From assembly GCF_015169395.1 (NCBI RefSeq), contig NZ_CP063458.1, positions 6,510,001-6,574,000 on the forward strand: a DNA stretch of 64,000 nucleotides, in the 5' to 3' direction. Shown here one piece after another: positions 1 through 64,000 of this stretch; position 1 is the stretch's first letter; the number at the start of each line of letters is the position of its first letter. This DNA comes from Humisphaera borealis (lineage in GTDB: Bacteria > Planctomycetota > Phycisphaerae > Tepidisphaerales > Tepidisphaeraceae). The translations under genes were made by a program, and so were the position numbers. The notes below the pieces were generated by a model. The model was not told where the DNA came from. It ran no database searches and saw nothing but the letters and a program-made list of their open reading frames with translations.

Positions 1-128
1 TCGACAAGAGCGACGACGCCGTCATCGACCTGGCCCGAAAATACGTGGAAACCAATCACCAGGCCAAAGGCGCCTGGCCCGGGGGGAAGGCGCCGTTCGT
101 CCACCCCTGCCCGGAACGCGCCAAGTAG
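1..128 (+). CDS. C-terminal fragment of an unidentified protein
   Basis: The window opens inside a reading frame (third frame). It can be read for 41 codons, from DKSDDAVIDLARKYVE to PCPERAK, and ends at a TAG stop at 126-128. The fragment is polar and has no membrane segment. I recognise no motif, so no function is offered. The start lies upstream of the window. Confidence 0.5.
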   Translation, partial: DKSDDAVIDLARKYVETNHQAKGAWPGGKAPFVHPCPERAK

Positions 129-307
129 CAACAACGCCTGCGAACGGTCGTCCGTGGGGGCTGAGATCCCAGGCACTGCTGTACGCGACATTGAGCGTAA
201 GAAAAGAGCCGGCGACGCCGGCGGGGGAGAGATCCGCCTGGCGTTCGCCGGCCCTGCACGTTCAAAACGGCATCGGCCCACCGACAGGGCCGACGCGTGG
301 ATTCAGA

Positions 308-1543
308 TCAGGCATCGATCTGGCGACCCGGGCCGCGACCGGGACCGCGATCGTCGCGACGGTCGTTGTTGCCGTCACGGCGATCGCCGTCCTTTCGGCC
401 TTCGTCACGGCGTTGATCGCCATCGCGCGGGCCGCCACGCTGATCGGGCTGGGGTGGCTGCATCTGCGGACGGAAGGGGCCGCCTTCAGAACCGGGGCGG
501 ACGTTGTTCATGGGAGCACCGGGCATCCGCCCGAAACCGCCAAAGCCACCGAACCCGGGGCCAACCGATGGAGGCCCACCGGCTCCAGGGCCGGCAAATC
601 CGCGGCCGCCAAACGACTGCCCGCCGAAACCCGGGCGTGTGAAGCTGGGACGTCCGAAGCCCGGACCACCCATTCCCGGGCCACCGATCCCAGGTCCGCC
701 CATTCCCGGTCCGCCGCGAGGCGGTTGGGGCATCTTGGACTCGCGTGCTTCTGGCCGACCCTGCTCGCCACCGCGCCGACCGCCGAACGGCACAGGCGAG
801 CCGTGCTTGTCGGCCCCGTGCCTGTCCGCCTGGCTGCGCCGCGGATCCTGACCGTGCGACTCCGACGGTCCTCGGCGGGCGAACTGTTCGCGCATTTCGC
901 CGACGGCCTTCTGAAGCTGTCGAACCTGATCGCGAAGGATCTCGATCTGCTTGTGAAGTTCCGCGTCTCGATTGGCGATCGGGGCCGGCTGGCCGGGGGC
1001 ACCGGGCATCCGCCGGGCCTCAGGCTGCTGGGGACGGGCGTCAGGACGCGGGGCGTCGGGACGAGGAGCGTCCGGACGGCGGGGCTCTTCGCGACGGGGC
1101 TCGGCCTTCTGTTGTGGCCCGCCGTCACGGGCGCTGCGGCCCTGCGGTCCGCCCGGCTGCGGTCGATCTCCACCTTCCGGACGGGCACGATCGCCATCGC
1201 CGCGGTTGCCGCCGCCGAAGTCCAGGCCGCCTCGATTCGGCTCGCCGCGAGGTGCTTCTCCACGGGGCGCTTCCCCGCGGGGCATGTCTCCACGAGGAGC
1301 TTCCCCGCGCGGCGCATCTCCACGGCCCGGTTGACCACGGTCTCGCTGACCACGACCCGGCTCGCCTCGGCCGGCTTCTCCCCGGCCCTGGTCGTTTCGC
1401 TCGCGATTGCCGTCAGGACGACCCGGCTCAGCCTCACGGCGGGGCGCGGGCCGATCGCCTTCGTCTGCGGCTCGCGCCGACGGCATGACCATTCCCAGTC
1501 CGAGTGTTCCGGCCAGTGCGGCCAACCAAAGTCGCTTCGACAT
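308..1543 (-). CDS. Low-complexity Gly/Pro/Arg-rich secreted protein
   Basis: A protein of about 411 aa. It starts at MSKRLWLAALAG, preceded by AGGAG at a good distance. The first ~26 residues are a clear signal peptide ending PSARAAD. The mature part begins with Arg/Asp/Glu/Pro-rich sequence, including tandem PRGEA-type pentapeptides. One heptad-like stretch follows (NRDAELHKQIEILRDQVRQL), which is probably a short coiled coil. The C-terminal part is Gly/Phe/Met-rich (GGPGMGG, GFGG) and ends Arg/Asp-rich. It is probably exported and largely disordered. The opposite strand has a longer open frame, but that is compositional. Function unknown. Confidence 0.7.
   Translation of the reverse strand: MSKRLWLAALAGTLGLGMVMPSARAADEGDRPAPRREAEPGRPDGNRERNDQGRGEAGRGEPGRGQRDRGQPGRGDAPRGEAPRGDMPRGEAPRGEAPRGEPNRGGLDFGGGNRGDGDRARPEGGDRPQPGGPQGRSARDGGPQQKAEPRREEPRRPDAPRPDAPRPDARPQQPEARRMPGAPGQPAPIANRDAELHKQIEILRDQVRQLQKAVGEMREQFARRGPSESHGQDPRRSQADRHGADKHGSPVPFGGRRGGEQGRPEARESKMPQPPRGGPGMGGPGIGGPGMGGPGFGRPSFTRPGFGGQSFGGRGFAGPGAGGPPSVGPGFGGFGGFGRMPGAPMNNVRPGSEGGPFRPQMQPPQPDQRGGPRDGDQRRDEGRKDGDRRDGNNDRRDDRGPGRGPGRQIDA
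1240..1323 (-). repeat. 15-bp tandem repeat inside the low-complexity gene
   Basis: Five to six degenerate copies of a 15-bp unit encode the pentapeptide series PRGEA, PRGDM, PRGEA, PRGEA. The third codon positions vary between copies, so the peptide is conserved better than the DNA. Confidence 0.6.
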
Positions 1544-1874
1544 GAGTGTCTCCTCTCGAGAGGCCCCGCGATGCGGCGGGGCGTCTCGGCAACGGGTGCG
1601 GGCCGACTGGGAAGCCCGCGCCGCGACCGGCGCGAAGGCTATCGGCATGATGTACCGCTGCGGCTTGAAGTGCGTCGTTCCGGCGGGTCAGACGACCGAC
1701 GTCGCCAGTTCTAACGCGGGGCTTCAAACCTTCTCAAACGACAGGCAAGGGCCGGGCTTCCTTGGTCCGCCGACGACGCAAGCGCCCCGCTCGACGGCAA
1801 AGCCGTCGGCACGCTCGCCGTCATGGGTTTCAGGGACGCCCGGATTCAACTCCGCCGTGTATGATGCACTGAGT
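1544..1874. other. Divergent intergenic region
   Basis: About 330 bp separate the divergent low-complexity gene and the prepilin-type gene. Frames run into it from both sides, but none carries a recognisable domain. It presumably holds two promoters. I saw no confident -35/-10 pair or riboswitch-like structure. Confidence 0.4.
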
Positions 1875-2960
1875 ATGTTGCCTTCCGAGCCCAAACAATT
1901 CCGAGCCGAATTCCCGCACCACCGTGCTTTCAGCCTGGTCGAACTGCTGGTGGTCCTGGGGATCCTGGTGATCCTGTGCAGCATTTTCATCCCGTACGTG
2001 GGGAAGATGCGCGAGACCAACAAGCGGGTGGCGTGCGCCGATAATCTTCGCCAGATTCACGCCGCGTTCAGCAAGTACGCCGGCGCCAACGACCGCGACT
2101 TTCCCCGCATGCCCTGGGACCCGGCCAGGCCGGGCATGTACGTCGCGTTTACCGGTTCGTCCCTCGTTCCGGTTCGCCCGGCGACGACGGCACCGACGAC
2201 CGCGCCGTCACTCCCGACCACCGCGCCCGCGGCCGTCGCGGCCATTCCGCCCAACCTCACGCCGGCCACCCCTGCACCAACGACCACGCCGGCCACCGTT
2301 TCGACGACTCCGGCCACCGGCACCGCGGCGACGCAGACGATCGCAGGCCCGCCGCCGCCTTCCGTCGACGGCGTAAAGCCTAATGACGTGACCGCAGCAC
2401 TCTGGCTGCTCGTGCGGCTGGGGTACGTCCAGCCACAAGCCTTCGTCTGTGCCAGCGCGAGCGAAACCCTCGACCCGATGCTGACCGGCGGAAAGCGCGT
2501 CAACGCAGCTCAGCGGTCCAACTTCACTTCCGGCCAGCACCTGAGCTACTCCTATTGCTCGCCTTACAGCGCCGCTCCGAGGTTCCGCCTGAACTCCGAC
2601 GTGCTTCCGCCCGACTTTGCCATCATGGCCGACAAAAACCCCGGCGTGGTCACCGGCGGATCCAATGCCGCCGGCCCGGCGTACAACGCCCCACCTCTGG
2701 AGATGACCGCCGCCAACTCGCGAAACCACGACCGCGCGGGACAGAACGTGCTCTACGTAACCGGCGAGGTACGATTCCAGAGCACGCCCTATTGCGGTTA
2801 CGGCACGGGGTGGAAGCGCGACAACATCTACTCCACGTTCGCCACCCAGCCGCTGCCGCCCGGCAGCAATCCGGCCCCCGAAGGCAAAGGCATCGTCTCG
2901 CCCAACGCCGGCCCGGCCTGGGAGAACGATTCGTACCTGGTGCCCACCGAAGACGAGTGA
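1875..2960 (+). CDS. Prepilin-type N-terminal cleavage/methylation domain protein
   Basis: A protein of about 361 aa, started at MLPSEPKQF because the type IV pilin-like signal FSLVELLVVLGILVIL then lies about 18 residues in. Ala replaces the usual Gly before the methylated Phe, which is common in planctomycetes. A conserved segment (CADNLRQIHAAFSKYA) follows the helix. Next come a Thr/Pro/Ala-rich linker (about residues 100-150) and a C-terminal HDRAGQNVLYVTG segment that matches the planctomycete H-X9-DG processing-associated motif with TG in place of DG. It is a pseudopilin-like secreted protein, probably handled by a prepilin peptidase. Many such paralogues occur per planctomycete genome and their individual roles are unknown. 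Confidence 0.85.
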   Translation: MLPSEPKQFRAEFPHHRAFSLVELLVVLGILVILCSIFIPYVGKMRETNKRVACADNLRQIHAAFSKYAGANDRDFPRMPWDPARPGMYVAFTGSSLVPVRPATTAPTTAPSLPTTAPAAVAAIPPNLTPATPAPTTTPATVSTTPATGTAATQTIAGPPPPSVDGVKPNDVTAALWLLVRLGYVQPQAFVCASASETLDPMLTGGKRVNAAQRSNFTSGQHLSYSYCSPYSAAPRFRLNSDVLPPDFAIMADKNPGVVTGGSNAAGPAYNAPPLEMTAANSRNHDRAGQNVLYVTGEVRFQSTPYCGYGTGWKRDNIYSTFATQPLPPGSNPAPEGKGIVSPNAGPAWENDSYLVPTEDE

Positions 2961-3049
2961 GTTGCGAGAACCGCGGTGCGCGTCACCCAGTTCGCCGGCG
3001 GCTCGTGCCGACGCGCGACACTCGTCCAGAACACGTACAATCTTCAGCC

Positions 3050-3667
3050 ATGTTTACCGGAATTGTCGAACGCAGTGTCCCCGTCCTGGCCGCCAGCCCC
3101 CGTCGCACCGGGCTCGGCCTGACCATTGCTGTGCCCTGGAATGATGTCAGGAATGGAGAGTCGATCGCGGTGAACGGCGTGTGCCTCACGGTCGCGATGC
3201 AGGCGGGAAGCCTCACCGGCAAAGGCGATGTCCACATGCTGTTCGACGTGATTCCCGAAACCCTCTCCAAAACAAACCTCGCTGGGCTTCGGCCAGGTGA
3301 CGATGTTCATGTCGAACGCGCCCTTCGCGTCGGCGACCGCTTCGACGGGCACATCGTCCAGGGTCATGTCGATGGCGTGGCGAAAGTCGTCGCCGTCAAG
3401 GCCGACGACGCCGACTGGCGCATGACCCTCGAAGCCCCGACCGACCTCGCCCGCTACATCATCCCCAAGGGCTCGGTCACCCTCGACGGCGTCAGCCTGA
3501 CTGTCGCCGCCGTCGACGGGCGGCGCTTCGATGTCGCCCTGATCCCCACCACGCTCCGGATCACCCGCCTGGGCCGGCGCAAAGTCGGCCACACGGTAAA
3601 CCTCGAGTGCGATGCAATGACCAAGACCATCGTGGCGACGATGGAGCGAATGAAGGCGCTAAGCTGA
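3050..3667 (+). CDS. ribE: Riboflavin synthase, alpha chain
   Basis: A protein of 205 aa starting MFTGIVE, the hallmark N-terminus of riboflavin synthase. It has two lumazine-binding barrels: residues 1 to about 97, with ESIAVNGVCLTV, and about 98-205, with GDRFDGHIVQGHVDG and KGSVTLDGVSLTV. It converts two 6,7-dimethyl-8-ribityllumazine molecules into riboflavin plus a pyrimidinedione. Length is typical of the family. It stands alone here, about 90 bp after the prepilin-type gene and without other rib genes. Confidence 0.96.
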   Translation: MFTGIVERSVPVLAASPRRTGLGLTIAVPWNDVRNGESIAVNGVCLTVAMQAGSLTGKGDVHMLFDVIPETLSKTNLAGLRPGDDVHVERALRVGDRFDGHIVQGHVDGVAKVVAVKADDADWRMTLEAPTDLARYIIPKGSVTLDGVSLTVAAVDGRRFDVALIPTTLRITRLGRRKVGHTVNLECDAMTKTIVATMERMKALS

Positions 3668-3739
3668 AAGCGCTGGGGGCTGAGAAGTGAACTCGTCTTC
3701 CACTCAGCACTCAGCACTTTCGCCTCTTCATACAAACCA

Positions 3740-4198
3740 CTACTTCGGCTTATCCAGCGGATTGACAATCCGCTCCTGCGCGTCGAACGGCCGGGTTAAC
3801 GCCGAGCTCTCCTCTGCTATGACGACAGGTTCACCGGGTTTGTAATAGACGCGATAGGTATGGCCCGCTTCGTACCTCGCGACCTGTCGCTCGTACGCCG
3901 GCTTGTAGTTGCTCTTGCTCGGCAGCCGCCCGACGAGATTCACGCCGCCCCAGGACAGCTTGACCACGTCTCCGGTTTTGACGGCGGCGGTGTAGACCAT
4001 CTTCTGGCGGGTGGCGTTGAAGACGAACAGCGCGCCGTCTTCCGGCAATTCCAATGACGTGAACTGATCCGCCGCCGGCCGGGCCGGCGTCACGATCTCG
4101 GTCAAGAGATCCGCCCCAATGGGCACGCCCGGATCGGTCTTCTTCCCGGCACAACCAGCCGACACGATCAGCAGCAGAATGGTCCAGACCTGTTTCAT
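3740..4198 (-). CDS. Small putative lipoprotein
   Basis: A protein of 152 aa. The start at MKQVWTILLLIVSAGC is set by a strong GGAGGTG just upstream. The signal sequence ends in SAGC, a plausible though imperfect lipobox with Ser at -3. The mature part has no recognised domain: ELPEDGALFVFNATRQKMVY is followed by a beta-rich segment. Convergent with ribE across a 70-bp gap. Likely a membrane-anchored periplasmic protein of unknown role. Confidence 0.7.
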   Translation of the reverse strand: MKQVWTILLLIVSAGCAGKKTDPGVPIGADLLTEIVTPARPAADQFTSLELPEDGALFVFNATRQKMVYTAAVKTGDVVKLSWGGVNLVGRLPSKSNYKPAYERQVARYEAGHTYRVYYKPGEPVVIAEESSALTRPFDAQERIVNPLDKPK

Positions 4199-4232
4199 CC
4201 ATTCACCTCCGCCAAGCAACGCTCGATCTTCC

Positions 4233-4270
<38 letters not shown>

Positions 4271-4469
4271 AATCCTACACATCGTCGCCCCACGGTCCCG
4301 TCCGCTTGCACAACTGTCCACCGCGCACCTTTCAGAAGATCAGCCGTTGACCCGCCATCACAAGCGCTACTGTCCCGCGTTAATCCGAGCCGCATCATCC
4401 CAGGCGTTTGGGAATCGATCGCGGTCCATGAACCAACGCCCATCAAGGGCCAATCCTCAGGAGTCTCTC

Positions 4470-5003
4470 ATGCGCTTCAACCGCATCGCTCGCGTCACGT
4501 TGTCCGGCGTTCTGGCACTCGGCTTTGCCGGGGCAGGTATTGCCGCGTTTTCGTCGTCCGCCGTCGCCGCCGAGGCCGCCAAGAAGGAAGCGACCAAGGA
4601 CATTGTCGATACGGCCGTCGGAGCCGGTCAGTTCAAGACACTCGCCGCCGCCCTCACCGCCGGCGGACTGATCGACACCCTCAAGGGTGCCGGCCCGTTC
4701 ACGGTCTTCGCGCCGACCGATGAGGCGTTCGCCAAGCTGCCCAGCGGCACGGTCGAGAGCCTGCTCAAGCCCGAGAACAAGGACAAGCTCGTCGCGATCC
4801 TCACGTACCACGTCGTCGCCGGTAAGGTCGCCAGCGGCGATGTCGTGAAGCTGACCGAAGCCAAGACGGTCAACGGCAAGGCCGTGAAAATCGCCGTCAA
4901 GGACGGCAAGGTCATGATCAACAACGCCACGGTCGTCAAGGCCGACATCGAAGCCAGCAACGGCATCATCCACGTCGTCGATACCGTGATCATTCCGGAG
5001 TAA
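4470..5003 (+). CDS. Secreted fasciclin (FAS1) domain protein
   Basis: A protein of 177 aa. The start at MRFNRIARV is supported by AGGAG six bases upstream. The signal peptide (about residues 1-34, ending SAVAAEA) is followed by a single FAS1 domain carrying both conserved boxes: H1 as [17 protein letters not shown] and H2 as [15 protein letters not shown], with YHVV between them. Single-domain FAS1 proteins are periplasmic or secreted and thought to act in adhesion or matrix contact. Monocistronic by position. Confidence 0.93.
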
Positions 5004-5048
5004 TCACACCGCTGTCCGCGACACCGCGTTCCAGGGCACGGCTGTCCT

Positions 5049-5219
5049 TGACACGGGTTTCCAACCCGTGCGAGCGATGCCGGAGTAGCTGACTGTTCAT
5101 CCTCAAGTCATCCCTTCTAACGCCTCGGCCGAAAATGGCTGGCACCGCAGAAGGGTCTTGAGGATGAACGTTTTTGCCACCTACACATCGCTCGCACGGG
5201 TTAGAAACCCGTGTCACGG
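5049..5219. repeat. Inverted doublet of the TGACACGG-type palindrome
   Basis: A plus copy at about 5049-5076 (TGACACGGGTTTCCAACC then CGTGCGAGCG) faces a minus copy at 5189-5219. Between them lie a second inverted pair, TTCATCCTCAAG at 5096-5107 against CTTGAGGATGAA, and about 60 bp of unique sequence. The doublet occupies the convergent gap between the fasciclin gene and the CxxCH gene and could act as a transcript end. The same layout recurs at 8572/10190 and at 25434/25634. Confidence 0.8.
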
Positions 5220-5240
5220 ACGCCGTATCGTCAACTCGTT

Positions 5241-8200
5241 TCACAGCCGACGCAGATACGCCAACAAATCCCGGAACTCCTGCACCGACATCGTGTCGAC
5301 TAACCCTTCGGGCATCACGGAGATCTTCTCCTCGCGACGGCTGACGATGTCCTCGGCCTTAATGCGATGGCGTTTGCCGGTGGCGTCGGCGATCGCGACA
5401 TAAGCCGCGCCGGCTTCGTTCAGGCCTACGCCGCTGATCGTGTCGCCGTTCTTGAGTTCGATGATCGACGACACGTACAGCGGGGCGATCTCCTTGCTCG
5501 GTTCAATAATCGATTCGACGATCTTGGCGTCGTCCATCGCGGACCGGACACGCGAAAGATCAGGCCCCACCGCGCCGCCCCGGCCGTCGAACTGATGGCA
5601 AACGTAACACCGGGCGCCTGTCGCCAGGGCAAAAACGCGCCGCCCGGCATCGGGATCGCCGACCGGTCGGGAATCCCGATCGGCACCACTGCCAATCACC
5701 TGCCACAGCAGCGGAGACCGTTGCGGCAGCAGCGGCTCCAGCCGCTTGCGGTCGGCGGCGGACAACGCTTCGGGTGTCGGCTTGAACGCGAGCATGATCT
5801 GCTCGGCCCATTCCGCCTCATTCAGAACCGCGGTGCCGTCGGGCTGCTTCTTCGTGGCGGCGGACATGAGTTCGTCGACGAGCGCCTTGCCATCAGCGGC
5901 ATCGAGTGCGCCGCGCATCGCTTTGAGCGCGTCCAGCCGCAGATCGGCTTCCGTCGCCGCCTGTAGGGGCACACGGCGTTTGCCCGCCGGATCGACGATC
6001 CCATTTGCCGGGTTGCGTTCACCGCGAACGCCGTTTGGCTTGTCGGCCGTAATCGGTGTGGGCGGATCTTTCGCCTCGGCCGCGGGCACACGCCGTGTGC
6101 CCCTACCAAGGAGGATCTCCCGCAACACAGATTTGGTCTCCGCGGACGCCAGCGCCGATCGCGCGAGCCCCAGAACGGCTTCCCGCCGTTCGGCGATGTC
6201 GCGCTTGGCATCCGCGGCGACGGCCCGCAACGCCGCCTGCGATTCGGGGTCGTCCCGCCAGGCGATCGCCTGAATCGCAGCAAGACCCATCGGCTCGATC
6301 AGCGCGACAAGCTGCTTCGACGACGGCTTGGCGTCGGTTGGATTCACCAGCTCCAGCGCCACCTTGCGGAGTTTGGCGTCGTTCTTCTCATCGAGCAGGA
6401 ACTCGACCGCGAACTGCGACACCGACCGCTCCGCCGGCGGCTTGCCGGGTTCGGGCAACGGCGTATTGAGCTTCTCCTGCGCCGCGAGATACGTCGCGAG
6501 CAGATCGCGCGTCACGTCGCCGGCCTTGAGGGCGTCGGGCAGGTTGTCCTTGAACTGGACGAGGCGGTCTTCGCCGATCCATTGGAGGGCGACGCGGCGG
6601 ACGGCGGGGTCGGGGGACTTAAGGAACTTTGGCAGCAATGCGACAGCTTCGGGACTGCCGTTGCGCCTTGCGATCAACGGATAGAAGGGTGCAAGCACCG
6701 CTGACTCCCTGGTCAGGGCATCTTCAGGCAAGATGGAGTTCTTCGACAGCGCATGGATTGCTGCTGCATTTAGAAACGGATCGGATCGAGCGGTCACATC
6801 CAAGACCTTGCAGAGCCCAAGAAGGGTATCTCGGCGTTGAGCAGCGGAATCCTGTCCCAAGAACGTCAACAATCGACGAAGACTTTGCGACGAGTTCCCG
6901 ACGTCTGGATAGCGAACGATCCTGTCGGCGAACACGTTGTCGCCCGGCTGGCTAATCTTCGGTAGCGGCGAAAGCTCTGTCATTAAGGCCCTCAGGAGCG
7001 ATTGAGGACCTTCGGCACGCTCCCTTCGCTTCAGAGACCAGTAGGCGTCGATCAGAGGTCGGTCCTTCTCGACAACGTAGAGCTTCACGAGCTCTCGCAG
7101 CCCCGTATCGCCCGATGCTGCGAGGGAATCACCGGCGGCGATCCGAATTTCACGCCGGGGAGCGGAGCAGAGCTGAATCAGCTCCGATTGAGGTGCCTTC
7201 GTCACTTCATCCACCCGCAGTCGCTTCGCGACTGAGCCCGCGGCGGAACCGCCGGTCTCTTTTTGGGCGGGTTGCGTCGTGGGGGCCTGTGCGCGGATGC
7301 GCCAAAGCTTCCCCTTTAGGTGCAGCGTGTAGCTCTTGTCCACCCAGTCGGTAAAGAACACGCTGCCGTCGCTCGCCTGCGTGATGCCGACGGGGCGGAA
7401 GTCGTCGCCGCCTCGGATGATGTTCACCGGCGTACTCGTGAAGCTGGCGCCTTTCTCCTTCAACTCGAAACGCTGGATGGTGTGGTCGCCCCAGCTCGTG
7501 ACGAGCACCTGGCCGAGATAGTCGGCCGGCCAATTGTCGCTTTCGTACGCGAGGATGCCGCTGGGGGCTTCGCCTGTCGGGGCGACCATCGGCAGCGTGC
7601 CGGGGAGTTCGCCGTTCCAACTGGTGAAGGGGTGGACGCCTTTGCGGCCGTTCTTGAACTTCCAGCCGTAGTCGCCGCCTTCGATGATGTCGAGCAGCCG
7701 GCAGGGGCCGATGTCGTCGGGGTCGTTGTCGACGGCGAACAGCCGGCCGAAGGCGTCGAACGTCAGGTCGTGGCAGTTCCAGAAACCAATCGCGATGCGC
7801 TCGACTTTTCCCCCGGCCGGCGTGCAGCGCCAGACGGAACCGCCTTCGCCGCCGCCGGAGATCTTGCTGCCGTCGGACCCGATCACGCTGTAATCGAAGC
7901 CGGTGTTCAGGCCGAGGCAGAAGTAGAGGAACTCGCCGTCGGGCGACAGGGTGGCACCGTTCAGGCCGTTGTGCGGATAGGTGGCTTTGGTGTCGAGGCG
8001 GAGCAGAACCTTTCGGTCGCCCTTTTTGCCGTCGCCGAGGTCGAGTTCATCGGGCTTAAGGTCGTGGTTCTTGTCTTCGAAGTAGACGATCTCGTTTCGG
8101 CAGACGACGTAGATTTTGCCGGCCGGGGTCATGGTCAGGCTCATCGCCTGCATGAGGCCGTCGGCAAAAGTGGTTCGTTGGACACCGGGGGCAAGACCGG

Positions 8201-8525
8201 TTTTGGGATCGATACCCTCCCCAGTTCCCCCAGCGACGGCTGTCCCCGGGCGGGTGGTGGGAGCGCCCGCGTCCGCCTGTTCGTATCCCGAGAAGACGAA
8301 GATCCGGTCGGTCGGATAGCCTTTGTAATCCTTCGGGGGGAAGTGCGTGTTGCACTCGATCGCCCAGACATTGTCGCGGACATCGGCGAAGACGCCCGTC
8401 GGCGTGACGATCGCGGGTTCCTGGGCGATGAGCTCGATCGCCAGCCGTTCGTCGAGTGCAACGGGCGACTTGGCCATCGCGGGAAAGGCCAGTGAGAGGA
8501 TTGAGAGTGCAAACAGCGCTTTCAT
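5241..8525 (-). CDS. PVC-type heme-binding CxxCH protein (membrane-bound dehydrogenase type)
   Basis: A protein of 1094 aa started at MKALFALSILSLAFPAMAKS, a signal peptide. Upstream codons lie partly inside an IS and are not part of it. Order of parts: an N-terminal sugar-dehydrogenase-like propeller (to about residue 430, with VFADVRDNVWAIE, DGLMQAMS and GDYGWKFKNG), a middle HEAT-like helical region (about 450-900), then a cytochrome c-like module with one CYVCH heme site followed by VGPDLSRV. The end (GDTISGVGLNEAG and IVSRREEKISVMPEGL) is typical of this Planctomycetes/Verrucomicrobia family. Periplasmic and probably redox-active; substrate unknown. An unusual ~48-codon insert sits near residues 807-854 (see repeat 5963-6106). 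An IS lies 65 bp upstream. Confidence 0.92.
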   Translation of the reverse strand: MKALFALSILSLAFPAMAKSPVALDERLAIELIAQEPAIVTPTGVFADVRDNVWAIECNTHFPPKDYKGYPTDRIFVFSGYEQADAGAPTTRPGTAVAGGTGEGIDPKTGLAPGVQRTTFADGLMQAMSLTMTPAGKIYVVCRNEIVYFEDKNHDLKPDELDLGDGKKGDRKVLLRLDTKATYPHNGLNGATLSPDGEFLYFCLGLNTGFDYSVIGSDGSKISGGGEGGSVWRCTPAGGKVERIAIGFWNCHDLTFDAFGRLFAVDNDPDDIGPCRLLDIIEGGDYGWKFKNGRKGVHPFTSWNGELPGTLPMVAPTGEAPSGILAYESDNWPADYLGQVLVTSWGDHTIQRFELKEKGASFTSTPVNIIRGGDDFRPVGITQASDGSVFFTDWVDKSYTLHLKGKLWRIRAQAPTTQPAQKETGGSAAGSVAKRLRVDEVTKAPQSELIQLCSAPRREIRIAAGDSLAASGDTGLRELVKLYVVEKDRPLIDAYWSLKRRERAEGPQSLLRALMTELSPLPKISQPGDNVFADRIVRYPDVGNSSQSLRRLLTFLGQDSAAQRRDTLLGLCKVLDVTARSDPFLNAAAIHALSKNSILPEDALTRESAVLAPFYPLIARRNGSPEAVALLPKFLKSPDPAVRRVALQWIGEDRLVQFKDNLPDALKAGDVTRDLLATYLAAQEKLNTPLPEPGKPPAERSVSQFAVEFLLDEKNDAKLRKVALELVNPTDAKPSSKQLVALIEPMGLAAIQAIAWRDDPESQAALRAVAADAKRDIAERREAVLGLARSALASAETKSVLREILLGRGTRRVPAAEAKDPPTPITADKPNGVRGERNPANGIVDPAGKRRVPLQAATEADLRLDALKAMRGALDAADGKALVDELMSAATKKQPDGTAVLNEAEWAEQIMLAFKPTPEALSAADRKRLEPLLPQRSPLLWQVIGSGADRDSRPVGDPDAGRRVFALATGARCYVCHQFDGRGGAVGPDLSRVRSAMDDAKIVESIIEPSKEIAPLYVSSIIELKNGDTISGVGLNEAGAAYVAIADATGKRHRIKAEDIVSRREEKISVMPEGLVDTMSVQEFRDLLAYLRRL
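5963..6106. repeat. GTAGGG-type inverted repeat doublet inside a coding region
   Basis: A plus copy at 5963-5985 (GTAGGGGCACACGG then CGTTTGCCC) and a minus copy at 6083-6106 match with one mismatch. The minus copy is itself a 9-bp perfect stem, GGGCACACG/CGTGTGCCC, around one base. The 144-bp segment is exactly 48 codons, so the CxxCH reading frame stays open through it. It encodes a Pro/Arg/Lys-rich stretch (GRGTRRVP to GKRRVP) unlike the helical repeats around it. Confidence 0.85.
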
Positions 8526-8581
8526 CACGACTCCTTCGAAGCAGAGGCATGTCAGAAACCGGGCAAGCGTCCGTGACACGG

Positions 8582-8590
8582 CTTTCCAAG
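8582..8590. repeat. Left 9-bp target-site duplication of the IS4-type element
   Basis: CTTTCCAAG directly precedes the left inverted repeat of the IS and recurs directly after the right one at 10051-10059. Joining the flanks through one copy restores a complete TGACACGG-type palindrome. Confidence 0.92.
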
Positions 8591-10050
8591 CACAACTGTC
8601 CGGCATTTCGACGCCGTGACATTCGCAAGATTTCGCTCTTGCGCTTTCTGATGCCGCGTGGCATAGTTCGCGCCCGTGGCGGTCCGTCGTTCATCCTCGC
8701 AGCAGCAACCGACGCCGTCGGACCGACGTCTGGCCGTGCGCCGCTCCGGGAATCTCCTCGACGAACATCTCCATCGTCTGGCGGCGCTGCCGGCTCACGG
8801 CAACACCATCCTCGGCCGCGACCAGTTGGTCAAAGGCCTGCTCCTGTCGTTCTTCGATCCCATGGCCCGATCGCTGCGACGCATCGAAGACTGCGGCGAC
8901 TTCCAGGGCGATCTGCGACTCGACAAGCTGGCACGCTCGACCACCGCCGACGCTCTTGCAGCGTTCGACCCTCAGCTGCTCGTGCCGCTGATCGACGACC
9001 TGCAGCAACGTGTCCCGAATCTCGGCGACGCCGACGGCCTCGAAGGGATCACCCGGCAGATCATCGCCGCCGACGGCACTTACATGACCACGCTGTGCGA
9101 TGTGGCCTGGGCGATGCGCCAAAAGAACCGCGACGGCGGCGTGCAGGGACAGGTCCGCGCCAACGTCCAGCTCGACGCCGGCAACTGGATTCCCCGCGTG
9201 CTGACCGTCAGCGGCGACGACGGGCATTCGGAGGCCGCGGCCTTCGCCGCCGACCTCCTGCCCGGCGTGCTGTACGTCGTGGACCGCAACTTCGTCGAGT
9301 TCGGCTTCCTCGGCGCCGTCCTGGACAAGGGCAGCGACTTTGTCGTTCGTATCAAATCCAACCAACCGGCGATGACGGTGGTCCAGACCCTGCCGCCGTC
9401 GGCGGCGGACGTCGAGGCGGGCGTGATCGCCGAGGAAGTGGTGAGACTTCCCGGCCGCGACGCGCCGGCGGGCCTGTTCCGCTGCATCACCATCGAGAGC
9501 ACCGACCGATCGGGCGAATCCCAGGCACTGCGGCTGCTGACCAATCTTCCCGCGGCGACGGTCGGGGCTCACGTCGTCGGCGCCGTTTACCGGCTGCGCT
9601 GGCAGATCGAGCTGTTTTTCAAGTGGCTCAAGACCTGGGCGGGAATGGACCACCTGCTGAGCACCAGCCGCAATGGGATCACCACGCAGCTGTACATCGC
9701 GGTGATCGCCGTGCTGATGATGTACGTGCAGAGCGGCTACCGCGTCAGCGTCTACGCCCTGGCGGCGCTGGGCCGCGTGGCCCGGGGCCAGATGTCGATC
9801 CAGGAGGCGATGGCGGTGATCGCCAAACGCGAGCGAGAGCGTTCGCTGGAACGAGCGCGTCAGGCCCGGCTGCGGGCACGCAAGAAGCTGGCCTGAAGCC
9901 ACGACGTTCCCGCACACCCTGATCTGAGGGTGACGCCGCCGCATGCGCGCCATCAGCCGCGATCGCAAGCAAAGCCGAGCGACTCTGGTGAAATGAGGAT
10001 GTGCCAGGTCATGGCTCACGCTGGAATTGGTAAATTGCCGGACAGTTGTG
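8591..10050 (+). mobile_element. IS4-family insertion sequence, about 1460 bp, apparently intact
   Basis: The ends are imperfect inverted repeats: CACAACTGTCCGGCATTT at 8591-8608 and AAATTGCCGGACAGTTGTG at 10032-10050, differing by one inserted base. Both ends abut a 9-bp direct repeat (CTTTCCAAG). One full-length transposase gene fills the element. A target duplication of 9 bp and a Y-(2)-R-(3)-E-(6)-K transposase fit the IS4 family. The perfect duplications suggest a fairly recent insertion. It split one copy of the dispersed TGACACGG palindrome upstream of the CxxCH gene. Confidence 0.93.
8676..9896 (+). CDS. IS4-family DDE transposase
   Basis: A protein of 406 aa that catalyses cut-and-paste transposition of the surrounding element. 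The GTG start gives MAVRRSSS. Catalytic DDE residues are visible: first Asp in IIAADGTYM (near residue 131), second Asp in LYVVDRNFVEFG (near 205), and Glu in YRLRWQIELFFKWLK (near 312), which matches Y-(2)-R-(3)-E-(6)-K exactly. The C-terminus is basic and helical (RERERSLERARQARLRARKK). Full length for the family, with no frameshift seen. Confidence 0.95.
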   Translation: MAVRRSSSQQQPTPSDRRLAVRRSGNLLDEHLHRLAALPAHGNTILGRDQLVKGLLLSFFDPMARSLRRIEDCGDFQGDLRLDKLARSTTADALAAFDPQLLVPLIDDLQQRVPNLGDADGLEGITRQIIAADGTYMTTLCDVAWAMRQKNRDGGVQGQVRANVQLDAGNWIPRVLTVSGDDGHSEAAAFAADLLPGVLYVVDRNFVEFGFLGAVLDKGSDFVVRIKSNQPAMTVVQTLPPSAADVEAGVIAEEVVRLPGRDAPAGLFRCITIESTDRSGESQALRLLTNLPAATVGAHVVGAVYRLRWQIELFFKWLKTWAGMDHLLSTSRNGITTQLYIAVIAVLMMYVQSGYRVSVYALAALGRVARGQMSIQEAMAVIAKRERERSLERARQARLRARKKLA

Positions 10051-10190
10051 CTTTCCAAGCCGTGCGTGCGACTCCCGAACTCAAAAAGGACTTTTATCCT
10101 CGACCCATTTTCAAACAGCGTTTTGAGAACTGAGGATTAACGGTTCAAGACTCCCACATCGCTCGCACGGCTTGGAAAGCCGTGTCACGG
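10051..10190. repeat. Right half of the split palindrome and its inverted partner
   Basis: 10051-10070 (CTTTCCAAG then CCGTGCGTGCG) is the remainder of the TGACACGG palindrome cut by the IS. A minus copy (GCTCGCACGGCTTGGAAAGC) lies at 10161-10190. Before insertion the two copies would have formed an inverted doublet like that at 5049-5219. An internal inverted pair, TTTATCCTC and GAGGATTAA, lies between them. Confidence 0.8.
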
Positions 10191-10321
10191 ACAGCCGGCT
10201 CGATCGATGAGCTAACGCAAAATCTCTTGCAGCATTCCACCGGCTCGATTGTACTGTGTCCGGGCGGATTCGCTGCCCTTTTCGCCTTGCCCTGTAACGT
10301 GGATTGAAAGGAACTCCGGTT

Positions 10322-11620
10322 ATGACCGCACACACTCTCGCCTCGTCCTGGAAGCGCCGGCTGGTTCGCTCGGCGGCCGTTCTGTCCGTCGCCGCGATGA
10401 CCTCGGTCGTCGTCGCCGCCGACTGGTCGCAGTACCGCGGGCCCAAGGCCGACGGCAGGTCCGACGAGGCCGGCGTCGCGAGCGGCTTCGCCAAGGCCAA
10501 GATCGCCTGGAAGATTCCCGTCGGCGAAGGCTTCGGCACGTTCGCGGTCGCCGGCGACGCGGCGTATCTGTTCCAGGACCGCCAGAGCCGCGAAACCCTG
10601 GTCGCTTACAACGCCAAGACCGGCAAGGAAGTCTGGGCCCGCCCGGTCGACCAGACCATCACCGACCGCCAGGGCGGCAGCAACCCGCGCAGCACACCGG
10701 CGATCGACGGCGACAACGTCTACGTGCTGTCGGTCAACCTCAAGCTCGCGAGCTTCGACGCCAAGACCGGCAAACAGAACTGGGTGAAGGACGTCAAGGC
10801 CGAAATGGGTGGCCAGGATCTGAAGTGGGGCAGCGCTGCGTCGCCGGTGATCGACGACAACCGCATCTACGTCGCCGGCGGCGGGGCCGGCAAGTCGATG
10901 GCGGCATTCGACAAGAAGACCGGCGACGTGCTCTGGGCCGTCGGCAACGAAAAGATCACCCACGCGTCGCCAGTCCCGGCGACGATTCATGGCGTGAAGC
11001 AGGTCATCTTCTTCATGCAGAGCGGCCTGGTCTCGCTCGCCGCCGATAGCGGCAAGGAACTGTGGAAAGCGCAGTTCCCGTTCAAGGTCAGCACCGCAGC
11101 AAGCCCTATCGTCGGCACGGGTGAAGACGCCGATATTGTTTACTGCTCGGCCGGCTACGACGTCGGCACGGCGGCGTTCAAGATCGGCAAGAGCGGCGAG
11201 GCCTTCTCGGCCCAGCAGTTGTACTTCCTGAAGCAGGAGAACAAGGAAGGGCACAACGTCCACCACTGGTCCACGCCGGTCTACCACGAAGGACACATCT
11301 ACGGCATCTTCGGCTTTAAAGACTTCGCCGGCGGCAAGGGTGGCGGGGCACCCGTCGGCTGCCTGGAACTCAAGACCGGCCAGATCAAATGGCGGCAGCC
11401 GGGCTTCGGCAGCGGCGGCGGCACGATCTTCGTCGACGGGCACATCCTCGTGCAGGGCGACGCCGGCAAGCTGGCGCTCGTTGAAGCAACGCCCGCCGGC
11501 TTCAAGCAGAAGGCGTCCACGCAGATCCCCGGCGAGAAGTTCTGGTGCGCCGCGATCGTCGCCAACGGCAAAATCTACACGCGGAGCAAGACCGAAGCGG
11601 TTTGCATTGAGTTGAAGTAG
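10322..11620 (+). CDS. PQQ-like beta-propeller repeat protein, secreted
   Basis: A protein of 432 aa started at ATG MTAHTLASS, with AAGGAA nine bases upstream. The signal peptide ends about residue 36 (SVVVAADW). The mature protein begins with the WSQYRGPKADGR box shared by this family. Propeller blades of the form YNAKTGKEVW, FDAKTGKQNW, FDKKTGDVLW and LELKTGQIKW follow. No PQQ-dependent alcohol dehydrogenase catalytic loop is apparent, so it is better seen as a periplasmic propeller scaffold or binding protein than a proven quinoprotein. One of five paralogues in the window. A strong terminator follows. Confidence 0.9.
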   Translation: MTAHTLASSWKRRLVRSAAVLSVAAMTSVVVAADWSQYRGPKADGRSDEAGVASGFAKAKIAWKIPVGEGFGTFAVAGDAAYLFQDRQSRETLVAYNAKTGKEVWARPVDQTITDRQGGSNPRSTPAIDGDNVYVLSVNLKLASFDAKTGKQNWVKDVKAEMGGQDLKWGSAASPVIDDNRIYVAGGGAGKSMAAFDKKTGDVLWAVGNEKITHASPVPATIHGVKQVIFFMQSGLVSLAADSGKELWKAQFPFKVSTAASPIVGTGEDADIVYCSAGYDVGTAAFKIGKSGEAFSAQQLYFLKQENKEGHNVHHWSTPVYHEGHIYGIFGFKDFAGGKGGGAPVGCLELKTGQIKWRQPGFGSGGGTIFVDGHILVQGDAGKLALVEATPAGFKQKASTQIPGEKFWCAAIVANGKIYTRSKTEAVCIELK

Positions 11621-11659
11621 GACGCGGATCGGGTACCGACAACCTGCCACCAGAAATCG

Positions 11660-11706
11660 AACGAGCCGGTATCGCGATTCGCGATACCGGCTCGTTTGTT
11701 TTTTCC
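11660..11706 (+). terminator. Rho-independent terminator
   Basis: A perfect 18-bp stem, AACGAGCCGGTATCGCGA and its complement around a single T, is followed by GTTTGTTTTTT. It lies 40 bp after the propeller gene stop and before the convergent MFS gene. Confidence 0.92.
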
Positions 11707-11724
11707 TTCGCGTCGTCAGCGTTC

Positions 11725-11747
11725 GCGTCCGCCAAGGCGGACCCTGC
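11725..11747 (-). repeat. GTAGGG-type palindrome, single copy
   Basis: GCGTCCGCCAAGGCGGACCC followed by TGC is the minus-strand form of the element, with GCAGGG instead of GTAGGG at its head. It sits between the terminator and the end of the MFS gene. Confidence 0.85.
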
Positions 11748-11752
11748 GGTCC

Positions 11753-13231
11753 TCACGCCTTGGCCGGCGTGCCCGCGGGGGCTGGGGCGAAACCGGGTTC
11801 GGGCGGGGCGACCTCGTCCGACGGCAACGGCTTGCCCTTGGTCTCGGGCGCGAACGGCAGCGTGAACAGGCCGATCAGGAAGATCGAGCACATCGCGATC
11901 GCGCTGTACCGCAGCGGCAGCGAAGACGTCGCATCGCTCGTCGTGAACAGCTTGGTGAGATACGCCGAGAAGAAGCTGCCACCCGCGGCGGCGAAGCGGC
12001 CGAGGTTGTAGCAGAAGCTCGTGCCGGTGCTGCGCAGGCTGCCGGGGAACAGTTCGGGCAGGTAGATCGCAAAGCCGGCGAACGGTCCGAGCTGGGCGGC
12101 GCCCATCAGCGGCATCATCCAGTAGGCGTCGATCGGCGTTTCCATCTTCCAGTAGGTGAACGCGGTGACGACCAGCGCTGCGACAAAGCCGATCGCGAAC
12201 GCCGTCCGGCGGCCGGTCGCGGCGGCGACCTTGGTGAACAACCACATGCCGACACCTGCGCCCAGCATGTTCAGCAGGTAGGCCAGCGTCTTGGCGTTTT
12301 CGACGTTGAGCTTGATGTCGGTCTTGGCGATCTTGCCGAGGGCGGCCTGTTCGGTGAAGTACTTGCCGAAGACCATGTTCTGCAGGTCGACAGCGTATTC
12401 ACCGATCGCCCAGAGGCCGATCACGCCGGTCGAGGCGATGAGCGAACCGACGATCAGATTCCGCCGCCACCGGGTGGAACGCACCAGGTTCTGATACGGC
12501 ACGAGAATGCTGCCCTTGGGAAGCTTCCCCTCGTTCTTGAGCTTGAGCCAGCTTTCGGGCTCTTTCAGTCGCTTGTAGCTGAAGACGACCATGATCGCCG
12601 GGGTCAGGCCGACCAGGAACATCCAGCGCCAGCCTTCGCCGCCCGTGATGGTGCCATTCTTCTCGAGGCTGTCGAGCAGGTACTTAATGCCGACGGCCAT
12701 CACGTTGCCAACGGTGGACAGCACCTGCAACAGGCCAAGGGCTTGCACGCGGGCACCGGAAGGAACCGTCTCGGCGATCAGCGCGACGGCCAGGCCGAAC
12801 ACGCCGCCCACGCCCAGGCCGGTCAGGAAGCGGCAGGCGGTGAAATCGAACCAGGAATGGCTGAAGAAGCTGAGCCCCGTGAACAGGGAGTAGATCAAGA
12901 TCGTGAGCATCAGCATCTTCGAGCGGCCGAACTTGTCGCCGAGCGCACCGAAGATGAGCCCGCCAATGCCCCAACCGATCAGGAAGAATGCCGTGACGAC
13001 CTTGCCGAAGGCCTGCACATCGGCAGGCAGCGTGCCGGCGGGCGCCAGCGCGTTGAGAGCCGGGATGCGGGCGAGCGAGAAGAGCCGCTGATCGAGGCAG
13101 TCGAACAGCCAGGCCGCCGACGCAATGATGAATACGAACCAGTGATAGCCACTCAGCAGCTTGTACCAGGGCTTGCCCGGATCGGAGTTGTCGGATTGCG
13201 AGGACGGCTCAATCGAGATGGGCATTGCCAT
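11753..13231 (-). CDS. Major facilitator superfamily transporter
   Basis: A protein of 492 aa with about 12 hydrophobic segments. The A-loop motif GALGDKFGRSKML follows the second helix, and RFLTGLGVGGVFGLAVALIAE is the conserved fourth-fifth helix segment of sugar/metabolite:H+ symporters. A large central loop (EPESWLKLKNEGKLPKGS) resembles the sugar porter/AAHS type. The substrate cannot be read from sequence. The start at MAMPISIEP lacks a clear ribosome-binding site; an in-frame Met lies two codons later. It is downstream on the same strand as the propeller gene that starts at 14691, so the two might be co-transcribed. Confidence 0.9.
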   Translation of the reverse strand: MAMPISIEPSSQSDNSDPGKPWYKLLSGYHWFVFIIASAAWLFDCLDQRLFSLARIPALNALAPAGTLPADVQAFGKVVTAFFLIGWGIGGLIFGALGDKFGRSKMLMLTILIYSLFTGLSFFSHSWFDFTACRFLTGLGVGGVFGLAVALIAETVPSGARVQALGLLQVLSTVGNVMAVGIKYLLDSLEKNGTITGGEGWRWMFLVGLTPAIMVVFSYKRLKEPESWLKLKNEGKLPKGSILVPYQNLVRSTRWRRNLIVGSLIASTGVIGLWAIGEYAVDLQNMVFGKYFTEQAALGKIAKTDIKLNVENAKTLAYLLNMLGAGVGMWLFTKVAAATGRRTAFAIGFVAALVVTAFTYWKMETPIDAYWMMPLMGAAQLGPFAGFAIYLPELFPGSLRSTGTSFCYNLGRFAAAGGSFFSAYLTKLFTTSDATSSLPLRYSAIAMCSIFLIGLFTLPFAPETKGKPLPSDEVAPPEPGFAPAPAGTPAKA

Positions 13232-13247
13232 GGAGAAACACCAGAGA

Positions 13248-13341
13248 AGAAGGATGAAATCAGAAGGATGAAGGATGAAGCAAACCAGGACGAAGGACGA
13301 CGCGGATCGTTTCCGCCTTCATCCTTCCGGCTTCATCCTTA
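13248..13341. repeat. Inverted word-repeat element (AAGGATGAA words)
   Basis: The left arm reiterates GAAGGATGAA three to four times (about 13248-13280). The right arm has the complement, CTTCATCCTTCC and CTTCATCCTTA (about 13317-13341). The element fills the gap between two minus-strand genes and could form a hairpin. It belongs to the same architectural class as the elements at 16485, 19802 and 21916. Confidence 0.75.
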
Positions 13342-14691
13342 CTTGACGCCAAAGGCGTACAGCGTCACGCCTTCGCGGATCAGGAGCATGCCGTCGACGA
13401 CGGCGACGGTGCCGCGAGCGCTTTTGTTACCGCCGAGCGCGGTCTTGCTGAGGATCTTGCCGTCTTCCGGCGAGACGACCCAGACGTCGCCATTGACGTT
13501 CATGCAGTAGATCTTGCCGTCGGCACCGGTCGGGGAGGCGCGGCATACGGCCTTGACGCCTTCGAGCTTGGTCACCCAGACGGCCGCGCCGGTGGCGGGG
13601 ACGACCTTGGTCAGCTTCGTGCCGCCGTGGTCGAGAATGTAGAAGTGATTCTGGTAGTAGAGGGGAACGGGGACGTCGGAGGAGATTTCCTTGCCGTCGG
13701 TCTTCCAGGCGTGATGGCTGGTGGAAACGTCGCCGACGCCGCCTTCTTTAATGCCCATGACCGGGCCGTTCTTGGGGGCACAGGCCAGGATCATGCCGCC
13801 GCCAATGCCGACGGACGGGATCAGCCGCCAGAACGGTTCCTTCTTGGGGTCCCAGCCGGTGTAACGCCAGATCTCCTTGCCGGTGACGGGGTCGTGACCG
13901 GTGACGGCGTCGCCGCCGACGATCAGGATTTCCTCGCGGCCCTCCTTGGTCGTGTAGGGAATGGGGGTGGCGTACGACTCTTTGGTCTCCTGGACGGCGT
14001 CGGTCGGGCGGACGACTCGGAAGAGTTCCTTGCCACTCAGCGGGTCGAGGGCCAGCAGGTACGACGGCACTTCGTTGCCTTCGTACTTGATCGCACCCGG
14101 CAGGGCGGTGCCGGCGTAGGGCTTGTCGGTGTGCAGAACCTGCACATACAGCTTGCCCTTGTGCAGCGTCGGACTGGAGCCGTAGATCCAGTTGATGTTC
14201 CACTCGCCGATCTCACGCTGCAGGTTTCGGGCCCAGAGCGGCTTGCCGTCGACATCAAACGCGAGGATGTCGCCGGTGCCGAACATGAAGACGACGGTCT
14301 TGCCGTCGGTCACGGGCGACGGGGCCGCCACATCGTTTTCACCCTTCGGGCGGATCTGGGCGGTGCCGGCGTCCTTCTGCCAGAGGACCTTGCCGTCCGC
14401 ACGGCTCAGGCAGATCACCGCCATCTTGCGGCCTTCGTCGATCGACGTCGTGAAGACGCGATCGCCGTAGACGATCGGCGTGGCGTTGCTGATGCCGGGC
14501 AGCTTGGCGGCCCAGAGCAGGTTCTTGTCTTTGCCGAACTCGGTCGGCAGGTTCTTCGCCGGGGACGAACCGTCGTAGTTCGGGCCGCGCCATTGTGCCC
14601 AGTTGGCGGCGTCTTCGGCACGTACGGGGCTCGCAATAGAGACGATCGCCGCCAGGGTCAACGGCATCAGTCGGGACAGGTAGCTCTTCAT
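13339..14691 (-). CDS. PQQ-like beta-propeller repeat protein, secreted
   Basis: A protein of 450 aa. The start at MKSYLSRLMPLTLAAIVSIA is chosen because it begins a signal peptide (cleavage near SPVRAED) and has GGAGG upstream. The mature protein begins WAQWRGPNYDGSSPAKNLP, the family box. Blades include LSRADGKVLWQKD, LDPLSGKELFRV and HDPVTGKEIWRY. Periplasmic, function unassigned. Divergent from another paralogue that starts at 14918, so the 226-bp gap probably carries two promoters. Confidence 0.9.
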   Translation of the reverse strand: MKSYLSRLMPLTLAAIVSIASPVRAEDAANWAQWRGPNYDGSSPAKNLPTEFGKDKNLLWAAKLPGISNATPIVYGDRVFTTSIDEGRKMAVICLSRADGKVLWQKDAGTAQIRPKGENDVAAPSPVTDGKTVVFMFGTGDILAFDVDGKPLWARNLQREIGEWNINWIYGSSPTLHKGKLYVQVLHTDKPYAGTALPGAIKYEGNEVPSYLLALDPLSGKELFRVVRPTDAVQETKESYATPIPYTTKEGREEILIVGGDAVTGHDPVTGKEIWRYTGWDPKKEPFWRLIPSVGIGGGMILACAPKNGPVMGIKEGGVGDVSTSHHAWKTDGKEISSDVPVPLYYQNHFYILDHGGTKLTKVVPATGAAVWVTKLEGVKAVCRASPTGADGKIYCMNVNGDVWVVSPEDGKILSKTALGGNKSARGTVAVVDGMLLIREGVTLYAFGVK

Positions 14692-14917
14692 GACGTTTGT
14701 TGCCTCCGCCACCGAAATATGGTTGTGAAAATGGGCTGCAACCGGTGGTTCTCCGAGGTGACACCGATCGGCCCGGTCTTGTACCATCGAGCCGGCAAAT
14801 AGTTAAGGGAAATGGTCGTTGAACTTATCGCCTGGCGGACGTTTCATCCGAGAACATGTGGCGACACCGTTATGGGCTTAGACGCCCGCCCTCCGTTCTC
14901 TCTTACGAGAATCGTTC

Positions 14918-16450
14918 ATGAATAAGTTGAAGTTGTGCGCGTTCCTCGCCGCCGCCGTGTCGGCGGTCGCCGTTCCGTTGATCGCCGAGGATTGGCCGAC
15001 GTGGGGCCGCGACGGCTCCCGGAACATGGTCTCGGCCGAAAAGGGCCTGCCGTCGGCGATTACCATTAAAGAGGGCGACGAAACCATCGACCTTAAGGCT
15101 TCGAAGGGCGTGCTCTGGGCGGCTAAGCTCGGTTCGCAGACCTACGGCAACCCGGTCGTCGCCGGTGGCAAGGTTTACGTCGGCACCAACAACGCCCACC
15201 CCCGCGACGAAAAGTACGAGGGGGACTACGGCGTCCTGTACTGCCTGGACGAAAAGACCGGCAAGCTCGCCTGGCAGCTGGTCACGCCCAAGCTCGCCGC
15301 CGGCCGAAATGTCGATTGGGAAGAATGCGGCATCTGCTCGTCGCCGGCCGTTGAAGGCGACCGCGTCTTTGTCGTCACTAACCGCGCCGAAGTGCTCGCC
15401 CTGGATACCGCGGGCCTGGCGAACGGCAACGACGGCGAGTTCAAGACCGAAGGCACCTACGTCGCCGGGCAGACCCCCGAAGGCGAACCCAAGCCGGCCT
15501 TGGAACTCGGCCCGACCGACGCCGACATCGTCTGGCGATACGACCTGCGGCACGAACTGGGCGTCTATCCTCACTACCAGACCGCGAGCAATCCGCTCGT
15601 CGTCGGCGACCGCGTCTACATCACCACGTCTAACGGCGTCGACTGGTCAGACAAGCACGTGCCCGCGCCCTACGCCCCGGCGCTGATTTGCCTCGACAAG
15701 AAGACCGGCAAGCTCCTGGGCCAGGAAAAGCTCGGCATCAGCGGCCGTACCTTCTATTGCAACTGGTCGGCCCCGACCTACGGCGAGCTGGCCGGCAAAC
15801 CGACCATCGTCTTTGGCGGCGGCGATGGCATTCTCTACGGGTTTGACCCCGTTCCGGCCGCCGACGGCTCGCTCACCGAACTATGGCGCATCGACGGCAA
15901 CCCGGCCGAGTATCGCAGCCAGGACGGCAAGCCCCTCAAGTACCGCGACGGCAAGGGCCCGAGCGAGATCATCGCCACGCCGGTGGTCGCCGGAGGAAGG
16001 ATCTACATCAGCATCGGGCAGGATCCCGAGCATGGCGGCGGCGCCGGCGCGACGAGCTGCATCGAGATCGAATCAGCGGGCGGCAAGCTGACGCCGAAAA
16101 TCGTCTGGCAGAACACCAACGTTGGCCGGTCGATGTCGACCGCTGCCGTCGCCGACGGCATGGTGCTGGTGCCCGAGTTGCTCGGTATCGTTCACTGCCT
16201 GGACGCCGCCACCGGCAAGGCGGTCTGGCGGCACGATGTCGAGTCCAACGTGTGGGGCTCGGCGTTGATCGCCGACGGGAAAATCTACATCGGCAACGAA
16301 TCGGCCGAGCTGATCATCCTGGAGTTCGGCAAGGCCGAGAAGGTACTCGGCAAAGCCGACATGCTCGGCCCGATCTTCTCGTCCCCGATCGCCGCCAACG
16401 GCGTGCTGTACATCGCGACCGGGACGCAGTTGTTCGCGTTGAAAAAGTAG
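14918..16450 (+). CDS. PQQ-like beta-propeller repeat protein, secreted
   Basis: A protein of 510 aa, the longest of the five paralogues. The signal peptide MNKLKLCAFLAAAVSAVAVP ends near residue 24. The mature start WPTWGRDGSRNMVSAEKGLP is a variant of the family box. Blades include YCLDEKTGKLAW, CLDKKTGKLLG and CLDAATGKAVW. It has a longer insert in the middle (about residues 160-260) than its neighbours. Periplasmic propeller of unknown ligand. Two TAG stops follow one another at its end. Confidence 0.9.
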   Translation: MNKLKLCAFLAAAVSAVAVPLIAEDWPTWGRDGSRNMVSAEKGLPSAITIKEGDETIDLKASKGVLWAAKLGSQTYGNPVVAGGKVYVGTNNAHPRDEKYEGDYGVLYCLDEKTGKLAWQLVTPKLAAGRNVDWEECGICSSPAVEGDRVFVVTNRAEVLALDTAGLANGNDGEFKTEGTYVAGQTPEGEPKPALELGPTDADIVWRYDLRHELGVYPHYQTASNPLVVGDRVYITTSNGVDWSDKHVPAPYAPALICLDKKTGKLLGQEKLGISGRTFYCNWSAPTYGELAGKPTIVFGGGDGILYGFDPVPAADGSLTELWRIDGNPAEYRSQDGKPLKYRDGKGPSEIIATPVVAGGRIYISIGQDPEHGGGAGATSCIEIESAGGKLTPKIVWQNTNVGRSMSTAAVADGMVLVPELLGIVHCLDAATGKAVWRHDVESNVWGSALIADGKIYIGNESAELIILEFGKAEKVLGKADMLGPIFSSPIAANGVLYIATGTQLFALKK

Positions 16451-16484
16451 TAGTTCGGGAAGTGAAGAATACTTACGTTCGGCT

Positions 16485-16724
16485 TTCACCACGAAGAGCA
16501 CGAAGATCGCGGAGGACACGAAGAGGAGCGACCAGGTTCGTCGACTCTCTCAACGGTCATCCTGAGAGTATGTGAGTTTTTAAGGAGCCGCGCACGGAGT
16601 GTACTCACGCAGTAAGCGGGGAATGACCCCAAACCGACACAGTTCCCGCTTACTCCGTGAGTACACTCCGTGCGCGGCTCCTTAAAAAGACTCTTCCGCT
16701 TCTCTTCGTGCTCTTCGTGGTGAA
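16485..16724. repeat. Nested 240-bp inverted-repeat element
   Basis: The outer arms are a perfect 22-bp inverted pair at 16485-16506 and 16703-16724, built from reiterated CACGAAGAG words. Inside is a hairpin, 16577-16688, with 46-nt arms that match at 44 positions around a 20-nt loop. It contains GGAGCCGCGCACGGAGTG and its complement. No protein is encoded. It fills the 319-bp gap between two plus-strand genes and looks like a non-autonomous, MITE-like unit or a composite of two repeat families. Confidence 0.85.
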
Positions 16725-16769
16725 TCCGTGAATCCGTCGCCCAGAAATCAATCCCCTACGGAGCTGCAA

Positions 16770-17438
16770 GTGCCCCGACCTCTGTACAAGAACATCCTCT
16801 GCCTCGCCCTCGTGTCGGCCTCGGCCGGTCTGTTGCTCGGCGATGCCAAGCCGCCGGCCGGTCCCTATTCGACCGACCTGCAGAAGTTCCAGCCCGGCCC
16901 GCCGCCGGAGGAACTGTTCATCCTCAACGGCGGCTTCAAGATCGTCGAAGACGGCACCAACAAGGTACTGGAACTGCCCGGCGCTCCGCTGGATTCCTTC
17001 GGCGTGCTCTTCGGGGCCGAAAACCTGATGACCGTTGAAGTGGGCGCCAAGATCCACGCCAGCAACGCCGGCCGGATGTTTCCCGAGTTCGGCATCGGGG
17101 CCAATGACTCTGGCGGTTGGAAGGTCTGGGTGCTGCCCGGGCAGGATGCGCTGATCCTTCGCAAGAAGGAGACCGAAGAGGTCGCACGCGTGCCCTACAA
17201 GTGGACGAGCGGGAGCTGGACCAGCCTGAAGCTGCGCGTCACCAGCGGCGGCGAGGGCAAGTGGACGATCGAAGGCAAGGCCTGGCCGGCGGATCAGAAG
17301 GAGCCGGAGGCCTGGACGATCAAGGCGACCGACACCGTCGCGCCGCCTGCCGGTCGTGCCAGCATCTGGGGCCACCCGTACGCCGGCACGCCGATCCGGT
17401 TCGACGACCTGTCGTCCACGCCGGTGGCATCCAAGTAG
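16770..17438 (+). CDS. Secreted protein of unknown function
   Basis: A protein of 222 aa from a GTG start (read MPRPLYKNILCLALVSA), chosen because GGAG lies seven bases upstream and a signal peptide begins there. An in-frame ATG 42 bases upstream lacks these. Mature part: PEELFILNGGFKIVEDGTNKV, GVLFGAENLMTVEVGAKIHA and SWTSLKLRVTSGGEGKWTIEG. This is a beta-rich pattern compatible with a concanavalin-like carbohydrate-binding fold, but I cannot name the family. The TAG stop lies inside the head of the repeat that starts at 17435. Confidence 0.75.
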   Translation: MPRPLYKNILCLALVSASAGLLLGDAKPPAGPYSTDLQKFQPGPPPEELFILNGGFKIVEDGTNKVLELPGAPLDSFGVLFGAENLMTVEVGAKIHASNAGRMFPEFGIGANDSGGWKVWVLPGQDALILRKKETEEVARVPYKWTSGSWTSLKLRVTSGGEGKWTIEGKAWPADQKEPEAWTIKATDTVAPPAGRASIWGHPYAGTPIRFDDLSSTPVASK

Positions 17439-17502
17439 GGTCCGCCTTGGCGGACGCGATGACTTGTTCCGTTGGTGCGGCGTCCGCCAAGGCGGACCCT
17501 AC
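17435..17502. repeat. GTAGGG-type inverted doublet at a gene end
   Basis: The plus copy at 17435-17457 (GTAGGGTCCGCC then TTGGCGGACGC) and the minus copy at 17480-17502 are mirror images separated by 22 bp. The plus copy provides the TAG stop of the preceding gene, and the minus copy overlaps the last codons and stop of the convergent GYF gene (ending 17499). The doublet therefore fills the whole intergenic gap. Confidence 0.9.
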
Positions 17503-18260
17503 GTGACGATGTAATACAGCGACACGCCGATATCGATTCCCGCCATGACCATCGCCGCCACGGCGGTGGCGAGGCCGACGCCTGTCGGGACCGTGCCGCG
17601 ACCGTTCGGCCGCCGCCACAGGTCACCTGCCGACGTCCACCCGAGATACATCGACAGCAATCCCAGCGGCAATGCCAGCTTGAACAGGCCGATCAGCGCC
17701 AGCCCCAACGCCAAGAGCGCCACGCCGCCCGGGTTCCGCGGCCGGGCACTGCGAACCGCATGGGCGGCGGCCTTGGCCGGCAGCCGACGGGTTACCGAAT
17801 CGGCGGCGGTCGGTGCCTCTGCCGATTCGGGAACGCCCGTTCGATGTACTTCAAGCGTGTCGGTGGCCGCGTTGTCCGAAACCGCAACGTCAACCTCTTC
17901 CGCCGAGGCCGTCTCGAAAGGCTCGGCGGCATTCGATTGTGACACCCGGCGATACGGCCTGGCCGGCGCGTGGGCGATATCGACATCCACCGCCAACGCC
18001 GCGGCGAGGCGGGCCGTCAGCTTGGTTTCAATCGGCGCCGCCAGCGGCGGGGGGCCAGGAATCGGCTCTTCGAACCGCGCCTGCGACGCCGTCACCCATT
18101 GCGACTGGTCGCCCCGGCGGACCAGGTCCGACGGCCGAAGATCGCCCGCCTGGGCCAGTTCCTGGAGCATGTCCCAGGTGATCGGCCCGCGTTCCAGACC
18201 ATGAATCCGGCAAAACCAGAGCGACGCCATAGAAGTTGTGGTTTTCGTTGAGAGGTCCAT
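17499..18260 (-). CDS. GYF-domain membrane protein
   Basis: About 253 aa from MDLSTKTTTSMASLWF (with GAGGG upstream), or 243 aa from the inner Met at 18230. The N-terminal ~55 residues are a GYF_2-type domain (WFCRIHGLERGPITWDMLQELAQAGDLRPSDLVRRG and WVTASQ). A low-complexity acidic/Ala-rich linker follows. The C-terminus has two hydrophobic helices in a DUF4190-like arrangement (GGVALLALGLALIGLFKL and GVGLATAVAAMVMAGIDIGV). Probably inner-membrane with a cytoplasmic adaptor domain that binds proline-rich partners. Widespread in planctomycetes; function unknown. Confidence 0.82.
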   Translation of the reverse strand: MDLSTKTTTSMASLWFCRIHGLERGPITWDMLQELAQAGDLRPSDLVRRGDQSQWVTASQARFEEPIPGPPPLAAPIETKLTARLAAALAVDVDIAHAPARPYRRVSQSNAAEPFETASAEEVDVAVSDNAATDTLEVHRTGVPESAEAPTAADSVTRRLPAKAAAHAVRSARPRNPGGVALLALGLALIGLFKLALPLGLLSMYLGWTSAGDLWRRPNGRGTVPTGVGLATAVAAMVMAGIDIGVSLYYIVT

Positions 18261-18487
18261 AACAGCAGCCCTCGCCGGCCATGACCGCCACGGCCGATAT
18301 CTCTTACATCCCATTCAAACTGGGTAAGGGCAAACGACTGGGCGGGGGCGATAACGGGGCTTGTGGCATGGGAAAGTTGCCTATCCGCCCATGCCACAAT
18401 CCACCGGTTCGCAGGTAGAACAATCAGACCGGCCGCCGCGGAGAGCTGCCGAATCGGTCCACTGTCTTCTGGTTTGCGGAGATCTGC

Positions 18488-19765
18488 ATGATGCTTGCTC
18501 GCCTTAAATCCCGTCGTGTCGCCGGTGCGCTTTTCTCGGCGGCGATCGCTCTTGGTGCGATGTCTTCCTTTGCCTCTGCCGCCGAAGGCGACTGGCCGCG
18601 CTGGCGCGGGCCCAACTTCGACAACGTCTCCCCCGACACCGGCCTGCTGAAGGAATGGCCCAAGGACGGCCCGGCACTGGCCTGGAAATCGACCGACGTC
18701 GGCGCGGGCTTCTCCAGCATCTCCATCGCCGGCGGCAAGATCTTCACCATGGGCGAAGCGGGTGATTCCAGCTTCGTCGTCGCGCTCGACATGACCGGCA
18801 AAAAGCTCTGGTCGACGAAAGTCGGCAAGACCGGCGGTGGCGGCGGATACCCCGGGCCGCGCTGCACGCCCACCGTTGACGGCGAACACCTTTACGCCGT
18901 CGGCCAGTACGGCGACCTGGTCTGCCTCCAAGCCGCGACCGGCGCCGAACTCTGGCGCAAGAACCTCAACAAGGACTTTGGCGGCAAGATGATGAGCGGC
19001 TGGGGCAACTCCGAATCCCCGCTGGTTGACGGCGACCGCCTGATCGTCACGCCCGGCGGGAAGAAGGGCACCGTCGCCGCGCTGAACAAGCTCACCGGCG
19101 AAACCATCTGGCAGTCCGACGACTGGACCGACGACGCCGCCTACACCGGCGTCATCATCGGCACGATCGCCGGCAAGAAGCAGTACGTGCAGTTCACCGC
19201 CGCCAGCGTGGCCGGCCTGAACCCCGAGACCGGCGACGTCCTCTGGAAGGCCGAGCGCAAGGGCCAGACCGCCGTCATCCCCACCCCGGTCGTTCATAAC
19301 GATCACGTTTTCGTCACCAGCGGCTACGGCGTCGGGTGCGACCTGTTCAAGGTGACCGCCGACGGCGCGACGTTCAAGGTGGAGAAGGTCTACTCCAACA
19401 AGAACATGGTGAATCACCACGGCGGGGTGATCCTGCAGGACGGCAAAATCTACGGCTACTCCGACGGCAAAGGCTGGAGCTGCATCGACCTGCTGACCGG
19501 GGAAACCGTCTGGAAGACCAAGGAAGAACTCGGCAAAGGCGCCATCAGCTACGCCGACGGCATGTTCTATCTCCGCGACGAAGGCAAGAGCAAAGGCACC
19601 ATCGCGCTGATCGAAGCGTCGAAGGAAGGCTACAAGGAGCACGGCCGGTTCGCCCCGCCCAAGCTCAGCGGCAAGGAACAGTGGCCCCACCTGGTCATCG
19701 CCGGCGGCAAGCTGTACGTGCGGGATCAGGAAACGCTTTACTGCTATGACGTGAAGAAGAAGTGA
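18488..19765 (+). CDS. PQQ-like beta-propeller repeat protein, secreted
   Basis: A protein of 425 aa. The start MMLARLKSRRVAG (ATG ATG) is preceded by GGAG. The signal peptide ends near ASAAEGDW. The mature box is WPRWRGPNFDNVSPDTGLL. Blades include LDMTGKKLWSTK, LQAATGAELWRK, LNKLTGETIWQ, LNPETGDVLWK and IDLLTGETVWK. The closest relatives by eye are the two other WRGPN paralogues in this window. Periplasmic, ligand unknown. It ends before an inverted word-repeat element that may terminate transcription. Confidence 0.9.
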   Translation: MMLARLKSRRVAGALFSAAIALGAMSSFASAAEGDWPRWRGPNFDNVSPDTGLLKEWPKDGPALAWKSTDVGAGFSSISIAGGKIFTMGEAGDSSFVVALDMTGKKLWSTKVGKTGGGGGYPGPRCTPTVDGEHLYAVGQYGDLVCLQAATGAELWRKNLNKDFGGKMMSGWGNSESPLVDGDRLIVTPGGKKGTVAALNKLTGETIWQSDDWTDDAAYTGVIIGTIAGKKQYVQFTAASVAGLNPETGDVLWKAERKGQTAVIPTPVVHNDHVFVTSGYGVGCDLFKVTADGATFKVEKVYSNKNMVNHHGGVILQDGKIYGYSDGKGWSCIDLLTGETVWKTKEELGKGAISYADGMFYLRDEGKSKGTIALIEASKEGYKEHGRFAPPKLSGKEQWPHLVIAGGKLYVRDQETLYCYDVKKK

Positions 19766-19801
19766 GCACGTGCCTCGCGGTTTTGTGTTCCAATTGAATA
19801 C

Positions 19802-19896
19802 AGAATGCAAAACATGCAATGAAAAAAGCAAAACGAGAAAAAGGCGTCGATAGCCTCTTCTCATTTTGCATTTTTCATTGCATGTTTTGCATTCTT
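19802..19896. repeat. Inverted word-repeat element (AATGCAAAACATGC words)
   Basis: The left arm AGAATGCAAAACATGCAATG (from 19802) and the right arm CATTGCATGTTTTGCATTCT (to about 19896) form a long, A/T-rich imperfect hairpin between convergent genes. It abuts the stop of the ABC ATPase gene and could serve as a bidirectional terminator. Confidence 0.8.
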
Positions 19897-20669
19897 CATT
19901 CGTTCCTTGGCGTCCCCGCGCCCTCTCGCCCCACATCCGAGATGATCCGCCCGTCTTCCATCGTAATCATCCTGCCCGCCCGTTTGGCCAGCGCGGTGTC
20001 GTGCGTGACCATGACGATCGCCTGACCTTTGGAGCCCAGTTCGTCGAAGATCTCGGCGACCCGGTCGCCGTTCTTGCGGTCGAGGTTGCCGGTCGGTTCG
20101 TCGGCCAGCAGCACCGCCGGGTCGTTCGCCAGCGCCCGGGCGATCGCCACGCGCTGCTGCTCGCCGCCGCTCAGGCGGTTGGCCCGGCGGGTGGCTTTGT
20201 CGGCCAAGCCGAACTGCTTCAATAGGCCCACCGCCTTGTCGATCGCGTCGCGACGGCTGAGCTTGCCGAGCTTCAGCATCGGCAGCGCCACGTTCTCGGC
20301 CGCGGTGAACTCCTTCAGCAGGTAGTGGAACTGGAAGACAAACCCGCACTTTTCGTTGCGCAGCGATGCCAGTTGCGTCTCGCCGAGCCCCGTTGTGTCT
20401 TCTCCACCGATGAACACCCGGCTCGGCGGGTCGAACGGCTTCTGTGTTTCCGGGTCGTTCTGCGTCGGGCGATCGAGACCGCCGAGCAGGTAGAGCAGCG
20501 TGCTCTTGCCCGACCCGCTCGCCCCCACGATCGACACATACTCCCGCCGGCCGATCGTGACATCCACGCCGCGCAGGATCGTCGTAAAGTTCTCGGCGTT
20601 GCCGAGCACGCGGTAGAGGTTCTGCGACCGCAGGATGGCGTCGGGATCGCCGGGGCTAGTGCGCTCCAC
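19896..20669 (-). CDS. ABC transporter ATP-binding protein (LolD/MacB type)
   Basis: A protein of 257 aa with a complete ATPase: Walker [11 protein letters not shown]-loop FVFQFHYLL, signature LSGGEQQR, Walker B AVLLADEP and H-loop VMVTHD. The [15 protein letters not shown] and ADEPTGNLD pattern is that of the LolD/MacB/FtsE group, which powers lipoprotein release or substrate extrusion rather than import. It overlaps the permease gene by 14 bp and is the last gene of a three-gene minus-strand cluster with a membrane fusion protein. Confidence 0.94.
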
Positions 20670-21903
20670 GGATCACCTCCACCGGGTCGTACTTCGCCGC
20701 CCGCCGAGCCGGGTACACCGCCGCCAGTGTCACCACGATCATCGAACTGATGAACGCCGCCACGTACTGGCTGTTGTGCTCGCTCATCAACAGGCCTTCG
20801 GTTTTGACCAGTCCCTCCATCGGGATCGGCACCCGCCGCAGAATCTCGATCGACGCCTTGCCAGCCAGCAACCCCAGTGTCGAACCGATCGCACCGATCA
20901 CCAGCCCCTGGAAAATGTAGATGATCGTGATGTCGTTACGGCTCAGGCCGAAGCTTTTCAGGATCGCGATGTCGTTCACCCGCTCCAGCACCGCCATGAT
21001 CAGAATGTTCAGCACGCCAAACCCCGCCACGATCAGCAGCGCCGCCGTGATGATGTAGGTGATGATGTTCTGGATCTTGAAGATCTTCAGGAAGTTGGCG
21101 CTCGCCTCCTGCCAGCTTTCGGTGCGGTAGCCGGAGATGGTTTCGATCTGCTTGGCGTACGCCTCGGCGTTGTCGTAGTTGTCGGTGCGGATCGCGATCT
21201 CGTTGACGATATTCTTCTTGTTCAGCAGCGTCTGGGCCGAGTTGATGAGCATGTACGCCCGGCTGTAATCGACCGGCGTCACCCCCGTCTGAAAGATGCC
21301 GACGACCTTGCAGTTCATCCGAGCCCCTTCCGGCCCGGCCAGCGACAGGCTGTCGTCGAGCTGCGCCCCCAGCACATCGGCCACGCCACGACCCAAAATA
21401 ATGCCGTCGCCGCTGGTCCGCAGCCGGCTGAAGTCGCCGGCAACCAGGTCTTCGCCGATGGTCGTCACCTTCATCTGCCGCTCGGGCTCGACGCCGAAGA
21501 TCGTCAGCGGCACGGTCTTGGTGCCGTAAGTGGCAATGCCGTTGCCGTTGACCAGCGGGGCGGCGGCGACAATCCCCGGCATGCGGTCGAGCATCGCGAG
21601 CAGCCCGCGGGCATTGCTGATCTTCTTGGTCGTCTCGCGCGGCTTGACGCCCTGGATCGACAGCAGGGCGTTGGGGTCGGTGTAAACGCGCTCCAGGATT
21701 TCGGTCTTGGTTTCGCGCGGCTCATCCTTGATGGTGATGTGCCCGGTCGATTCGACCGTCTCAATGATGAACTTGTCCGACAGCCCGTTCATCAGCGCCG
21801 TCATCGAGATGAACATCGTCACGCTGATCACCACGCCGGCAATGCACACCAGCGATTGCCGCTTGTGCGAAAGAAAGTAGCGGATGGAGATGAACCAGAG
21901 CAT
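20656..21903 (-). CDS. ABC transporter permease (FtsX/LolE/MacB type)
   Basis: A protein of 415 aa. An N-terminal membrane helix (LVCIAGVVISVTMFISMTALM) precedes a large periplasmic domain (about residues 45-285). Three C-terminal helices follow (YIITAALLIVAGFGVLNILI, IYIFQGLVIGAIGSTLGLLA, FISSMIVVTLAAVYPA), with the conserved NDIAILKSFGLS coupling motif and the terminal [17 protein letters not shown] signature of the FtsX family. It partners the ATPase it overlaps and the upstream membrane fusion protein. Confidence 0.93.
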   Translation of the reverse strand: MLWFISIRYFLSHKRQSLVCIAGVVISVTMFISMTALMNGLSDKFIIETVESTGHITIKDEPRETKTEILERVYTDPNALLSIQGVKPRETTKKISNARGLLAMLDRMPGIVAAAPLVNGNGIATYGTKTVPLTIFGVEPERQMKVTTIGEDLVAGDFSRLRTSGDGIILGRGVADVLGAQLDDSLSLAGPEGARMNCKVVGIFQTGVTPVDYSRAYMLINSAQTLLNKKNIVNEIAIRTDNYDNAEAYAKQIETISGYRTESWQEASANFLKIFKIQNIITYIITAALLIVAGFGVLNILIMAVLERVNDIAILKSFGLSRNDITIIYIFQGLVIGAIGSTLGLLAGKASIEILRRVPIPMEGLVKTEGLLMSEHNSQYVAAFISSMIVVTLAAVYPARRAAKYDPVEVIRGAH

Positions 21904-21915
21904 TGGAACGCAAAC

Positions 21916-21999
21916 GCTGAATGCGGAATGATGAATGCTGAATCAGGAACGACCACTGCGGTTGTGCTGCTATTCAGCACTCAGCATTCCGCATTCAGC
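21916..21999. repeat. Inverted word-repeat element (GCTGAATGCGGAAT words)
   Basis: The left arm reiterates GAATGCGGAATG and GAATGCTGAAT. The right arm (ATTCAGCACTCAGCATTCC then GCATTCAGC) is its complement. It lies inside the transporter cluster, between the membrane fusion gene and the permease gene, and nearly fills their 101-bp gap. A transcript through it would fold into a strong hairpin. Confidence 0.8.
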
Positions 22000-22004
22000 A
22001 TTTC

Positions 22005-23405
22005 CTAAAATCCGCCTCGAAACAGTTCCTTTTCCTTCGGCTTGTTCAGTGCCGCGGCGATGCGGGGGTCGATGCGCTCGCCGATGCGAATCGACTTGCC
22101 CGCTTCGATGCCGACGATCGGGCTGATCACCACCGTCTCGCCGGGCTTTAGGCCCGAGACGATCTCGATCCGCTCGACGCCTTTCAGGCCAACGACGGCG
22201 TCGGCCGCCGTCAGCTTGCCGCCGCGAATCGTCCAAACCTTGCCGTCCTGCAGCGCCTGCGACGGGGCGACGAGCGTCTTGGGGTGATACGCGGTGATGA
22301 ACATCAGTTCGCCGGTCATGCCCGCCTGCATGCGGTCGCTGGGCTCGTCGATCGCGATGTCCACCTCGAACGTCCGCCGTTCCTGGTCGGCCTTGGGGTA
22401 AATGCGCGTCACCCGCCCGAGAAAGGTGCGGTCGGCAAAGGCATAGAGCGACATCTGCACGGGCTGCGTGCGGAACTTCCACCCCGCCAGCAGCCGATCA
22501 AAGCCGAACAGCGGGTGGAGCAGTGCCGCCAGCTTCTGCTGGCTGTCGGGCGGGTAAACCTTGGTCACGTCCTCTTCGTCCACCTGCGCCCGCATGACCA
22601 GGTTCGACGGCGACGTGTTGGCGATCACCACGATCGGGTCGTTCACCGCGATCCGCGCGCCGATCTGCTGCGGCTTGTCCATCACAAACCCGTCCACCGG
22701 GCTGACGATCTTCGTCTGCTCCAGGTTCCAGGTCGCGATCTTCAGCGCCGACTCGGCCTCGGCCAGCTCGCGGGTCAGCTTCAGCCGCATCTGCAGCTTC
22801 TGGGCTTTGAACGATTCGAACTCGCTGTTGACGCTCTTGAGCCGGTCCAGCGCCCGGTCGTAGTCGGCCTGGTTGACGACCCGCGCTTCCTTGCTGGCGC
22901 TGTACCGCCTGAACTCGCGGTCGGCGGCATCCACCAGTTCGCCGTAGTTGGCGATCTTCGCGTCCAGCTCCTGCAGGACCGGCGAGGTTTCGACATCGGC
23001 CCGGGCCTTCTTTTCCTTCACGTCGGCCAGCGACTTGTCGTAGGTGTACTGGTACCCCTCGTTAAAGATGACCGCCAAGACCTGCCCCTTGCTGACGCGG
23101 TCGCCTTTGTCGATGTAAGGCGCTTCGCCGGGCGGCGCTTTGATGAACCCTTCGACCGGCGCGCGGATGGCGTGTTCGCGGTCGGCCGGTTCCAGCGTGC
23201 CGGTGGCGTAAAACGCGGCGATGGCGGGGCCCTCGGCGATTTCCGTCACCGTCACCGCCGGCCGGCCGAAACGCAGCAGCGACACGCCAACGACAATCAC
23301 GCCAACAACGCCGGCGGCGATCAGGATCCAACGGACGGGGGATAGAGCGCGTCGAGGTTTCATGGTGGGTTGGTCCATGGCGGTTCGACAGGGGTTGGCA
23401 GCCAT
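22005..23405 (-). CDS. HlyD/MacA-family membrane fusion protein
   Basis: A protein of 466 aa, started at MAANPCRTAM with a G-rich ribosome-binding site. In-frame Met codons 9 and 14 residues later are alternatives. An N-terminal anchor helix (WILIAAGVVGVIVVGVSLL) is followed by a lipoyl/barrel-sandwich part (GTLEPADREHAIRAPVEGFIK), a long alpha hairpin (about residues 120-235, SLADVKEKKARADVE through LTRELAEAESALKIA), the second lipoyl half (TKIVSPVDGFVMDKP) and beta-barrel domains. It would bridge the inner-membrane ABC exporter to outer components. First gene of the cluster that runs to 19896; no outer-membrane TolC gene is adjacent. Confidence 0.93.
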   Translation of the reverse strand: MAANPCRTAMDQPTMKPRRALSPVRWILIAAGVVGVIVVGVSLLRFGRPAVTVTEIAEGPAIAAFYATGTLEPADREHAIRAPVEGFIKAPPGEAPYIDKGDRVSKGQVLAVIFNEGYQYTYDKSLADVKEKKARADVETSPVLQELDAKIANYGELVDAADREFRRYSASKEARVVNQADYDRALDRLKSVNSEFESFKAQKLQMRLKLTRELAEAESALKIATWNLEQTKIVSPVDGFVMDKPQQIGARIAVNDPIVVIANTSPSNLVMRAQVDEEDVTKVYPPDSQQKLAALLHPLFGFDRLLAGWKFRTQPVQMSLYAFADRTFLGRVTRIYPKADQERRTFEVDIAIDEPSDRMQAGMTGELMFITAYHPKTLVAPSQALQDGKVWTIRGGKLTAADAVVGLKGVERIEIVSGLKPGETVVISPIVGIEAGKSIRIGERIDPRIAAALNKPKEKELFRGGF

Positions 23406-23540
23406 GGCCGGTTCCCCCCAGTATCAGGGGCACGCCCAAGTATAGACACGGCGGACGCCCCTTGTGAAAGTTTTCACAATTCCAGCCCTGACCCACCCGC
23501 GGCCACCGGCCGACGCCGCTCGGCAATTGCTCCCAGCAAA

Positions 23541-23563
23541 GTAGGGTGGGGTTTACCCCACCG
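23541..23563 (+). repeat. GTAGGG-type palindrome, single copy
   Basis: GTAGGGTGGGG-TTTA-CCCCACC: the same six-base head as other copies but a TGGGG/CCCCA stem. It lies in the 296-bp gap between the membrane fusion gene start and the next minus-strand gene, which otherwise shows nothing I can name. Confidence 0.9.
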
Positions 23564-23701
23564 AGCCATGTTCGACGACCTGTTGTGTCACTTCCCGCGC
23601 GGCACAGAAGATCCGCCTCCGCGAATTCGACCGCTGAACCACACCCTTTCCGATTCGGTTCCGCCAGCCCACGTCGCCGAACTTGTCACCCGTCGAGCGG
23701 T

Positions 23702-24403
23702 TTACGCCGCGTCGGCCGGTCCGCCGTCAAGGAGCGCAGCGCGAACGAGGGAGAGACTGTCCGAGACAGATTTGCTCAGCGCGTGGATATGCCGCTTCCA
23801 GTGGTCATTGAGTTGATCGTAGCACGTACAGCCGAAGAGAAAGACTTCCGGTACACGTGCCGGACACCCACTTTCCATTTCGATCAGCCGCTCCGCCAGG
23901 TGTGCGAGCACGTCATTGGTGGTGCCCAGGTGGGCGTGAACCAGAAGCAGCGCGAGAAGCCCGAACAAAGCCTCGCGCGAACGTTGTTGCGTCCACGCCG
24001 CATACGCCTCCTCGAATGCCGGCAACAGCAGCCGCCACAACGCGGCGTCCTGCAACGCGGCGGCGTCATCCATCAAGCTGATCAGCGTGTAATTTGGCGG
24101 GAAGTCATCATCGTGGGCACGGCCCGAGACAGACATTCCCAGTGCAACGGCATTCGTGAAAACCCGGAAACGGCGAAAGCGGTCCGAGTCCGGGCCAGCG
24201 TCGGCGTCTACCCATCGCGTCAGGCCGACGGTTTCTGTGATCTCGAAGTTCGTTCTGAGCGGGATCGATCGCGAATCGCGTATTTCCAACCACTCACGCA
24301 CGTAGTTCGGATAGCCCGGATCGTTCGGGGCGAACGCGGCAACATCATCCTGCGTGACAAGGTCCGTCGCATAGTTGAACAATTCTTCGCAGGCAGCGTG
24401 CAC
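23702..24403 (-). CDS. Hypothetical soluble protein
   Basis: About 233 aa if started at the GTG read MHAACEELFNYATDLV, which has GGAGG seven bases upstream. A GTG three bases before and another at 24433 are alternatives. Mostly helical and acidic, with no signal peptide or membrane helix. Visible segments: PNYVREWLEIRDS, RFRVFTNAVALG, DAALWRLLLPAFEEAYAAW and VPEVFLFGCTCYDQLN. I do not recognise a family. It lies 92 bp downstream of the Imm17-like gene on the same strand, so the two may form a small operon. Confidence 0.55.
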   Translation of the reverse strand: MHAACEELFNYATDLVTQDDVAAFAPNDPGYPNYVREWLEIRDSRSIPLRTNFEITETVGLTRWVDADAGPDSDRFRRFRVFTNAVALGMSVSGRAHDDDFPPNYTLISLMDDAAALQDAALWRLLLPAFEEAYAAWTQQRSREALFGLLALLLVHAHLGTTNDVLAHLAERLIEMESGCPARVPEVFLFGCTCYDQLNDHWKRHIHALSKSVSDSLSLVRAALLDGGPADAA

Positions 24404-24495
24404 CACGTATCCTCCGACGCCTGAGCGTATCACGAGACCGTGGGACGGCCATGCCCCGCGCACCCTGCGGGCAGATCCGCCCCGGGCAACCGGCG

Positions 24496-24711
24496 TCACT
24501 TCGTATCGTGAATCACGCCGGCGGCGAAGAGGGCTCCGAAGATGACGAATGCGATACCGAAGACGACATAGAAGATCCGCGCTCCGCCGCGCCCGCAGAC
24601 GGCGCACACGAACCGCGCCTTGGGATGGTTCATGAACCAGTCCCAGTCACAAACAGCGCCAATGATCGTGAACAACCCAGCCCCAACGAATGCCAGTCCC
24701 CAAGGATTCAT
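24496..24711 (-). CDS. Imm17-like small membrane protein (putative immunity protein)
   Basis: A protein of 71 aa starting MNPWGLAFVGAGLF, with GGGAG upstream. It has two hydrophobic helices (GLAFVGAGLFTIIGAV and IFYVVFGIAFVIFGALFAAG) joined by CDWDWFMNHPKARFVCAVCGRGGAR. This layout, including DWDWFMN and GR-GARIFY, fits my recollection of the immunity 17 family attached to polymorphic toxin systems. No toxin gene is visible next to it. The family call is from memory and would need a profile search. Confidence 0.6.
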   Translation of the reverse strand: MNPWGLAFVGAGLFTIIGAVCDWDWFMNHPKARFVCAVCGRGGARIFYVVFGIAFVIFGALFAAGVIHDTK

Positions 24712-24878
24712 ATCGCTCCCGGCAGATTGATCTGTAGTCCCGATCCAGGGCCAGGAAGGCACCTTCGATCGTTGCGATCACAGCCTACGTTCGCAGCCCG
24801 TCGAGTCAACGATCGGGCACGCATCCGGCCCGGCAAGGACGAACCGGCTGACGGAGCAGGGCAACCGTCCCCGCCAAA

Positions 24879-25033
24879 GTAGGGTGGGGTTCACCCCACC
24901 GAACCCCGTTCGACGACGCGCTGTGTCCGTCGGGGAGCGGCATCAATGATCCAGTTCCGCTCGTTCGAACGCCAACAGCGAACCCACACAACCGGTTCTC
25001 GATCGCGATGCGGTGGGGTGAACCCCACCCTAC
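24879..25033. repeat. GTAGGG-type inverted pair with TGGGG stem
   Basis: The plus copy at 24879-24900 (GTAGGGTGGGG-TTCA-CCCCACC) and the minus copy at 25012-25033 (GGTGGGGTGAACCCCACCC then TAC) face each other across 111 bp. The stem is the same as at 23541. Confidence 0.9.
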
Positions 25034-25095
25034 GTCGGTCGTCTCGTCGTCGTTTCAAGCCGCTCCATAAACGCTACTTGGGATCGCGATATTTC

Positions 25096-25123
25096 TGGAC
25101 AAGCGAAGACCGTACAATATACT
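25096..25123 (+). promoter_or_regulatory. Candidate sigma-70 type promoter
   Basis: TGGACA at 25096-25101 and TATACT at 25118-25123 are separated by 16 bp, in a locally A/T-rich patch of otherwise GC-rich DNA. It points into a region without a convincing gene. It might drive an untranslated RNA or a long leader for the DUF151 gene at 25822. Confidence 0.4.
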
Positions 25124-25303
25124 AACATGCATGGACGAGATCAAGACTTTTCCGGCGATTTTTGACGGCGGGACTGCTGCGCGCGGGGTTGCCTGCGACC
25201 CCGGTGCCGGGCCTCTCGGGTTCGTTTGGCAGGGTGGCGTGTCGTCGCTCGGGTTCGTTCGGCAATCTGCGCGCGGCCGGGGGCAACGTGGCCTTGCGGT
25301 CGG

Positions 25304-25347
25304 CCCCTCACCCCAGCCTTCTCCCCCGGGTACGGGGGAGAGGGGGC
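25304..25347. repeat. CCCTCACCCC / GGGGAGAGGG palindrome
   Basis: CCCTCACCCCAGCCTTCTCC then CCCGGGTACGGGGGAGAGGGG. The core CTCCCCCGGGTACGGGGGAG folds into a stem with a short loop. Elements of this form are common interspersed repeats in GC-rich PVC genomes. Only one copy was noticed in this window. Confidence 0.7.
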
Positions 25348-25433
25348 CGGACGGGATCGCGCGTTCTCAGGATCGGGCGTTCTCGGGTTCGTTCGGCGGA
25401 ATGCGGTTGGGCCAGCGGCCGGGGACGGCTCCG

Positions 25434-25634
25434 TGAGTGACACGGGCTTCCAGCCCGTGCTGGCGGCGTGGGTGTGGGACGACGTTCATACGCGAGCTCG
25501 GCGGCTTGCGATCGTGACGGGATGCTGGCCTATGTTGTCAGGAGAAGAAGAGATGAACCGCGCTTCGAACGGCTGTCGTCTGGATGGCGTATCACGCACG
25601 GGCTGGAAGCGCTGGAAGCCCGTGTCATTGATGA
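25434..25634. repeat. Inverted doublet of the TGACACGG-type palindrome
   Basis: The plus copy near 25434-25464 (GTGACACGGGCTTCCAGCCC then GTGCTGG) and the minus copy near 25596-25634 (GGCTGGAAGC, GCTGGAAGCCCGTGTCA) are about 130 bp apart. The minus copy carries a short internal duplication of GGCTGGAAGC. Confidence 0.75.
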
Positions 25635-25821
25635 CGCCGTTGGAATGTGTTCCTGGGTTCGTTCGGCAGGATTGGTCGTTCGAACCTTGGGTTCGTTCGG
25701 CGGATCGCCTGGGGTCTATCTTGACACCCCCACCCGGCGATCCTACGTTCACTACTGGACCGCCGACCGGAGCGCTTGTCACCGGCCGCGCCCCTCTTGC
25801 CGCACTTTTCGGGAGTGACTG

Positions 25822-26214
25822 ATGTCTGTCCAGATGGAGCTGCACAAGATCATCATTTCCGAAATGCAGGACCAGCAGATCATCGTCCTCAAGGAAGTGG
25901 ACGGCGAACGCAAGTTCCCCATCGTCATCGGGTCGGGGGAGGCGTATGCGATCGACCGGCGGCTTAAGGGGATTGTCCACCCTCGGCCACTGACCCACGA
26001 CCTGCTGGCGAGCGTGATCGAGGCGATGGGCGGCGTGATCGACCGGATCGAGATCAACAACCTGCAGGACCACACGTTCTTCGCGCGGATTCACATCCGG
26101 CAGAACGGGTCGGTTCACAAGGTGGATTCGCGGCCGAGTGATGCAATTGCGCTGGGTGTTGCAACATCGGTCCCGATCTACGTCGCCGAGCATGTGTTGG
26201 GTGAGGTTTCGTGA
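25822..26214 (+). CDS. DUF151 / bifunctional nuclease family protein
   Basis: A protein of 130 aa with a GGGAG site just before the ATG. It matches the BFN domain throughout: MELHKIIISEMQDQQIIVLKE, FPIVIGSGEAYAIDRRLKG, RPLTHDLLASVIEAMGG, and HKVDSRPSDAIALGVATSVPIYV near the end. The PIVIG, RPLTHDLL and SRPSDAIAL boxes are diagnostic. Characterised relatives show nuclease activity, but the physiological role in bacteria is unsettled. Cytoplasmic and monocistronic. Confidence 0.92.
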   Translation: MSVQMELHKIIISEMQDQQIIVLKEVDGERKFPIVIGSGEAYAIDRRLKGIVHPRPLTHDLLASVIEAMGGVIDRIEINNLQDHTFFARIHIRQNGSVHKVDSRPSDAIALGVATSVPIYVAEHVLGEVS

Positions 26215-26476
26215 CGGGCGGGCACCGACGTGATACAGCGGTTGAATAAAACGTTGTTTCCCGATTTTCGTCGATGAAACATCGGGCAATTCGTAACGGA
26301 GGGCAAAGCACCCGCGCAATGGGCGCGCGATTGGTGACATACTTCTTCTGACAATTGCGATTGGCACGTGGCTTGATGGTTGATTGCGGTATCGACCGGA
26401 TGCGGTTGCGCGCGATCTCAAGCCCCTTCGGGCCGACGCGGTGCGCGAAGCCGTCTCCTTGCAGGTGAGGGAGAAC

Positions 26477-27328
26477 ATGAGCTTCCCAGGCAGGCCAGAC
26501 GAGACTGCGGATTCCGATTCGAAACCTCGCCTGCCCGACCCTTCGTCGACTGCTCCCCATTCCGCAGAGCCCAGGCGCGTTCGGCCGCTGGTGTCGCGGG
26601 AGGAGGCGTCGTCGGCGGTTGAGCCGCGACCGCCGAGCCTGGTTCGATTGAGGCCGGCGATTCCGGCCGACGCACGACAGTGGTCGCGGGCGATCGATCG
26701 GCGACTGAAGCTGTGGCGGGGGGATCACGACGCGCGACCCCGCCCGGGTACCCGGTCGGTACCGGCGGCGCACCTGGCGGCCGTCTCGCGGGCCAGCTTC
26801 TGTCTCGACGGAATCGACATCAGTCCGCGCGACGCGCAGGCGGCGGTGGATCATGAATCGGGCGGGCGAACCCTGGGCTCGCGCAACGCGCAGCGGATGC
26901 GCGGGCATGTGGCGATCCTTCGGAGGATCGAACGGCTCGGCCTGCGACAGCTTCCGCTGCCGCCGGGCGAAGTCTTCCGCTGGCATGCCGCACTCGCCTG
27001 CGGCCTGCCGAGTGCCGTGCCCGATGCGGCGTTGCAGACCCGGCTGACCGACGTCTGTTTCCGGCTGGCGACGCCGCACCGAAGGCTCGTTCCCGCCGTC
27101 GAAGAGGCGGCGAGGATTTACGCCGATCTGTTGAATGACCCGTTGTTCCCGAACTTCAACGGGATTCTCGCCCGGCTGCTGCTGGCGTATGCGCTGGCCA
27201 GAACCGGCCTGCCGCCGGTGGTGTTTGAGCCCGACCGCGACACCGATGACGAGACCGCAACCCCCAGGCGGCTTCAGGAGCTGCTGGCCGCGTCGCTCGA
27301 CGAACTGATCGCGATGGCGGCAACGTAA
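26477..27328 (+). CDS. Degenerate Fic-like protein
   Basis: A protein of 283 aa from MSFPGRPDETADS, where AGGGAG precedes the ATG by five bases. The N-terminal ~60 residues are charged and disordered. A helical domain follows with ASFCLDGIDISPRDAQAAV, which aligns in position with the SxxIEG segment of Fic_N domains. Near residues 218-240, DPLFPNFNGILARLLLAYAL and ARTGLPPVVFE resemble the Fic core (HPFxDGNGRxxRLLL and a PP motif), but the catalytic His is absent and GNGR is reduced to FNGI. If the family call is right, the AMP-transferase site is dead. It is equally possible that this is a divergent helical protein. Confidence 0.55.
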   Translation: MSFPGRPDETADSDSKPRLPDPSSTAPHSAEPRRVRPLVSREEASSAVEPRPPSLVRLRPAIPADARQWSRAIDRRLKLWRGDHDARPRPGTRSVPAAHLAAVSRASFCLDGIDISPRDAQAAVDHESGGRTLGSRNAQRMRGHVAILRRIERLGLRQLPLPPGEVFRWHAALACGLPSAVPDAALQTRLTDVCFRLATPHRRLVPAVEEAARIYADLLNDPLFPNFNGILARLLLAYALARTGLPPVVFEPDRDTDDETATPRRLQELLAASLDELIAMAAT

Positions 27329-27382
27329 GTCGCGGTGTCGGCCGGACAACGGGCGCGACTGGGGAGGAGGTGACCCTTTAAC

Positions 27383-28645
27383 CTACGGCGACGCGAGGTC
27401 GACGCAGACCAGTTTCTGCTTTCCCCGGGCGACCAGCCTGCCGCCGGCGATCGCCGGGTAGGCGCGGGTTTCGAAACCGGTCACCTGCTTGCGGCCGATC
27501 TCTTTGAACGCCTTGGGGGAGGCTTCGACCGCGATCAGCTCACCCTTTTCGCCGAGGATCAGCAGGGTCTGGCCGGCGAGTGAGATCGCGCCGGTGCCGA
27601 AGTCGTCCTGGCTCCAGACGACCTTGCCGGTTTTCCAATCGACGCAGCGGAGCTCGACGTTCTGTTCCTGTCGCCCGTGCAGGCCGTAGAGGTAGCCGTC
27701 CTTCACGACGCAGGTAGAGAAGTGGTTAGACATCGATTCGTCGTTGGCCCAGACCACAGTCGGCTTGTCCGCACCGAACTTCAGCACCGCGCCGCCGACG
27801 CCGTAGCTCGACGAGATAAAGATCTCGTCGCCGACGACCAGGGGCGTGGCGGCGTTGACCGAGGCTTCCATCCGCGCCCGGAAAGGGTATCGCCAGAGCA
27901 CCTTGCCGTCGGCCGGTGTGAGTGCGATCAGGCTGGAACGGGTGAGGACGAACGCGTAGCGCTTGCCGTCGATGGTCGCCGCGGTCGGGGAGCTGTAGCC
28001 GGCTTCGTCGTCGGTCGCGGTCCAGAGTGTTTTGCCGGTGGCGGTATCGAGCGCGACAACGCCGGAGCCTTTGCCGCCGACGTTCAGGAGGACGGCATTG
28101 CCTTCGACGAGGGGGGAGCAGGCGAAGCCGAAGAACCCCTTGCCGCCGCGAAAGGTCTTCACGACGTCGACCAACCAGACGAGTTTGCCGGTGGCGAGTT
28201 CGAAGCAACTGGCCAGGCCCTCGGCGCCGAAGGTGTAAATGCGATCGCCTGCAACGGCGGGGGTGGCGCGGGGGCCGTCATCGAAGCCAAAGCCGTCGAC
28301 GTAGTCGGTGTCGTGTCCGCTGGACCAGATCGTCTTGCCGGTGGCGAGGTCGAGGCAGTCGAGGACGGATCGGCGGTCCTGGCGGTGGTGGATGATCGCC
28401 TTGCCGTCGACGACGACCGGCCCCGACCAGCCGTTACCGACGGCGACTGACCAGAGGGCCTTCGGTCCGCCGGCCGGCCACGCGAGCGGCTGTGGAACGA
28501 CGCCGTCGCGCGTCGGGCCGAGGAAGCGCGGCCAGTCGGCCGGTTTGGCAGCCGGGGCGTCGGCGGCCGCTGCCACATTAGTGATCGCAGTGATGAGAGT
28601 GAACAGAACCAATGTCAGCAGGGAGGTGTGCTTCACGGTGAACAT
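27383..28645 (-). CDS. PQQ-like beta-propeller repeat protein, secreted
   Basis: A protein of 420 aa from the ATG at MFTVKHTSLLTLVLFTLI. A TTG nine codons upstream is an alternative. The signal peptide ends near NVAAAADAP. The mature box WPRFLGPTRDGVVPQPLAWP is the FLGP variant of this family. Blades include LDLATGKTIWSS, FELATGKLVWLVD, LDTATGKTLWTAT and VDWKTGKVVWSQ. Periplasmic, unassigned. Convergent with the Fic-like gene. Confidence 0.9.
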   Translation of the reverse strand: MFTVKHTSLLTLVLFTLITAITNVAAAADAPAAKPADWPRFLGPTRDGVVPQPLAWPAGGPKALWSVAVGNGWSGPVVVDGKAIIHHRQDRRSVLDCLDLATGKTIWSSGHDTDYVDGFGFDDGPRATPAVAGDRIYTFGAEGLASCFELATGKLVWLVDVVKTFRGGKGFFGFACSPLVEGNAVLLNVGGKGSGVVALDTATGKTLWTATDDEAGYSSPTAATIDGKRYAFVLTRSSLIALTPADGKVLWRYPFRARMEASVNAATPLVVGDEIFISSSYGVGGAVLKFGADKPTVVWANDESMSNHFSTCVVKDGYLYGLHGRQEQNVELRCVDWKTGKVVWSQDDFGTGAISLAGQTLLILGEKGELIAVEASPKAFKEIGRKQVTGFETRAYPAIAGGRLVARGKQKLVCVDLASP

Positions 28646-28785
28646 GATCGGCTTGATGGGAATCGGCGGCAAGGACTTTCCGTCGTCGGCCGGGTTGGCG
28701 GCTTAACTCGCGGTGTCGGACGTCCGATGCTGTCGAATGGGCGCACCAGCGACGCGAAAGAGCGGCGCGCCACCGGAGATAAGCC

Positions 28786-29031
28786 ATGCTGCATGCGATC
28801 AAGATCTACGGGTTGCCCACGTGTAAGCAGACGGCCCGCGCGGTGGCGACACTGGAGGCGATGGGCGTGGGGTTCGACTACTTCGATCTGTCGCTGGACC
28901 GTCACGCCGCCGCGTGGGTGAGGTGGAAGAACGGCGACATCCAGACGCCGACCATCATGGTGGGGATGCGGGTGCTGGCCAACCCGAGCCTGAGGGATCT
29001 TCAGGCAGCCCTCGGCAGCGAGGCGGCGTAA
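28786..29031 (+). CDS. Glutaredoxin-like protein
   Basis: A protein of 81 aa of thioredoxin-fold glutaredoxin size. The active-site region is IYGLPTCKQTARAVATLE, with a single Cys (near residue 13), so any chemistry would be monothiol. The cis-Pro loop QTPTIMVGMRVLANPS is conserved. It probably reduces disulfides or glutathione-like mixed disulfides in the cytoplasm. It lies 130 bp upstream of the parvulin gene on the same strand. Confidence 0.85.
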   Translation: MLHAIKIYGLPTCKQTARAVATLEAMGVGFDYFDLSLDRHAAAWVRWKNGDIQTPTIMVGMRVLANPSLRDLQAALGSEAA

Positions 29032-29162
29032 CGCCAGGACTGCCGCAATCGCCGCGATTGCAGCCGAACCCGATTCGGCGACCACACCTTGAGCCGCGAC
29101 CGCTATACTTGATTGCCGCCCGGCCCTTTGCCGAGCGCCGATCACGCAGCCAAGGACCGCCC

Positions 29163-30053
29163 ATGCCGCTCATCATCAACGGACAGCGCATCGAAGATGC
29201 GATCATCGACAACGAGTTCTCGGGGATCAAAGCCCACTTCGAGAGCCTGGGCAATGTCTCGTGCTGCGAGCGTGACCCGGAGTTCCAGCAGATGGCCCGC
29301 GACAACATCACCGGCCGGGTGCTGCTGGCGCAGGAGGCCGCCCGGGCAATGCCGGCATCGAGCGAGCATGAGATCGACGAATCGTTGGCGAAGCTGATCG
29401 AGCACTACGGCGGTAAGGAATGGTTCTTCATGCGGACCGGTGCCAACGACGAGCAGATGCCGCTGGTCCGCCGGGACTTGGACGTGGACCTGCGCGTCAA
29501 GCGGATGCTCGACGGCCTGGCCGACGACGGCCCCCAGCCGACCGACGCCGAGCTGCACGCGCACTACGAGGCGAACATCAAGGCGTTCATGACAACGGAA
29601 GAGGTTCGCGCCTCGCACATTCTCAAGAACCCGCAAGGCGAGCGTCAAAAGGCGGCGTACGACGAAATGCGCGACATCCGCCGACAACTTCTGGCAGGTG
29701 CCGATTTCCTTGAGATGGCCAAGCAGCATTCGGAGAAGGCCGAGGATTCGATCGACCTCGGCTTCTTCAAGCAGGGGGAGTTGGCGCCGGAGTTTGAGGC
29801 GGTCGCGTTCTCACTCAACCTGAACGAGATCAGCCCGATCTTCGTTACGCAGTACGGCATGCACGTGATTACCGTGACCGAGCGCAAGCCGGCGACGCCC
29901 AGGCCGTTCGACGAGATCCGCGAAGAAGTCCGCCAGCACTGGCGCGAGCAGAAGCGCAACGACAAGACGCGCGAGCTGGTGGAGCGATTGAAGGTGGACG
30001 CGAAGATCGAATTGATCGACGCCGAGGCAGAGGCGGCGGCGGCGATGTCGTGA
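29163..30053 (+). CDS. Parvulin-type peptidyl-prolyl isomerase
   Basis: A protein of 296 aa from MPLIINGQRIEDAIID, with AAGGA upstream. The N-terminal half (to about residue 130) is a SurA-like helical region. The PpiC/rotamase domain covers about residues 140-245: EEVRASHILKNPQGE, FLEMAKQHSEKAEDSIDLGFFKQGELAPEFEAVAFSL and QYGMHVITVTE. A helical tail ends Ala/Glu-rich. No signal peptide is seen, so it is probably a cytoplasmic foldase, unlike most SurA proteins. Confidence 0.9.
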   Translation: MPLIINGQRIEDAIIDNEFSGIKAHFESLGNVSCCERDPEFQQMARDNITGRVLLAQEAARAMPASSEHEIDESLAKLIEHYGGKEWFFMRTGANDEQMPLVRRDLDVDLRVKRMLDGLADDGPQPTDAELHAHYEANIKAFMTTEEVRASHILKNPQGERQKAAYDEMRDIRRQLLAGADFLEMAKQHSEKAEDSIDLGFFKQGELAPEFEAVAFSLNLNEISPIFVTQYGMHVITVTERKPATPRPFDEIREEVRQHWREQKRNDKTRELVERLKVDAKIELIDAEAEAAAAMS

Positions 30054-30066
30054 GTATTTGCAGCGT

Positions 30067-30089
30067 GTAGGGTCCGCCTTGGCGGACGC
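30067..30089 (+). repeat. GTAGGG-type palindrome, single copy
   Basis: GTAGGGTCCGCCTTGGCGG followed by ACGC, in the convergent gap between the parvulin gene and the response regulator gene. The sequence is identical to the 17435 copy. Confidence 0.92.
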
Positions 30090-30126
30090 GGCGGTTCCGT
30101 CGCAGGGGTGTCTCGCACGTGCTCTA

Positions 30127-31554
30127 TTACGCGACTTCCCCCACGCCCAGCATCCCGAACTTGCGCATCTTCTTGTAGAGCGTCGTCCGGTTGATCGCCA
30201 GCTCGGCTGCGGTTGCCTGGCGGTTCCAGTGATTGCGTTTGAGGGCCGCTTCGATGATGTGCCGCTCGGGGATTTCCAGGGCCTGTTCGAGCGGCATGGG
30301 GCGTTGCAGCACGATGGTGTCGTAGCCGTCGCCAGGCTGTCCGCCGCCGGCAACCTGCATGGCCGGCACGATCGCCATCCCCTGCACGGTTTCGGGCAGG
30401 TCTTCCAGATCGATCTGCGGCCGACGGCTCAGGACTACGGCGCGTTCGATCGCGTTTTCCAGCTCGCGCACGTTCCCCGGCCAGGTGTAGCGGTGCATCG
30501 CCGACAGCGCCGGCTCGCTGAAGCCGATGACCTCGCGCCCGGTCTCCTGGCAGAAGCGCCGAAGAAAGTGCGTCGCCAGCAGCGTGATGTCGCCGAGCCG
30601 GTCGCGTAGCGGCGGCAGCTTCACGTTGACCACGTTAATTCGATAGTAGAGGTCCTGGCGGAACTTTTGATCGGCGACGAGCAGCGCCAGATCGACATTT
30701 GTCGCCAGCACCACGCGAACGTCGACCGTCTTGCTTTCTGAACTGCCGACCGGCTCGAACGTGCGCTCCTGCAGCATGCGAAGGAGCTTGACCTGCATCA
30801 TCGGGCTGGCGGAGTTGATTTCGTCGAGGAAGAGCGTGCCGCCGTCGGCCGACAGAAACCGGCCGGGCTTGTCGGAGATCGCACCGGTGAACGCGCCCTT
30901 CACGTGGCCAAACAGTTCGCTCTCCAGCAGCGTTTCCGGCAGCGCACCGCAGGAGACTTCGATGAACGGCTTATCTTTCCGCGGCGACTGCTGGTGGATT
31001 GCCCGCGCGATCAGCGATTTGCCCGTGCCGCTCTCGCCGGTGATCAGTGCCGTCGTCCGGCTGTCGGCGACGGCGCCGACCAGGTCGAAAATCTTGAGCA
31101 TCTTGTGGTCGTGGCCGACGACATTGCCAAGCCCGAACCGCATGTCGAGCTGCTGTTTCAGCGACTGGTTTTCGAACAGCAGCGACTGTTGCCGGGCGGC
31201 TTTCTCGACGACGACGCGGATCTCTTCATCGACGATCGGCTTGGTCAGGTAATCGAATGCGCCGATTTTCGTGGCTTCGACGGCACCTTCGATCGAGCCA
31301 TAGCTGGTGATGACGACCACGACCACATGCGGGAACCGCCGCCGCATATCGCGCAGGAAGTCGGCCGGCTTGATGCCGGGAATGTTGATGTCGGCCAGGA
31401 AGACTTCGACCTGGTTCGATTCCAGCACGCCCATTGCGTTGTCGGGGACATCGGTCGTGCGGACCTCGTATCCCTCGCGGCGGAGGAACTGGCCGAGCGA
31501 CTGAAGGATGATGCGATCCTCGTCGAGAATGAGCAGGCGGGGTTTGGTGGTCAT
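30127..31554 (-). CDS. Sigma-54-dependent response regulator (NtrC family)
   Basis: A protein of 475 aa, started at MTTKPRLLILDED. Three domains. The receiver (about residues 5-118) has the acidic pocket DED, phospho-acceptor Asp near 55 in FLADINIPG, and the LTKP lysine. The AAA+ sigma-54 activator domain has Walker A GESGTGKS, the GAFTGA loop that contacts RpoN, and Walker B DGGTLFLDEI. The C-terminal Fis-type HTH ends HWNRQATAAELAINRTTLYKKMRKFG. It activates RpoN promoters after phosphorylation; no cognate kinase is adjacent. Confidence 0.96.
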   Translation of the reverse strand: MTTKPRLLILDEDRIILQSLGQFLRREGYEVRTTDVPDNAMGVLESNQVEVFLADINIPGIKPADFLRDMRRRFPHVVVVVITSYGSIEGAVEATKIGAFDYLTKPIVDEEIRVVVEKAARQQSLLFENQSLKQQLDMRFGLGNVVGHDHKMLKIFDLVGAVADSRTTALITGESGTGKSLIARAIHQQSPRKDKPFIEVSCGALPETLLESELFGHVKGAFTGAISDKPGRFLSADGGTLFLDEINSASPMMQVKLLRMLQERTFEPVGSSESKTVDVRVVLATNVDLALLVADQKFRQDLYYRINVVNVKLPPLRDRLGDITLLATHFLRRFCQETGREVIGFSEPALSAMHRYTWPGNVRELENAIERAVVLSRRPQIDLEDLPETVQGMAIVPAMQVAGGGQPGDGYDTIVLQRPMPLEQALEIPERHIIEAALKRNHWNRQATAAELAINRTTLYKKMRKFGMLGVGEVA

Positions 31555-31717
31555 GTTCACTTTCTGCATCGGCAAGGGCGGACGTTGCGGATAAGCAACA
31601 CGCCCTCGATTTCCCGCCCGGCCCCGCGTCCGGTAATCTGGCCTTTGCCGGACGATCCGGCGAGGTTCAGTCGCACGCTGCAATGCAGCCTCAACCGCAC
31701 ATGAATGAGGTGTTCGA

Positions 31718-32821
31718 ATGCGAGTCGGCGTACCCCGTGAAGTGAAGGCAGATGAATACCGCATCGGCATGATGCCCGTCGGCGCTGAAGCGCTCGTCAA
31801 GGCCGGGCACACGGTGCTTGTTGAGGCCGGGGCCGGCGTATCGTCCGGCTTTCCCGATGACGACTACGTCAGGGCCGGGGCGACCATCGTCCCGACCGCC
31901 GACGACGTCTTCACCGCGGACATGATCGTCAAGGTGAAGGAGCCGCAGCCGGCGGAGATTTCGCGGTTCCGGCCGGGGCAGATCATCTTCACCTACATGC
32001 ACTTTGCCGCGAGCAAACAGCTCACGCAGGCGTGCATGGAGAGCGAGATCGTCGCGATCGCTTACGAGACGATCACCGACAAGAAGGGCACGCTGCCACT
32101 GCTCACACCGATGAGCGAAATCGCCGGCAAGATGAGCATCCAGGAAGGCGCAAAGTACCTCGAAAAGCCGATGCTCGGCCGCGGCATTCTGCTCGGCGGC
32201 GTGCCCGGCGTGCCGCCGGCCGATGTTGTCATTCTCGGCGCGGGTGTCGTCGGCGTGAACGCCGCCAAGATCGCGTCCGGCATGGGTGCCAATGTCACCC
32301 TGATGGACATCAACCTGGACCGCCTGCGCTACCTCGACGACGTCATGCCGGCCAACGTAACCACGATCTACTCCGACCTGCACACCATTCGCGAATCGCT
32401 GATGAAGGCCGATCTCGTTGTCGGTGCGGTGCTGATCCCTGGTGCCAAGGCACCTCGCCTGGTCACCCGGGAACAGCTCAAGCTCATGAAGAATGGCGCC
32501 GTGATCGTAGACGTGGCGATCGACCAGGGCGGCTGCGTCGAGACGGCCCGGCCGACGACCCACCAGCAGCCGACCTACGTCGTGGACGGCGTCGTCCACT
32601 ATTGCGTGACGAACATGCCCGGCGCGGTCGGCCGAACGAGCACCATCGCGCTGTGCAACGCAACGCTGCCGTACGCATTAAAGATCGCGAACAAGGGATA
32701 TGAAGCTGCCGCCGCCGAAGATCCGGGCCTTGGGCAGGGGATCAACCTCGTCGGCGGGCGCGTGGTGAACGCGGCGGTCGCCGAGTCTCTCAGCCTCAAG
32801 GCGCATCCGCTGACGAAATAA
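31718..32821 (+). CDS. ald: Alanine dehydrogenase
   Basis: A protein of 367 aa from [18 protein letters not shown], with GAGGTG upstream. It matches alanine dehydrogenase over its full length: [10 protein letters not shown] at the N-terminus, KVKEPQPAE, the YMHFAA segment, the nucleotide-binding loop [17 protein letters not shown] (near residue 172) and [12 protein letters not shown]. It catalyses NAD-dependent interconversion of L-alanine with pyruvate and ammonia. Divergent from the NtrC-type regulator (164 bp apart), which might control it. Confidence 0.96.
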
Positions 32822-32832
32822 GCCGACCTCTG

Positions 32833-33531
32833 CTACGCGGCAACGCGTGCGTTGTCCTGGCTGGAGAGCGTACGGCACACCTTCTCCACCGCGTCGGACG
32901 TCTGCTTGCTGGCCGCCTGGATGGATCGCACCTGCGACTCGATCTGGGCCGTCGCGTCGGACGTCTGGCGGGCCAGCCGTTTGACTTCACCGGCGACGAC
33001 GGCAAAGCCCCGGCCCGCCTCACCGACCCGGGCCGATTCAATCGTCGCGTTCAGCGCCAGCAGGTTGGTCTGGCTCGCAATAGAGTGGATCACCTTCGAA
33101 AATCCCCCGATCTGCTTCGAAGCGGCGGCAAGCGTTTCGACCGTTTTCCTCGTCTGGCCGAAATCGTCGGCCAGTTGCAATCGGCGTGCCTCGGCCGCGC
33201 TCAGATCGCGGGTTTTGACGTCCATCTGCTGCGTCGCCGCGTTGATGGACTCGGCCGCCTGGCGGAAGGAACCGAGCATCCCTTCGGGCAGCACCCGGCG
33301 GTAGAACTCGCCCCGGCTGGCGTGCTCCAGCGCGGCGGTGGCTTCGCGAACAAACGCGTCGGTCATGTCCAGCAGGTGGTTCATCGCGTGCAACAACTCG
33401 CCCATCTCCCCGTCACAGGCAATGCGGGTGATTCGCTGTTCAAGGTCGCCGCGGCTGGCGGCATGACAGACGCGCAGCGCTTCGCGAATCCAGTACGACA
33501 CGTCCTGCGGCTGTTCATTGGAGTCATTCAC
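32833..33531 (-). CDS. Soluble methyl-accepting chemotaxis-like protein (CetA-like partner)
   Basis: A protein of 232 aa with no membrane helix. The N-terminal half (about residues 1-105) resembles HAMP/poly-HAMP helices ([10 protein letters not shown] and [11 protein letters not shown]). The signalling hairpin follows: [20 protein letters not shown] and [25 protein letters not shown], the strongly conserved MCP tip that binds CheA/CheW. It is far shorter than classical receptors. Its own start has AGAGGTG upstream. It lies 58 bp downstream of a PAS-only protein on the same strand, so sensing is probably supplied in trans. Confidence 0.9.
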
Positions 33532-33589
33532 GGTGGCACCTCTTGACCGAAGGATCGGTCGCGGAATCGCGGTCGTCTAAGGCGTTTGG

Positions 33590-34114
33590 TCAGAGCGAGA
33601 AGATGAATTGCGGATAGCTCATGGCCTTGCTTTTCAGCAGCTTCTCCAGCACGGGTCGCGATCGCTCCATCTGCGCCCGCGGGTTTTCTTCGATCGATTC
33701 GATTTGAAGCAGCTTGTCGTAGATGGGTTCGATCTGCGCGAGCTTTCTGCGGTCAGGAAGTCGGCGGTTGGAGTGGTAGCCCACGATGCGTCGCGATTCG
33801 TCAAAGCTGGGTGTGACGTGGGCGAACACCCAATAGTGGTCCCCGTTCTTGCAGCGATTCAGCACGTACGCGAAAACTTCCTGCCCGGTGCTGATCGTGT
33901 CCCACAGCAATCGGAAAACGATTCGCGGCATCCGCGGGTGCCTCAGAATGCAGTGAGGCTGGCCCAGCAGTTCGGCCTCGGTGTAGCCCGACACGCGCAA
34001 GAACACTTGGTTCGCGTACTCGATGCGCCCCTTGAGGTCTGTCTTGGAGACGATGATTTCGTCCGCCCCGAACGTCGTTTCGACGCCGGTCAGTTCTGTT
34101 GAAGGTCTGGCCAT
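33590..34114 (-). CDS. Aer/CetB-like PAS sensor protein
   Basis: A protein of 174 aa. The start at MARPSTELTGVE is supported by AAGGA upstream; the much longer open frame upstream is antisense to a TPR gene. A single PAS domain (about residues 20-130) closely follows the Aer energy-taxis sensor: RIEYANQVFLRVSGYTEAEL, HCILRHPRMPRIVFRLLWDT and NRCKNGDHYWVFAHVTP. Aer PAS domains bind FAD and sense redox state. Here there is no attached HAMP or signalling domain; those lie in the next gene. The C-terminal YPQFIFSL is typical of PAS-only versions. Confidence 0.9.
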   Translation of the reverse strand: MARPSTELTGVETTFGADEIIVSKTDLKGRIEYANQVFLRVSGYTEAELLGQPHCILRHPRMPRIVFRLLWDTISTGQEVFAYVLNRCKNGDHYWVFAHVTPSFDESRRIVGYHSNRRLPDRRKLAQIEPIYDKLLQIESIEENPRAQMERSRPVLEKLLKSKAMSYPQFIFSL

Positions 34115-34294
34115 GTCCTTAGCTCCGATGCGGCCGAGACCCGATCCTGTTTCGGGTATCGACACCAAGGCGACCTCTCTCCACTGCGCGGGAATCTCCT
34201 GTTGGACCGTCCGAAGAACGACCCGGGATTGCCGGTGTCGTAACGCGCCAGCGGGTATAGAATCATCGCGTCCGCGAAAAACTGGATTTAAGGA

Positions 34295-34627
34295 ATGAGG
34301 GAGACCGTGAGCAACGCATCTGATCGATTGACCAAGCTGCAAGCCATGCTGGAACGCCAGCCCGGCGACACCTTCACGCTTTATGCGATCGGCCTGGAAT
34401 ACAAGAAAGCCGGCGACCACGAGCGAGCGATCGAACACCTCGACAAGGTCATCCAGTTTGATCCGGGGTATTGCTACGCCTACTACCAGAAGGGACAGAT
34501 CCTGGAGACCGTCGGCGACATCGACGCCGCGAAGACGGTTTACCAGGCCGGCATCGCCTCGGCCCGGGCCAAGGGCGACGCGCACGCACTCAGCGAGCTG
34601 CAAGGTGCGCTTCAGATGATCGAATGA
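34295..34627 (+). CDS. Small TPR protein
   Basis: A protein of 110 aa with two to three tetratricopeptide repeats: TFTLYAIGLEYKKAGDHERA, IEHLDKVIQFDPGYCYAYYQ and GDIDAAKTVYQAGIASARA. Cytoplasmic scaffold for protein contacts. Start: an ATG at 34295 sits directly on AAGGA, which is too close. The GTG at 34307 (read MSNASDRL) has better spacing and may be the true start. Confidence 0.85.
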   Translation: MRETVSNASDRLTKLQAMLERQPGDTFTLYAIGLEYKKAGDHERAIEHLDKVIQFDPGYCYAYYQKGQILETVGDIDAAKTVYQAGIASARAKGDAHALSELQGALQMIE

Positions 34628-34773
34628 GGCCCGAATAAGGTCATCGCCCGATCGCCTCGTTCGGGGATTGCCGGTTGCCAATCAACAATCGCCGGTTGTA
34701 AATGAATCGACCCGCGCACGCTGGCCACGCTGCCAGTCGGGCAACCGCAGATCGGCGATCGGCTTTTTCCCAC

Positions 34774-35721
34774 ATGCTCGATGACTTCAAGAACTTCCTG
34801 AAGACCCCCAATTGGCGACGGCAGCACGGCTGGCGGCGGGCGGTGTGGCAGACCATGAATCGGCTGGGCCTGACCGGGCTCCATGCGCTTCCAATGAGCC
34901 GCCGATGGGTCGATTTCCATCGCCGCAAAATGCACCTCGCCGGACTCGATCCCGCCCTGGAAGGCGTTCGCATCGTCCAACTGTCCGACATCCACTATTC
35001 CCCGGTCGTCGGCCAGCGGTATCTCGTCCAGTTCATCCGCTGGATTAACGACCTTCAGCCCGACCTGGTGGTCATCACCGGCGACCTCATCACCGGCGGC
35101 TATCGCTACGCGCACCGCGTGTCGACGATCCTCTCGCACCTGCACGCCAAAAACGGCGTGATCTGCACGTTCGGAAACCACGACTACAGCGTGTACGGCA
35201 AGAGCCATCCCGGCGAATCAACCCGGCGGGGGGACTATCTGGAGAAGTGTCTGCTCGACCGGGGGCTCATCGTGCTGCGGAACCAAACGCATTACCTGCG
35301 GCGCGACGGTGCGCACAAGCCGGTCGCGATTGTCGGTCTGGATGACGAATGGACGGGCAACATCGACCCGGAGAAAGCCTGGGCGGGTGTCGATCCTTCG
35401 CTGCCGATCATCTGTCTGAATCACAACCCCAAGAACGCGCGGGAACTGCTCCCCTACCCGTGGCAATGGATGCTGGCCGGCCACACGCACGGCCGACAGC
35501 TGGGCGTCAGCCGGTTCGGCAAGCGGTTCAACGGCCACCGACGGCGCGAGTTCACCCACGGCCACTACGACATCGACGGCCGCCACCTGTATGTCAACCG
35601 CGGCCTGAGCTACGGCCAGCGCGTGCTCGACTGGTGTCGGCCGGAGGTGACGGTCTTCAAGCTGACGGCAACGCCGACCGGGCCGATTGTCGTCGATACC
35701 GCACCGCCAGCCCATAGCTGA
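34774..35721 (+). CDS. Metallophosphoesterase (YkuE/calcineurin-like)
   Basis: A protein of 315 aa from MLDDFKNFLKTP. An upstream Met at 34702 adds 24 residues without domain content. All metal-binding motifs are present in order: VQLSDIHYS, VVITGDLITGG, TFGNHDYSV, CLNHNPKNA and MLAGHTHGRQLG. The N-terminal ~60 residues are basic and lack the membrane anchor usual in YkuE-like enzymes. Probably a phosphohydrolase acting on lipid A precursors, nucleotides or phosphoproteins; the substrate is not decidable from sequence. Confidence 0.92.
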   Translation: MLDDFKNFLKTPNWRRQHGWRRAVWQTMNRLGLTGLHALPMSRRWVDFHRRKMHLAGLDPALEGVRIVQLSDIHYSPVVGQRYLVQFIRWINDLQPDLVVITGDLITGGYRYAHRVSTILSHLHAKNGVICTFGNHDYSVYGKSHPGESTRRGDYLEKCLLDRGLIVLRNQTHYLRRDGAHKPVAIVGLDDEWTGNIDPEKAWAGVDPSLPIICLNHNPKNARELLPYPWQWMLAGHTHGRQLGVSRFGKRFNGHRRREFTHGHYDIDGRHLYVNRGLSYGQRVLDWCRPEVTVFKLTATPTGPIVVDTAPPAHS

Positions 35722-35747
35722 TCTTCGGCCGCCAGCGTGTCGCCCGG

Positions 35748-37490
35748 TCAGAACACATCCACCACCAGGCTGCCGATGGTTCCTGCCGGCGCTGCGTTGC
35801 CGGGCAGATCGAGAACGCCGTTCGCCTGGAGATTGACGGCGTAGGTGCCGTTGGACTCGGCCACCCAGAGGCCGGCCGGACCTGCGATTTCGAACACCGC
35901 CGTCGTGATGCCGCGACGGTTCAGCTTGGACTGCTTGATCAGCGTCGCGACCGTATCAAAGCCGCCAGGCCCGGTAACGCGGATCGCCGTCGCGAGCGAC
36001 GTCGGGTTGACGCCATCCACGTCAGACACCTGAAGCGTAAACCGAAGCGGTTCCGCGTTGCGAACCACCAGCGGGCCGCCTTTGGTCAAGACCTTCGCGA
36101 CCGGCGTAGACGGCGCCGCACTGGAGGCAAGTCCACCGGCAAAGACCCGTGTCGCCGCCGGCAGGCTCGCGAGCGGGACCGAGGCGGTGTAGACGTCCAG
36201 GCGATCATTGGAACCGTTGGGATTGTCGCCGGTGCTGTTGGAGTTGTCGGCCCAGGCAGGGTGTGCGATGCCGTCGGCGATCGTCAGCCCGAGGTAGTCG
36301 CCCAGGTCGATGTCCGAATCAGAGTTGTTCACATCCGACACGCCCTCGCTGATCTGCACATTCGCTGAGAGGGTCACGCCGTCGGCCGTTGAAACGCCGC
36401 GGGCACCGAACAAGGCGACCTCCAGATTTCCCACGTCCAGCGGATCGGTGGTGGAACCCAGATCCTCCCGCGCATCGTACCAGGTGAGGCAGAGCTGGCC
36501 GTCGGCCGGATCGAGCACCATTCGTGGGAAGAACTGGCTGTTCACGCCTTCGTCGTCGTTCACGCGGGCTGGCGCGCTCCAGGTCAGTCCTTGGTCGTCG
36601 CTGTAGCGGAGATAAACGTCGGTATTGAAGAGGGGCCGTATCGACTCGTCGGTGTACGCGAGGTAGATCCGCCCGCGCGTCGCACCGGCAGAGGTGTCAA
36701 CCGCGAGAGCCGCTTCGGCGTCAACACCGCGGATGGGCTGCGCCGGGATCAGTTCGAAGAGACCGACCGCCGTGGTGGCGGCGACCACCCGGCGGCCCAT
36801 CGGCGTGGGGCCGAGGCCGTCGGGGTCCACATTCACCCCGATCGTTCCGCGGCCACCATTGCCGCGCTTCTGATAGGTAACCACAACCTGCCCGTCCGCC
36901 CCGATTGCGATGTCACCGAAGGTGCCGCCATTGGCCCCGGCAACCTTGGTCTGGGCCGTCCACTCGCCCACGGTATTCAGTGCCGTCACCGCCGCCCCGG
37001 CCACCTCCAGCTTGTTGCCGTTGGCGAAAGTGATCCAGACCGCGCCGGCCCCGGCGGTGATGGTCGGTTGGTCGAGCGACCCCTCAAATCGCTTGAGCAA
37101 CTCGAAGTTCGCGCCGCCATCGACACTGATCAAGACGGTGACGCCTTCCTCTTCTCCCTCGGCGTACGCGAAAAAGAGATTGCCGAAGGCATCGAAAACG
37201 GCGGTGGAGTCGCAACACGCCGCCGGAAGCGAATCGCTGCCGTCGAGGAAGGTTCGGTGCGACCATGTCGCGCCTCCATCGGCACTGACCGACGCGACGA
37301 GTCCGACATCGTTCGTCTCGTCGTTCGAGGCGGCGAACAGTCTATTCGGCTGCGTGGGGTCGACCGCGATCGCGGGCTCCGATTGATTGCCGCCCACCGG
37401 CGCGATGTTGACGTTGGCAAACAGCGAAGCGGCGAACAACTGGCGTGACTCGAGCCGATCCATCCGGGCGTGCGGGCGGTAGATTTCCAT
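35748..37490 (-). CDS. Exported sialidase/BNR-repeat-like protein
   Basis: A protein of about 580 aa from MEIYRPHARMDRLESRQLFAAS. The DRLESRQLF start resembles the planctomycete LEPRxLL-type N-terminal motif found on exported surface proteins. Three Asp-box-like turns are visible: SADGGATWS, SVDGGANFE and SDDQGLTWS, as in sialidase-fold six-bladed propellers. The sialidase Arg triad is not evident, so enzymatic activity is uncertain. The C-terminal ~120 residues form a separate beta domain (LRFTLQVSDVDG and AVFEIAGPAGLWVAE). Probably cell-surface or secreted. Confidence 0.8.
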   Translation of the reverse strand: MEIYRPHARMDRLESRQLFAASLFANVNIAPVGGNQSEPAIAVDPTQPNRLFAASNDETNDVGLVASVSADGGATWSHRTFLDGSDSLPAACCDSTAVFDAFGNLFFAYAEGEEEGVTVLISVDGGANFELLKRFEGSLDQPTITAGAGAVWITFANGNKLEVAGAAVTALNTVGEWTAQTKVAGANGGTFGDIAIGADGQVVVTYQKRGNGGRGTIGVNVDPDGLGPTPMGRRVVAATTAVGLFELIPAQPIRGVDAEAALAVDTSAGATRGRIYLAYTDESIRPLFNTDVYLRYSDDQGLTWSAPARVNDDEGVNSQFFPRMVLDPADGQLCLTWYDAREDLGSTTDPLDVGNLEVALFGARGVSTADGVTLSANVQISEGVSDVNNSDSDIDLGDYLGLTIADGIAHPAWADNSNSTGDNPNGSNDRLDVYTASVPLASLPAATRVFAGGLASSAAPSTPVAKVLTKGGPLVVRNAEPLRFTLQVSDVDGVNPTSLATAIRVTGPGGFDTVATLIKQSKLNRRGITTAVFEIAGPAGLWVAESNGTYAVNLQANGVLDLPGNAAPAGTIGSLVVDVF

Positions 37491-37613
37491 GAGCTCGACT
37501 TTAACGCTTCGCGGCCGGGCGGACAAAATCACTATTACGATCCGAGCGCTTGAGACTTTCCGCCTGTCGATGGTACGCAGACTGGTCCATGGCGCGACGT
37601 GAGCGTTAGACGA

Positions 37614-39194
37614 TTAGTGGGCGGGAACGGCGTCTTCGCCGTGGCCGGCCATGTGGCGGCCAATGATGCCTATGTCGGCTTGGTTGGAAGGGGTCTCATA
37701 CACGAAGCTGCCGTGGAACATCACGACGATCCGGTCGGACAGCTCGAACACTTCGTCCAGGTCTTCGCTGATCAGCAGCACCGCAACACCCCGGTTGCGT
37801 GCTTCCATGATCTGGGCGCGGATCTCCGATGCGGCGGCGAAATCCAGACCGAAGCACGGATTGGCCGTGATCAGCACATCCACCTGGCCCGACAGTTCGC
37901 GGGCGAGTACCGCCCGCTGCACGTTTCCGCCGGAGAGGTTGCGGATCGGCTCGTCCGGGCCGGGGGTCTTGACGCGATACTTCTGAATCAGGTCCACCGC
38001 CTGCTTTCGAATCGCCCGGCGGTTCAGAAAGAAACCGGCCACGCGGCTCGGCGGCACATCGAACGACCGCATCGCAATATTGCCCGCCACGCTCATCGGG
38101 CCGACGCAGGCGTTGCGGAGGGGCTCTTCGGGCAGCAGCTTGAGGTTGTGCTTGCGGATTTCCGACCGGGCGCCGTTGAATGCTTCGCCGTGCAGCAGCA
38201 CCTCCCCGGCTGAAGCCTTGCGCTGTCCGGCAAGCACCTCGACCAGCTTCGCCTGCCCGTTGCCCGACACGCCGGCCACGCCGACGATTTCCCCCGCGCG
38301 AACCTTCATGTTTAGCTTGTGCAGGCAGGTCAGGCCCAGATCGTCCAATGCCTCGACGTCGCGAATCTCTAGCAGTGCATCACCCGTCTGGCGCGACAGC
38401 CGGTCGGCAGTTCGGGTCGTCTCGGAGCCGATCATCATGGACGACATATCGGCAGGCGTCAGATCCTTGACCGAACCCTTGCCGGCCAGCTTGCCCGTAC
38501 GCAGCACCGTGACGTCGTCGCAGAACTTCATCACTTCGCGGAACTTGTGCGTGATCATCAGCACCGTCAGCTCGCCGGCATTCACCAGCCCGCGGAGCAT
38601 GCTCAGCACTTCGTCGGCTTCCTGCGGTGTGAGCACACTGGTCGGCTCGTCGAGGAACAACAGACGGTTCTTCAGGTAGAGCTGTTTGCAGATTTCAAGC
38701 TTCTGCTTCTCGCCGGCCGACAGCGATGACACCTGCCGCGTGATGTCGATGAAGAACGGCGTCGTCTTCATGAAGGCGCGGAGGTCGGTGTATTCCTTGT
38801 CCCAGTCGATAATGCGCGGAATGGTCGCCCGCGACAGAACCATGTTCTCGGCCACGGTCATGTTCTGCACCAGCGTGAAATGCTGGTAGACCATGCCGAT
38901 GCCCAGCGCCAGGGCATCGCGCGGATTCTGAATCGCCACTTCCTTCGGACCGAGGATGACCTGCCCGTGATCGGGCCGGTAGTACCCCATGATGCATTTG
39001 ACGAGCGTGCTCTTTCCCGCGCCGTTGCCGCCGAGCAGGGCATGGACAGAGCCCGGGGCGACCTTCATCGACACATCCTGCAATGCCAGCAGGTTGCCGA
39101 ACCGCTTGCTCATCTGAACGACTTCCAGCCCGGGCGCCAGAGTCATCGGGTGGTCGGATGTTGGAGCGGAAACTGGTTCGGGCGTATCGGTCAT
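37614..39194 (-). CDS. Nucleoside-type ABC importer, duplicated ATP-binding protein
   Basis: A protein of 526 aa with two fused ATPase domains. Domain 1 has Walker A GGNGAGKST, signature LSAGEKQK and Walker B LLFLDEPT. Domain 2 has a degenerate Walker A-like GVSGNGQAK, signature LSGGNVQR and VLITANPCFGLD in place of Walker B. This asymmetry is normal for the YufO/NupA/RbsA group. Last gene of the minus-strand operon BMP protein-permease-permease-ATPase, 19 bp after the second permease. It powers uptake of nucleosides or related compounds. Confidence 0.93.
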   Translation of the reverse strand: MTDTPEPVSAPTSDHPMTLAPGLEVVQMSKRFGNLLALQDVSMKVAPGSVHALLGGNGAGKSTLVKCIMGYYRPDHGQVILGPKEVAIQNPRDALALGIGMVYQHFTLVQNMTVAENMVLSRATIPRIIDWDKEYTDLRAFMKTTPFFIDITRQVSSLSAGEKQKLEICKQLYLKNRLLFLDEPTSVLTPQEADEVLSMLRGLVNAGELTVLMITHKFREVMKFCDDVTVLRTGKLAGKGSVKDLTPADMSSMMIGSETTRTADRLSRQTGDALLEIRDVEALDDLGLTCLHKLNMKVRAGEIVGVAGVSGNGQAKLVEVLAGQRKASAGEVLLHGEAFNGARSEIRKHNLKLLPEEPLRNACVGPMSVAGNIAMRSFDVPPSRVAGFFLNRRAIRKQAVDLIQKYRVKTPGPDEPIRNLSGGNVQRAVLARELSGQVDVLITANPCFGLDFAAASEIRAQIMEARNRGVAVLLISEDLDEVFELSDRIVVMFHGSFVYETPSNQADIGIIGRHMAGHGEDAVPAH

Positions 39195-39213
39195 GGGTTA
39201 AGGCGTCGGTCGG

Positions 39214-40179
39214 TCACCGTGCCGCGGTCAGTTCGGCCGGTATGCCGGCCATCGTGCGGGACGACGAACTGGTGAAGATCATGATGACGAGCGTGAACAC
39301 GTACGGCGCGGCGGTGAACAGATATCTGCCGCTGTGAACGCCGACCGATTGCAGCGCCGGCGCGATCGCCCCGGCCGCGCCAAACAGCAGCGACGCGTAG
39401 AGGCACTTCATTGGGTTCCAGCGGGCGAAGATCACCAGCGCGACGGCCATCAAACCCTGACCACTTGAGAGTCCTTCGTTCCAGCTTCCGGGGTAGTAGA
39501 GAGAAAGAAACGACCCGCCGATGCCCGCCAGGAAGCCGCCCGCCGCGGTCGCGATCATGCGAACGCCGTTGACGGAGTATCCCATGGCGCGGGCGGCGTC
39601 GGCACTTTCGCCGACGGTGCGCAAGATCATGCCATAGCGGGTATTGCGAAGTCCCCACAGGATGAACGGCGCCAGTACGCAGCCGACCAGGAACAGCGCG
39701 TTCACCTCCAGTGCGTTCTGCACCTTCGTGTTGTCGCTCCAGAATCCGAAGGGAATCGCCTGCAGTCGCGGCGCGGTGGGCTTGATGTATGGCTTGCCGA
39801 GATAGAACGCCAACCCCGCGCCGAACAACATTAACGCGATGCCGACGGCGACATCGTTCACGCGGGGTTTGCTGCAGAGCCAGGCGTGCAGAATGCCGAA
39901 CACCGCACCGGCCAGCCCGGCGGCGATCACGCCAATCCAGGGGGATACGGCCATCGCAAGTCCGCCGGGTGCGCCCAGTGCGACGCTCGTCTGGTATGAG
40001 ATGGCGTAGCCCGCCATCGCACCCATAACCAGGGTGCCTTCGAGGCCGAGGTTGATGCGGCCGCTCCGCTCGGTCAGCGTCTCCCCAAGGCTGACGAAGA
40101 TGAACGGCGTGCTGACGCGAATAGCGCCGGCCACCATTGCCAGCGGGACGCTCCAGAGGCCAAGTGAATCTTCGGTCAC
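39214..40179 (-). CDS. ABC importer permease (BPD_transp_2 family, second subunit)
   Basis: A protein of 321 aa, strongly hydrophobic with about eight to nine helices. Family marks include ERSGRINLGLEGTLVMGAMAGY near the N-terminus and LRTVGESADAARAMGYSVNGVR in the coupling loop. It resembles YufQ/NupC-type nucleoside permeases. Its ATG overlaps the stop of the upstream permease by four bases, implying translational coupling. Confidence 0.93.
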   Translation of the reverse strand: MTEDSLGLWSVPLAMVAGAIRVSTPFIFVSLGETLTERSGRINLGLEGTLVMGAMAGYAISYQTSVALGAPGGLAMAVSPWIGVIAAGLAGAVFGILHAWLCSKPRVNDVAVGIALMLFGAGLAFYLGKPYIKPTAPRLQAIPFGFWSDNTKVQNALEVNALFLVGCVLAPFILWGLRNTRYGMILRTVGESADAARAMGYSVNGVRMIATAAGGFLAGIGGSFLSLYYPGSWNEGLSSGQGLMAVALVIFARWNPMKCLYASLLFGAAGAIAPALQSVGVHSGRYLFTAAPYVFTLVIMIFTSSSSRTMAGIPAELTAAR

Positions 40180-41357
40180 GACTTCGCCTCCCTTCGCTGC
40201 AGGAACTTCAGCCGGCCGTAGAGTGTTTCAAATACCAGGACAACCAGGAACAGAATGCCCTGGAATACCAACGCAGTGGCATCGGGCATCATCAGCGACT
40301 TTTGCAGGCGTCCTCCGCCGGCCGAAATGCCGCCGATCAGCACCGCCACGGGAATGATCGCCAGGGGATTGTGACGCGCGAGAAAGGCCACCAGGATCCC
40401 GGTGTATCCGTAGCCGACGGCGAGATTGGCATTGGCGCGCCCGTGAACGGCTGCGACTTCCGTCACACCGGCGATGCCGGCGGCGGCCCCGGCGAGAAAG
40501 CTGACAATCAGCGTGATGCTGGCGATCGACAGCCCGGCCATCTTCGCCGCCCGCGCGTTTCCGCCGACAATGCTCGCCGCGAAGCCCAGCGTCGTCCGAT
40601 CCATCAGCACCCAGCAGATCAGGCAAGCGACGATGCCGATGACCAGACCCCAATGGACATCAATCCCGGGCAGCTTGCCGATGCGATTGGCGTCGCCGAT
40701 GAAATGGCTGGAGGGATTGTTGAGGCTCGAAGGATCCCACATCGGCCCCTTGTCGACCATGTGGTTGAGGATCGCGACAGCGATATAGATCAGCAGCAGG
40801 CTGCAGATGGTTTCGTTGACGCCGCGAAACTGCTTGAGCGCGCCGGCGGCGGCAATCCAAAGCCCGCCGACCAGCGAACCGGCGAGAAACATGCACGAAA
40901 TCGTAACCGCAGGCGAAGCGCCACTGACGGCTGTCGCGACGGCCGCCGCCGACAAGCCGCCCATCACCAGCGCCCCTTCGCCACCGATGATGACCATGCC
41001 CAGTCGGGCAGGCAGGGCCGTGCATAACCCGGTCAGAAGCAGCGGGGCGGCACGGGTCAGCGTATTACCCCAGGCGAACGATGTGCCGAAAGCCCCTTTG
41101 TACATCAACTCGTAAACTTCAAACGGACTGTGCCCCGCCAGCAGCACGAAGACGCCGAACAGCACCATCGAGACCAGGATGCCCAGCAACGTGATCGCGA
41201 TCGATTCCAACGCCGCCCACGGCAGCACATTCAGCAATCGCTGCCCGATCGTCCGGCCGGGATCGCCGCCGTCGTTCAGCGGTTGAAGGGCCGGCAGCCC
41301 GTTGACGTCGACCTGGGACATATTGGACGTTTCTGTGCAGGACTCGGACGTAGACAT
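40176..41357 (-). CDS. ABC importer permease (BPD_transp_2 family, first subunit)
   Basis: About 394 aa from MSTSESCTETSN. A Met 12 codons later is an alternative, and neither has a clear ribosome-binding site. A hydrophilic N-terminus of ~45 residues is followed by about nine helices. RAAPLLLTGLCTALPARLGMVIIGGEGALVMGG and GFAASIVGGNARAAKMAGLS are the YufP/NupB-type signatures. It pairs with the next permease as the heterodimeric channel. Confidence 0.92.
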   Translation of the reverse strand: MSTSESCTETSNMSQVDVNGLPALQPLNDGGDPGRTIGQRLLNVLPWAALESIAITLLGILVSMVLFGVFVLLAGHSPFEVYELMYKGAFGTSFAWGNTLTRAAPLLLTGLCTALPARLGMVIIGGEGALVMGGLSAAAVATAVSGASPAVTISCMFLAGSLVGGLWIAAAGALKQFRGVNETICSLLLIYIAVAILNHMVDKGPMWDPSSLNNPSSHFIGDANRIGKLPGIDVHWGLVIGIVACLICWVLMDRTTLGFAASIVGGNARAAKMAGLSIASITLIVSFLAGAAAGIAGVTEVAAVHGRANANLAVGYGYTGILVAFLARHNPLAIIPVAVLIGGISAGGGRLQKSLMMPDATALVFQGILFLVVLVFETLYGRLKFLQRREAKS

Positions 41358-41454
41358 CGCCGCGAGGATTATTCTTGCTTCGCAAGCTGCGACCGCGGTT
41401 CCCCTCCTCCGAACGAAGGAGGGGAACCTCAACCGTCGCACTTGTGTCGCCGCG

Positions 41455-42609
41455 TCAGTTCACAGCACCGTTCACGCCTTCAACCAGGTACCCCATCTTT
41501 TCGAGGATCGGATCGGTCTGGGCGATCTCTTTGCCGGCTTCGATCACGATCGCGCCCTTGTTGTCCTTCAGCGGCCCCTTGAAGATGACCAGCTTGCCTT
41601 CCATCGCCTTGGCCTTTGCCGCATCGGCGAGGGTTTTCGCTTCGGCGGAGACGGCCGGGCCGTAAGCACTTGGCTTGACGAAGCCGTCCTTCAGACCGCC
41701 ACGCACGAGGTGCGGCAACGGCTTGTTTTCCTTCGTCGCGGTGACATAGTCGGTATAAACCTTTGCCCAGTTCCATTCCGAACCAGTCAGGTAGCCCTTG
41801 GGCGCCAAGGCAGAGCCATTGGCGTGATAGCCACAGGAGTAGATGCCGCGCTTCTCGGCGTTCTCGATGATGACCTTCGGGCTGTCGACGTGGCAGGTGA
41901 TGACGTCAATCCCCTGGTTGACCAGGCTGTTGGTGGCTTCAGCTTCCTTGTTCGGGTCGAACCAGCCGCCGGTGAAGATGACCGTGGTGGTGACGGCGGG
42001 GTTGACCGACCGCGCTCCGAGCGTCAACGCGTTGATGTTCCGCAGTACCTGCGGAATGGGCTTGGCGGCGATAAAGCCGAGCTTGTTGGTCTTGGTCGTC
42101 TTCCCGGCGACGATGCCGGCGAGATACTGGCACTCGTCGATGTAGCCGAAGTAGCTGCCGGTATTGGCCGGGTGCTTGGCCTCATCAAACAGACCGCCGC
42201 AGTGACGGAACTGCAGGCTCGGGTACTTCTTGGCGACCGTGATCATGTGCGGATCGAAGTAGCCGAAACTCGTCGGGAAGATCAGCGTCGCGCCGTCTTC
42301 CTGGATCATGCCTTCCATGACCTTCTGGACGTCGTCGGTTTCTTTGACGTTCTCCTGGACGACGACCTTCACGCCCGGCAGCTTCTTGACGGCTTCGGCG
42401 CCTTCATTGTGGGCCTGGTTGTAACCAAAGTCGTCCTTGGTACCGACGTAGATGAACCCGATCGTCAGCGGCTTGGCTCCGCCGCCGCCGGCGGCCGTTT
42501 CGTCCTTCTTACAGCCGTGCATCAGGCCGAGCGAAATCGTCGCGGTCAGCGCCGCACCGGTGGCCCGGATGAACAGACGTCGCGACATCAGATTTCGAAA
42601 CTTAGGCAT
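41455..42609 (-). CDS. BMP-family substrate-binding lipoprotein (Tat-exported)
   Basis: About 384 aa from MPKFRNLMSRRLFIRATG. SRRLFIR is a twin-arginine motif, and the signal ends LMHGC, a lipobox. The mature protein matches the Bmp/Med (PnrA-like) family: TIGFIYVGTKDDFGYNQAHNEGA, FGYFDPHMITVAKKYP and GYIDECQYLAGIVAG. PnrA-type proteins bind purine nucleosides. First gene of the importer operon, with a 97-bp gap before the first permease. Divergent from pyrR, which suggests a nucleoside/nucleobase theme. Confidence 0.92.
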   Translation of the reverse strand: MPKFRNLMSRRLFIRATGAALTATISLGLMHGCKKDETAAGGGGAKPLTIGFIYVGTKDDFGYNQAHNEGAEAVKKLPGVKVVVQENVKETDDVQKVMEGMIQEDGATLIFPTSFGYFDPHMITVAKKYPSLQFRHCGGLFDEAKHPANTGSYFGYIDECQYLAGIVAGKTTKTNKLGFIAAKPIPQVLRNINALTLGARSVNPAVTTTVIFTGGWFDPNKEAEATNSLVNQGIDVITCHVDSPKVIIENAEKRGIYSCGYHANGSALAPKGYLTGSEWNWAKVYTDYVTATKENKPLPHLVRGGLKDGFVKPSAYGPAVSAEAKTLADAAKAKAMEGKLVIFKGPLKDNKGAIVIEAGKEIAQTDPILEKMGYLVEGVNGAVN

Positions 42610-42902
42610 CGTGGAGGTGTCCCGGAGAGTGTTGGAAACGAAGGTGCTTCGGACGGACCGATCGCACTCAGTGAAGGGTGCCCTTGCAACGCGGGTGCCA
42701 CTTGCAACTCGGCGGGAATTCGACCCCCGGCAGGCCTGATTCAACGGAATTGGCCGGCATCGGGGTTGCGATGGGAATCCTGCGTGGGCACGGCGCGCTA
42801 GTGCGAAACGCGCCACGTGCGCCACGACTGTTGCGGTCCGTTACACGTTCCGAAGCCGCGAAGATGCAAACAAGTCGCCATTCCCGTAATCTCCCCTCCG
42901 TC

Positions 42903-43433
42903 ATGCATACCGATTACGACGAAGCCGACGTCCGCCGGCTGATCGAACAACTTGCCAGCACGATCGCGGCATCTTTCCCTGCCGACCGACCCATCAATGT
43001 CGTCGGCATTCGCACCCGCGGCGAACTACTGGCCCACCGGCTGGTCGAACTGCTCGGCCTGAAGGGCTACGGCAAAGTCGGCCGCGGGACGCTCGACATC
43101 ACCCTCTATCGCGACGACCTCTCGGAGATCGGCCCGCGACCCCTGGTCAAGCCGACACAACTCGCGATCCAGGTGGACGATGTGCCGCTGCTGCTGGTGG
43201 ACGATGTGCTGTTCACCGGCCGCAGCATCCGCGCAGCCCTCAACCTGCTGAACGATTTTGGCCGGCCCAGCGTCATCCGGCTGGCGGTCCTCGTCGATCG
43301 TGGCGGTCGCGAACTGCCGATCCAGCCGGACTTCGTCGGCGTCAAGCTGGCAGACGTCCCCAAGGACTACCGCGTGAACGTCCGTCTGAAAGAGATCGAC
43401 GGCGGCGACGAAATCGTGGTGGAGAAACGCTAG
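42903..43433 (+). CDS. pyrR: Bifunctional pyrimidine regulator / uracil phosphoribosyltransferase
   Basis: A protein of 176 aa, starting at MHTDYDEADVRRLIEQL by alignment with the family; no clear ribosome-binding site is visible. The PRPP-binding loop VPLLLVDDVLFTGRSIRAAL is exact for PyrR. Other marks are NVVGIRTRGELLAHRL, LDITLYRDDL and PIQPDFVGVKLA. In other bacteria PyrR attenuates pyr operons by UMP-dependent RNA binding. It heads the plus-strand cluster pyrR-pyrB-pyrC, which fits that role, but I saw no terminator/antiterminator leader. Confidence 0.95.
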   Translation: MHTDYDEADVRRLIEQLASTIAASFPADRPINVVGIRTRGELLAHRLVELLGLKGYGKVGRGTLDITLYRDDLSEIGPRPLVKPTQLAIQVDDVPLLLVDDVLFTGRSIRAALNLLNDFGRPSVIRLAVLVDRGGRELPIQPDFVGVKLADVPKDYRVNVRLKEIDGGDEIVVEKR

Positions 43434-43436
43434 AGA

Positions 43437-43459
43437 GTAGGGTCCGCCTTGGCGGACGT
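43437..43459 (+). repeat. GTAGGG-type palindrome, single copy
   Basis: GTAGGGTCCGCCTTGGCGG followed by ACGT, starting three bases after the pyrR stop codon. It lies between pyrR and pyrB and would be in the transcript if they are co-transcribed. Confidence 0.92.
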
Positions 43460-43551
43460 GGAGCCTGAGGAGATTTCGGAATGCGGATTTCGGTATTCGG
43501 GTTGAAGCCGACGCACGGCCAGTCATCCGACTCCCGCAATCCGAATCCGTA

Positions 43552-44499
43552 ATGCAATCGATGACCCAAACCGACACCTGGACTCGCAAACACCTCCTGA
43601 CGCTCGAAGAGCTGTCCGCCGACGAGATCCGTTTCGTTCTCGACACGGCCCACTCCTTCAAGGAAGTCAGCACCCGCTCCGTGAAGAAAGTGCCGGCACT
43701 GCGCGGCAAGGTGGTGGTCAACGCGTTCTTCGAAGACTCCACCCGCACCCGCACCAGCTTCGAGCTGGCCGCCCAGCGCCTCGGCGCCGATGTCATCGCG
43801 TTTACTGAGAAAGGGTCGAGCGTCAGTAAGGGTGAAACGCTGGTAGACACCGCGCGAAACATCGAGGCGATGGGGGTCGACGTCATCGTCTGCCGCCATC
43901 AGGCCGCCGGCAGCGCGCAGGTGCTGGCCCGCACGCTCGGCTGCAGCATCGTGAACGCCGGCGACGGCGCACACGAGCACCCGACGCAGGGCCTGCTCGA
44001 TCTCTACACAATCCGCGAGCGGTTCGGGCGGATCGAGGGGTTGAAGGTGGCGATCGTCGGCGACATCGCCAACAGCCGAGTGGCGCGGAGCGATCTGTGG
44101 GGGCTCAAGAAGATGGGTGCCGAGGTGATCCTCGTCGGCCCGCCGACGCTGCTGCCCAAGAGCTTCGAAAAGCTCGGGGCGCGGGTGGTTCACAGCCTTG
44201 ACGAGGTGATTGGCGAGGTGGATGTCGTCAACATGCTTCGCGTGCAGTTCGAGCGGATCAAGAGCAGTCAGTTCCCCACGGTGCGCGAGTTCACGCGTTT
44301 CTTCGGCCTGACGTGGGACCGCTTCCAGAAGTGCAAGCCCGGCGTATTCGTGATGCACCCCGGCCCCATGAACCGCGGTATCGAGATCAGCAGCGACATC
44401 GCCGACGGCCCCCAGAGCGGCATCTTAAAGCAGGTAACCAACGGCTTGGCAGTGCGGATGGCGGTGCTGTACTTGGTGACGCAGACCTCGGGCAGATGA
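43552..44499 (+). CDS. pyrB: Aspartate carbamoyltransferase catalytic chain
   Basis: A protein of 315 aa. Two close starts: MQSMTQTDTW at 43552 or MTQTDTW nine bases later. The carbamoyl-phosphate site FFEDSTRTRTSFE is exact, GSSVSKGETLVDT is the flexible loop, DGAHEHPTQGLLDLYTI follows, and VMHPGPMNRGIEI is the C-terminal signature. It transfers the carbamoyl group to aspartate in pyrimidine synthesis. No regulatory chain gene pyrI is present. Confidence 0.97.
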   Translation: MQSMTQTDTWTRKHLLTLEELSADEIRFVLDTAHSFKEVSTRSVKKVPALRGKVVVNAFFEDSTRTRTSFELAAQRLGADVIAFTEKGSSVSKGETLVDTARNIEAMGVDVIVCRHQAAGSAQVLARTLGCSIVNAGDGAHEHPTQGLLDLYTIRERFGRIEGLKVAIVGDIANSRVARSDLWGLKKMGAEVILVGPPTLLPKSFEKLGARVVHSLDEVIGEVDVVNMLRVQFERIKSSQFPTVREFTRFFGLTWDRFQKCKPGVFVMHPGPMNRGIEISSDIADGPQSGILKQVTNGLAVRMAVLYLVTQTSGR

Positions 44500-44556
44500 G
44501 AGGGCCGAGTTGCGAAAGTATTTGTCGGCAATTGTAGTGTTGCCGCGGTGTTTCGT

Positions 44557-45094
44557 GCGCCAAGAGCGCCAAGGAGCCAAGAGAGCCAAGGAATAGGAGG
44601 TGGCCAAATGCCATACGACAACGAACTGCTGCCCGGCCCGGACCTCCACGAACCTCCCGAGGAACTCGACATTTTGGTTCGCCGAGTCAACGGCGCGGCA
44701 ATTGAAGTTCATCGCCGCTTGGGAGCAGGGCTGCCAGAAAGCTCCTACGAGAACGCGATGGCGATCGAGATGACCGAGCGAGGAATCCCCTTTGAGCGTC
44801 AGAAGCGGCTGGAGATCTTTTACAAGGGCGTTCGCGTGGGTTACGTCAAAGTGGACTTTCTGGTCGACGGGAAGCTGATCGTTGAACTGAAATCCGTTGT
44901 TGAGATCATGCCGCCGGATCGTAGACAGGTGAAGACGTATATGCGGATCATTCGACAGCCACTTGGCCTGCTCTTGAACTTCAATGTCGCCCTGATGCGC
45001 GAAGGCATCCATCGCATCATCGCGTCAGACTTCGATCCCTAATTCTTTCCTTCGCCTCTGCTTGGCTATCTTGGCTTCTTGGCGCTCTTGGCGC
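44557..45094 (+). mobile_element. GxxExxY gene cassette flanked by 34-bp inverted repeats
   Basis: The arms at 44557-44590 and 45061-45094 are inverted copies matching at 32 of 34 positions. Each is built from reiterated GCCAAGA words (GCGCCAAGAGCGCCAAG at the outer end). They enclose only one gene with its own strong ribosome-binding site. The 538-bp unit sits precisely in the gap between pyrB and pyrC, ending 23 bp before pyrC. No transposase is inside. Interpreted here as a mobilisable or formerly mobile cassette; no target-site duplication was identified. Confidence 0.55.
44608..45042 (+). CDS. GxxExxY protein (PD-(D/E)XK_3 family)
   Basis: A protein of 144 aa from MPYDNELLPG, with an excellent ATAGGAGGTGG site eight bases upstream. 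The eponymous motif is visible as GLPESSY in IEVHRRLGAGLPESSYENAM. The nuclease-like core follows: GYVKVDFLVDGKLIVELKSV (Asp, then Glu-x-Lys). Characterised biochemistry is lacking for the family; the motif arrangement suggests a PD-(D/E)XK fold. It interrupts the pyr cluster and is flanked by inverted repeats. Confidence 0.9.
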   Translation: MPYDNELLPGPDLHEPPEELDILVRRVNGAAIEVHRRLGAGLPESSYENAMAIEMTERGIPFERQKRLEIFYKGVRVGYVKVDFLVDGKLIVELKSVVEIMPPDRRQVKTYMRIIRQPLGLLLNFNVALMREGIHRIIASDFDP

Positions 45095-45117
45095 GATTAG
45101 AAATGCACAGAATCGAT

Positions 45118-46404
45118 ATGCCCACTCTCCTCATCCAAAACGGCACGATCCTCGACCCCTCCCAGAACCTCGAACGCAAGGGCGACCTGCTGTTGCGCGA
45201 CGGTAAGGTGGAAGCAGTCGGTGATGTTGGCGCTGTCAATGCCGACCGCGTCATTGACGCCACCGGCCTGTACGTCACGCCGGGGCTGATCGACATTCAC
45301 GTCCACTTCCGCGAGCCCGGCGACGAAGAAGAGGAGACGATCGCCTCCGGATCGGCCGCTTCGGTGGCAGGTGGGTTCACTACCGTCTGCTGCATGCCGA
45401 ACACCAAGCCGGCGCTGGACAACGAGGCGCAGATCGAGTTCGTCTTCCGCGAATCGAAGAAGGCCAACCTCGCCAACGTCTACCCCATCGGCGCGATCAC
45501 CAAGGGCCGTGAGGGCAAGGAACTCGCCGAGATCGGCACCATGCACGAACGCGGCGCGATCGCGTTCTCCGACGACGGCGTCGGCGTTGCCGATGCGTCG
45601 GTCATGCGAAAGGCGTTGCAATACTGCAAGATGTTCGATGCCCTGATCATGCAGCACTGCGAAGAGCCGTCGCTGTCGGGCGGGGCGATGCACGCGGGGC
45701 TCGTCTCGATGACGCTCGGCCTGCCCGGCATCCCCGCCGAGGCCGAGCAGCTCATGATCGGCCGCGATCTGCTGCTGGATCGCACCATCGGCTGCCGGTA
45801 CCACGTGCAGCACATCAGCACCGCCGGCAGCGTCGAGCTCATCCGCCGGGCCAAGCGCGATAAGCAGCACTACGTGACCGCCGAGGTCGCGCCGCACCAC
45901 CTGCTGCTGACGGACGAGGACTGCCGCACGTACGACACCAACTACAAAATGAACCCGCCGCTGCGGACGGCCGAGGACGTCGCGGCGTGCATTCGCGGCG
46001 TGGTCGACGGCACGATCAACATCCTCGCCACCGACCATGCGCCGCACCTGGCCGAAGAGAAAGAGCTGGAGTTCACCCGCGCCCCGTTCGGCATCATCGG
46101 CATCGAATGCGCCCTGCCCCTTTACATCAAGGCCCTCATCGAGCCCGGCCATATCGGCTGGCTGAAAATGGTCGACATGATGAGCACCGGCCACGCGCGC
46201 ATCGTTCGACTGCCCAACAAGGGCACACTGAAGGTCGGTGCCGATGCCGACGTGACGCTGATCGATCCGAACCTCAAGTGGAAGATCGACGCCGAGCAGT
46301 TCGTCAGCAAGAGCCGTAATTGCCCCTTCCACGGCTGGGACGTCACCGGGCGTGCGGTCGCGACGATCGTCGCGGGGGACGTGAAGTGGGAACTGAAACG
46401 ATAG
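45118..46404 (+). CDS. pyrC: Dihydroorotase
   Basis: About 428 aa from MPTLLIQNGTILDPSQNLE. An ATG 15 bases upstream is an alternative, and neither has a strong ribosome-binding site. Class I dihydroorotase marks: GLIDIHVHFREPGDEEEETI with the HxH zinc pair, TTVCCMPNTKPALD, AFSDDGVGVADA, YHVQHISTAGSVELI and NILATDHAPHLAEEK with the catalytic Asp. It closes carbamoyl-aspartate to dihydroorotate, the step after PyrB. The usual direct pyrB-pyrC spacing is broken by the GxxExxY cassette. Confidence 0.96.
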   Translation: MPTLLIQNGTILDPSQNLERKGDLLLRDGKVEAVGDVGAVNADRVIDATGLYVTPGLIDIHVHFREPGDEEEETIASGSAASVAGGFTTVCCMPNTKPALDNEAQIEFVFRESKKANLANVYPIGAITKGREGKELAEIGTMHERGAIAFSDDGVGVADASVMRKALQYCKMFDALIMQHCEEPSLSGGAMHAGLVSMTLGLPGIPAEAEQLMIGRDLLLDRTIGCRYHVQHISTAGSVELIRRAKRDKQHYVTAEVAPHHLLLTDEDCRTYDTNYKMNPPLRTAEDVAACIRGVVDGTINILATDHAPHLAEEKELEFTRAPFGIIGIECALPLYIKALIEPGHIGWLKMVDMMSTGHARIVRLPNKGTLKVGADADVTLIDPNLKWKIDAEQFVSKSRNCPFHGWDVTGRAVATIVAGDVKWELKR

Positions 46405-46645
46405 TCGGGACCTGATGGCGAGCAGGATCACACGATGGTGCCGCGCCGACACCCTTCGGGTTGTGGGTCGGACTTCGATATCGCTTCGTCAACCATGAAA
46501 ACCCCTTCACGTTCGGCGGGTCGTTATAAAGATCGGTCCCCGCGCCAACTGCCTCGCCCTCTCTGCCAGGGATAAACTCTTCCGGTGTTGTCCCAGCGGG
46601 TCTGCCCGCGGACAGTCCTTTGTTTGCCGTTTTCGGAGACAGACC

Positions 46646-47812
46646 ATGGCGCAGCGACATCCCTTCGGGTTATCGAAACTGTTTGTTTCACTTTTCGTTC
46701 TAGGCGTTGGTCTGTTTCCCGTCGCGGCCGGGGCACAGGTTCGCGACTACGCGGAGATCTTTTCTCCCGAGGCCGAGCGACAAGCCCAGCAAACCATCCA
46801 GGAACTGAAGAAGAAGTTCAGTCGCGGCATGCTCGTCGAGACCTACGCCAGCGTGCCGGCAGAGAAAACTGCCGAACTGCAGCAGAAGGGTCGCGAACGG
46901 TTCGTCGCCGATTTCGCCGGCGAACGCGGCCGGGCCGAGGGGATCGACGGCATCGTGTTCGTCATCTTCATGGACGTCGGCCGGTTCGATGTGGTGATCG
47001 GCGACGTCACGAAGCGCGAAGGGCTCTTTACCGACAAAGATCGCCAGGACATGCGCGGCGGCATTACCGAGTCCCTCAAGGCCAAAAAGTATGACGACGT
47101 GCTGACGCGAACGGCGACCTTCGCGCTCAATCGCATGTCGGAACACCGGCCCCAAGGTGCCGCCGCTGGTGCGACGGCCGGCGGGGCGGGCGTTGTCGCC
47201 GGCGGGTCGTCATCCGCAGGTCGGCCAGCAGCCCCGGCGAACGTCCCTGCGCCATCGAGTGTTCCGCCGGCTGCGTCCAATCCGCCGGCCGGCGATTCAG
47301 GCCGTAGCTTTTCGATCAGCACGCTGCTCTGCATGGGCATCGCGATCTTCGCGCTGTTCATGATCATCCGCGGCATCATCCGTGGCCGGCAACAGGCCGC
47401 CGCCTACCGGCAGGGCCCGCAAGGCGGACCGGGTTACGGCGGACACCAGGGGTATGGCCAACCCGGCTACGGCCAACCGGGATACGGACAGCCCGGCTAC
47501 GGCGGTGGCGGCAGTGGCTTCGGCACGGGCCTGCTCGGCGGTGTCCTCGGCGGCATGGCCGGTGGGTGGCTCGGCAACAAGGTCTTCGGGCAGACGCCCC
47601 CGCCCCCGACGGACTCCGGCGCGGCCTTCGGCAGCACGCCTCCCGGCGACAGCTCCATCCCCCACGACACCGGCTTCGACAGCGGCGGCGGTGGTGACTT
47701 CGGCTCTTCCTCCTCCGGCGGCTACGACTCCGGCGGCGATTCCGGCGGAAGCTTCGATTCCGGCGGCGACAGCGGCGGTGGGTTTGACGGCGGTGGCGGC
47801 GGCGACTTCTAA
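46646..47812 (+). CDS. TPM-domain protein with Gly-rich C-terminus
   Basis: A protein of 388 aa. GGAG precedes MAQRHPFGLSKL; the signal peptide ends near AAGAQVRDY. A TPM domain (about residues 33-160) has VRDYAEIFSPEAERQAQQ, GIDGIVFVIFMD and RFDVVIGD. A Pro/Ala linker and one membrane helix (LLCMGIAIFALFMIIRGIIRG, near 228-250) follow, then GYGQP repeats and a tail of SGGGDSGG and FDSGGDS repeats ending in GGGGGDF. TPM domains have been linked to photosystem repair phosphatases and respiratory maturation in other organisms. Here it is an envelope protein of unknown role. Confidence 0.88.
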   Translation: MAQRHPFGLSKLFVSLFVLGVGLFPVAAGAQVRDYAEIFSPEAERQAQQTIQELKKKFSRGMLVETYASVPAEKTAELQQKGRERFVADFAGERGRAEGIDGIVFVIFMDVGRFDVVIGDVTKREGLFTDKDRQDMRGGITESLKAKKYDDVLTRTATFALNRMSEHRPQGAAAGATAGGAGVVAGGSSSAGRPAAPANVPAPSSVPPAASNPPAGDSGRSFSISTLLCMGIAIFALFMIIRGIIRGRQQAAAYRQGPQGGPGYGGHQGYGQPGYGQPGYGQPGYGGGGSGFGTGLLGGVLGGMAGGWLGNKVFGQTPPPPTDSGAAFGSTPPGDSSIPHDTGFDSGGGGDFGSSSSGGYDSGGDSGGSFDSGGDSGGGFDGGGGGDF

Positions 47813-47826
47813 CAACCCGCTTGCGG

Positions 47827-47848
47827 CATGGTTGCTTCAGCAACCATG
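47827..47848. repeat. Perfect 10-bp palindrome after the TPM gene
   Basis: CATGGTTGCT-TC-AGCAACCATG, 15 bp after the stop codon. It lacks a T-tract, so it is not a classical terminator. It could protect the mRNA end or be another interspersed palindrome. Confidence 0.7.
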
Positions 47849-47890
47849 TCCTGCAAAACTACGCGTCCCCGTGAGCCCAGCTCAACGGGC

Positions 47891-49206
<1,316 letters not shown>

Positions 49207-49209
49207 AGC

Positions 49210-49446
49210 TCACCGATCTTTCGTCTTGGCGGTAGTCCGCTTCGCCGGCCGGGTGATAATCTCCAGCCCCAGGGCTTCAGCCAGCCGTTCCATGTTCTCG
49301 AAACTCAAGCCCGCCTCACCGTTCAACAGCTTCGCCAGGTGCGACTGGTCGATGCCGGTTTCCTTCCACAGCCGATAGCGCGTTTTCTCGCTCGCCTTCA
49401 TTGCCTTGCGAAGATCATCCAGCACGTTGCCCATGTCGAACATCAT
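49210..49446 (-). CDS. XRE-family HTH regulator
   Basis: A protein of 78 aa. The start could be MMFDMGN (49446) or MGNVLDD four codons later. The helix-turn-helix is RYRLWKETGIDQSHLAKLLNGE, followed by LSFENMERLAEALGLEI, typical of Cro/C1-type repressors. Three bases separate it from the integrase, so it probably controls its own transcript with the integrase and hence mobility of the island. Confidence 0.88.
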   Translation of the reverse strand: MMFDMGNVLDDLRKAMKASEKTRYRLWKETGIDQSHLAKLLNGEAGLSFENMERLAEALGLEIITRPAKRTTAKTKDR

Positions 49447-49481
49447 ACATCATACCGGAATGCAATTCCAGCATTCTCCGT

Positions 49482-49787
49482 TCACAACAGCCCGTGGCGT
49501 TCAAGCCAGCCCCGATGTCCTGGGTGAATCCATACCGTCCGCCCGTCTGGCGTCAGATAGGGGACAAGCTGCGCCAGTTGCTCGGCCATCCGTCGGTCCA
49601 GCGCCGCGCGTTTCGCAACCTCAACCAGCAGTTTCGCCTTGTGGGTTTTCAGCCGAGCGGCCAGATCCGCGGTAACAGCTTCGTGGGGCCGGAAGCAAAG
49701 ACGGTCTCCGTCCGCATGGAGCTGGATGCACAGAGCGTCCAGTTCGGCCAGCAGCCCCTCCACAGTGTCGGGGGTCACCGCGTTCAT
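49482..49787 (-). CDS. TubC N-terminal docking-domain-like small protein
   Basis: A protein of 101 aa from MNAVTPDTVEGLLAELDAL, whose ATG overlaps the primase stop (ATGA). LLAELDALCIQLHADGDRLCF and LAARLKTHKAKLLVEVAKRA resemble the TubC_N fold, best known as a docking domain on NRPS/PKS subunits but often seen as a stand-alone or fused domain beside mobile-element primases. The C-terminus (TPDGRTVWIHPGHRGWLERH) is unassigned. Probably a partner or subunit of the primase it is coupled to. Confidence 0.7.
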   Translation of the reverse strand: MNAVTPDTVEGLLAELDALCIQLHADGDRLCFRPHEAVTADLAARLKTHKAKLLVEVAKRAALDRRMAEQLAQLVPYLTPDGRTVWIHPGHRGWLERHGLL

Positions 49788-52219
49788 ACTTCGCCCCAAT
49801 CTCCGTCGTCGGCCTCGCCCGTGTCTACAGCGCCAACGTCTACGGAACCCGTTCCCTGCCCCGCCAAGGGAGGTTTCGTTGGCGCAGCGGTGCGGTTTAA
49901 TGGACGCTGTGTAGACGCGGTCGGCGTGTTCAGGTGGAAGATTCGAGTCGGTCGGCCGCCCCGCGCACTGGGACCCTGTTGTTCCCACCGTCCCTCCCCG
50001 GCTTCGACCAGGGCCTGCAGTGCACCGCTGGCGTCGTCGGCGGTCGTGTACAGCCGGCTTGACTGTTGCAGGTCACGAACCGTCACGGTTCCACCCTTGC
50101 GCTGGATCAATTCCACCAGCCGTCGGCGGTCGCGCTGTTCATCGTCTTCACCCAGCGCGCCGTAAACCCGCCGGGCCTCTCCCTTGAACCAGTCCGTAAC
50201 CGCAATGGCTCGCTCGATATGATCTCGACTGATGGCCGCGATGGGCTGGCCGGTTGTCGCAGCATCGACGCACGCGAACAGCAGCCCGATCCGAATGCAG
50301 ATCCCCTTCAGTTTGCCGAAGTGTGCGGCCAGATCGTCGGCGTGAATATCTGCCACTTCGCGACCGTGTGCATCATGCCACGTGACATAGACCGTTTTGG
50401 CGTCAGGGGCCAGGGGAATCAGTCGAGGACGCGACTTGCCCTGATCGTCCGTGCCCGGCTGGATGTTCATCAACGCCCGCAACAGGTTCGCCCAATCCGT
50501 TGCCGTGGCGTCTGAAAGTTCCTCATCAGTCCAGACAACGGGCTGGGTAGGGGGCTGCACCAGCAGCAGGCGCGCCAGCAGTCCCGATTCCCGCTCGGCC
50601 GCGCCGAACACCCGGCGCAACGTGCCGGGCTGGATGCTTCCCAGCACGCTTACCGATCCCCGCTCGACAAAGATCGTCCCTGCGGCACCCTTGCGGTCGA
50701 TCATGGAGGGCGCGGCATCAAAGAATGACAGCCAGACGGGTGCATCGCTGCCCTTTCCGCCTGCCGCGTAACGGTCGAAAGCGCCGACCCACGCGGCCAG
50801 TTCATCACGGACCAGCAGCAGCCCCAACGGGTTGTCCTGCAGAAGCACGCCCAGCTTTTCGCAGGTCACGTCCGAAACCATCAGCCGCTGCTCCGTCGGC
50901 GGCTCCGGTTCTACTGGCGGATCGCTGGGGCCGGTCCCTTTCTTCTGAGCGTCCTTCCAGCGGTTCCGCTCCACTTCATGGCGTTGCGAATCGGCCTCGT
51001 ATGCGACCATGTCGTTGGCGAATTGCTGGCGTGCCTCCTTGTACATTTCGACCAAAGGGCGAGTCGCCAGTTTCAATACGGCACTCTTGGCTGTGCCGGA
51101 TCGGGCGACGATGGCGCCCCAGAGGATTGCGGCTTCCGTCCATCCACGTTTCACTTGCGCGGCCACGCGATTGCCGATCGCTCCGGCCAGGACCACCAGC
51201 ACCGTCAACGATGCACAGGCGGGGTCGGTACCCGTCGCCGCCGCAAGTTCAGTTACGAACCCACGCAGAGATTTGGGCAGGGCATCGGTGGGGAACGGCT
51301 TGAATCGCTCCACCGCCGGCGGGCGAGGTGCCGGGGCCTCCGGCTCGGCCGCGGTCAACAGCGCCGCCAGTTTTGTCTTGATCGCGTCGGGGTCTTCGCC
51401 ACGGTCCACAACGTCGGCGATGTCGCCACCAACGGGCAGATCGGACCATGTGTCACGCAGGTCAATCACACGCACGCGGGCCGGCGGACTCAACTTCACC
51501 AGAATGGCCGAAACCTCGGCCGCGTACTTCGCGCCCGCCTTGTCCGCGTCGGGAACAATCACCACGTCGCGACCGGCCAGTGGCGTCCAATCCGATTTCC
51601 CCGCAGCTTGGGCACCGCCGGCGGACGTAGCTACCAGCAGCCCCAGACCGGCTGCCGAATCGGCTGCTTTCTCCCCCTCGGTGACATAGACGCGCTCGCC
51701 AGGCCGGGCAGTCAGGTCGGGCAGGTGGTACAGCGGGCGAGGTTCGGGCATGGCGCTAATGGTCCAGCCACCGATCGCACCAGGTCGCCGGCTCACCGGC
51801 CGAATGTCCTTCCCGCCGTTTGTCAGGTTCCACCGCACGACCATTCCCACCGGCTCCCCGTCGGCGTTGTAGTAATTCCACATCACCGCAAGGGGGCCCT
51901 TCCGGCGCTCAAGTTCCGCAACCGCTTCTGCCGCCGTGGCGAAGGTCAGCCCGGGCTTGTGCATTGGCTTAGCAGGCTTTCGCGTCGGGGGCGATTCGAT
52001 CTTTTGCGGCATCAGATCCGCGAGCTGCAAGCCGAGCGCCGCCGTGATGGCGACTGGGGTACATCCTGCGTGGCAATGAACCAATGCGCCGCCGGCATCG
52101 CCTTCGCCGATGCTCAGGCTGGGCTGATCGTCGTCATGTGCCGGGCAGCGGACTGACCAGCCCGCACCGTTGCGCTTCGCGTCGGGCAACTTCGACAAGA
52201 GCAGTTCAAGCGGCGTCAT
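49784..52219 (-). CDS. CHC2 primase / Toprim / DUF3987 helicase-like replication protein
   Basis: A protein of 811 aa from MTPLELLLSKLPDAKRNG, with GGGGGAG upstream. A zinc-binding CHC2 module uses Cys25, His28, Cys49 and Cys53. A Toprim-like segment shows VYVTEGEKAADSAAGLGL and DVVIVPDADKAGAKYA. The C-terminal DUF3987 P-loop region (from about residue 310) has AIVARSGTAKSAVLK as a Walker A-like loop and LLLVRDELAAWVG as a Walker B-like strand. Such proteins prime and unwind DNA for replication of integrative elements and phage satellites. Overlaps both neighbours (14 bp with the upstream HTH gene, 4 bp with the downstream gene). Confidence 0.9.
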   Translation of the reverse strand: MTPLELLLSKLPDAKRNGAGWSVRCPAHDDDQPSLSIGEGDAGGALVHCHAGCTPVAITAALGLQLADLMPQKIESPPTRKPAKPMHKPGLTFATAAEAVAELERRKGPLAVMWNYYNADGEPVGMVVRWNLTNGGKDIRPVSRRPGAIGGWTISAMPEPRPLYHLPDLTARPGERVYVTEGEKAADSAAGLGLLVATSAGGAQAAGKSDWTPLAGRDVVIVPDADKAGAKYAAEVSAILVKLSPPARVRVIDLRDTWSDLPVGGDIADVVDRGEDPDAIKTKLAALLTAAEPEAPAPRPPAVERFKPFPTDALPKSLRGFVTELAAATGTDPACASLTVLVVLAGAIGNRVAAQVKRGWTEAAILWGAIVARSGTAKSAVLKLATRPLVEMYKEARQQFANDMVAYEADSQRHEVERNRWKDAQKKGTGPSDPPVEPEPPTEQRLMVSDVTCEKLGVLLQDNPLGLLLVRDELAAWVGAFDRYAAGGKGSDAPVWLSFFDAAPSMIDRKGAAGTIFVERGSVSVLGSIQPGTLRRVFGAAERESGLLARLLLVQPPTQPVVWTDEELSDATATDWANLLRALMNIQPGTDDQGKSRPRLIPLAPDAKTVYVTWHDAHGREVADIHADDLAAHFGKLKGICIRIGLLFACVDAATTGQPIAAISRDHIERAIAVTDWFKGEARRVYGALGEDDEQRDRRRLVELIQRKGGTVTVRDLQQSSRLYTTADDASGALQALVEAGEGRWEQQGPSARGGRPTRIFHLNTPTASTQRPLNRTAAPTKPPLAGQGTGSVDVGAVDTGEADDGDWGEV

Positions 52220-52469
52220 TGGCTCCCCCTTCGGGCTTTGCCCCGTCCACCGCTTTGGTCGCCTGCGTCTGTTCATCCAACCAACGGACCAGTGCCGCCG
52301 TGGGATACATGATCCTCTTTCCCCGCCGAACGTGGGGCACGTCGCCGTCCTGCGTCCACTGCCACAGCGTCCGCTCGCAGACGCCCAAGGCCTTAGCCGC
52401 TTCACGCGGGCGAAGCGCCAGGCAGGGCGTGGTCGGGTCCCCGATACGATTCAGAAGGGGATTACTCAT
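52206..52469 (-). CDS. Excisionase/MerR-type HTH protein
   Basis: A protein of 87 aa: MSNPLLNRIGDPTTPCLAL, then RPREAAKALGVCERTLWQWTQDGDVPHVRRGKRIMYP, the winged HTH_17 signature of excisionases and DNA-binding adaptors. It overlaps the primase gene by 14 bp and the upstream HTH gene by 8 bp, so all are translationally linked. Likely a recombination directionality factor or a regulator of island replication. Confidence 0.85.
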   Translation of the reverse strand: MSNPLLNRIGDPTTPCLALRPREAAKALGVCERTLWQWTQDGDVPHVRRGKRIMYPTAALVRWLDEQTQATKAVDGAKPEGGANDAA

Positions 52470-52668
52470 GATCCACCTCCTTAGCGGCGCGTGCCGCCCG
52501 ATCGGCTAGTAATGCGACGACCTTCTTCCGATTGAAGCGGTACTTGTCGCCGACTTTCAGGTGGGGGATTCTGCCAGCGTCGGCCTCGGCCTTGATCCAC
52601 TCTTTCGGAAGCTTCAAGGCGTCGGCCAATGCCGGCAGCGAAAGCAATTGATGATTGCCATTTCTCAT
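52462..52668 (-). CDS. Second small excisionase-like HTH protein
   Basis: A protein of 68 aa from MRNGNHQLLSLPALADAL, with GGGGGAC upstream. LPALADALKLPKEWIKAEADAGRIPHLKVGDKYRFNRKKV matches the HTH_17 pattern: helix-turn-helix, then a wing with GRIPHLKVG and RFN. The two adjacent HTH proteins are different in sequence and may divide excision and regulation between them. Confidence 0.82.
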   Translation of the reverse strand: MRNGNHQLLSLPALADALKLPKEWIKAEADAGRIPHLKVGDKYRFNRKKVVALLADRAARAAKEVDHE

Positions 52669-52719
52669 GTCCCCCAGAATGCAAAGCTGAATGTGCGCCA
52701 AGCGTGCGCCAGACGTGCG

Positions 52720-54267
52720 CTAGACGTGATTCCCGCGGATTTGCGATTTTTTCTTCGGTGGGAGCGGACTTTGTGCCCCCGCAGCACGATTCCCCTTCTC
52801 CGGCGCAACCAGCCTATACCGCCCGTCTCCGCATCGTTGGATCATTGTGCCAAACGCTGGGTGGTTTCGGAATGCTACATCCATACGGAAGTCATCGCGT
52901 TCATCATCTACATGCTGCCGGATTGAATCCTGATGCAAGCCGAGGCCGGTCTTCTGCCATTCCTTCCACAATGCCTCGATCGCCGATGATTGCACACCCT
53001 TGGCGAAGGTGTATTCCGTCCCGAACCACCTCACGAATACAAAGTCCGTCGAGTGCGTGGCGTCTGGCGTGGAGGAGGAATCGGCCGTCAGACACCAATC
53101 GTAAAGCGACTGCCATTCGGCCAATGCGTCATTGAGTGGGGCCGGCAGGGGCGGGGCGCCTCTCCGTGCAGCTCGGATCTCCAACGCGAAATCACGCGCC
53201 TTGCGATTCGGCTCGGCCAGATATGACGGAGCACCTTCATTGAATTTCTCGGGCGCGGCGTCGAAGTACACGTTTCGTTGACGTTTCAGCCACCAAAGTA
53301 GGCGATCGCTAGAGTTGATCCTAGGTTCATCCGGAATGCTATACTCGCGGTGTAGGGCATGGATCTCGCCGGCCACGTCGGCGTTTTGCTCGAAACTCGG
53401 ATTGGCCTTCCAACGCTCTTTCAACGTGGCCCACCGATGGTCGGATTGCATCAACGCCACGCGTTGGTCGTAGTCGAGATGATCTTGCCGGATCCAATCG
53501 CGAAGTCGCTGTTGCTCGGCCGTGTTCTGCTGCTCAACTTCGAGAAACGACGCTATTGCGACTTGTTCCTGATGAATTCTGACCTGCTGCTTCGCCGCGT
53601 TCTCAAGTTCGATCCACGGTTTCGACTCGTCATTCCGATCAGGCAAGTTCTGAGCCGATTGGCCGCGGCTCGTCGGTGCCTGCAGCGCGGCCCAGGCCAT
53701 TCGCACCGTGTCCATCCACCGTCGTAATTCGGCTTCATCGCTCAGAATCGACGCTGCCGCCCAGCGTGAGATCGATTCGATGTCACCGGTCGCAGTGGCC
53801 CCCCACGGCCCAAACAGATTGAAGATCGGGTGTCGCATATGGGCACCTGCGTCCCACAACATCACCGCCATCAGCAGGATTGCCTTCGCCTTGCAGTCGT
53901 GATGTTCCTCACCATGGCTCTCTTTCAAAACGTTGATGGCCGCGCATACGCAACGGCCAAGAGACCAGTCTTTCGCGGTTGGCGGAGCCGACGCCTCTGC
54001 CAGAACTTCTCCAAATCGGACTCGTCGCGCCACCACATCTTCGATAAAGCGAGTTGCATACTCCGCATCAGAGCGGTGCGACTCCAATTGGACGGGATGG
54101 TCCTTATACCGTTCCCACGTCGTCAGTTTGTGCCACCCGAGTCGCTCGGGGCCGTACTCCGCCAAGAGAAACCTCGCTCCCTCTTGGTAGCCGTCGGACC
54201 TAGAAAGGATGTCCGCACGTATCGATGCCAGGAGCGTTACGTCATCAGGCGTGTAGTTGCCGGCCAT
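52720..54267 (-). CDS. Unknown protein with C-terminal winged-helix-like domain
   Basis: A protein of 515 aa from MAGNYTPDDVTLLASIRAD, with GGTGAG upstream. The N-terminal part (about 1-190) is helical and unfamiliar (WDAGAHMRHPIFNLFGPWG). A charged helical, possibly coiled-coil part follows (about 200-320, Gln/Glu-rich). The C-terminal ~90 residues (YTFAKGVQSSAIEALWKEWQ and RMDVAFRNHPAFGTMIQRC then RYRLV) look like a winged-helix domain that I associate with planctomycete mobile-element proteins. Divergent from the BREX-like operon, so a regulatory role is possible but unproven. Confidence 0.6.
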   Translation of the reverse strand: MAGNYTPDDVTLLASIRADILSRSDGYQEGARFLLAEYGPERLGWHKLTTWERYKDHPVQLESHRSDAEYATRFIEDVVARRVRFGEVLAEASAPPTAKDWSLGRCVCAAINVLKESHGEEHHDCKAKAILLMAVMLWDAGAHMRHPIFNLFGPWGATATGDIESISRWAAASILSDEAELRRWMDTVRMAWAALQAPTSRGQSAQNLPDRNDESKPWIELENAAKQQVRIHQEQVAIASFLEVEQQNTAEQQRLRDWIRQDHLDYDQRVALMQSDHRWATLKERWKANPSFEQNADVAGEIHALHREYSIPDEPRINSSDRLLWWLKRQRNVYFDAAPEKFNEGAPSYLAEPNRKARDFALEIRAARRGAPPLPAPLNDALAEWQSLYDWCLTADSSSTPDATHSTDFVFVRWFGTEYTFAKGVQSSAIEALWKEWQKTGLGLHQDSIRQHVDDERDDFRMDVAFRNHPAFGTMIQRCGDGRYRLVAPEKGNRAAGAQSPLPPKKKSQIRGNHV

Positions 54268-54436
54268 GTCTCACCGTCAAGTTTGCCGGGTCGGCCCGGG
54301 TGCGGCCGGGGACGGTGAGTTCACCGACCGGCACCCAAGCCACTTGGCGGGGATCAGCCGCCCTTCCCGAGGGTCGCTGTTTTGACTTCCTAATCCTAAG
54401 CAAGCTCCCGTAGTAAGCCCCTGCGACATGCCATGC

Positions 54437-54465
54437 TTGACGCCAATCGCTCGACGCGTGATATT
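54437..54465 (+). promoter_or_regulatory. Candidate promoter of the BREX-like operon
   Basis: TTGACG (54437-54442), a 17-bp spacer and GATATT (54460-54465): five and four matches to the sigma-70 consensus. It lies about 48 bp upstream of the first gene. The 245-bp divergent region holding it otherwise shows no gene. Confidence 0.5.
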
Positions 54466-54473
54466 TGCCGAAT

Positions 54474-54493
54474 TGGCCGGCAAACTGGCCGGC
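54474..54493 (+). promoter_or_regulatory. Two TGGCCGGC boxes at the expected transcription start
   Basis: TGGCCGGC at 54474-54481 and again at 54486-54493, a 12-bp period. Each contains the self-complementary GCCGGC, so the pair also reads as an inverted repeat. Position just after the -10 box suggests an operator for a repressor, possibly one of the island HTH proteins. Confidence 0.45.
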
Positions 54494-54512
54494 TAGATTG
54501 AGCAGATTATTT

Positions 54513-55343
54513 ATGCTTTTCGATCCTGTCAATACTGGCTTCCTACTGACCCCTGAGCAGCAGGCTGTCGCTGCCGACGAGAAGGTGGGGTTCCATTTTG
54601 GGGGCAAGGGAACGCATACAAGTCGAACCATTATGTTGGACGAGTTGGCGAGCCTGCTGCGGGCTGCCGGCCCCGATTTCACACGCGCAGACTACCGCCG
54701 ATTGATCGTTGAAGACAACTGCCTCGGAAAGCGTACGGGCGCCACCCGCCGGATCACTGACCAGAGGCTGTCAGAGCTTTATGCTCTAGATGGTGGCGTC
54801 GTCCTCTTCCGTGTGCTGCGTCAGCTTTGGGCTGGCGATGACCGCGGCCGGCCGCTTCTGGCGCTTCTCATGACGTTGGCCCGCGATCCCTTGCTCAGGT
54901 TCACGTCGCCGGCGGTGTTACGCCTGCAGCCGGGTGAGGAACTCGGACGCCAGTCGTTCACCGATGCGCTTAACCGCGGCACTGGCTCGCGGTTTAACGA
55001 GGCGGTGCTGGACAAAATCGTCCGCAATGCGGCGTCATCCTGGACTCAGTCCGGCCACCTTGAGGGCCGCAGTCGAAAGACCCGCCGTGCCGTCAGCCCC
55101 ACGCCGGCCGTTGTGACCTTCGCCCTAGTGCTGGGCTATGCCCTCGGGGCGCGGGGCGCTGTGCTGTTCGAGACACTTTGGTCGAAGGTGTTGGATGCCA
55201 GCACCGACGAACTGCTCTTCTTGGCTATGGATGCAAAGCGCGTAGGCTACCTCGACCTGAAAGTGTCCGGCGGTGTCGTGGAGGTCTCCTTCTCACGACT
55301 GCTGACCGAGGAGGAAAGGCGGTTGATTCATGGGACGGATTGA
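54513..55343 (+). CDS. First gene of the BREX-like operon, BrxA-like candidate
   Basis: A protein of 276 aa from MLFDPVNTGFLLTPEQQ. The position (directly before brxB, with a 14-bp overlap) is that of brxA in BREX loci. The protein is helical, with SRTIMLDELASLLRAAG, EDNCLGKRTGATRRITDQRL, LARDPLLRFTSP and RNAASSWTQSGHLEGRSRKTRR; the last segment could be a DNA-contacting winged helix. It is longer than typical DUF1819 BrxA (about 200 aa) and I cannot align it confidently by eye. It may be a divergent BrxA or a distinct first component. Confidence 0.6.
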   Translation: MLFDPVNTGFLLTPEQQAVAADEKVGFHFGGKGTHTSRTIMLDELASLLRAAGPDFTRADYRRLIVEDNCLGKRTGATRRITDQRLSELYALDGGVVLFRVLRQLWAGDDRGRPLLALLMTLARDPLLRFTSPAVLRLQPGEELGRQSFTDALNRGTGSRFNEAVLDKIVRNAASSWTQSGHLEGRSRKTRRAVSPTPAVVTFALVLGYALGARGAVLFETLWSKVLDASTDELLFLAMDAKRVGYLDLKVSGGVVEVSFSRLLTEEERRLIHGTD

Positions 55344-55908
55344 AGACTTGGCCAGCCGCTACCAAAGCCATATCTCCGCGCCTTGGCAGCGCAACCTTGC
55401 CGGCGCCCAGCGGACGATCTTCGTCGTCCACGACAAGGCCGACGAGCGGAAGCTCCGGGCAAAGCTAGAGCTTTTCGAGTTGCATACGCGCCAAGCCGGC
55501 TGCGGCTGGAAGCTGTTTGATTTCACCTGTACCTTTGCCCGCTGGATGGCCGCGATGGACCCCGGCTATCGACAGGCGTACTTCGAGGTGCCCAGCGACT
55601 TGGCATCGAAGCTCCAGCCCGAGAACAACGAGTTCGCGCATTACGCCGCGGCGGAGTTGCGAAAGGTGCTGACAGCGGACGACGTGACGGCCGACACTGT
55701 GGTTGCCGTGCATGGCGTGGCGTCGCTGTTTGGTTTCACAAAGGCATCCCTGGTGCTTGAAGAGGTCAAGCATGACATTCGCGGGCGGCTCGTCCTGTTC
55801 TTCCCCGGCGAGTTTGACAACAACAATTATCGTCTGCTCGACGCTCGAGACGGCTGGAGCTACTTGGCCGTCCCCATCACGTTGCATAGCGGAGCCCTTG
55901 AACAATGA
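55330..55908 (+). CDS. brxB: BREX protein BrxB (DUF1788)
   Basis: A protein of 192 aa. It has DUF1788 marks: WQRNLAGAQRTIFVVHDKAD, a central helical part, and the conserved end RGRLVLFFPGEFDNNNYRLLDARDGWSYLAVPI. BrxB is a small core component of BREX phage exclusion, with unclear biochemical role. It overlaps the upstream gene by 14 bp and brxC by four (ATGA), as expected for a tightly coupled operon. Confidence 0.88.
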   Translation: MGRIEDLASRYQSHISAPWQRNLAGAQRTIFVVHDKADERKLRAKLELFELHTRQAGCGWKLFDFTCTFARWMAAMDPGYRQAYFEVPSDLASKLQPENNEFAHYAAAELRKVLTADDVTADTVVAVHGVASLFGFTKASLVLEEVKHDIRGRLVLFFPGEFDNNNYRLLDARDGWSYLAVPITLHSGALEQ

Positions 55909-58900
55909 AGAATCGAGAAGTCTTCCAGCGTGATCCGGCCGCGACCAAGTTGCTTAACGATGGCGTTGCGGCAGTTGGTGAGGCGCGCACGCCTAAGGAA
56001 CTTGAGACCCTCCGCTACGAGCTTGAGCAATTCGTCTGCGAAGGCCAGTACAAGGCGGGCATCGTCCGCATCTTGGAGTCCTATCTCGGCAGCGTGGACG
56101 CGACCGTCCAGCCGGCGGCGTGGATCAGCGGCTTTTACGGCAGCGGAAAGTCGCACTTGGAGAAGATGCTCCGTCACCTTTGGATCGACACCAAGTTCGA
56201 CGATGGCGCGACCGCGCGTGGGCTGGCCCGGTTGCCGGCCGAGGTGACGGACCTGCTCAAGGAGTTGAGCACGCTGGGCAAGCGCTGCGGGGGGCTTCAC
56301 GCCGCCGCCGGGACGCTGCCCTCCGGCGGCGGCAACAGCGTACGCCTCACCGTGCTGGCGATCATCTTCCGCTCCAAGGGCCTGCCAGAAACCTTGCCCC
56401 AGGCCCGCTTTTGCCTCTGGCTCCAAAAGGCGGGCATTTATGCCAAGGTGCGCAAGACCGTTGAAGCTGCTGGCAAGGACTTCCTCCGCGAACTGCAAGA
56501 CCTATACGTAAGCCCGGTTCTGGCCAAGGCCCTACTCGCCGCTGATTCGGACTTTGCCCCCGACGACAAACAGGCCCGCGCCACCCTGCGTGCGCAGTTC
56601 CCCGTGGTGGCGGATGTATCGACAGCCGAGTTCATCGGCTACGTCCGCGAAGTGCTGGCGGACGGCGGTCAGACTCCGGCGACGGTGATCGTGCTCGACG
56701 AGGTGCAGCTTTTCATTGGCGACAGCGCCCAGCGGTCCACAGACGTGCAGGAAGTCGCCGAGGCCCTTTGCAAACAGCTCGACAGCCGGGTCATGTTGAT
56801 CGGCGCCGGGCAGACCGCCCTGGCAGGCAGCCTTCCGCTGCTTCAGCGCCTGCGCGGCCGGTTCACCATCCCGGTGGAACTGTCCGACATCGACGTGGAA
56901 ACCGTAACCCGCCGCGTGGTGCTCGCCAAGAAGGCCGACAAGGTCAAGGCCGTGCAGGAGTGCCTCGACTCTCACGCCGGCGAGATCGACCGGCAGTTGG
57001 CCGGCACCGCTATCGCCGTTCGCACTGAAGACCGCGGCATCATCGTGGAGGATTATCCACTCCTGCCGGTGCGCCGCCGGTTTTGGGAGAAGGCCCTCCA
57101 GGCAGTGGACGCTCCTGGCACTACGGCCCAGCTTCGCACCCAGTTGCGCATCGTCTATGACGCCGTGCGCGACACGGCCGAGCGTCCCTTGGGTAATGTG
57201 GTCCCTGCCGACTTCATCTTCGAGCAACTCCAGCCCGATTTGCTCCGCACTGGCGTCCTGCTGCGGGAAATCGACGAAACCATCCGCAAGCTCGACGACG
57301 GCACGCCCGACGGCAAACTTGCCCGCCGGCTCTGCGGCTTAATCTTCCTGGTTCGCAAACTCCCCCGCGAAGCCGCGGCCGACATTGGCGTCCGGGCCAC
57401 GCCCGCGACGCTCGCCGATCTATTGGTCAGCGACCTGGGCAGCGACGGCGCCATGTACCGCAGGGAAGTCCCACGCATCCTCGACAGGCTGGTCCACGAG
57501 GGCAAGCTCATTAAGCTGGACGACGGCTACGGTCTGCAGACTCGCGAGAGCAGTGAGTGGGACCGCGAGTTCCGCAACCGGCAGACGAAATTGCTGGCCG
57601 ACGTGTCCGGCATCGGCGGCAAGCGCTCGGCCCTGCTGGCGGCGGCGTTCAACGAGGCCGTCGGCGGTATCAAGCTGGTCCACGGCAAGAGCAAGGAGCC
57701 ACGCAAGTTAGTACTGCATTTCGGCGACACTCCGCCGGCGACCAAGGGCCACGAGATCCCGGTGTGGGTCCGTGATGGCTGGGGCGAGGCCGAGTGCACG
57801 GTGGTCAATGACGCCCGTGCCGCCGGCGCCGACAGCCCCATCGTGTACGTCTTCGTGCCCAAGGCCAGCGCCGACGACTTGAAGAAGGCCATCATCGATT
57901 TCGAGTCCGCCAAGGCGACCATCGACTTCAAGGGCACCCCCAGTACCGCCGAAGGCCGCGAGGCCCGCGACGCGATGGGCGCCCGCATCCGCGAGGCCGA
58001 GGCCCGCCGTGACGAAATCATCGGCCAGGTGGTCGATGGGAGTAAGGTCTTTCAAGGCGGCGGGACCGAGATGTTCCAGCTCAACCTGGTGGAAAAAGTG
58101 AAGTCCGCAGCCGAGGCGTCGCTCGACCGGCTCTTCCCGAGCTTCCGCGATGCTGACCACGACCGCTGGGATAGTGTTATTAACCGCGCCAAGAACGGCG
58201 ACGAAGACGCGCTCAAGGCCGTGGGCTTCACTGACAAACCCGAGAAACACCCAGTTTGCTCAGCAATATTGTCATCGGTCGGATCGGGCAAGAAGGGCAA
58301 GGATGTCCGCTCCGCGTTCGAGGACAGTCCCTACGGCTGGCCCCGCGACGCTGTGGATGCTGGCTTGATCGTACTGCACACCGTCGGGCACCTGCGGGCC
58401 ATTTACAACAGCAACCCTCTGGCAGTTGGTCAATTGGATCAGGCCAAAGTTTCAACCACCGAGTTCCGCGTCGAGTCGGCCACGCTAGACGTGGCGCAGA
58501 AGATTAGGCTGCGGAAGCTTTACCAAACCGTCGGGATTACCTGCAAGCCCGGTGAAGAGGCAGTACAGGCCGGCCCGTTTCTGGTCAAATTAATTGAGTT
58601 GGCCAACCGATCGGGCGGCGACGCGCCAATGCCGGCCCGCCCGAACACCGTCCACATAGACAATCTCCGCGCCCTGGCAGGGAACGAGCAGCTCACGGAA
58701 ATCCTCAAGGGGCACGACCCCCTCGCCAAGCAGGTGAAGGACTGGGCGGCCGCCGCGGACTTGGCCGCGAAGCGTAAGCCGGCGTGGGATACGCTCGGCA
58801 AATTGCTGGCTCATGCCGCGCCGCTCCCCGAAGCGACAGAACTCCAGACGCAGGCTGACGCCGTGCGCGAAGAACGCCGGCTGCTCGATGCCAGCGATCC

Positions 58901-59348
58901 TGTCCCAGCGATCCACAAGGCTGTGGCGTCGCTGCAGCGGGCGGCGGTTAACAAGGCGCATTCGGAATTCGTCACCCTCTTCAGCCGTGAGAAGGCCGCG
59001 CTGGAGGCCAACGACAACTGGAAGAAACTGACGCCGGCCCAGCAGCAGAAGATTCTGGCGGATGAGAGCATCGACGGCCTCCCGACATTGGACGTGAGTG
59101 ACGACGCCGCCCTGCTCCGCTGCCTGGATGAATGCCCGCTCACCTCGTGGAAGACACGCACCAACGCGCTGCCCCAGCAGTTTTCCAGTGCCGGCCTCAC
59201 AGCGGCCAAGCTTCTGGAACCCGCGACGCAGAGGGTTCACCTAACCAGCGCCACACTCAAGACGCCGTCGGAGGTCAAAGCTTGGCTCGCCAAGACTGAA
59301 CTGGAACTTCTAGCCAAACTCACCGACGGTCCGGTGGTCGTCTCCTGA
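55905..59348 (+). CDS. brxC: BREX P-loop protein BrxC
   Basis: A protein of 1147 aa. The N-terminal ATPase has Walker A in WISGFYGSGKSHLEKML (near residues 73-90) and a Walker B-like TVIVLDEVQLFIGD (near 260), followed by LIGAGQTALAG. The ISGFYGSGKSH form is characteristic of BrxC/PglY. A long C-terminal part carries alternating alpha regions (ERREARDAMGARIREAEARRDE and similar). Length is close to the usual 1100-1250 aa. BrxC is an AAA+ ATPase required for host methylation and phage restriction. Twelve bases separate it from pglX. Confidence 0.9.
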   Translation: MKNREVFQRDPAATKLLNDGVAAVGEARTPKELETLRYELEQFVCEGQYKAGIVRILESYLGSVDATVQPAAWISGFYGSGKSHLEKMLRHLWIDTKFDDGATARGLARLPAEVTDLLKELSTLGKRCGGLHAAAGTLPSGGGNSVRLTVLAIIFRSKGLPETLPQARFCLWLQKAGIYAKVRKTVEAAGKDFLRELQDLYVSPVLAKALLAADSDFAPDDKQARATLRAQFPVVADVSTAEFIGYVREVLADGGQTPATVIVLDEVQLFIGDSAQRSTDVQEVAEALCKQLDSRVMLIGAGQTALAGSLPLLQRLRGRFTIPVELSDIDVETVTRRVVLAKKADKVKAVQECLDSHAGEIDRQLAGTAIAVRTEDRGIIVEDYPLLPVRRRFWEKALQAVDAPGTTAQLRTQLRIVYDAVRDTAERPLGNVVPADFIFEQLQPDLLRTGVLLREIDETIRKLDDGTPDGKLARRLCGLIFLVRKLPREAAADIGVRATPATLADLLVSDLGSDGAMYRREVPRILDRLVHEGKLIKLDDGYGLQTRESSEWDREFRNRQTKLLADVSGIGGKRSALLAAAFNEAVGGIKLVHGKSKEPRKLVLHFGDTPPATKGHEIPVWVRDGWGEAECTVVNDARAAGADSPIVYVFVPKASADDLKKAIIDFESAKATIDFKGTPSTAEGREARDAMGARIREAEARRDEIIGQVVDGSKVFQGGGTEMFQLNLVEKVKSAAEASLDRLFPSFRDADHDRWDSVINRAKNGDEDALKAVGFTDKPEKHPVCSAILSSVGSGKKGKDVRSAFEDSPYGWPRDAVDAGLIVLHTVGHLRAIYNSNPLAVGQLDQAKVSTTEFRVESATLDVAQKIRLRKLYQTVGITCKPGEEAVQAGPFLVKLIELANRSGGDAPMPARPNTVHIDNLRALAGNEQLTEILKGHDPLAKQVKDWAAAADLAAKRKPAWDTLGKLLAHAAPLPEATELQTQADAVREERRLLDASDPVPAIHKAVASLQRAAVNKAHSEFVTLFSREKAALEANDNWKKLTPAQQQKILADESIDGLPTLDVSDDAALLRCLDECPLTSWKTRTNALPQQFSSAGLTAAKLLEPATQRVHLTSATLKTPSEVKAWLAKTELELLAKLTDGPVVVS

Positions 59349-59360
59349 TGGAGTGAATGG

Positions 59361-62300
59361 ATGCCCGCACTACCCTCCAATCTGCGCAACAAGCTTGAGA
59401 ACACGGTCGTCAAGGCCCGTGACATCGCCGAAGCCGGTGCTCGCGCTGCGCTGGAGGCGCTGGCGGTCCATGAGGCCAAGTTCTATCCCCACATGTCGCC
59501 GGCGCAGCAGACCCTGCGCAACCAGCTTCGCGCCCATGCCCGCCAGCTTGGCGATGCCCAGAACACCAGGGACCAGATCACCCTCAAACGCCTGGTCCAC
59601 GAGTGCGCCTACGAACATTGGCACCGCATGCTGTTCGCCCGGTTCCTGGCCGAAAACGACCTTTTAATTGAGCCTGATAGCAAGATGCCCATCAGCCTCG
59701 CAGAGGCCGAGGAACTCGCCAAGCACGCCCGAACCGATACCTGGACCTACGCCAGCCGCTGTGCCCAGCAGATGCTGCCAGCCATCTTCCGGCCCGATGA
59801 CCCAGTACTGCAGGTCACCCTCGCCACGGAGCACCGCGTCGAGTTGGAGTGGCTGGTCAATGGCCTGACCTCCGACACCTTCAAAGCCGACGATTCACTC
59901 GGCTGGGTCTACCAGTTCTGGCAGTCGGCCGAAAAAGAAAAGGTCAATAAGGCCGGCGAGAAGATCACCAGCGATACGCTGCCCTCCGTCACGCAGCTTT
60001 TCACCGAGCACTACATGGTGCTCTTCCTGCTCCATAACACCCTCGGCGCCTGGTGGGCCGGCCGGAAACTCAGCAGCACTGACCTTGCCGAGGCGCAGAC
60101 CGAAGAGGAACTCCGGCGCAAGTTGGCTCTCCCTGGCGTGCAGTGGGAGTACCTCCGTTTCGTCCGCGGAGCAGACGGCAAGAGTGGGCCTTGGTGCCCG
60201 GCAGCTGGCACCTTTCCCGGCTGGCCGCAACGCACGGCCGACATCAAGCTCCTTGATCCCTGCTGCGGCTCCGGCCATTTTCTCGTCGCCGGGTTCGAGC
60301 TGCTGGTGCGACTGCGCATGGCGGAGGAAGGGATGCCGCTGAACATCGCTGTCGACGCGGTTCTCCAATTCAATGTCTTCGGTCTTGAGATCGATGCCCG
60401 ATGTACGCAGATCGCGGTCTTCAGTCTTGCGCTGGCTTCCTGGAAACTCGTTGGATACCGGCAGTCACTTCCAAAGCCCAACGTCGCCTGCACCGGCCTC
60501 TCCGCCGGCGGTACGCGCGACCAGTGGCTCAAGATCCTCGAAGGTCAAGGCAACCTTGAGCTCCGCTTCTTCTTCGGCCAACTCTACGATTTGTTCAGCA
60601 AAGCTCCGACGCTCGGCTCGCTCATCAACCCGCATCGCTTCCTGGGCAGCGGCATGCTCGATAAGACGGGCATGGAGACGCTTTTGCGCCATCTGCAAAT
60701 CGCCATCTCCGACGACCCCCGCGCCACACCCGACAAACACGAGATGGGCATCGCCGCCCAGGGCGTGGCCAAAGCCGCCGAACTGCTCGCCGACAAGTAC
60801 ACGCTGGTGGTCACCAACGTGCCCTATCTCGGGCGAGGCAAGCAGGATGAGATTCTCAAGGAGCATCTGGAGACGCAGTACCCGCTGGGCAAGGCCGACC
60901 TCGCCACGGCGTTCGTGCTGCGCTGTCTGGAGTTTTGTGACAAGGGAGGCTCGACGGCCCTCGTCACGCCGCAGAACTGGCTCTTCCAGGCAACCTACGC
61001 GAAGCTTCGAGAGACGCTGCTTGAACGGCGCGAGTTTGCGTTGATTGCTCGCCTCGGACCCAAGGGGTTCCAGACCCCAATGTGGGATTTCAATGTTCTC
61101 TTGTCTGTAATGACCGCTTCAAAGGCTGCGTCTGAGCACCAGATTTCTGACTTGGATGCTTCGGACGCTAATACGCCCGAAGCCAAGGCGGTAGCGATTC
61201 AGAATCGGTCTGAGATTGCGATAACTCCCCAAGCAGCCCAGTTGTTGAATCCGGACGCTGCAATCCTCTCGTCGTTGATGGACCCATCCGCACTGCTCTC
61301 CGCGGCCGCTGCGACATGGCAGGGGCTAGTGACGACGGATGACAACAAATTTCTTGCCGCGTTTTGGGAAGTGGGCGTCTCACAAGACGTTTGGGCACAG
61401 CTACAGACGCCTCCTGATACCACCGACTACTATGGTGGAAGATCGCATCTGATCCGCTGGTGCAATGGGCAAGGCGACTTGCACCATGCCTCTAATGCGC
61501 ACAACTTCCCGAGTTCACGGATGCTCGGCCGACCGGGAATTGCACTGCGGCGTATGCCGCCTCACAAAGCGACGCTGTTCGAAGGTACGGTGTTTGACGA
61601 TCACATCGCGCCCATCGTCCCGAGCGATCCGGCGCTCCTACCCGCGCTCTGGTGCTTCTGTACCTCAGAAGAGTACGCTGATGCGGTTCACAGGATCGAC
61701 CAACAACTCAAGGTCGCAGTTGCCAGCTTCCTCAAGGTTCCCTTCGACCTCGCTCGCTGGCAGACGGTCGCGGCAGGGAGATTCCCCGACGGTCTGCCCG
61801 AGCCCGAGAGCGACGATCCGACGCAATGGCTCTTCCATGGCCGGCCGGCACAATCCACCGCGCCGCTACAGGTGGCGGTTGTGCGGCTGCTGGGCTACCG
61901 CTGGCCGGCGGAACTCGATGCACAAATGCGCCTCAGTCGGCGGGCACGAGACTTGGTCAAGCGGTGCGATGAGTTGCTTAAATTTGCCGACGACGATGGC
62001 ATCGTCTGCATCCCTTCCGTGCGCGGCGAGGAACCCGCCACCGACCGGCTGCTGACGCTGCTTTCAGCCTGTGGCGTCAAGCCCCACCGGAACCTGGACG
62101 AGTGGCTTCGCGATGATTTCTTCCAAGAGCATTGCAAGTTGTTCCACCACCGGCCGTTCGTCTGGCACATCTGGGATGGCCGCAAACGCGATGGCTTCCA
62201 CGCGCTGGTGAACTACCACAAGCTCGCCGACGGCAAAAGGGGAAAGAAACTGCTGGAAAGTCTGACGTATAGCTACCTCGGCGAATGGATCAACCGGCAG

Positions 62301-62753
62301 CAGGATGGCGTGAAGCGAGGTGAGGATGGCGCGGAAGATCGACTGGACGCGGCGACGGAACTTCAACAGCGGCTGGTAGCGATCATCGAAGGCGAGCCGC
62401 CGTTTGACCTGTTCGTCCGCTGGAAGCCGCTGGCGGAGCAGCCCATAGGCTGGGAGCCGGACATCGACGATGGCGTGCGGGTGAACATCCGCCCGTTCCT
62501 CGCGTCGGACCTGCCCAATGGCAAAACCGGCACTGGCGTCCTGCGGTGGAAGCCGAACATCAAGTGGGCTAAGGACCGCGGCAAGGAGCTCAAGCGCCCG
62601 ATCCGCGAGTACCCGTGGTTCTGGGGCTGGGACGGCACGGTCAACTACGCCGGCGGCCCGCTGTCGGAGTTCACCGGCGAGCGGCATAACGACTGCCACT
62701 ACACGACCGAGTTCAAGCGCCAAGCCCGCCAACAGGCCGCGGGCAAATCGTAA
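59361..62753 (+). CDS. pglX: BREX adenine-specific DNA methyltransferase PglX
   Basis: A protein of 1130 aa, with GGAG before MPALPSNLRNKL. Methyltransferase motif I is LLDPCCGSGHFLVAGFELL (near residue 298). Motif IV is VVTNVPYLGRGKQ (near 485), with NVPY in place of NPPY; ALVTPQNWLF follows as the next conserved strand. The long C-terminal target-recognition part ends with REYPWFWGWDG and SEFTGERHNDCHYT. PglX modifies one adenine in an asymmetric site to mark self DNA, and BREX blocks replication of unmarked phage. Length matches type 1-like PglX. Confidence 0.9.
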   Translation: MPALPSNLRNKLENTVVKARDIAEAGARAALEALAVHEAKFYPHMSPAQQTLRNQLRAHARQLGDAQNTRDQITLKRLVHECAYEHWHRMLFARFLAENDLLIEPDSKMPISLAEAEELAKHARTDTWTYASRCAQQMLPAIFRPDDPVLQVTLATEHRVELEWLVNGLTSDTFKADDSLGWVYQFWQSAEKEKVNKAGEKITSDTLPSVTQLFTEHYMVLFLLHNTLGAWWAGRKLSSTDLAEAQTEEELRRKLALPGVQWEYLRFVRGADGKSGPWCPAAGTFPGWPQRTADIKLLDPCCGSGHFLVAGFELLVRLRMAEEGMPLNIAVDAVLQFNVFGLEIDARCTQIAVFSLALASWKLVGYRQSLPKPNVACTGLSAGGTRDQWLKILEGQGNLELRFFFGQLYDLFSKAPTLGSLINPHRFLGSGMLDKTGMETLLRHLQIAISDDPRATPDKHEMGIAAQGVAKAAELLADKYTLVVTNVPYLGRGKQDEILKEHLETQYPLGKADLATAFVLRCLEFCDKGGSTALVTPQNWLFQATYAKLRETLLERREFALIARLGPKGFQTPMWDFNVLLSVMTASKAASEHQISDLDASDANTPEAKAVAIQNRSEIAITPQAAQLLNPDAAILSSLMDPSALLSAAAATWQGLVTTDDNKFLAAFWEVGVSQDVWAQLQTPPDTTDYYGGRSHLIRWCNGQGDLHHASNAHNFPSSRMLGRPGIALRRMPPHKATLFEGTVFDDHIAPIVPSDPALLPALWCFCTSEEYADAVHRIDQQLKVAVASFLKVPFDLARWQTVAAGRFPDGLPEPESDDPTQWLFHGRPAQSTAPLQVAVVRLLGYRWPAELDAQMRLSRRARDLVKRCDELLKFADDDGIVCIPSVRGEEPATDRLLTLLSACGVKPHRNLDEWLRDDFFQEHCKLFHHRPFVWHIWDGRKRDGFHALVNYHKLADGKRGKKLLESLTYSYLGEWINRQQDGVKRGEDGAEDRLDAATELQQRLVAIIEGEPPFDLFVRWKPLAEQPIGWEPDIDDGVRVNIRPFLASDLPNGKTGTGVLRWKPNIKWAKDRGKELKRPIREYPWFWGWDGTVNYAGGPLSEFTGERHNDCHYTTEFKRQARQQAAGKS

Positions 62754-62772
62754 CCCTTATCGAGGCAAACCC

Positions 62773-64000
62773 ATGAGCATCAATATCGGGATTATCGACT
62801 CTCGCGTGCGAAAGCTGGCAGGAGACTTGGCGCCGGAGTTCGAGACGCGACTCAACATCAAGAACGACGAGCCGAAGAAGCAGTCCGCGGCGTTCGTTTA
62901 TCTTGTGGCAAAGACTCTTCTCGACCTTTCGGAGCCAGAGGCACTCGATGTCTTGACCGAAGGCGGAGCCGACTTCGGCATCGACGCGATGCATGTTGGC
63001 GATGTTGAGGATGGCGAGTTCCTGGTGACCCTCTTTCAGGGCAAGTATAAGCAGAACCAAGAAGGTGCGAGCGCGTTTCCCCAGGGCGGTGCGGAGAAGA
63101 TGGTACAGGCCATCAAGTACCTGTTCGACCCCAGAGCGACGATCACGACGAACGCACAGCTAACGAAGCGTGTGGAGGATGTCCGCTCGCTGGTTGGTGA
63201 TGGGTATATCCCGAGGGTACGTGCCGTCCTGTGCAACAACGGGATCAAGTGGGATGTAAGGGCGCAGGAAGTCATCGACGCCGCCAAGTTCCCGCACGAC
63301 CAAGTTACCTGGATGTATGTCAACCACGACGAGCTGGTCTTACTCATGCAGGCGGCAAAACAGGTGGACGACACCCTCCGCCTGGCTGGCAAGGCCATAG
63401 TTGAAGACCTCGACTTCTACCGTGTCCTGATTGGGAAGATCCCCGTTGCGGAGGTCGCTGCACTCTTTGCCCGACACGGCGACCTTCTTCTTGAGAGAAA
63501 TGTGCGACGGTTCCTTGGGCTTCAGTCCAACCGCGTGAACCAACGTATCGCTTCCACGCTCATCACACCTATCGAACGGGGCAACTTTTACTTTTACAAC
63601 AACGGCATCACGTTGCTGTGCAGGAAGTTCACGCACAACGCGCTTCAGGCCGACAACTTCCAGGTCCGTGTCGAGGGTCTCCAGGTCATTAACGGTGGCC
63701 AGACGTGCAAGACAATCGAGCACACGATGGCCACACTCGCCGCCGCCGAACCAGGTATTGAGAAGGCGTTTGTTCTAGTGCGGCTGTATCAACTTCCTTC
63801 CGATGCGGGAGACTTGGTGCGCAACATCACCTATGCGACGAACAGCCAGAATCCGGTCGATCTTCGTGACCTTCGGTCGAATGACATCCGCCAGAGAAAC
63901 CTAGAGGCTGCAGTTGCGGACCTTGGTTATCAATACCGCCGCCACCGAAGCGATACGGCCTTCAAGACAACCGATATTAGCAGTGCAACGGCGGCGGAGG
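62773..64000 (+). CDS. AIPR-family abortive infection protein, truncated by the window end
   Basis: An open frame of at least 409 codons from MSINIGIIDSRVRKLAGDL, 19 bp after pglX. AIPR (PF10592-like) marks: NFYFYNNGITLLCRKF (near residue 270) and VINGGQTCKTIEHTMATL (near 305), then YATNSQNPVDLRDLRSND. An N-terminal segment with GIDAMHVGDVEDGEFLVTLFQGKYK resembles a PD-(D/E)XK nuclease strand pair (Asp and Gln-x-Lys). Such proteins act in phage-triggered growth arrest. Its same-strand position right behind pglX makes it part of this defence transcript. Confidence 0.85.
   Translation, partial: MSINIGIIDSRVRKLAGDLAPEFETRLNIKNDEPKKQSAAFVYLVAKTLLDLSEPEALDVLTEGGADFGIDAMHVGDVEDGEFLVTLFQGKYKQNQEGASAFPQGGAEKMVQAIKYLFDPRATITTNAQLTKRVEDVRSLVGDGYIPRVRAVLCNNGIKWDVRAQEVIDAAKFPHDQVTWMYVNHDELVLLMQAAKQVDDTLRLAGKAIVEDLDFYRVLIGKIPVAEVAALFARHGDLLLERNVRRFLGLQSNRVNQRIASTLITPIERGNFYFYNNGITLLCRKFTHNALQADNFQVRVEGLQVINGGQTCKTIEHTMATLAAAEPGIEKAFVLVRLYQLPSDAGDLVRNITYATNSQNPVDLRDLRSNDIRQRNLEAAVADLGYQYRRHRSDTAFKTTDISSATAAE

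Follow-up and report, generated by a model that had tools for sequence, protein, structure and literature searches.

The GxxExxY gene between pyrB and pyrC of Humisphaera borealis is probably, although by no means certainly, the gene-bearing member of a two-part, nuclease-driven selfish hairpin system resembling REPIN/RAYT. A nuclease gene between inverted arms made of reiterated words, together with scattered empty hairpins carrying the same word, suggests an as yet undescribed type of miniature selfish DNA. The window, i.e., the whole 64,000-nucleotide stretch of DNA analyzed, corresponds to positions 6510001-6574000 of one 7.19-Mb contig, which carries four GxxExxY genes.

Structure of the unit between pyrB and pyrC

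The unit (window positions 44557-45094) lies between the open reading frames (ORFs) of two host genes, pyrB upstream (43552..44499; homologues in 21 of 21 relatives) and pyrC downstream (45118..46404, with its start at 45103 or 45118; recovered by tblastn in relatives), and all its parts are on the forward strand. The left arm (44557..44590) contains four GCCAAG words, at 44559, 44568, 44576 and 44585 (spacing 9, 8 and 9), and the right arm (45061..45094), its mirror image, starts 18 nt past the GxxExxY stop codon. A repeat search paired these 34-nt arms, 470 nt apart, at 32 of 34 positions (94%), reproducing both the match and the reiterated words of the preliminary description, and their alignment score was 58 versus 29 for the best of 685 shuffles under the same scheme. 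The claim that the arms enclose only a GxxExxY gene with its own ribosome-binding site also held: the gene (144 aa), from the ATG at 44608 to the TAA at 45042, was identified by profile matches, conserved columns and an AlphaFold model, and direct reading of the sequence placed a good site, AGGAGGTG, at 44595..44602.

Two other features of the window were recorded. Downstream of the pyr genes, a tyrosine-recombinase-like ORF (47923-49206, reverse strand) lies beside a large primase/helicase-like ORF (49784-52405, reverse strand), and this pair (47923-52405) is possibly an integrated element. A single CACGAAG-word arm stands on its own at 16490-16523.

The GxxExxY protein

The window protein matched TIGR04256 (GxxExxY) with 124 bits (cut-off 35) and PF13366 (PDDEXK_3) with 125 bits (cut-off 22). 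Pfam and NCBIfam gave no other assignment in the unit, and therefore no S23 four-helix-bundle ORF; nor is a RAYT (tyrosine/HUH) transposase encoded there, the PF13366 gene being the sole one enclosed. The family is also present in many other phyla, including Archaea. Residues E44, D83, E93, K95, Q107 and Y111 are near-invariant in the family and all present in the window copy. The AlphaFold model (pLDDT 90.8, pTM 0.82) had Cas4 (4ic1, Z 9.6), lambda exonuclease, LHK-Exo and MGME1 as its top matches with Foldseek and VIA-align. This structural similarity is of moderate strength (best Z 9.6; Foldseek E about 1e-3), and a sequence search of the PDB returned no relative of the protein. Catalytic residues of the D, ExK and QxxxY type are thus combined with a fold of the RecB/Cas4/lambda-exonuclease type, and E44, D83, E93 and K95, together with the Q107xxxY111 motif, match the RecB/Cas4 branch, a group of enzymes that process single strands or the ends of DNA. 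Consequently, the protein is modeled as a compact Cas4/lambda-exonuclease-like PD-(D/E)XK nuclease, its activity being inferred.

Inverted arms around GxxExxY genes

The preliminary description had proposed collecting GxxExxY loci and looking for flanking inverted word repeats, whose absence around other GxxExxY genes would have refuted it. We took the best inverted alignment between the 300-bp flanks of each gene, with a score threshold of 30. This score was reached at 82% of 137 loci, so that nearly all GxxExxY genes are armed: 53 of 58 loci in relatives and the own phylum, and 59 of 79 in other phyla. The arms are thus found at most of the planctomycete loci for which they had been proposed, but the system is not specific to PVC bacteria. 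The loci examined span Alphaproteobacteria, Betaproteobacteria, Chloroflexota, Acidobacteriota, Bacteroidota, Cyanobacteria, Spirochaetota and others, although the roughly 80 cross-phylum loci came from a narrow-alignment scan and are biased to the GPGLLES subfamily. Short words can pair by chance, and a chance or low-complexity coincidence was considered for this reason; since none of the 685 shuffles reached the threshold, this explanation is hardly credible and was ruled out. Flanks paired across different loci reached the threshold in 13% of cases, and random ORFs of the own genome in 6 of 448 (1.3%). An ordinary terminator reading of the arms was likewise ruled out by controls.

At many loci, the arm word is a 7-mer near CRCNRAK, spaced at 8 to 10 bp, within a layout of ACC/GCC plus CRCNRAK words that lacks the GTAG or CGTC end tag of REPIN/RAYT. 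Each locus has its own word dialect, identical in the left and right arms. Terminal inverted repeats, the classical hallmark of transposons and MITEs, are therefore a property of the window unit and of most GxxExxY loci.

According to the neighboring ORFs, the units favor operon junctions such as moxR-DUF58, trpE-trpG, carA and mutA-mutB, and annotation adds fabD-fabG, radA and ade as further neighbors. The moxR-DUF58 operon is a recurrent position: GxxExxY genes lie within it or next to it in Acidobacteria and in several planctomycetes (L161, L146, L178 and L025, with L001 and L029 nearby). Another recurrent position, at trpE, was seen in the betaproteobacterial loci L162, L168, L184 and L185.

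Gene-free hairpins of the resident dialect

All four GxxExxY genes of the H. borealis genome have inverted arms, each with its own word: CGCCAAG in the window unit, CACGAAG/CACAAAG at L001, CACGAAG/CGCGAAG at L002 and CACAGAT at L003. The 25-bp core of the left arm of the window unit, GCGCCAAGAGCGCCAAGAAGCCAAG, was found again in gene-free hairpins at contig positions 6198546, 3283508 and 6657787. At the first of these, facing GCCAAG arms about 20 bp apart are nested in the loop of a CGAAGG-word hairpin, and the other two have similar structures. Pattern searches and an even 864-kb sample were used to survey such hairpins in this genome. The pattern CRCNRAKN{1,3}CRCNRAKN{1,3}CRCNRAK had 425 matches versus 7 for the reversed pattern, and 38 triplet arms were counted in the sample, of which 20 belonged to inverted pairs whose loops measured 22 to 248 bp; CACAGAT hairpins were nested within CACGGAG hairpins. 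The commonest gene-free hairpin word (L207-L246), CACGGAG, has no counterpart at any of the four resident GxxExxY genes, as would be expected had the corresponding gene been lost.

The relative G007, with a single GxxExxY gene, offers a simpler case. Its arm pattern, CACAGATNNAAATCAGATGCACACAGAT, occurs 43 times, including the two arms of the gene, and not once in 20 relatives. Its solo hairpins have common outer flanks (TTTTNGC) and a common loop motif, and two of them, separated by 1.2 kb, enclose the same loop but differ in their flanks, a recent copy. Furthermore, 12 of 30 arms adjoin words of another hairpin, versus 59 of 6000 random windows, which indicates that hairpins enter the loops of other hairpins. 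Nesting with a fixed order (outer CACAGAG, middle CGCAGAT, inner CGCGAAT) was also seen at many places of the G020 genome (L070/L089 contigs, e.g., G020:C1:87597-87809).

Such extragenic repeats could instead serve host regulation, with the arms acting as target sites or terminators for a domesticated protein that binds DNA or RNA. Most arms are indeed extragenic (30 of 38 are located outside long ORFs in a sample that is 84% coding by the same measure), and heptamer direct repeats upstream of start codons in Beggiatoaceae have been read as regulatory (PMC4679880). However, the unrelated flanks of identical-loop copies, the nesting, the privacy of the dialects and the preserved catalytic residues are more in keeping with mobile DNA, and we regard a regulatory role as very unlikely. 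With regard to mobile DNA, an enzyme gene with flanking repeats accompanied by dispersed hairpins of the same sequence class is one of the requirements of REPIN/RAYT, and the present system fulfils it. The cassette initially described thus needs amending, as most of the system is outside it, in the form of dispersed gene-free hairpins.

Word dialects and the protein tree

We compared words and proteins on a tree of 102 GxxExxY proteins (300 shuffles; tree support was low). Whole words changed 50 times on the tree versus a shuffle minimum of 58, and word positions 3, 4, 5 and 7 each changed fewer times than in all 300 shuffles. CATGAAG is limited to one clade, made up of a Thermodesulfobacteriota member and two planctomycetes, and all xxxxACG words fall in one small clade. 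Words ending in T (12 loci) occur solely in the subfamily with a short C terminus, the G/T split at position 7 being essentially one deep split of the protein. A residue-by-residue search for specificity positions returned only this deep split, without independent support, and tests restricted to the cross-phylum loci were weak (Mantel p 0.05; whole-word changes inside the shuffle range). Within one genus, orthologous copies with surroundings about 80% identical carry CGCGAAG in both arms in one species versus CGCAGAG in both arms in the other, where one word reads CGCTGAG. Since both arms switched word together, the words change in concert. In the loci compared, each dialect is confined to its own locus or genome and tracks the protein phylogeny.

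Arm number, S23 genes and rival explanations

TIGR02436 (S23) is the protein of 23S intervening sequences (IVSs), which were described more than 30 years ago, and is related to Avd of diversity-generating retroelements. Its genes were first used as a negative control for the arm test. Outside rRNA, however, 25 of 29 of them in the relatives (L277-L306) have inverted arms of reiterated words (AGTTGCTAGTTG, GTTCAAGG, GTAGGCAGTACGCAG and GTCATTTGTCATTG), of a class distinct from the GxxExxY words. They are therefore unusable as a negative control, for which random ORFs serve, and the nuclease is not needed for the arm architecture as such.

Across the 21 relatives, the number of arms is correlated to the same degree with the copy numbers of GxxExxY and of S23, so the two effects are inseparable there, but a two-factor table of 199 genomes of the phylum, about half of which have a GxxExxY gene, separates them. 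The median number of arms was 40 in genomes with the gene (control pattern, 2) versus 3 in those without (control, 1; Mann-Whitney, 4e-20), and the effect persisted whether S23 genes were absent (p 5e-5) or present (p 7e-8). Among genomes at least 98% complete, at least 12 arms were found in 20 of 25 with the gene versus 0 of 6 without. As exceptions, G058, G070, G028 and G174 have 41 to 237 word arms and no recognizable GxxExxY gene. A search for a decayed gene in such arm-rich genomes returned only sub-threshold fragments, and incomplete assemblies, a lost gene or another driver could each account for them. Opposite exceptions, with the gene and few arms, are G087, G199 and G164.

These arm-rich genomes, the presence of two unrelated protein families in word arms and the free nesting of hairpins in one another's loops would all suit a model in which unidentified other machinery spreads the hairpins while GxxExxY and S23 genes merely persist in the loops as passengers. 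That model sits poorly with the different word classes of the two families, with a dialect that follows the GxxExxY tree and with an arm number tied to GxxExxY independently of S23, which makes it rather improbable in our judgment.

The S23 parallel also raises the possibility of an IVS-like RNA element, whose arms would form an RNA stem excised by RNase III and whose protein would be an RNA-binder or a passenger, the spread occurring otherwise. The entire window unit is predicted to fold as a single RNA stem-loop closed by the arms (z -4.2), and the 428-nt IVS of Coxiella 23S rRNA, which is cut by RNase III, encloses an S23 gene in a terminal stem of 28 bp (PMC4990558); S23 genes elsewhere have word arms as well. 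Excision from operon transcripts would make insertion into an operon harmless, and many units do lie at operon junctions, co-directional with their neighbors (82:34 and 86:30). The unit itself is not in a 23S rRNA gene (no rRNA match in 44000-45600) and had no match in an Rfam search. Base pairing, however, does not call for three or four repetitions of a word in each arm, or for a word common to gene-bearing and solo hairpins, while a word-reading protein would, which favors a nuclease-driven element. The RNA reading also leaves unexplained the protein-tracking dialects and the dozens of gene-free copies of the same dialect; we consider it unlikely, though not negligible.

Filled and empty sites

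The unit had been described as interrupting a conserved pyrimidine gene order, to be checked by comparing orthologous pyrB-pyrC gaps, and presence of the gene at the same place in all distant relatives would have refuted the cassette reading. The comparison did find short empty gaps, with pyrB and pyrC adjacent at 20 to 114 bp in G003, G010, G012, G013, G014 and G019, and the place is not always occupied. The gap is not always clean (it is occupied in G006, G007 and G002), and several relatives lack pyrB-pyrC adjacency within the stretch compared. In G002, it holds a GxxExxY gene with a different word (CGCGAAG), whose protein is 44% identical to that of the window next to a pyrB that is 83% identical; in G007, it holds a gene-free CACAGAT hairpin, and in G012 a single arm. 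The gap of G006 (L053) has a HigB/HigA-like toxin-antitoxin pair instead, and that of G005 (L051) a gene-free hairpin of AACGAATAACG / TTATTGGTGATTTG words that resembles the S23 class.

A second site was observed in genus g15, the one whose orthologous copies switched words, where the groEL-dnaJ gap contains arms and gene in G053 and G113 and neither in G015 and G190, which represent two species of the genus. The empty site of G015 has a flank 89% identical, and its junction was not resolved to the base. This empty site could represent a loss, and it is undecided which of the two states came first; none of the sites compared showed a strain-level insertion with exact junctions or a target duplication. 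The gene was present in only 8 of 72,556 plasmid records, which indicates that plasmids are not the main vehicle. Having survived both conditions that would have refuted it, and with a site filled in some members of a genus and empty in others, the initial reading of a small mobile cassette is supported. A further amendment is that the enclosed enzyme is itself likely the mobility or maintenance factor, because the family tracks the words.

Proposed mechanism and significance

In the nuclease-driven system that we favor, the GxxExxY protein would recognize the reiterated 7-mer in the arms, probably as a hairpin or an exposed single strand, and would cut or process the DNA, leading to copying of the hairpin into new locations. 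Gene-bearing copies would be autonomous, and gene-free hairpins of the same dialect would be non-autonomous, as REPINs are to RAYT. If one protein acts on all words of a dialect, the words would be kept similar inside each arm, across the two arms and from copy to copy, and would drift together in each lineage. The arms, dialects, gene-free and nested hairpins, and filled and empty sites are shown, within the limits of genome comparison; word recognition, nuclease activity and the role of the nuclease in copying are inferred. More tentatively, and with somewhat less than even confidence, GxxExxY and S23/Avd-type proteins could each define a branch of a single undescribed class of selfish DNA, "word-armed hairpins", characterized by a word-reading protein, word homogenization, copying into hairpin loops and a recognition code readable from sequence.

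We found no description of a word-armed GxxExxY element in the open literature (preprints and most subscription journals were outside the search) and no relevant occurrence of typical arm strings there. As far as the accessible portions of this literature extend, GxxExxY is barely mentioned, with nothing about repeats. The association with arms gives a concrete, testable role to a large family without known function and accounts for a conspicuous class of dispersed repeats in the host genomes. Should the protein turn out to drive copying, miniature hairpin elements would be powered by a Cas4-like nuclease as well as by tyrosine transposases, and the recognition of a 7-mer by a 115-residue domain could be decoded from the many naturally occurring protein-word pairs. 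The four-helix-bundle parallel also bears on how 23S IVSs may have spread.

Comparison with known systems

Cas4, lambda exonuclease and MGME1, the best fold matches, have the PD-(D/E)XK core with the QxxxY motif in common with GxxExxY, which is much shorter and has no CRISPR or recombination partner seen adjoining. As in MITEs, the elements are short, include non-autonomous copies and have terminal inverted repeats, but they have no DDE transposase, no target duplication was seen, and their arms are word arrays of a locus-specific dialect. Like 23S IVSs (PMC4990558), the units measure about 430-540 nt and have a single small gene and a terminal inverted repeat of about 30 bp as a stem; however, IVSs lie in 23S rRNA helices and encode S23, whereas the window unit lies in a protein operon and encodes a nuclease. 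Non-rRNA S23 genes have the word-arm plan in common with GxxExxY units.

The nearest published repeat is the TAACTGA heptamer of Beggiatoaceae, Cyanobacteria and Bacteroidetes, for which a mobile binding protein has been considered (PMC4679880). It is likewise an intergenic, reiterated 7-mer of patchy distribution, but forms direct repeats of a single word, without a linked gene or inverted arms. In the REPIN/RAYT system, the RAYT is a tyrosine (HUH) transposase and the REPs are short palindromes, often tagged with GTAG/CGTC (Bertels and Rainey 2011, PMC3116915). Both systems have inverted repeats around an enzyme gene and numerous non-autonomous hairpins, scattered over extragenic DNA and specific for the resident enzyme, although the enzyme of GxxExxY units is a PD-(D/E)XK nuclease and their arms consist of three to four reiterated 7-mers. 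Since transposase and repeat tags are absent, the window unit is not a member of REPIN/RAYT but resembles it in its logic.
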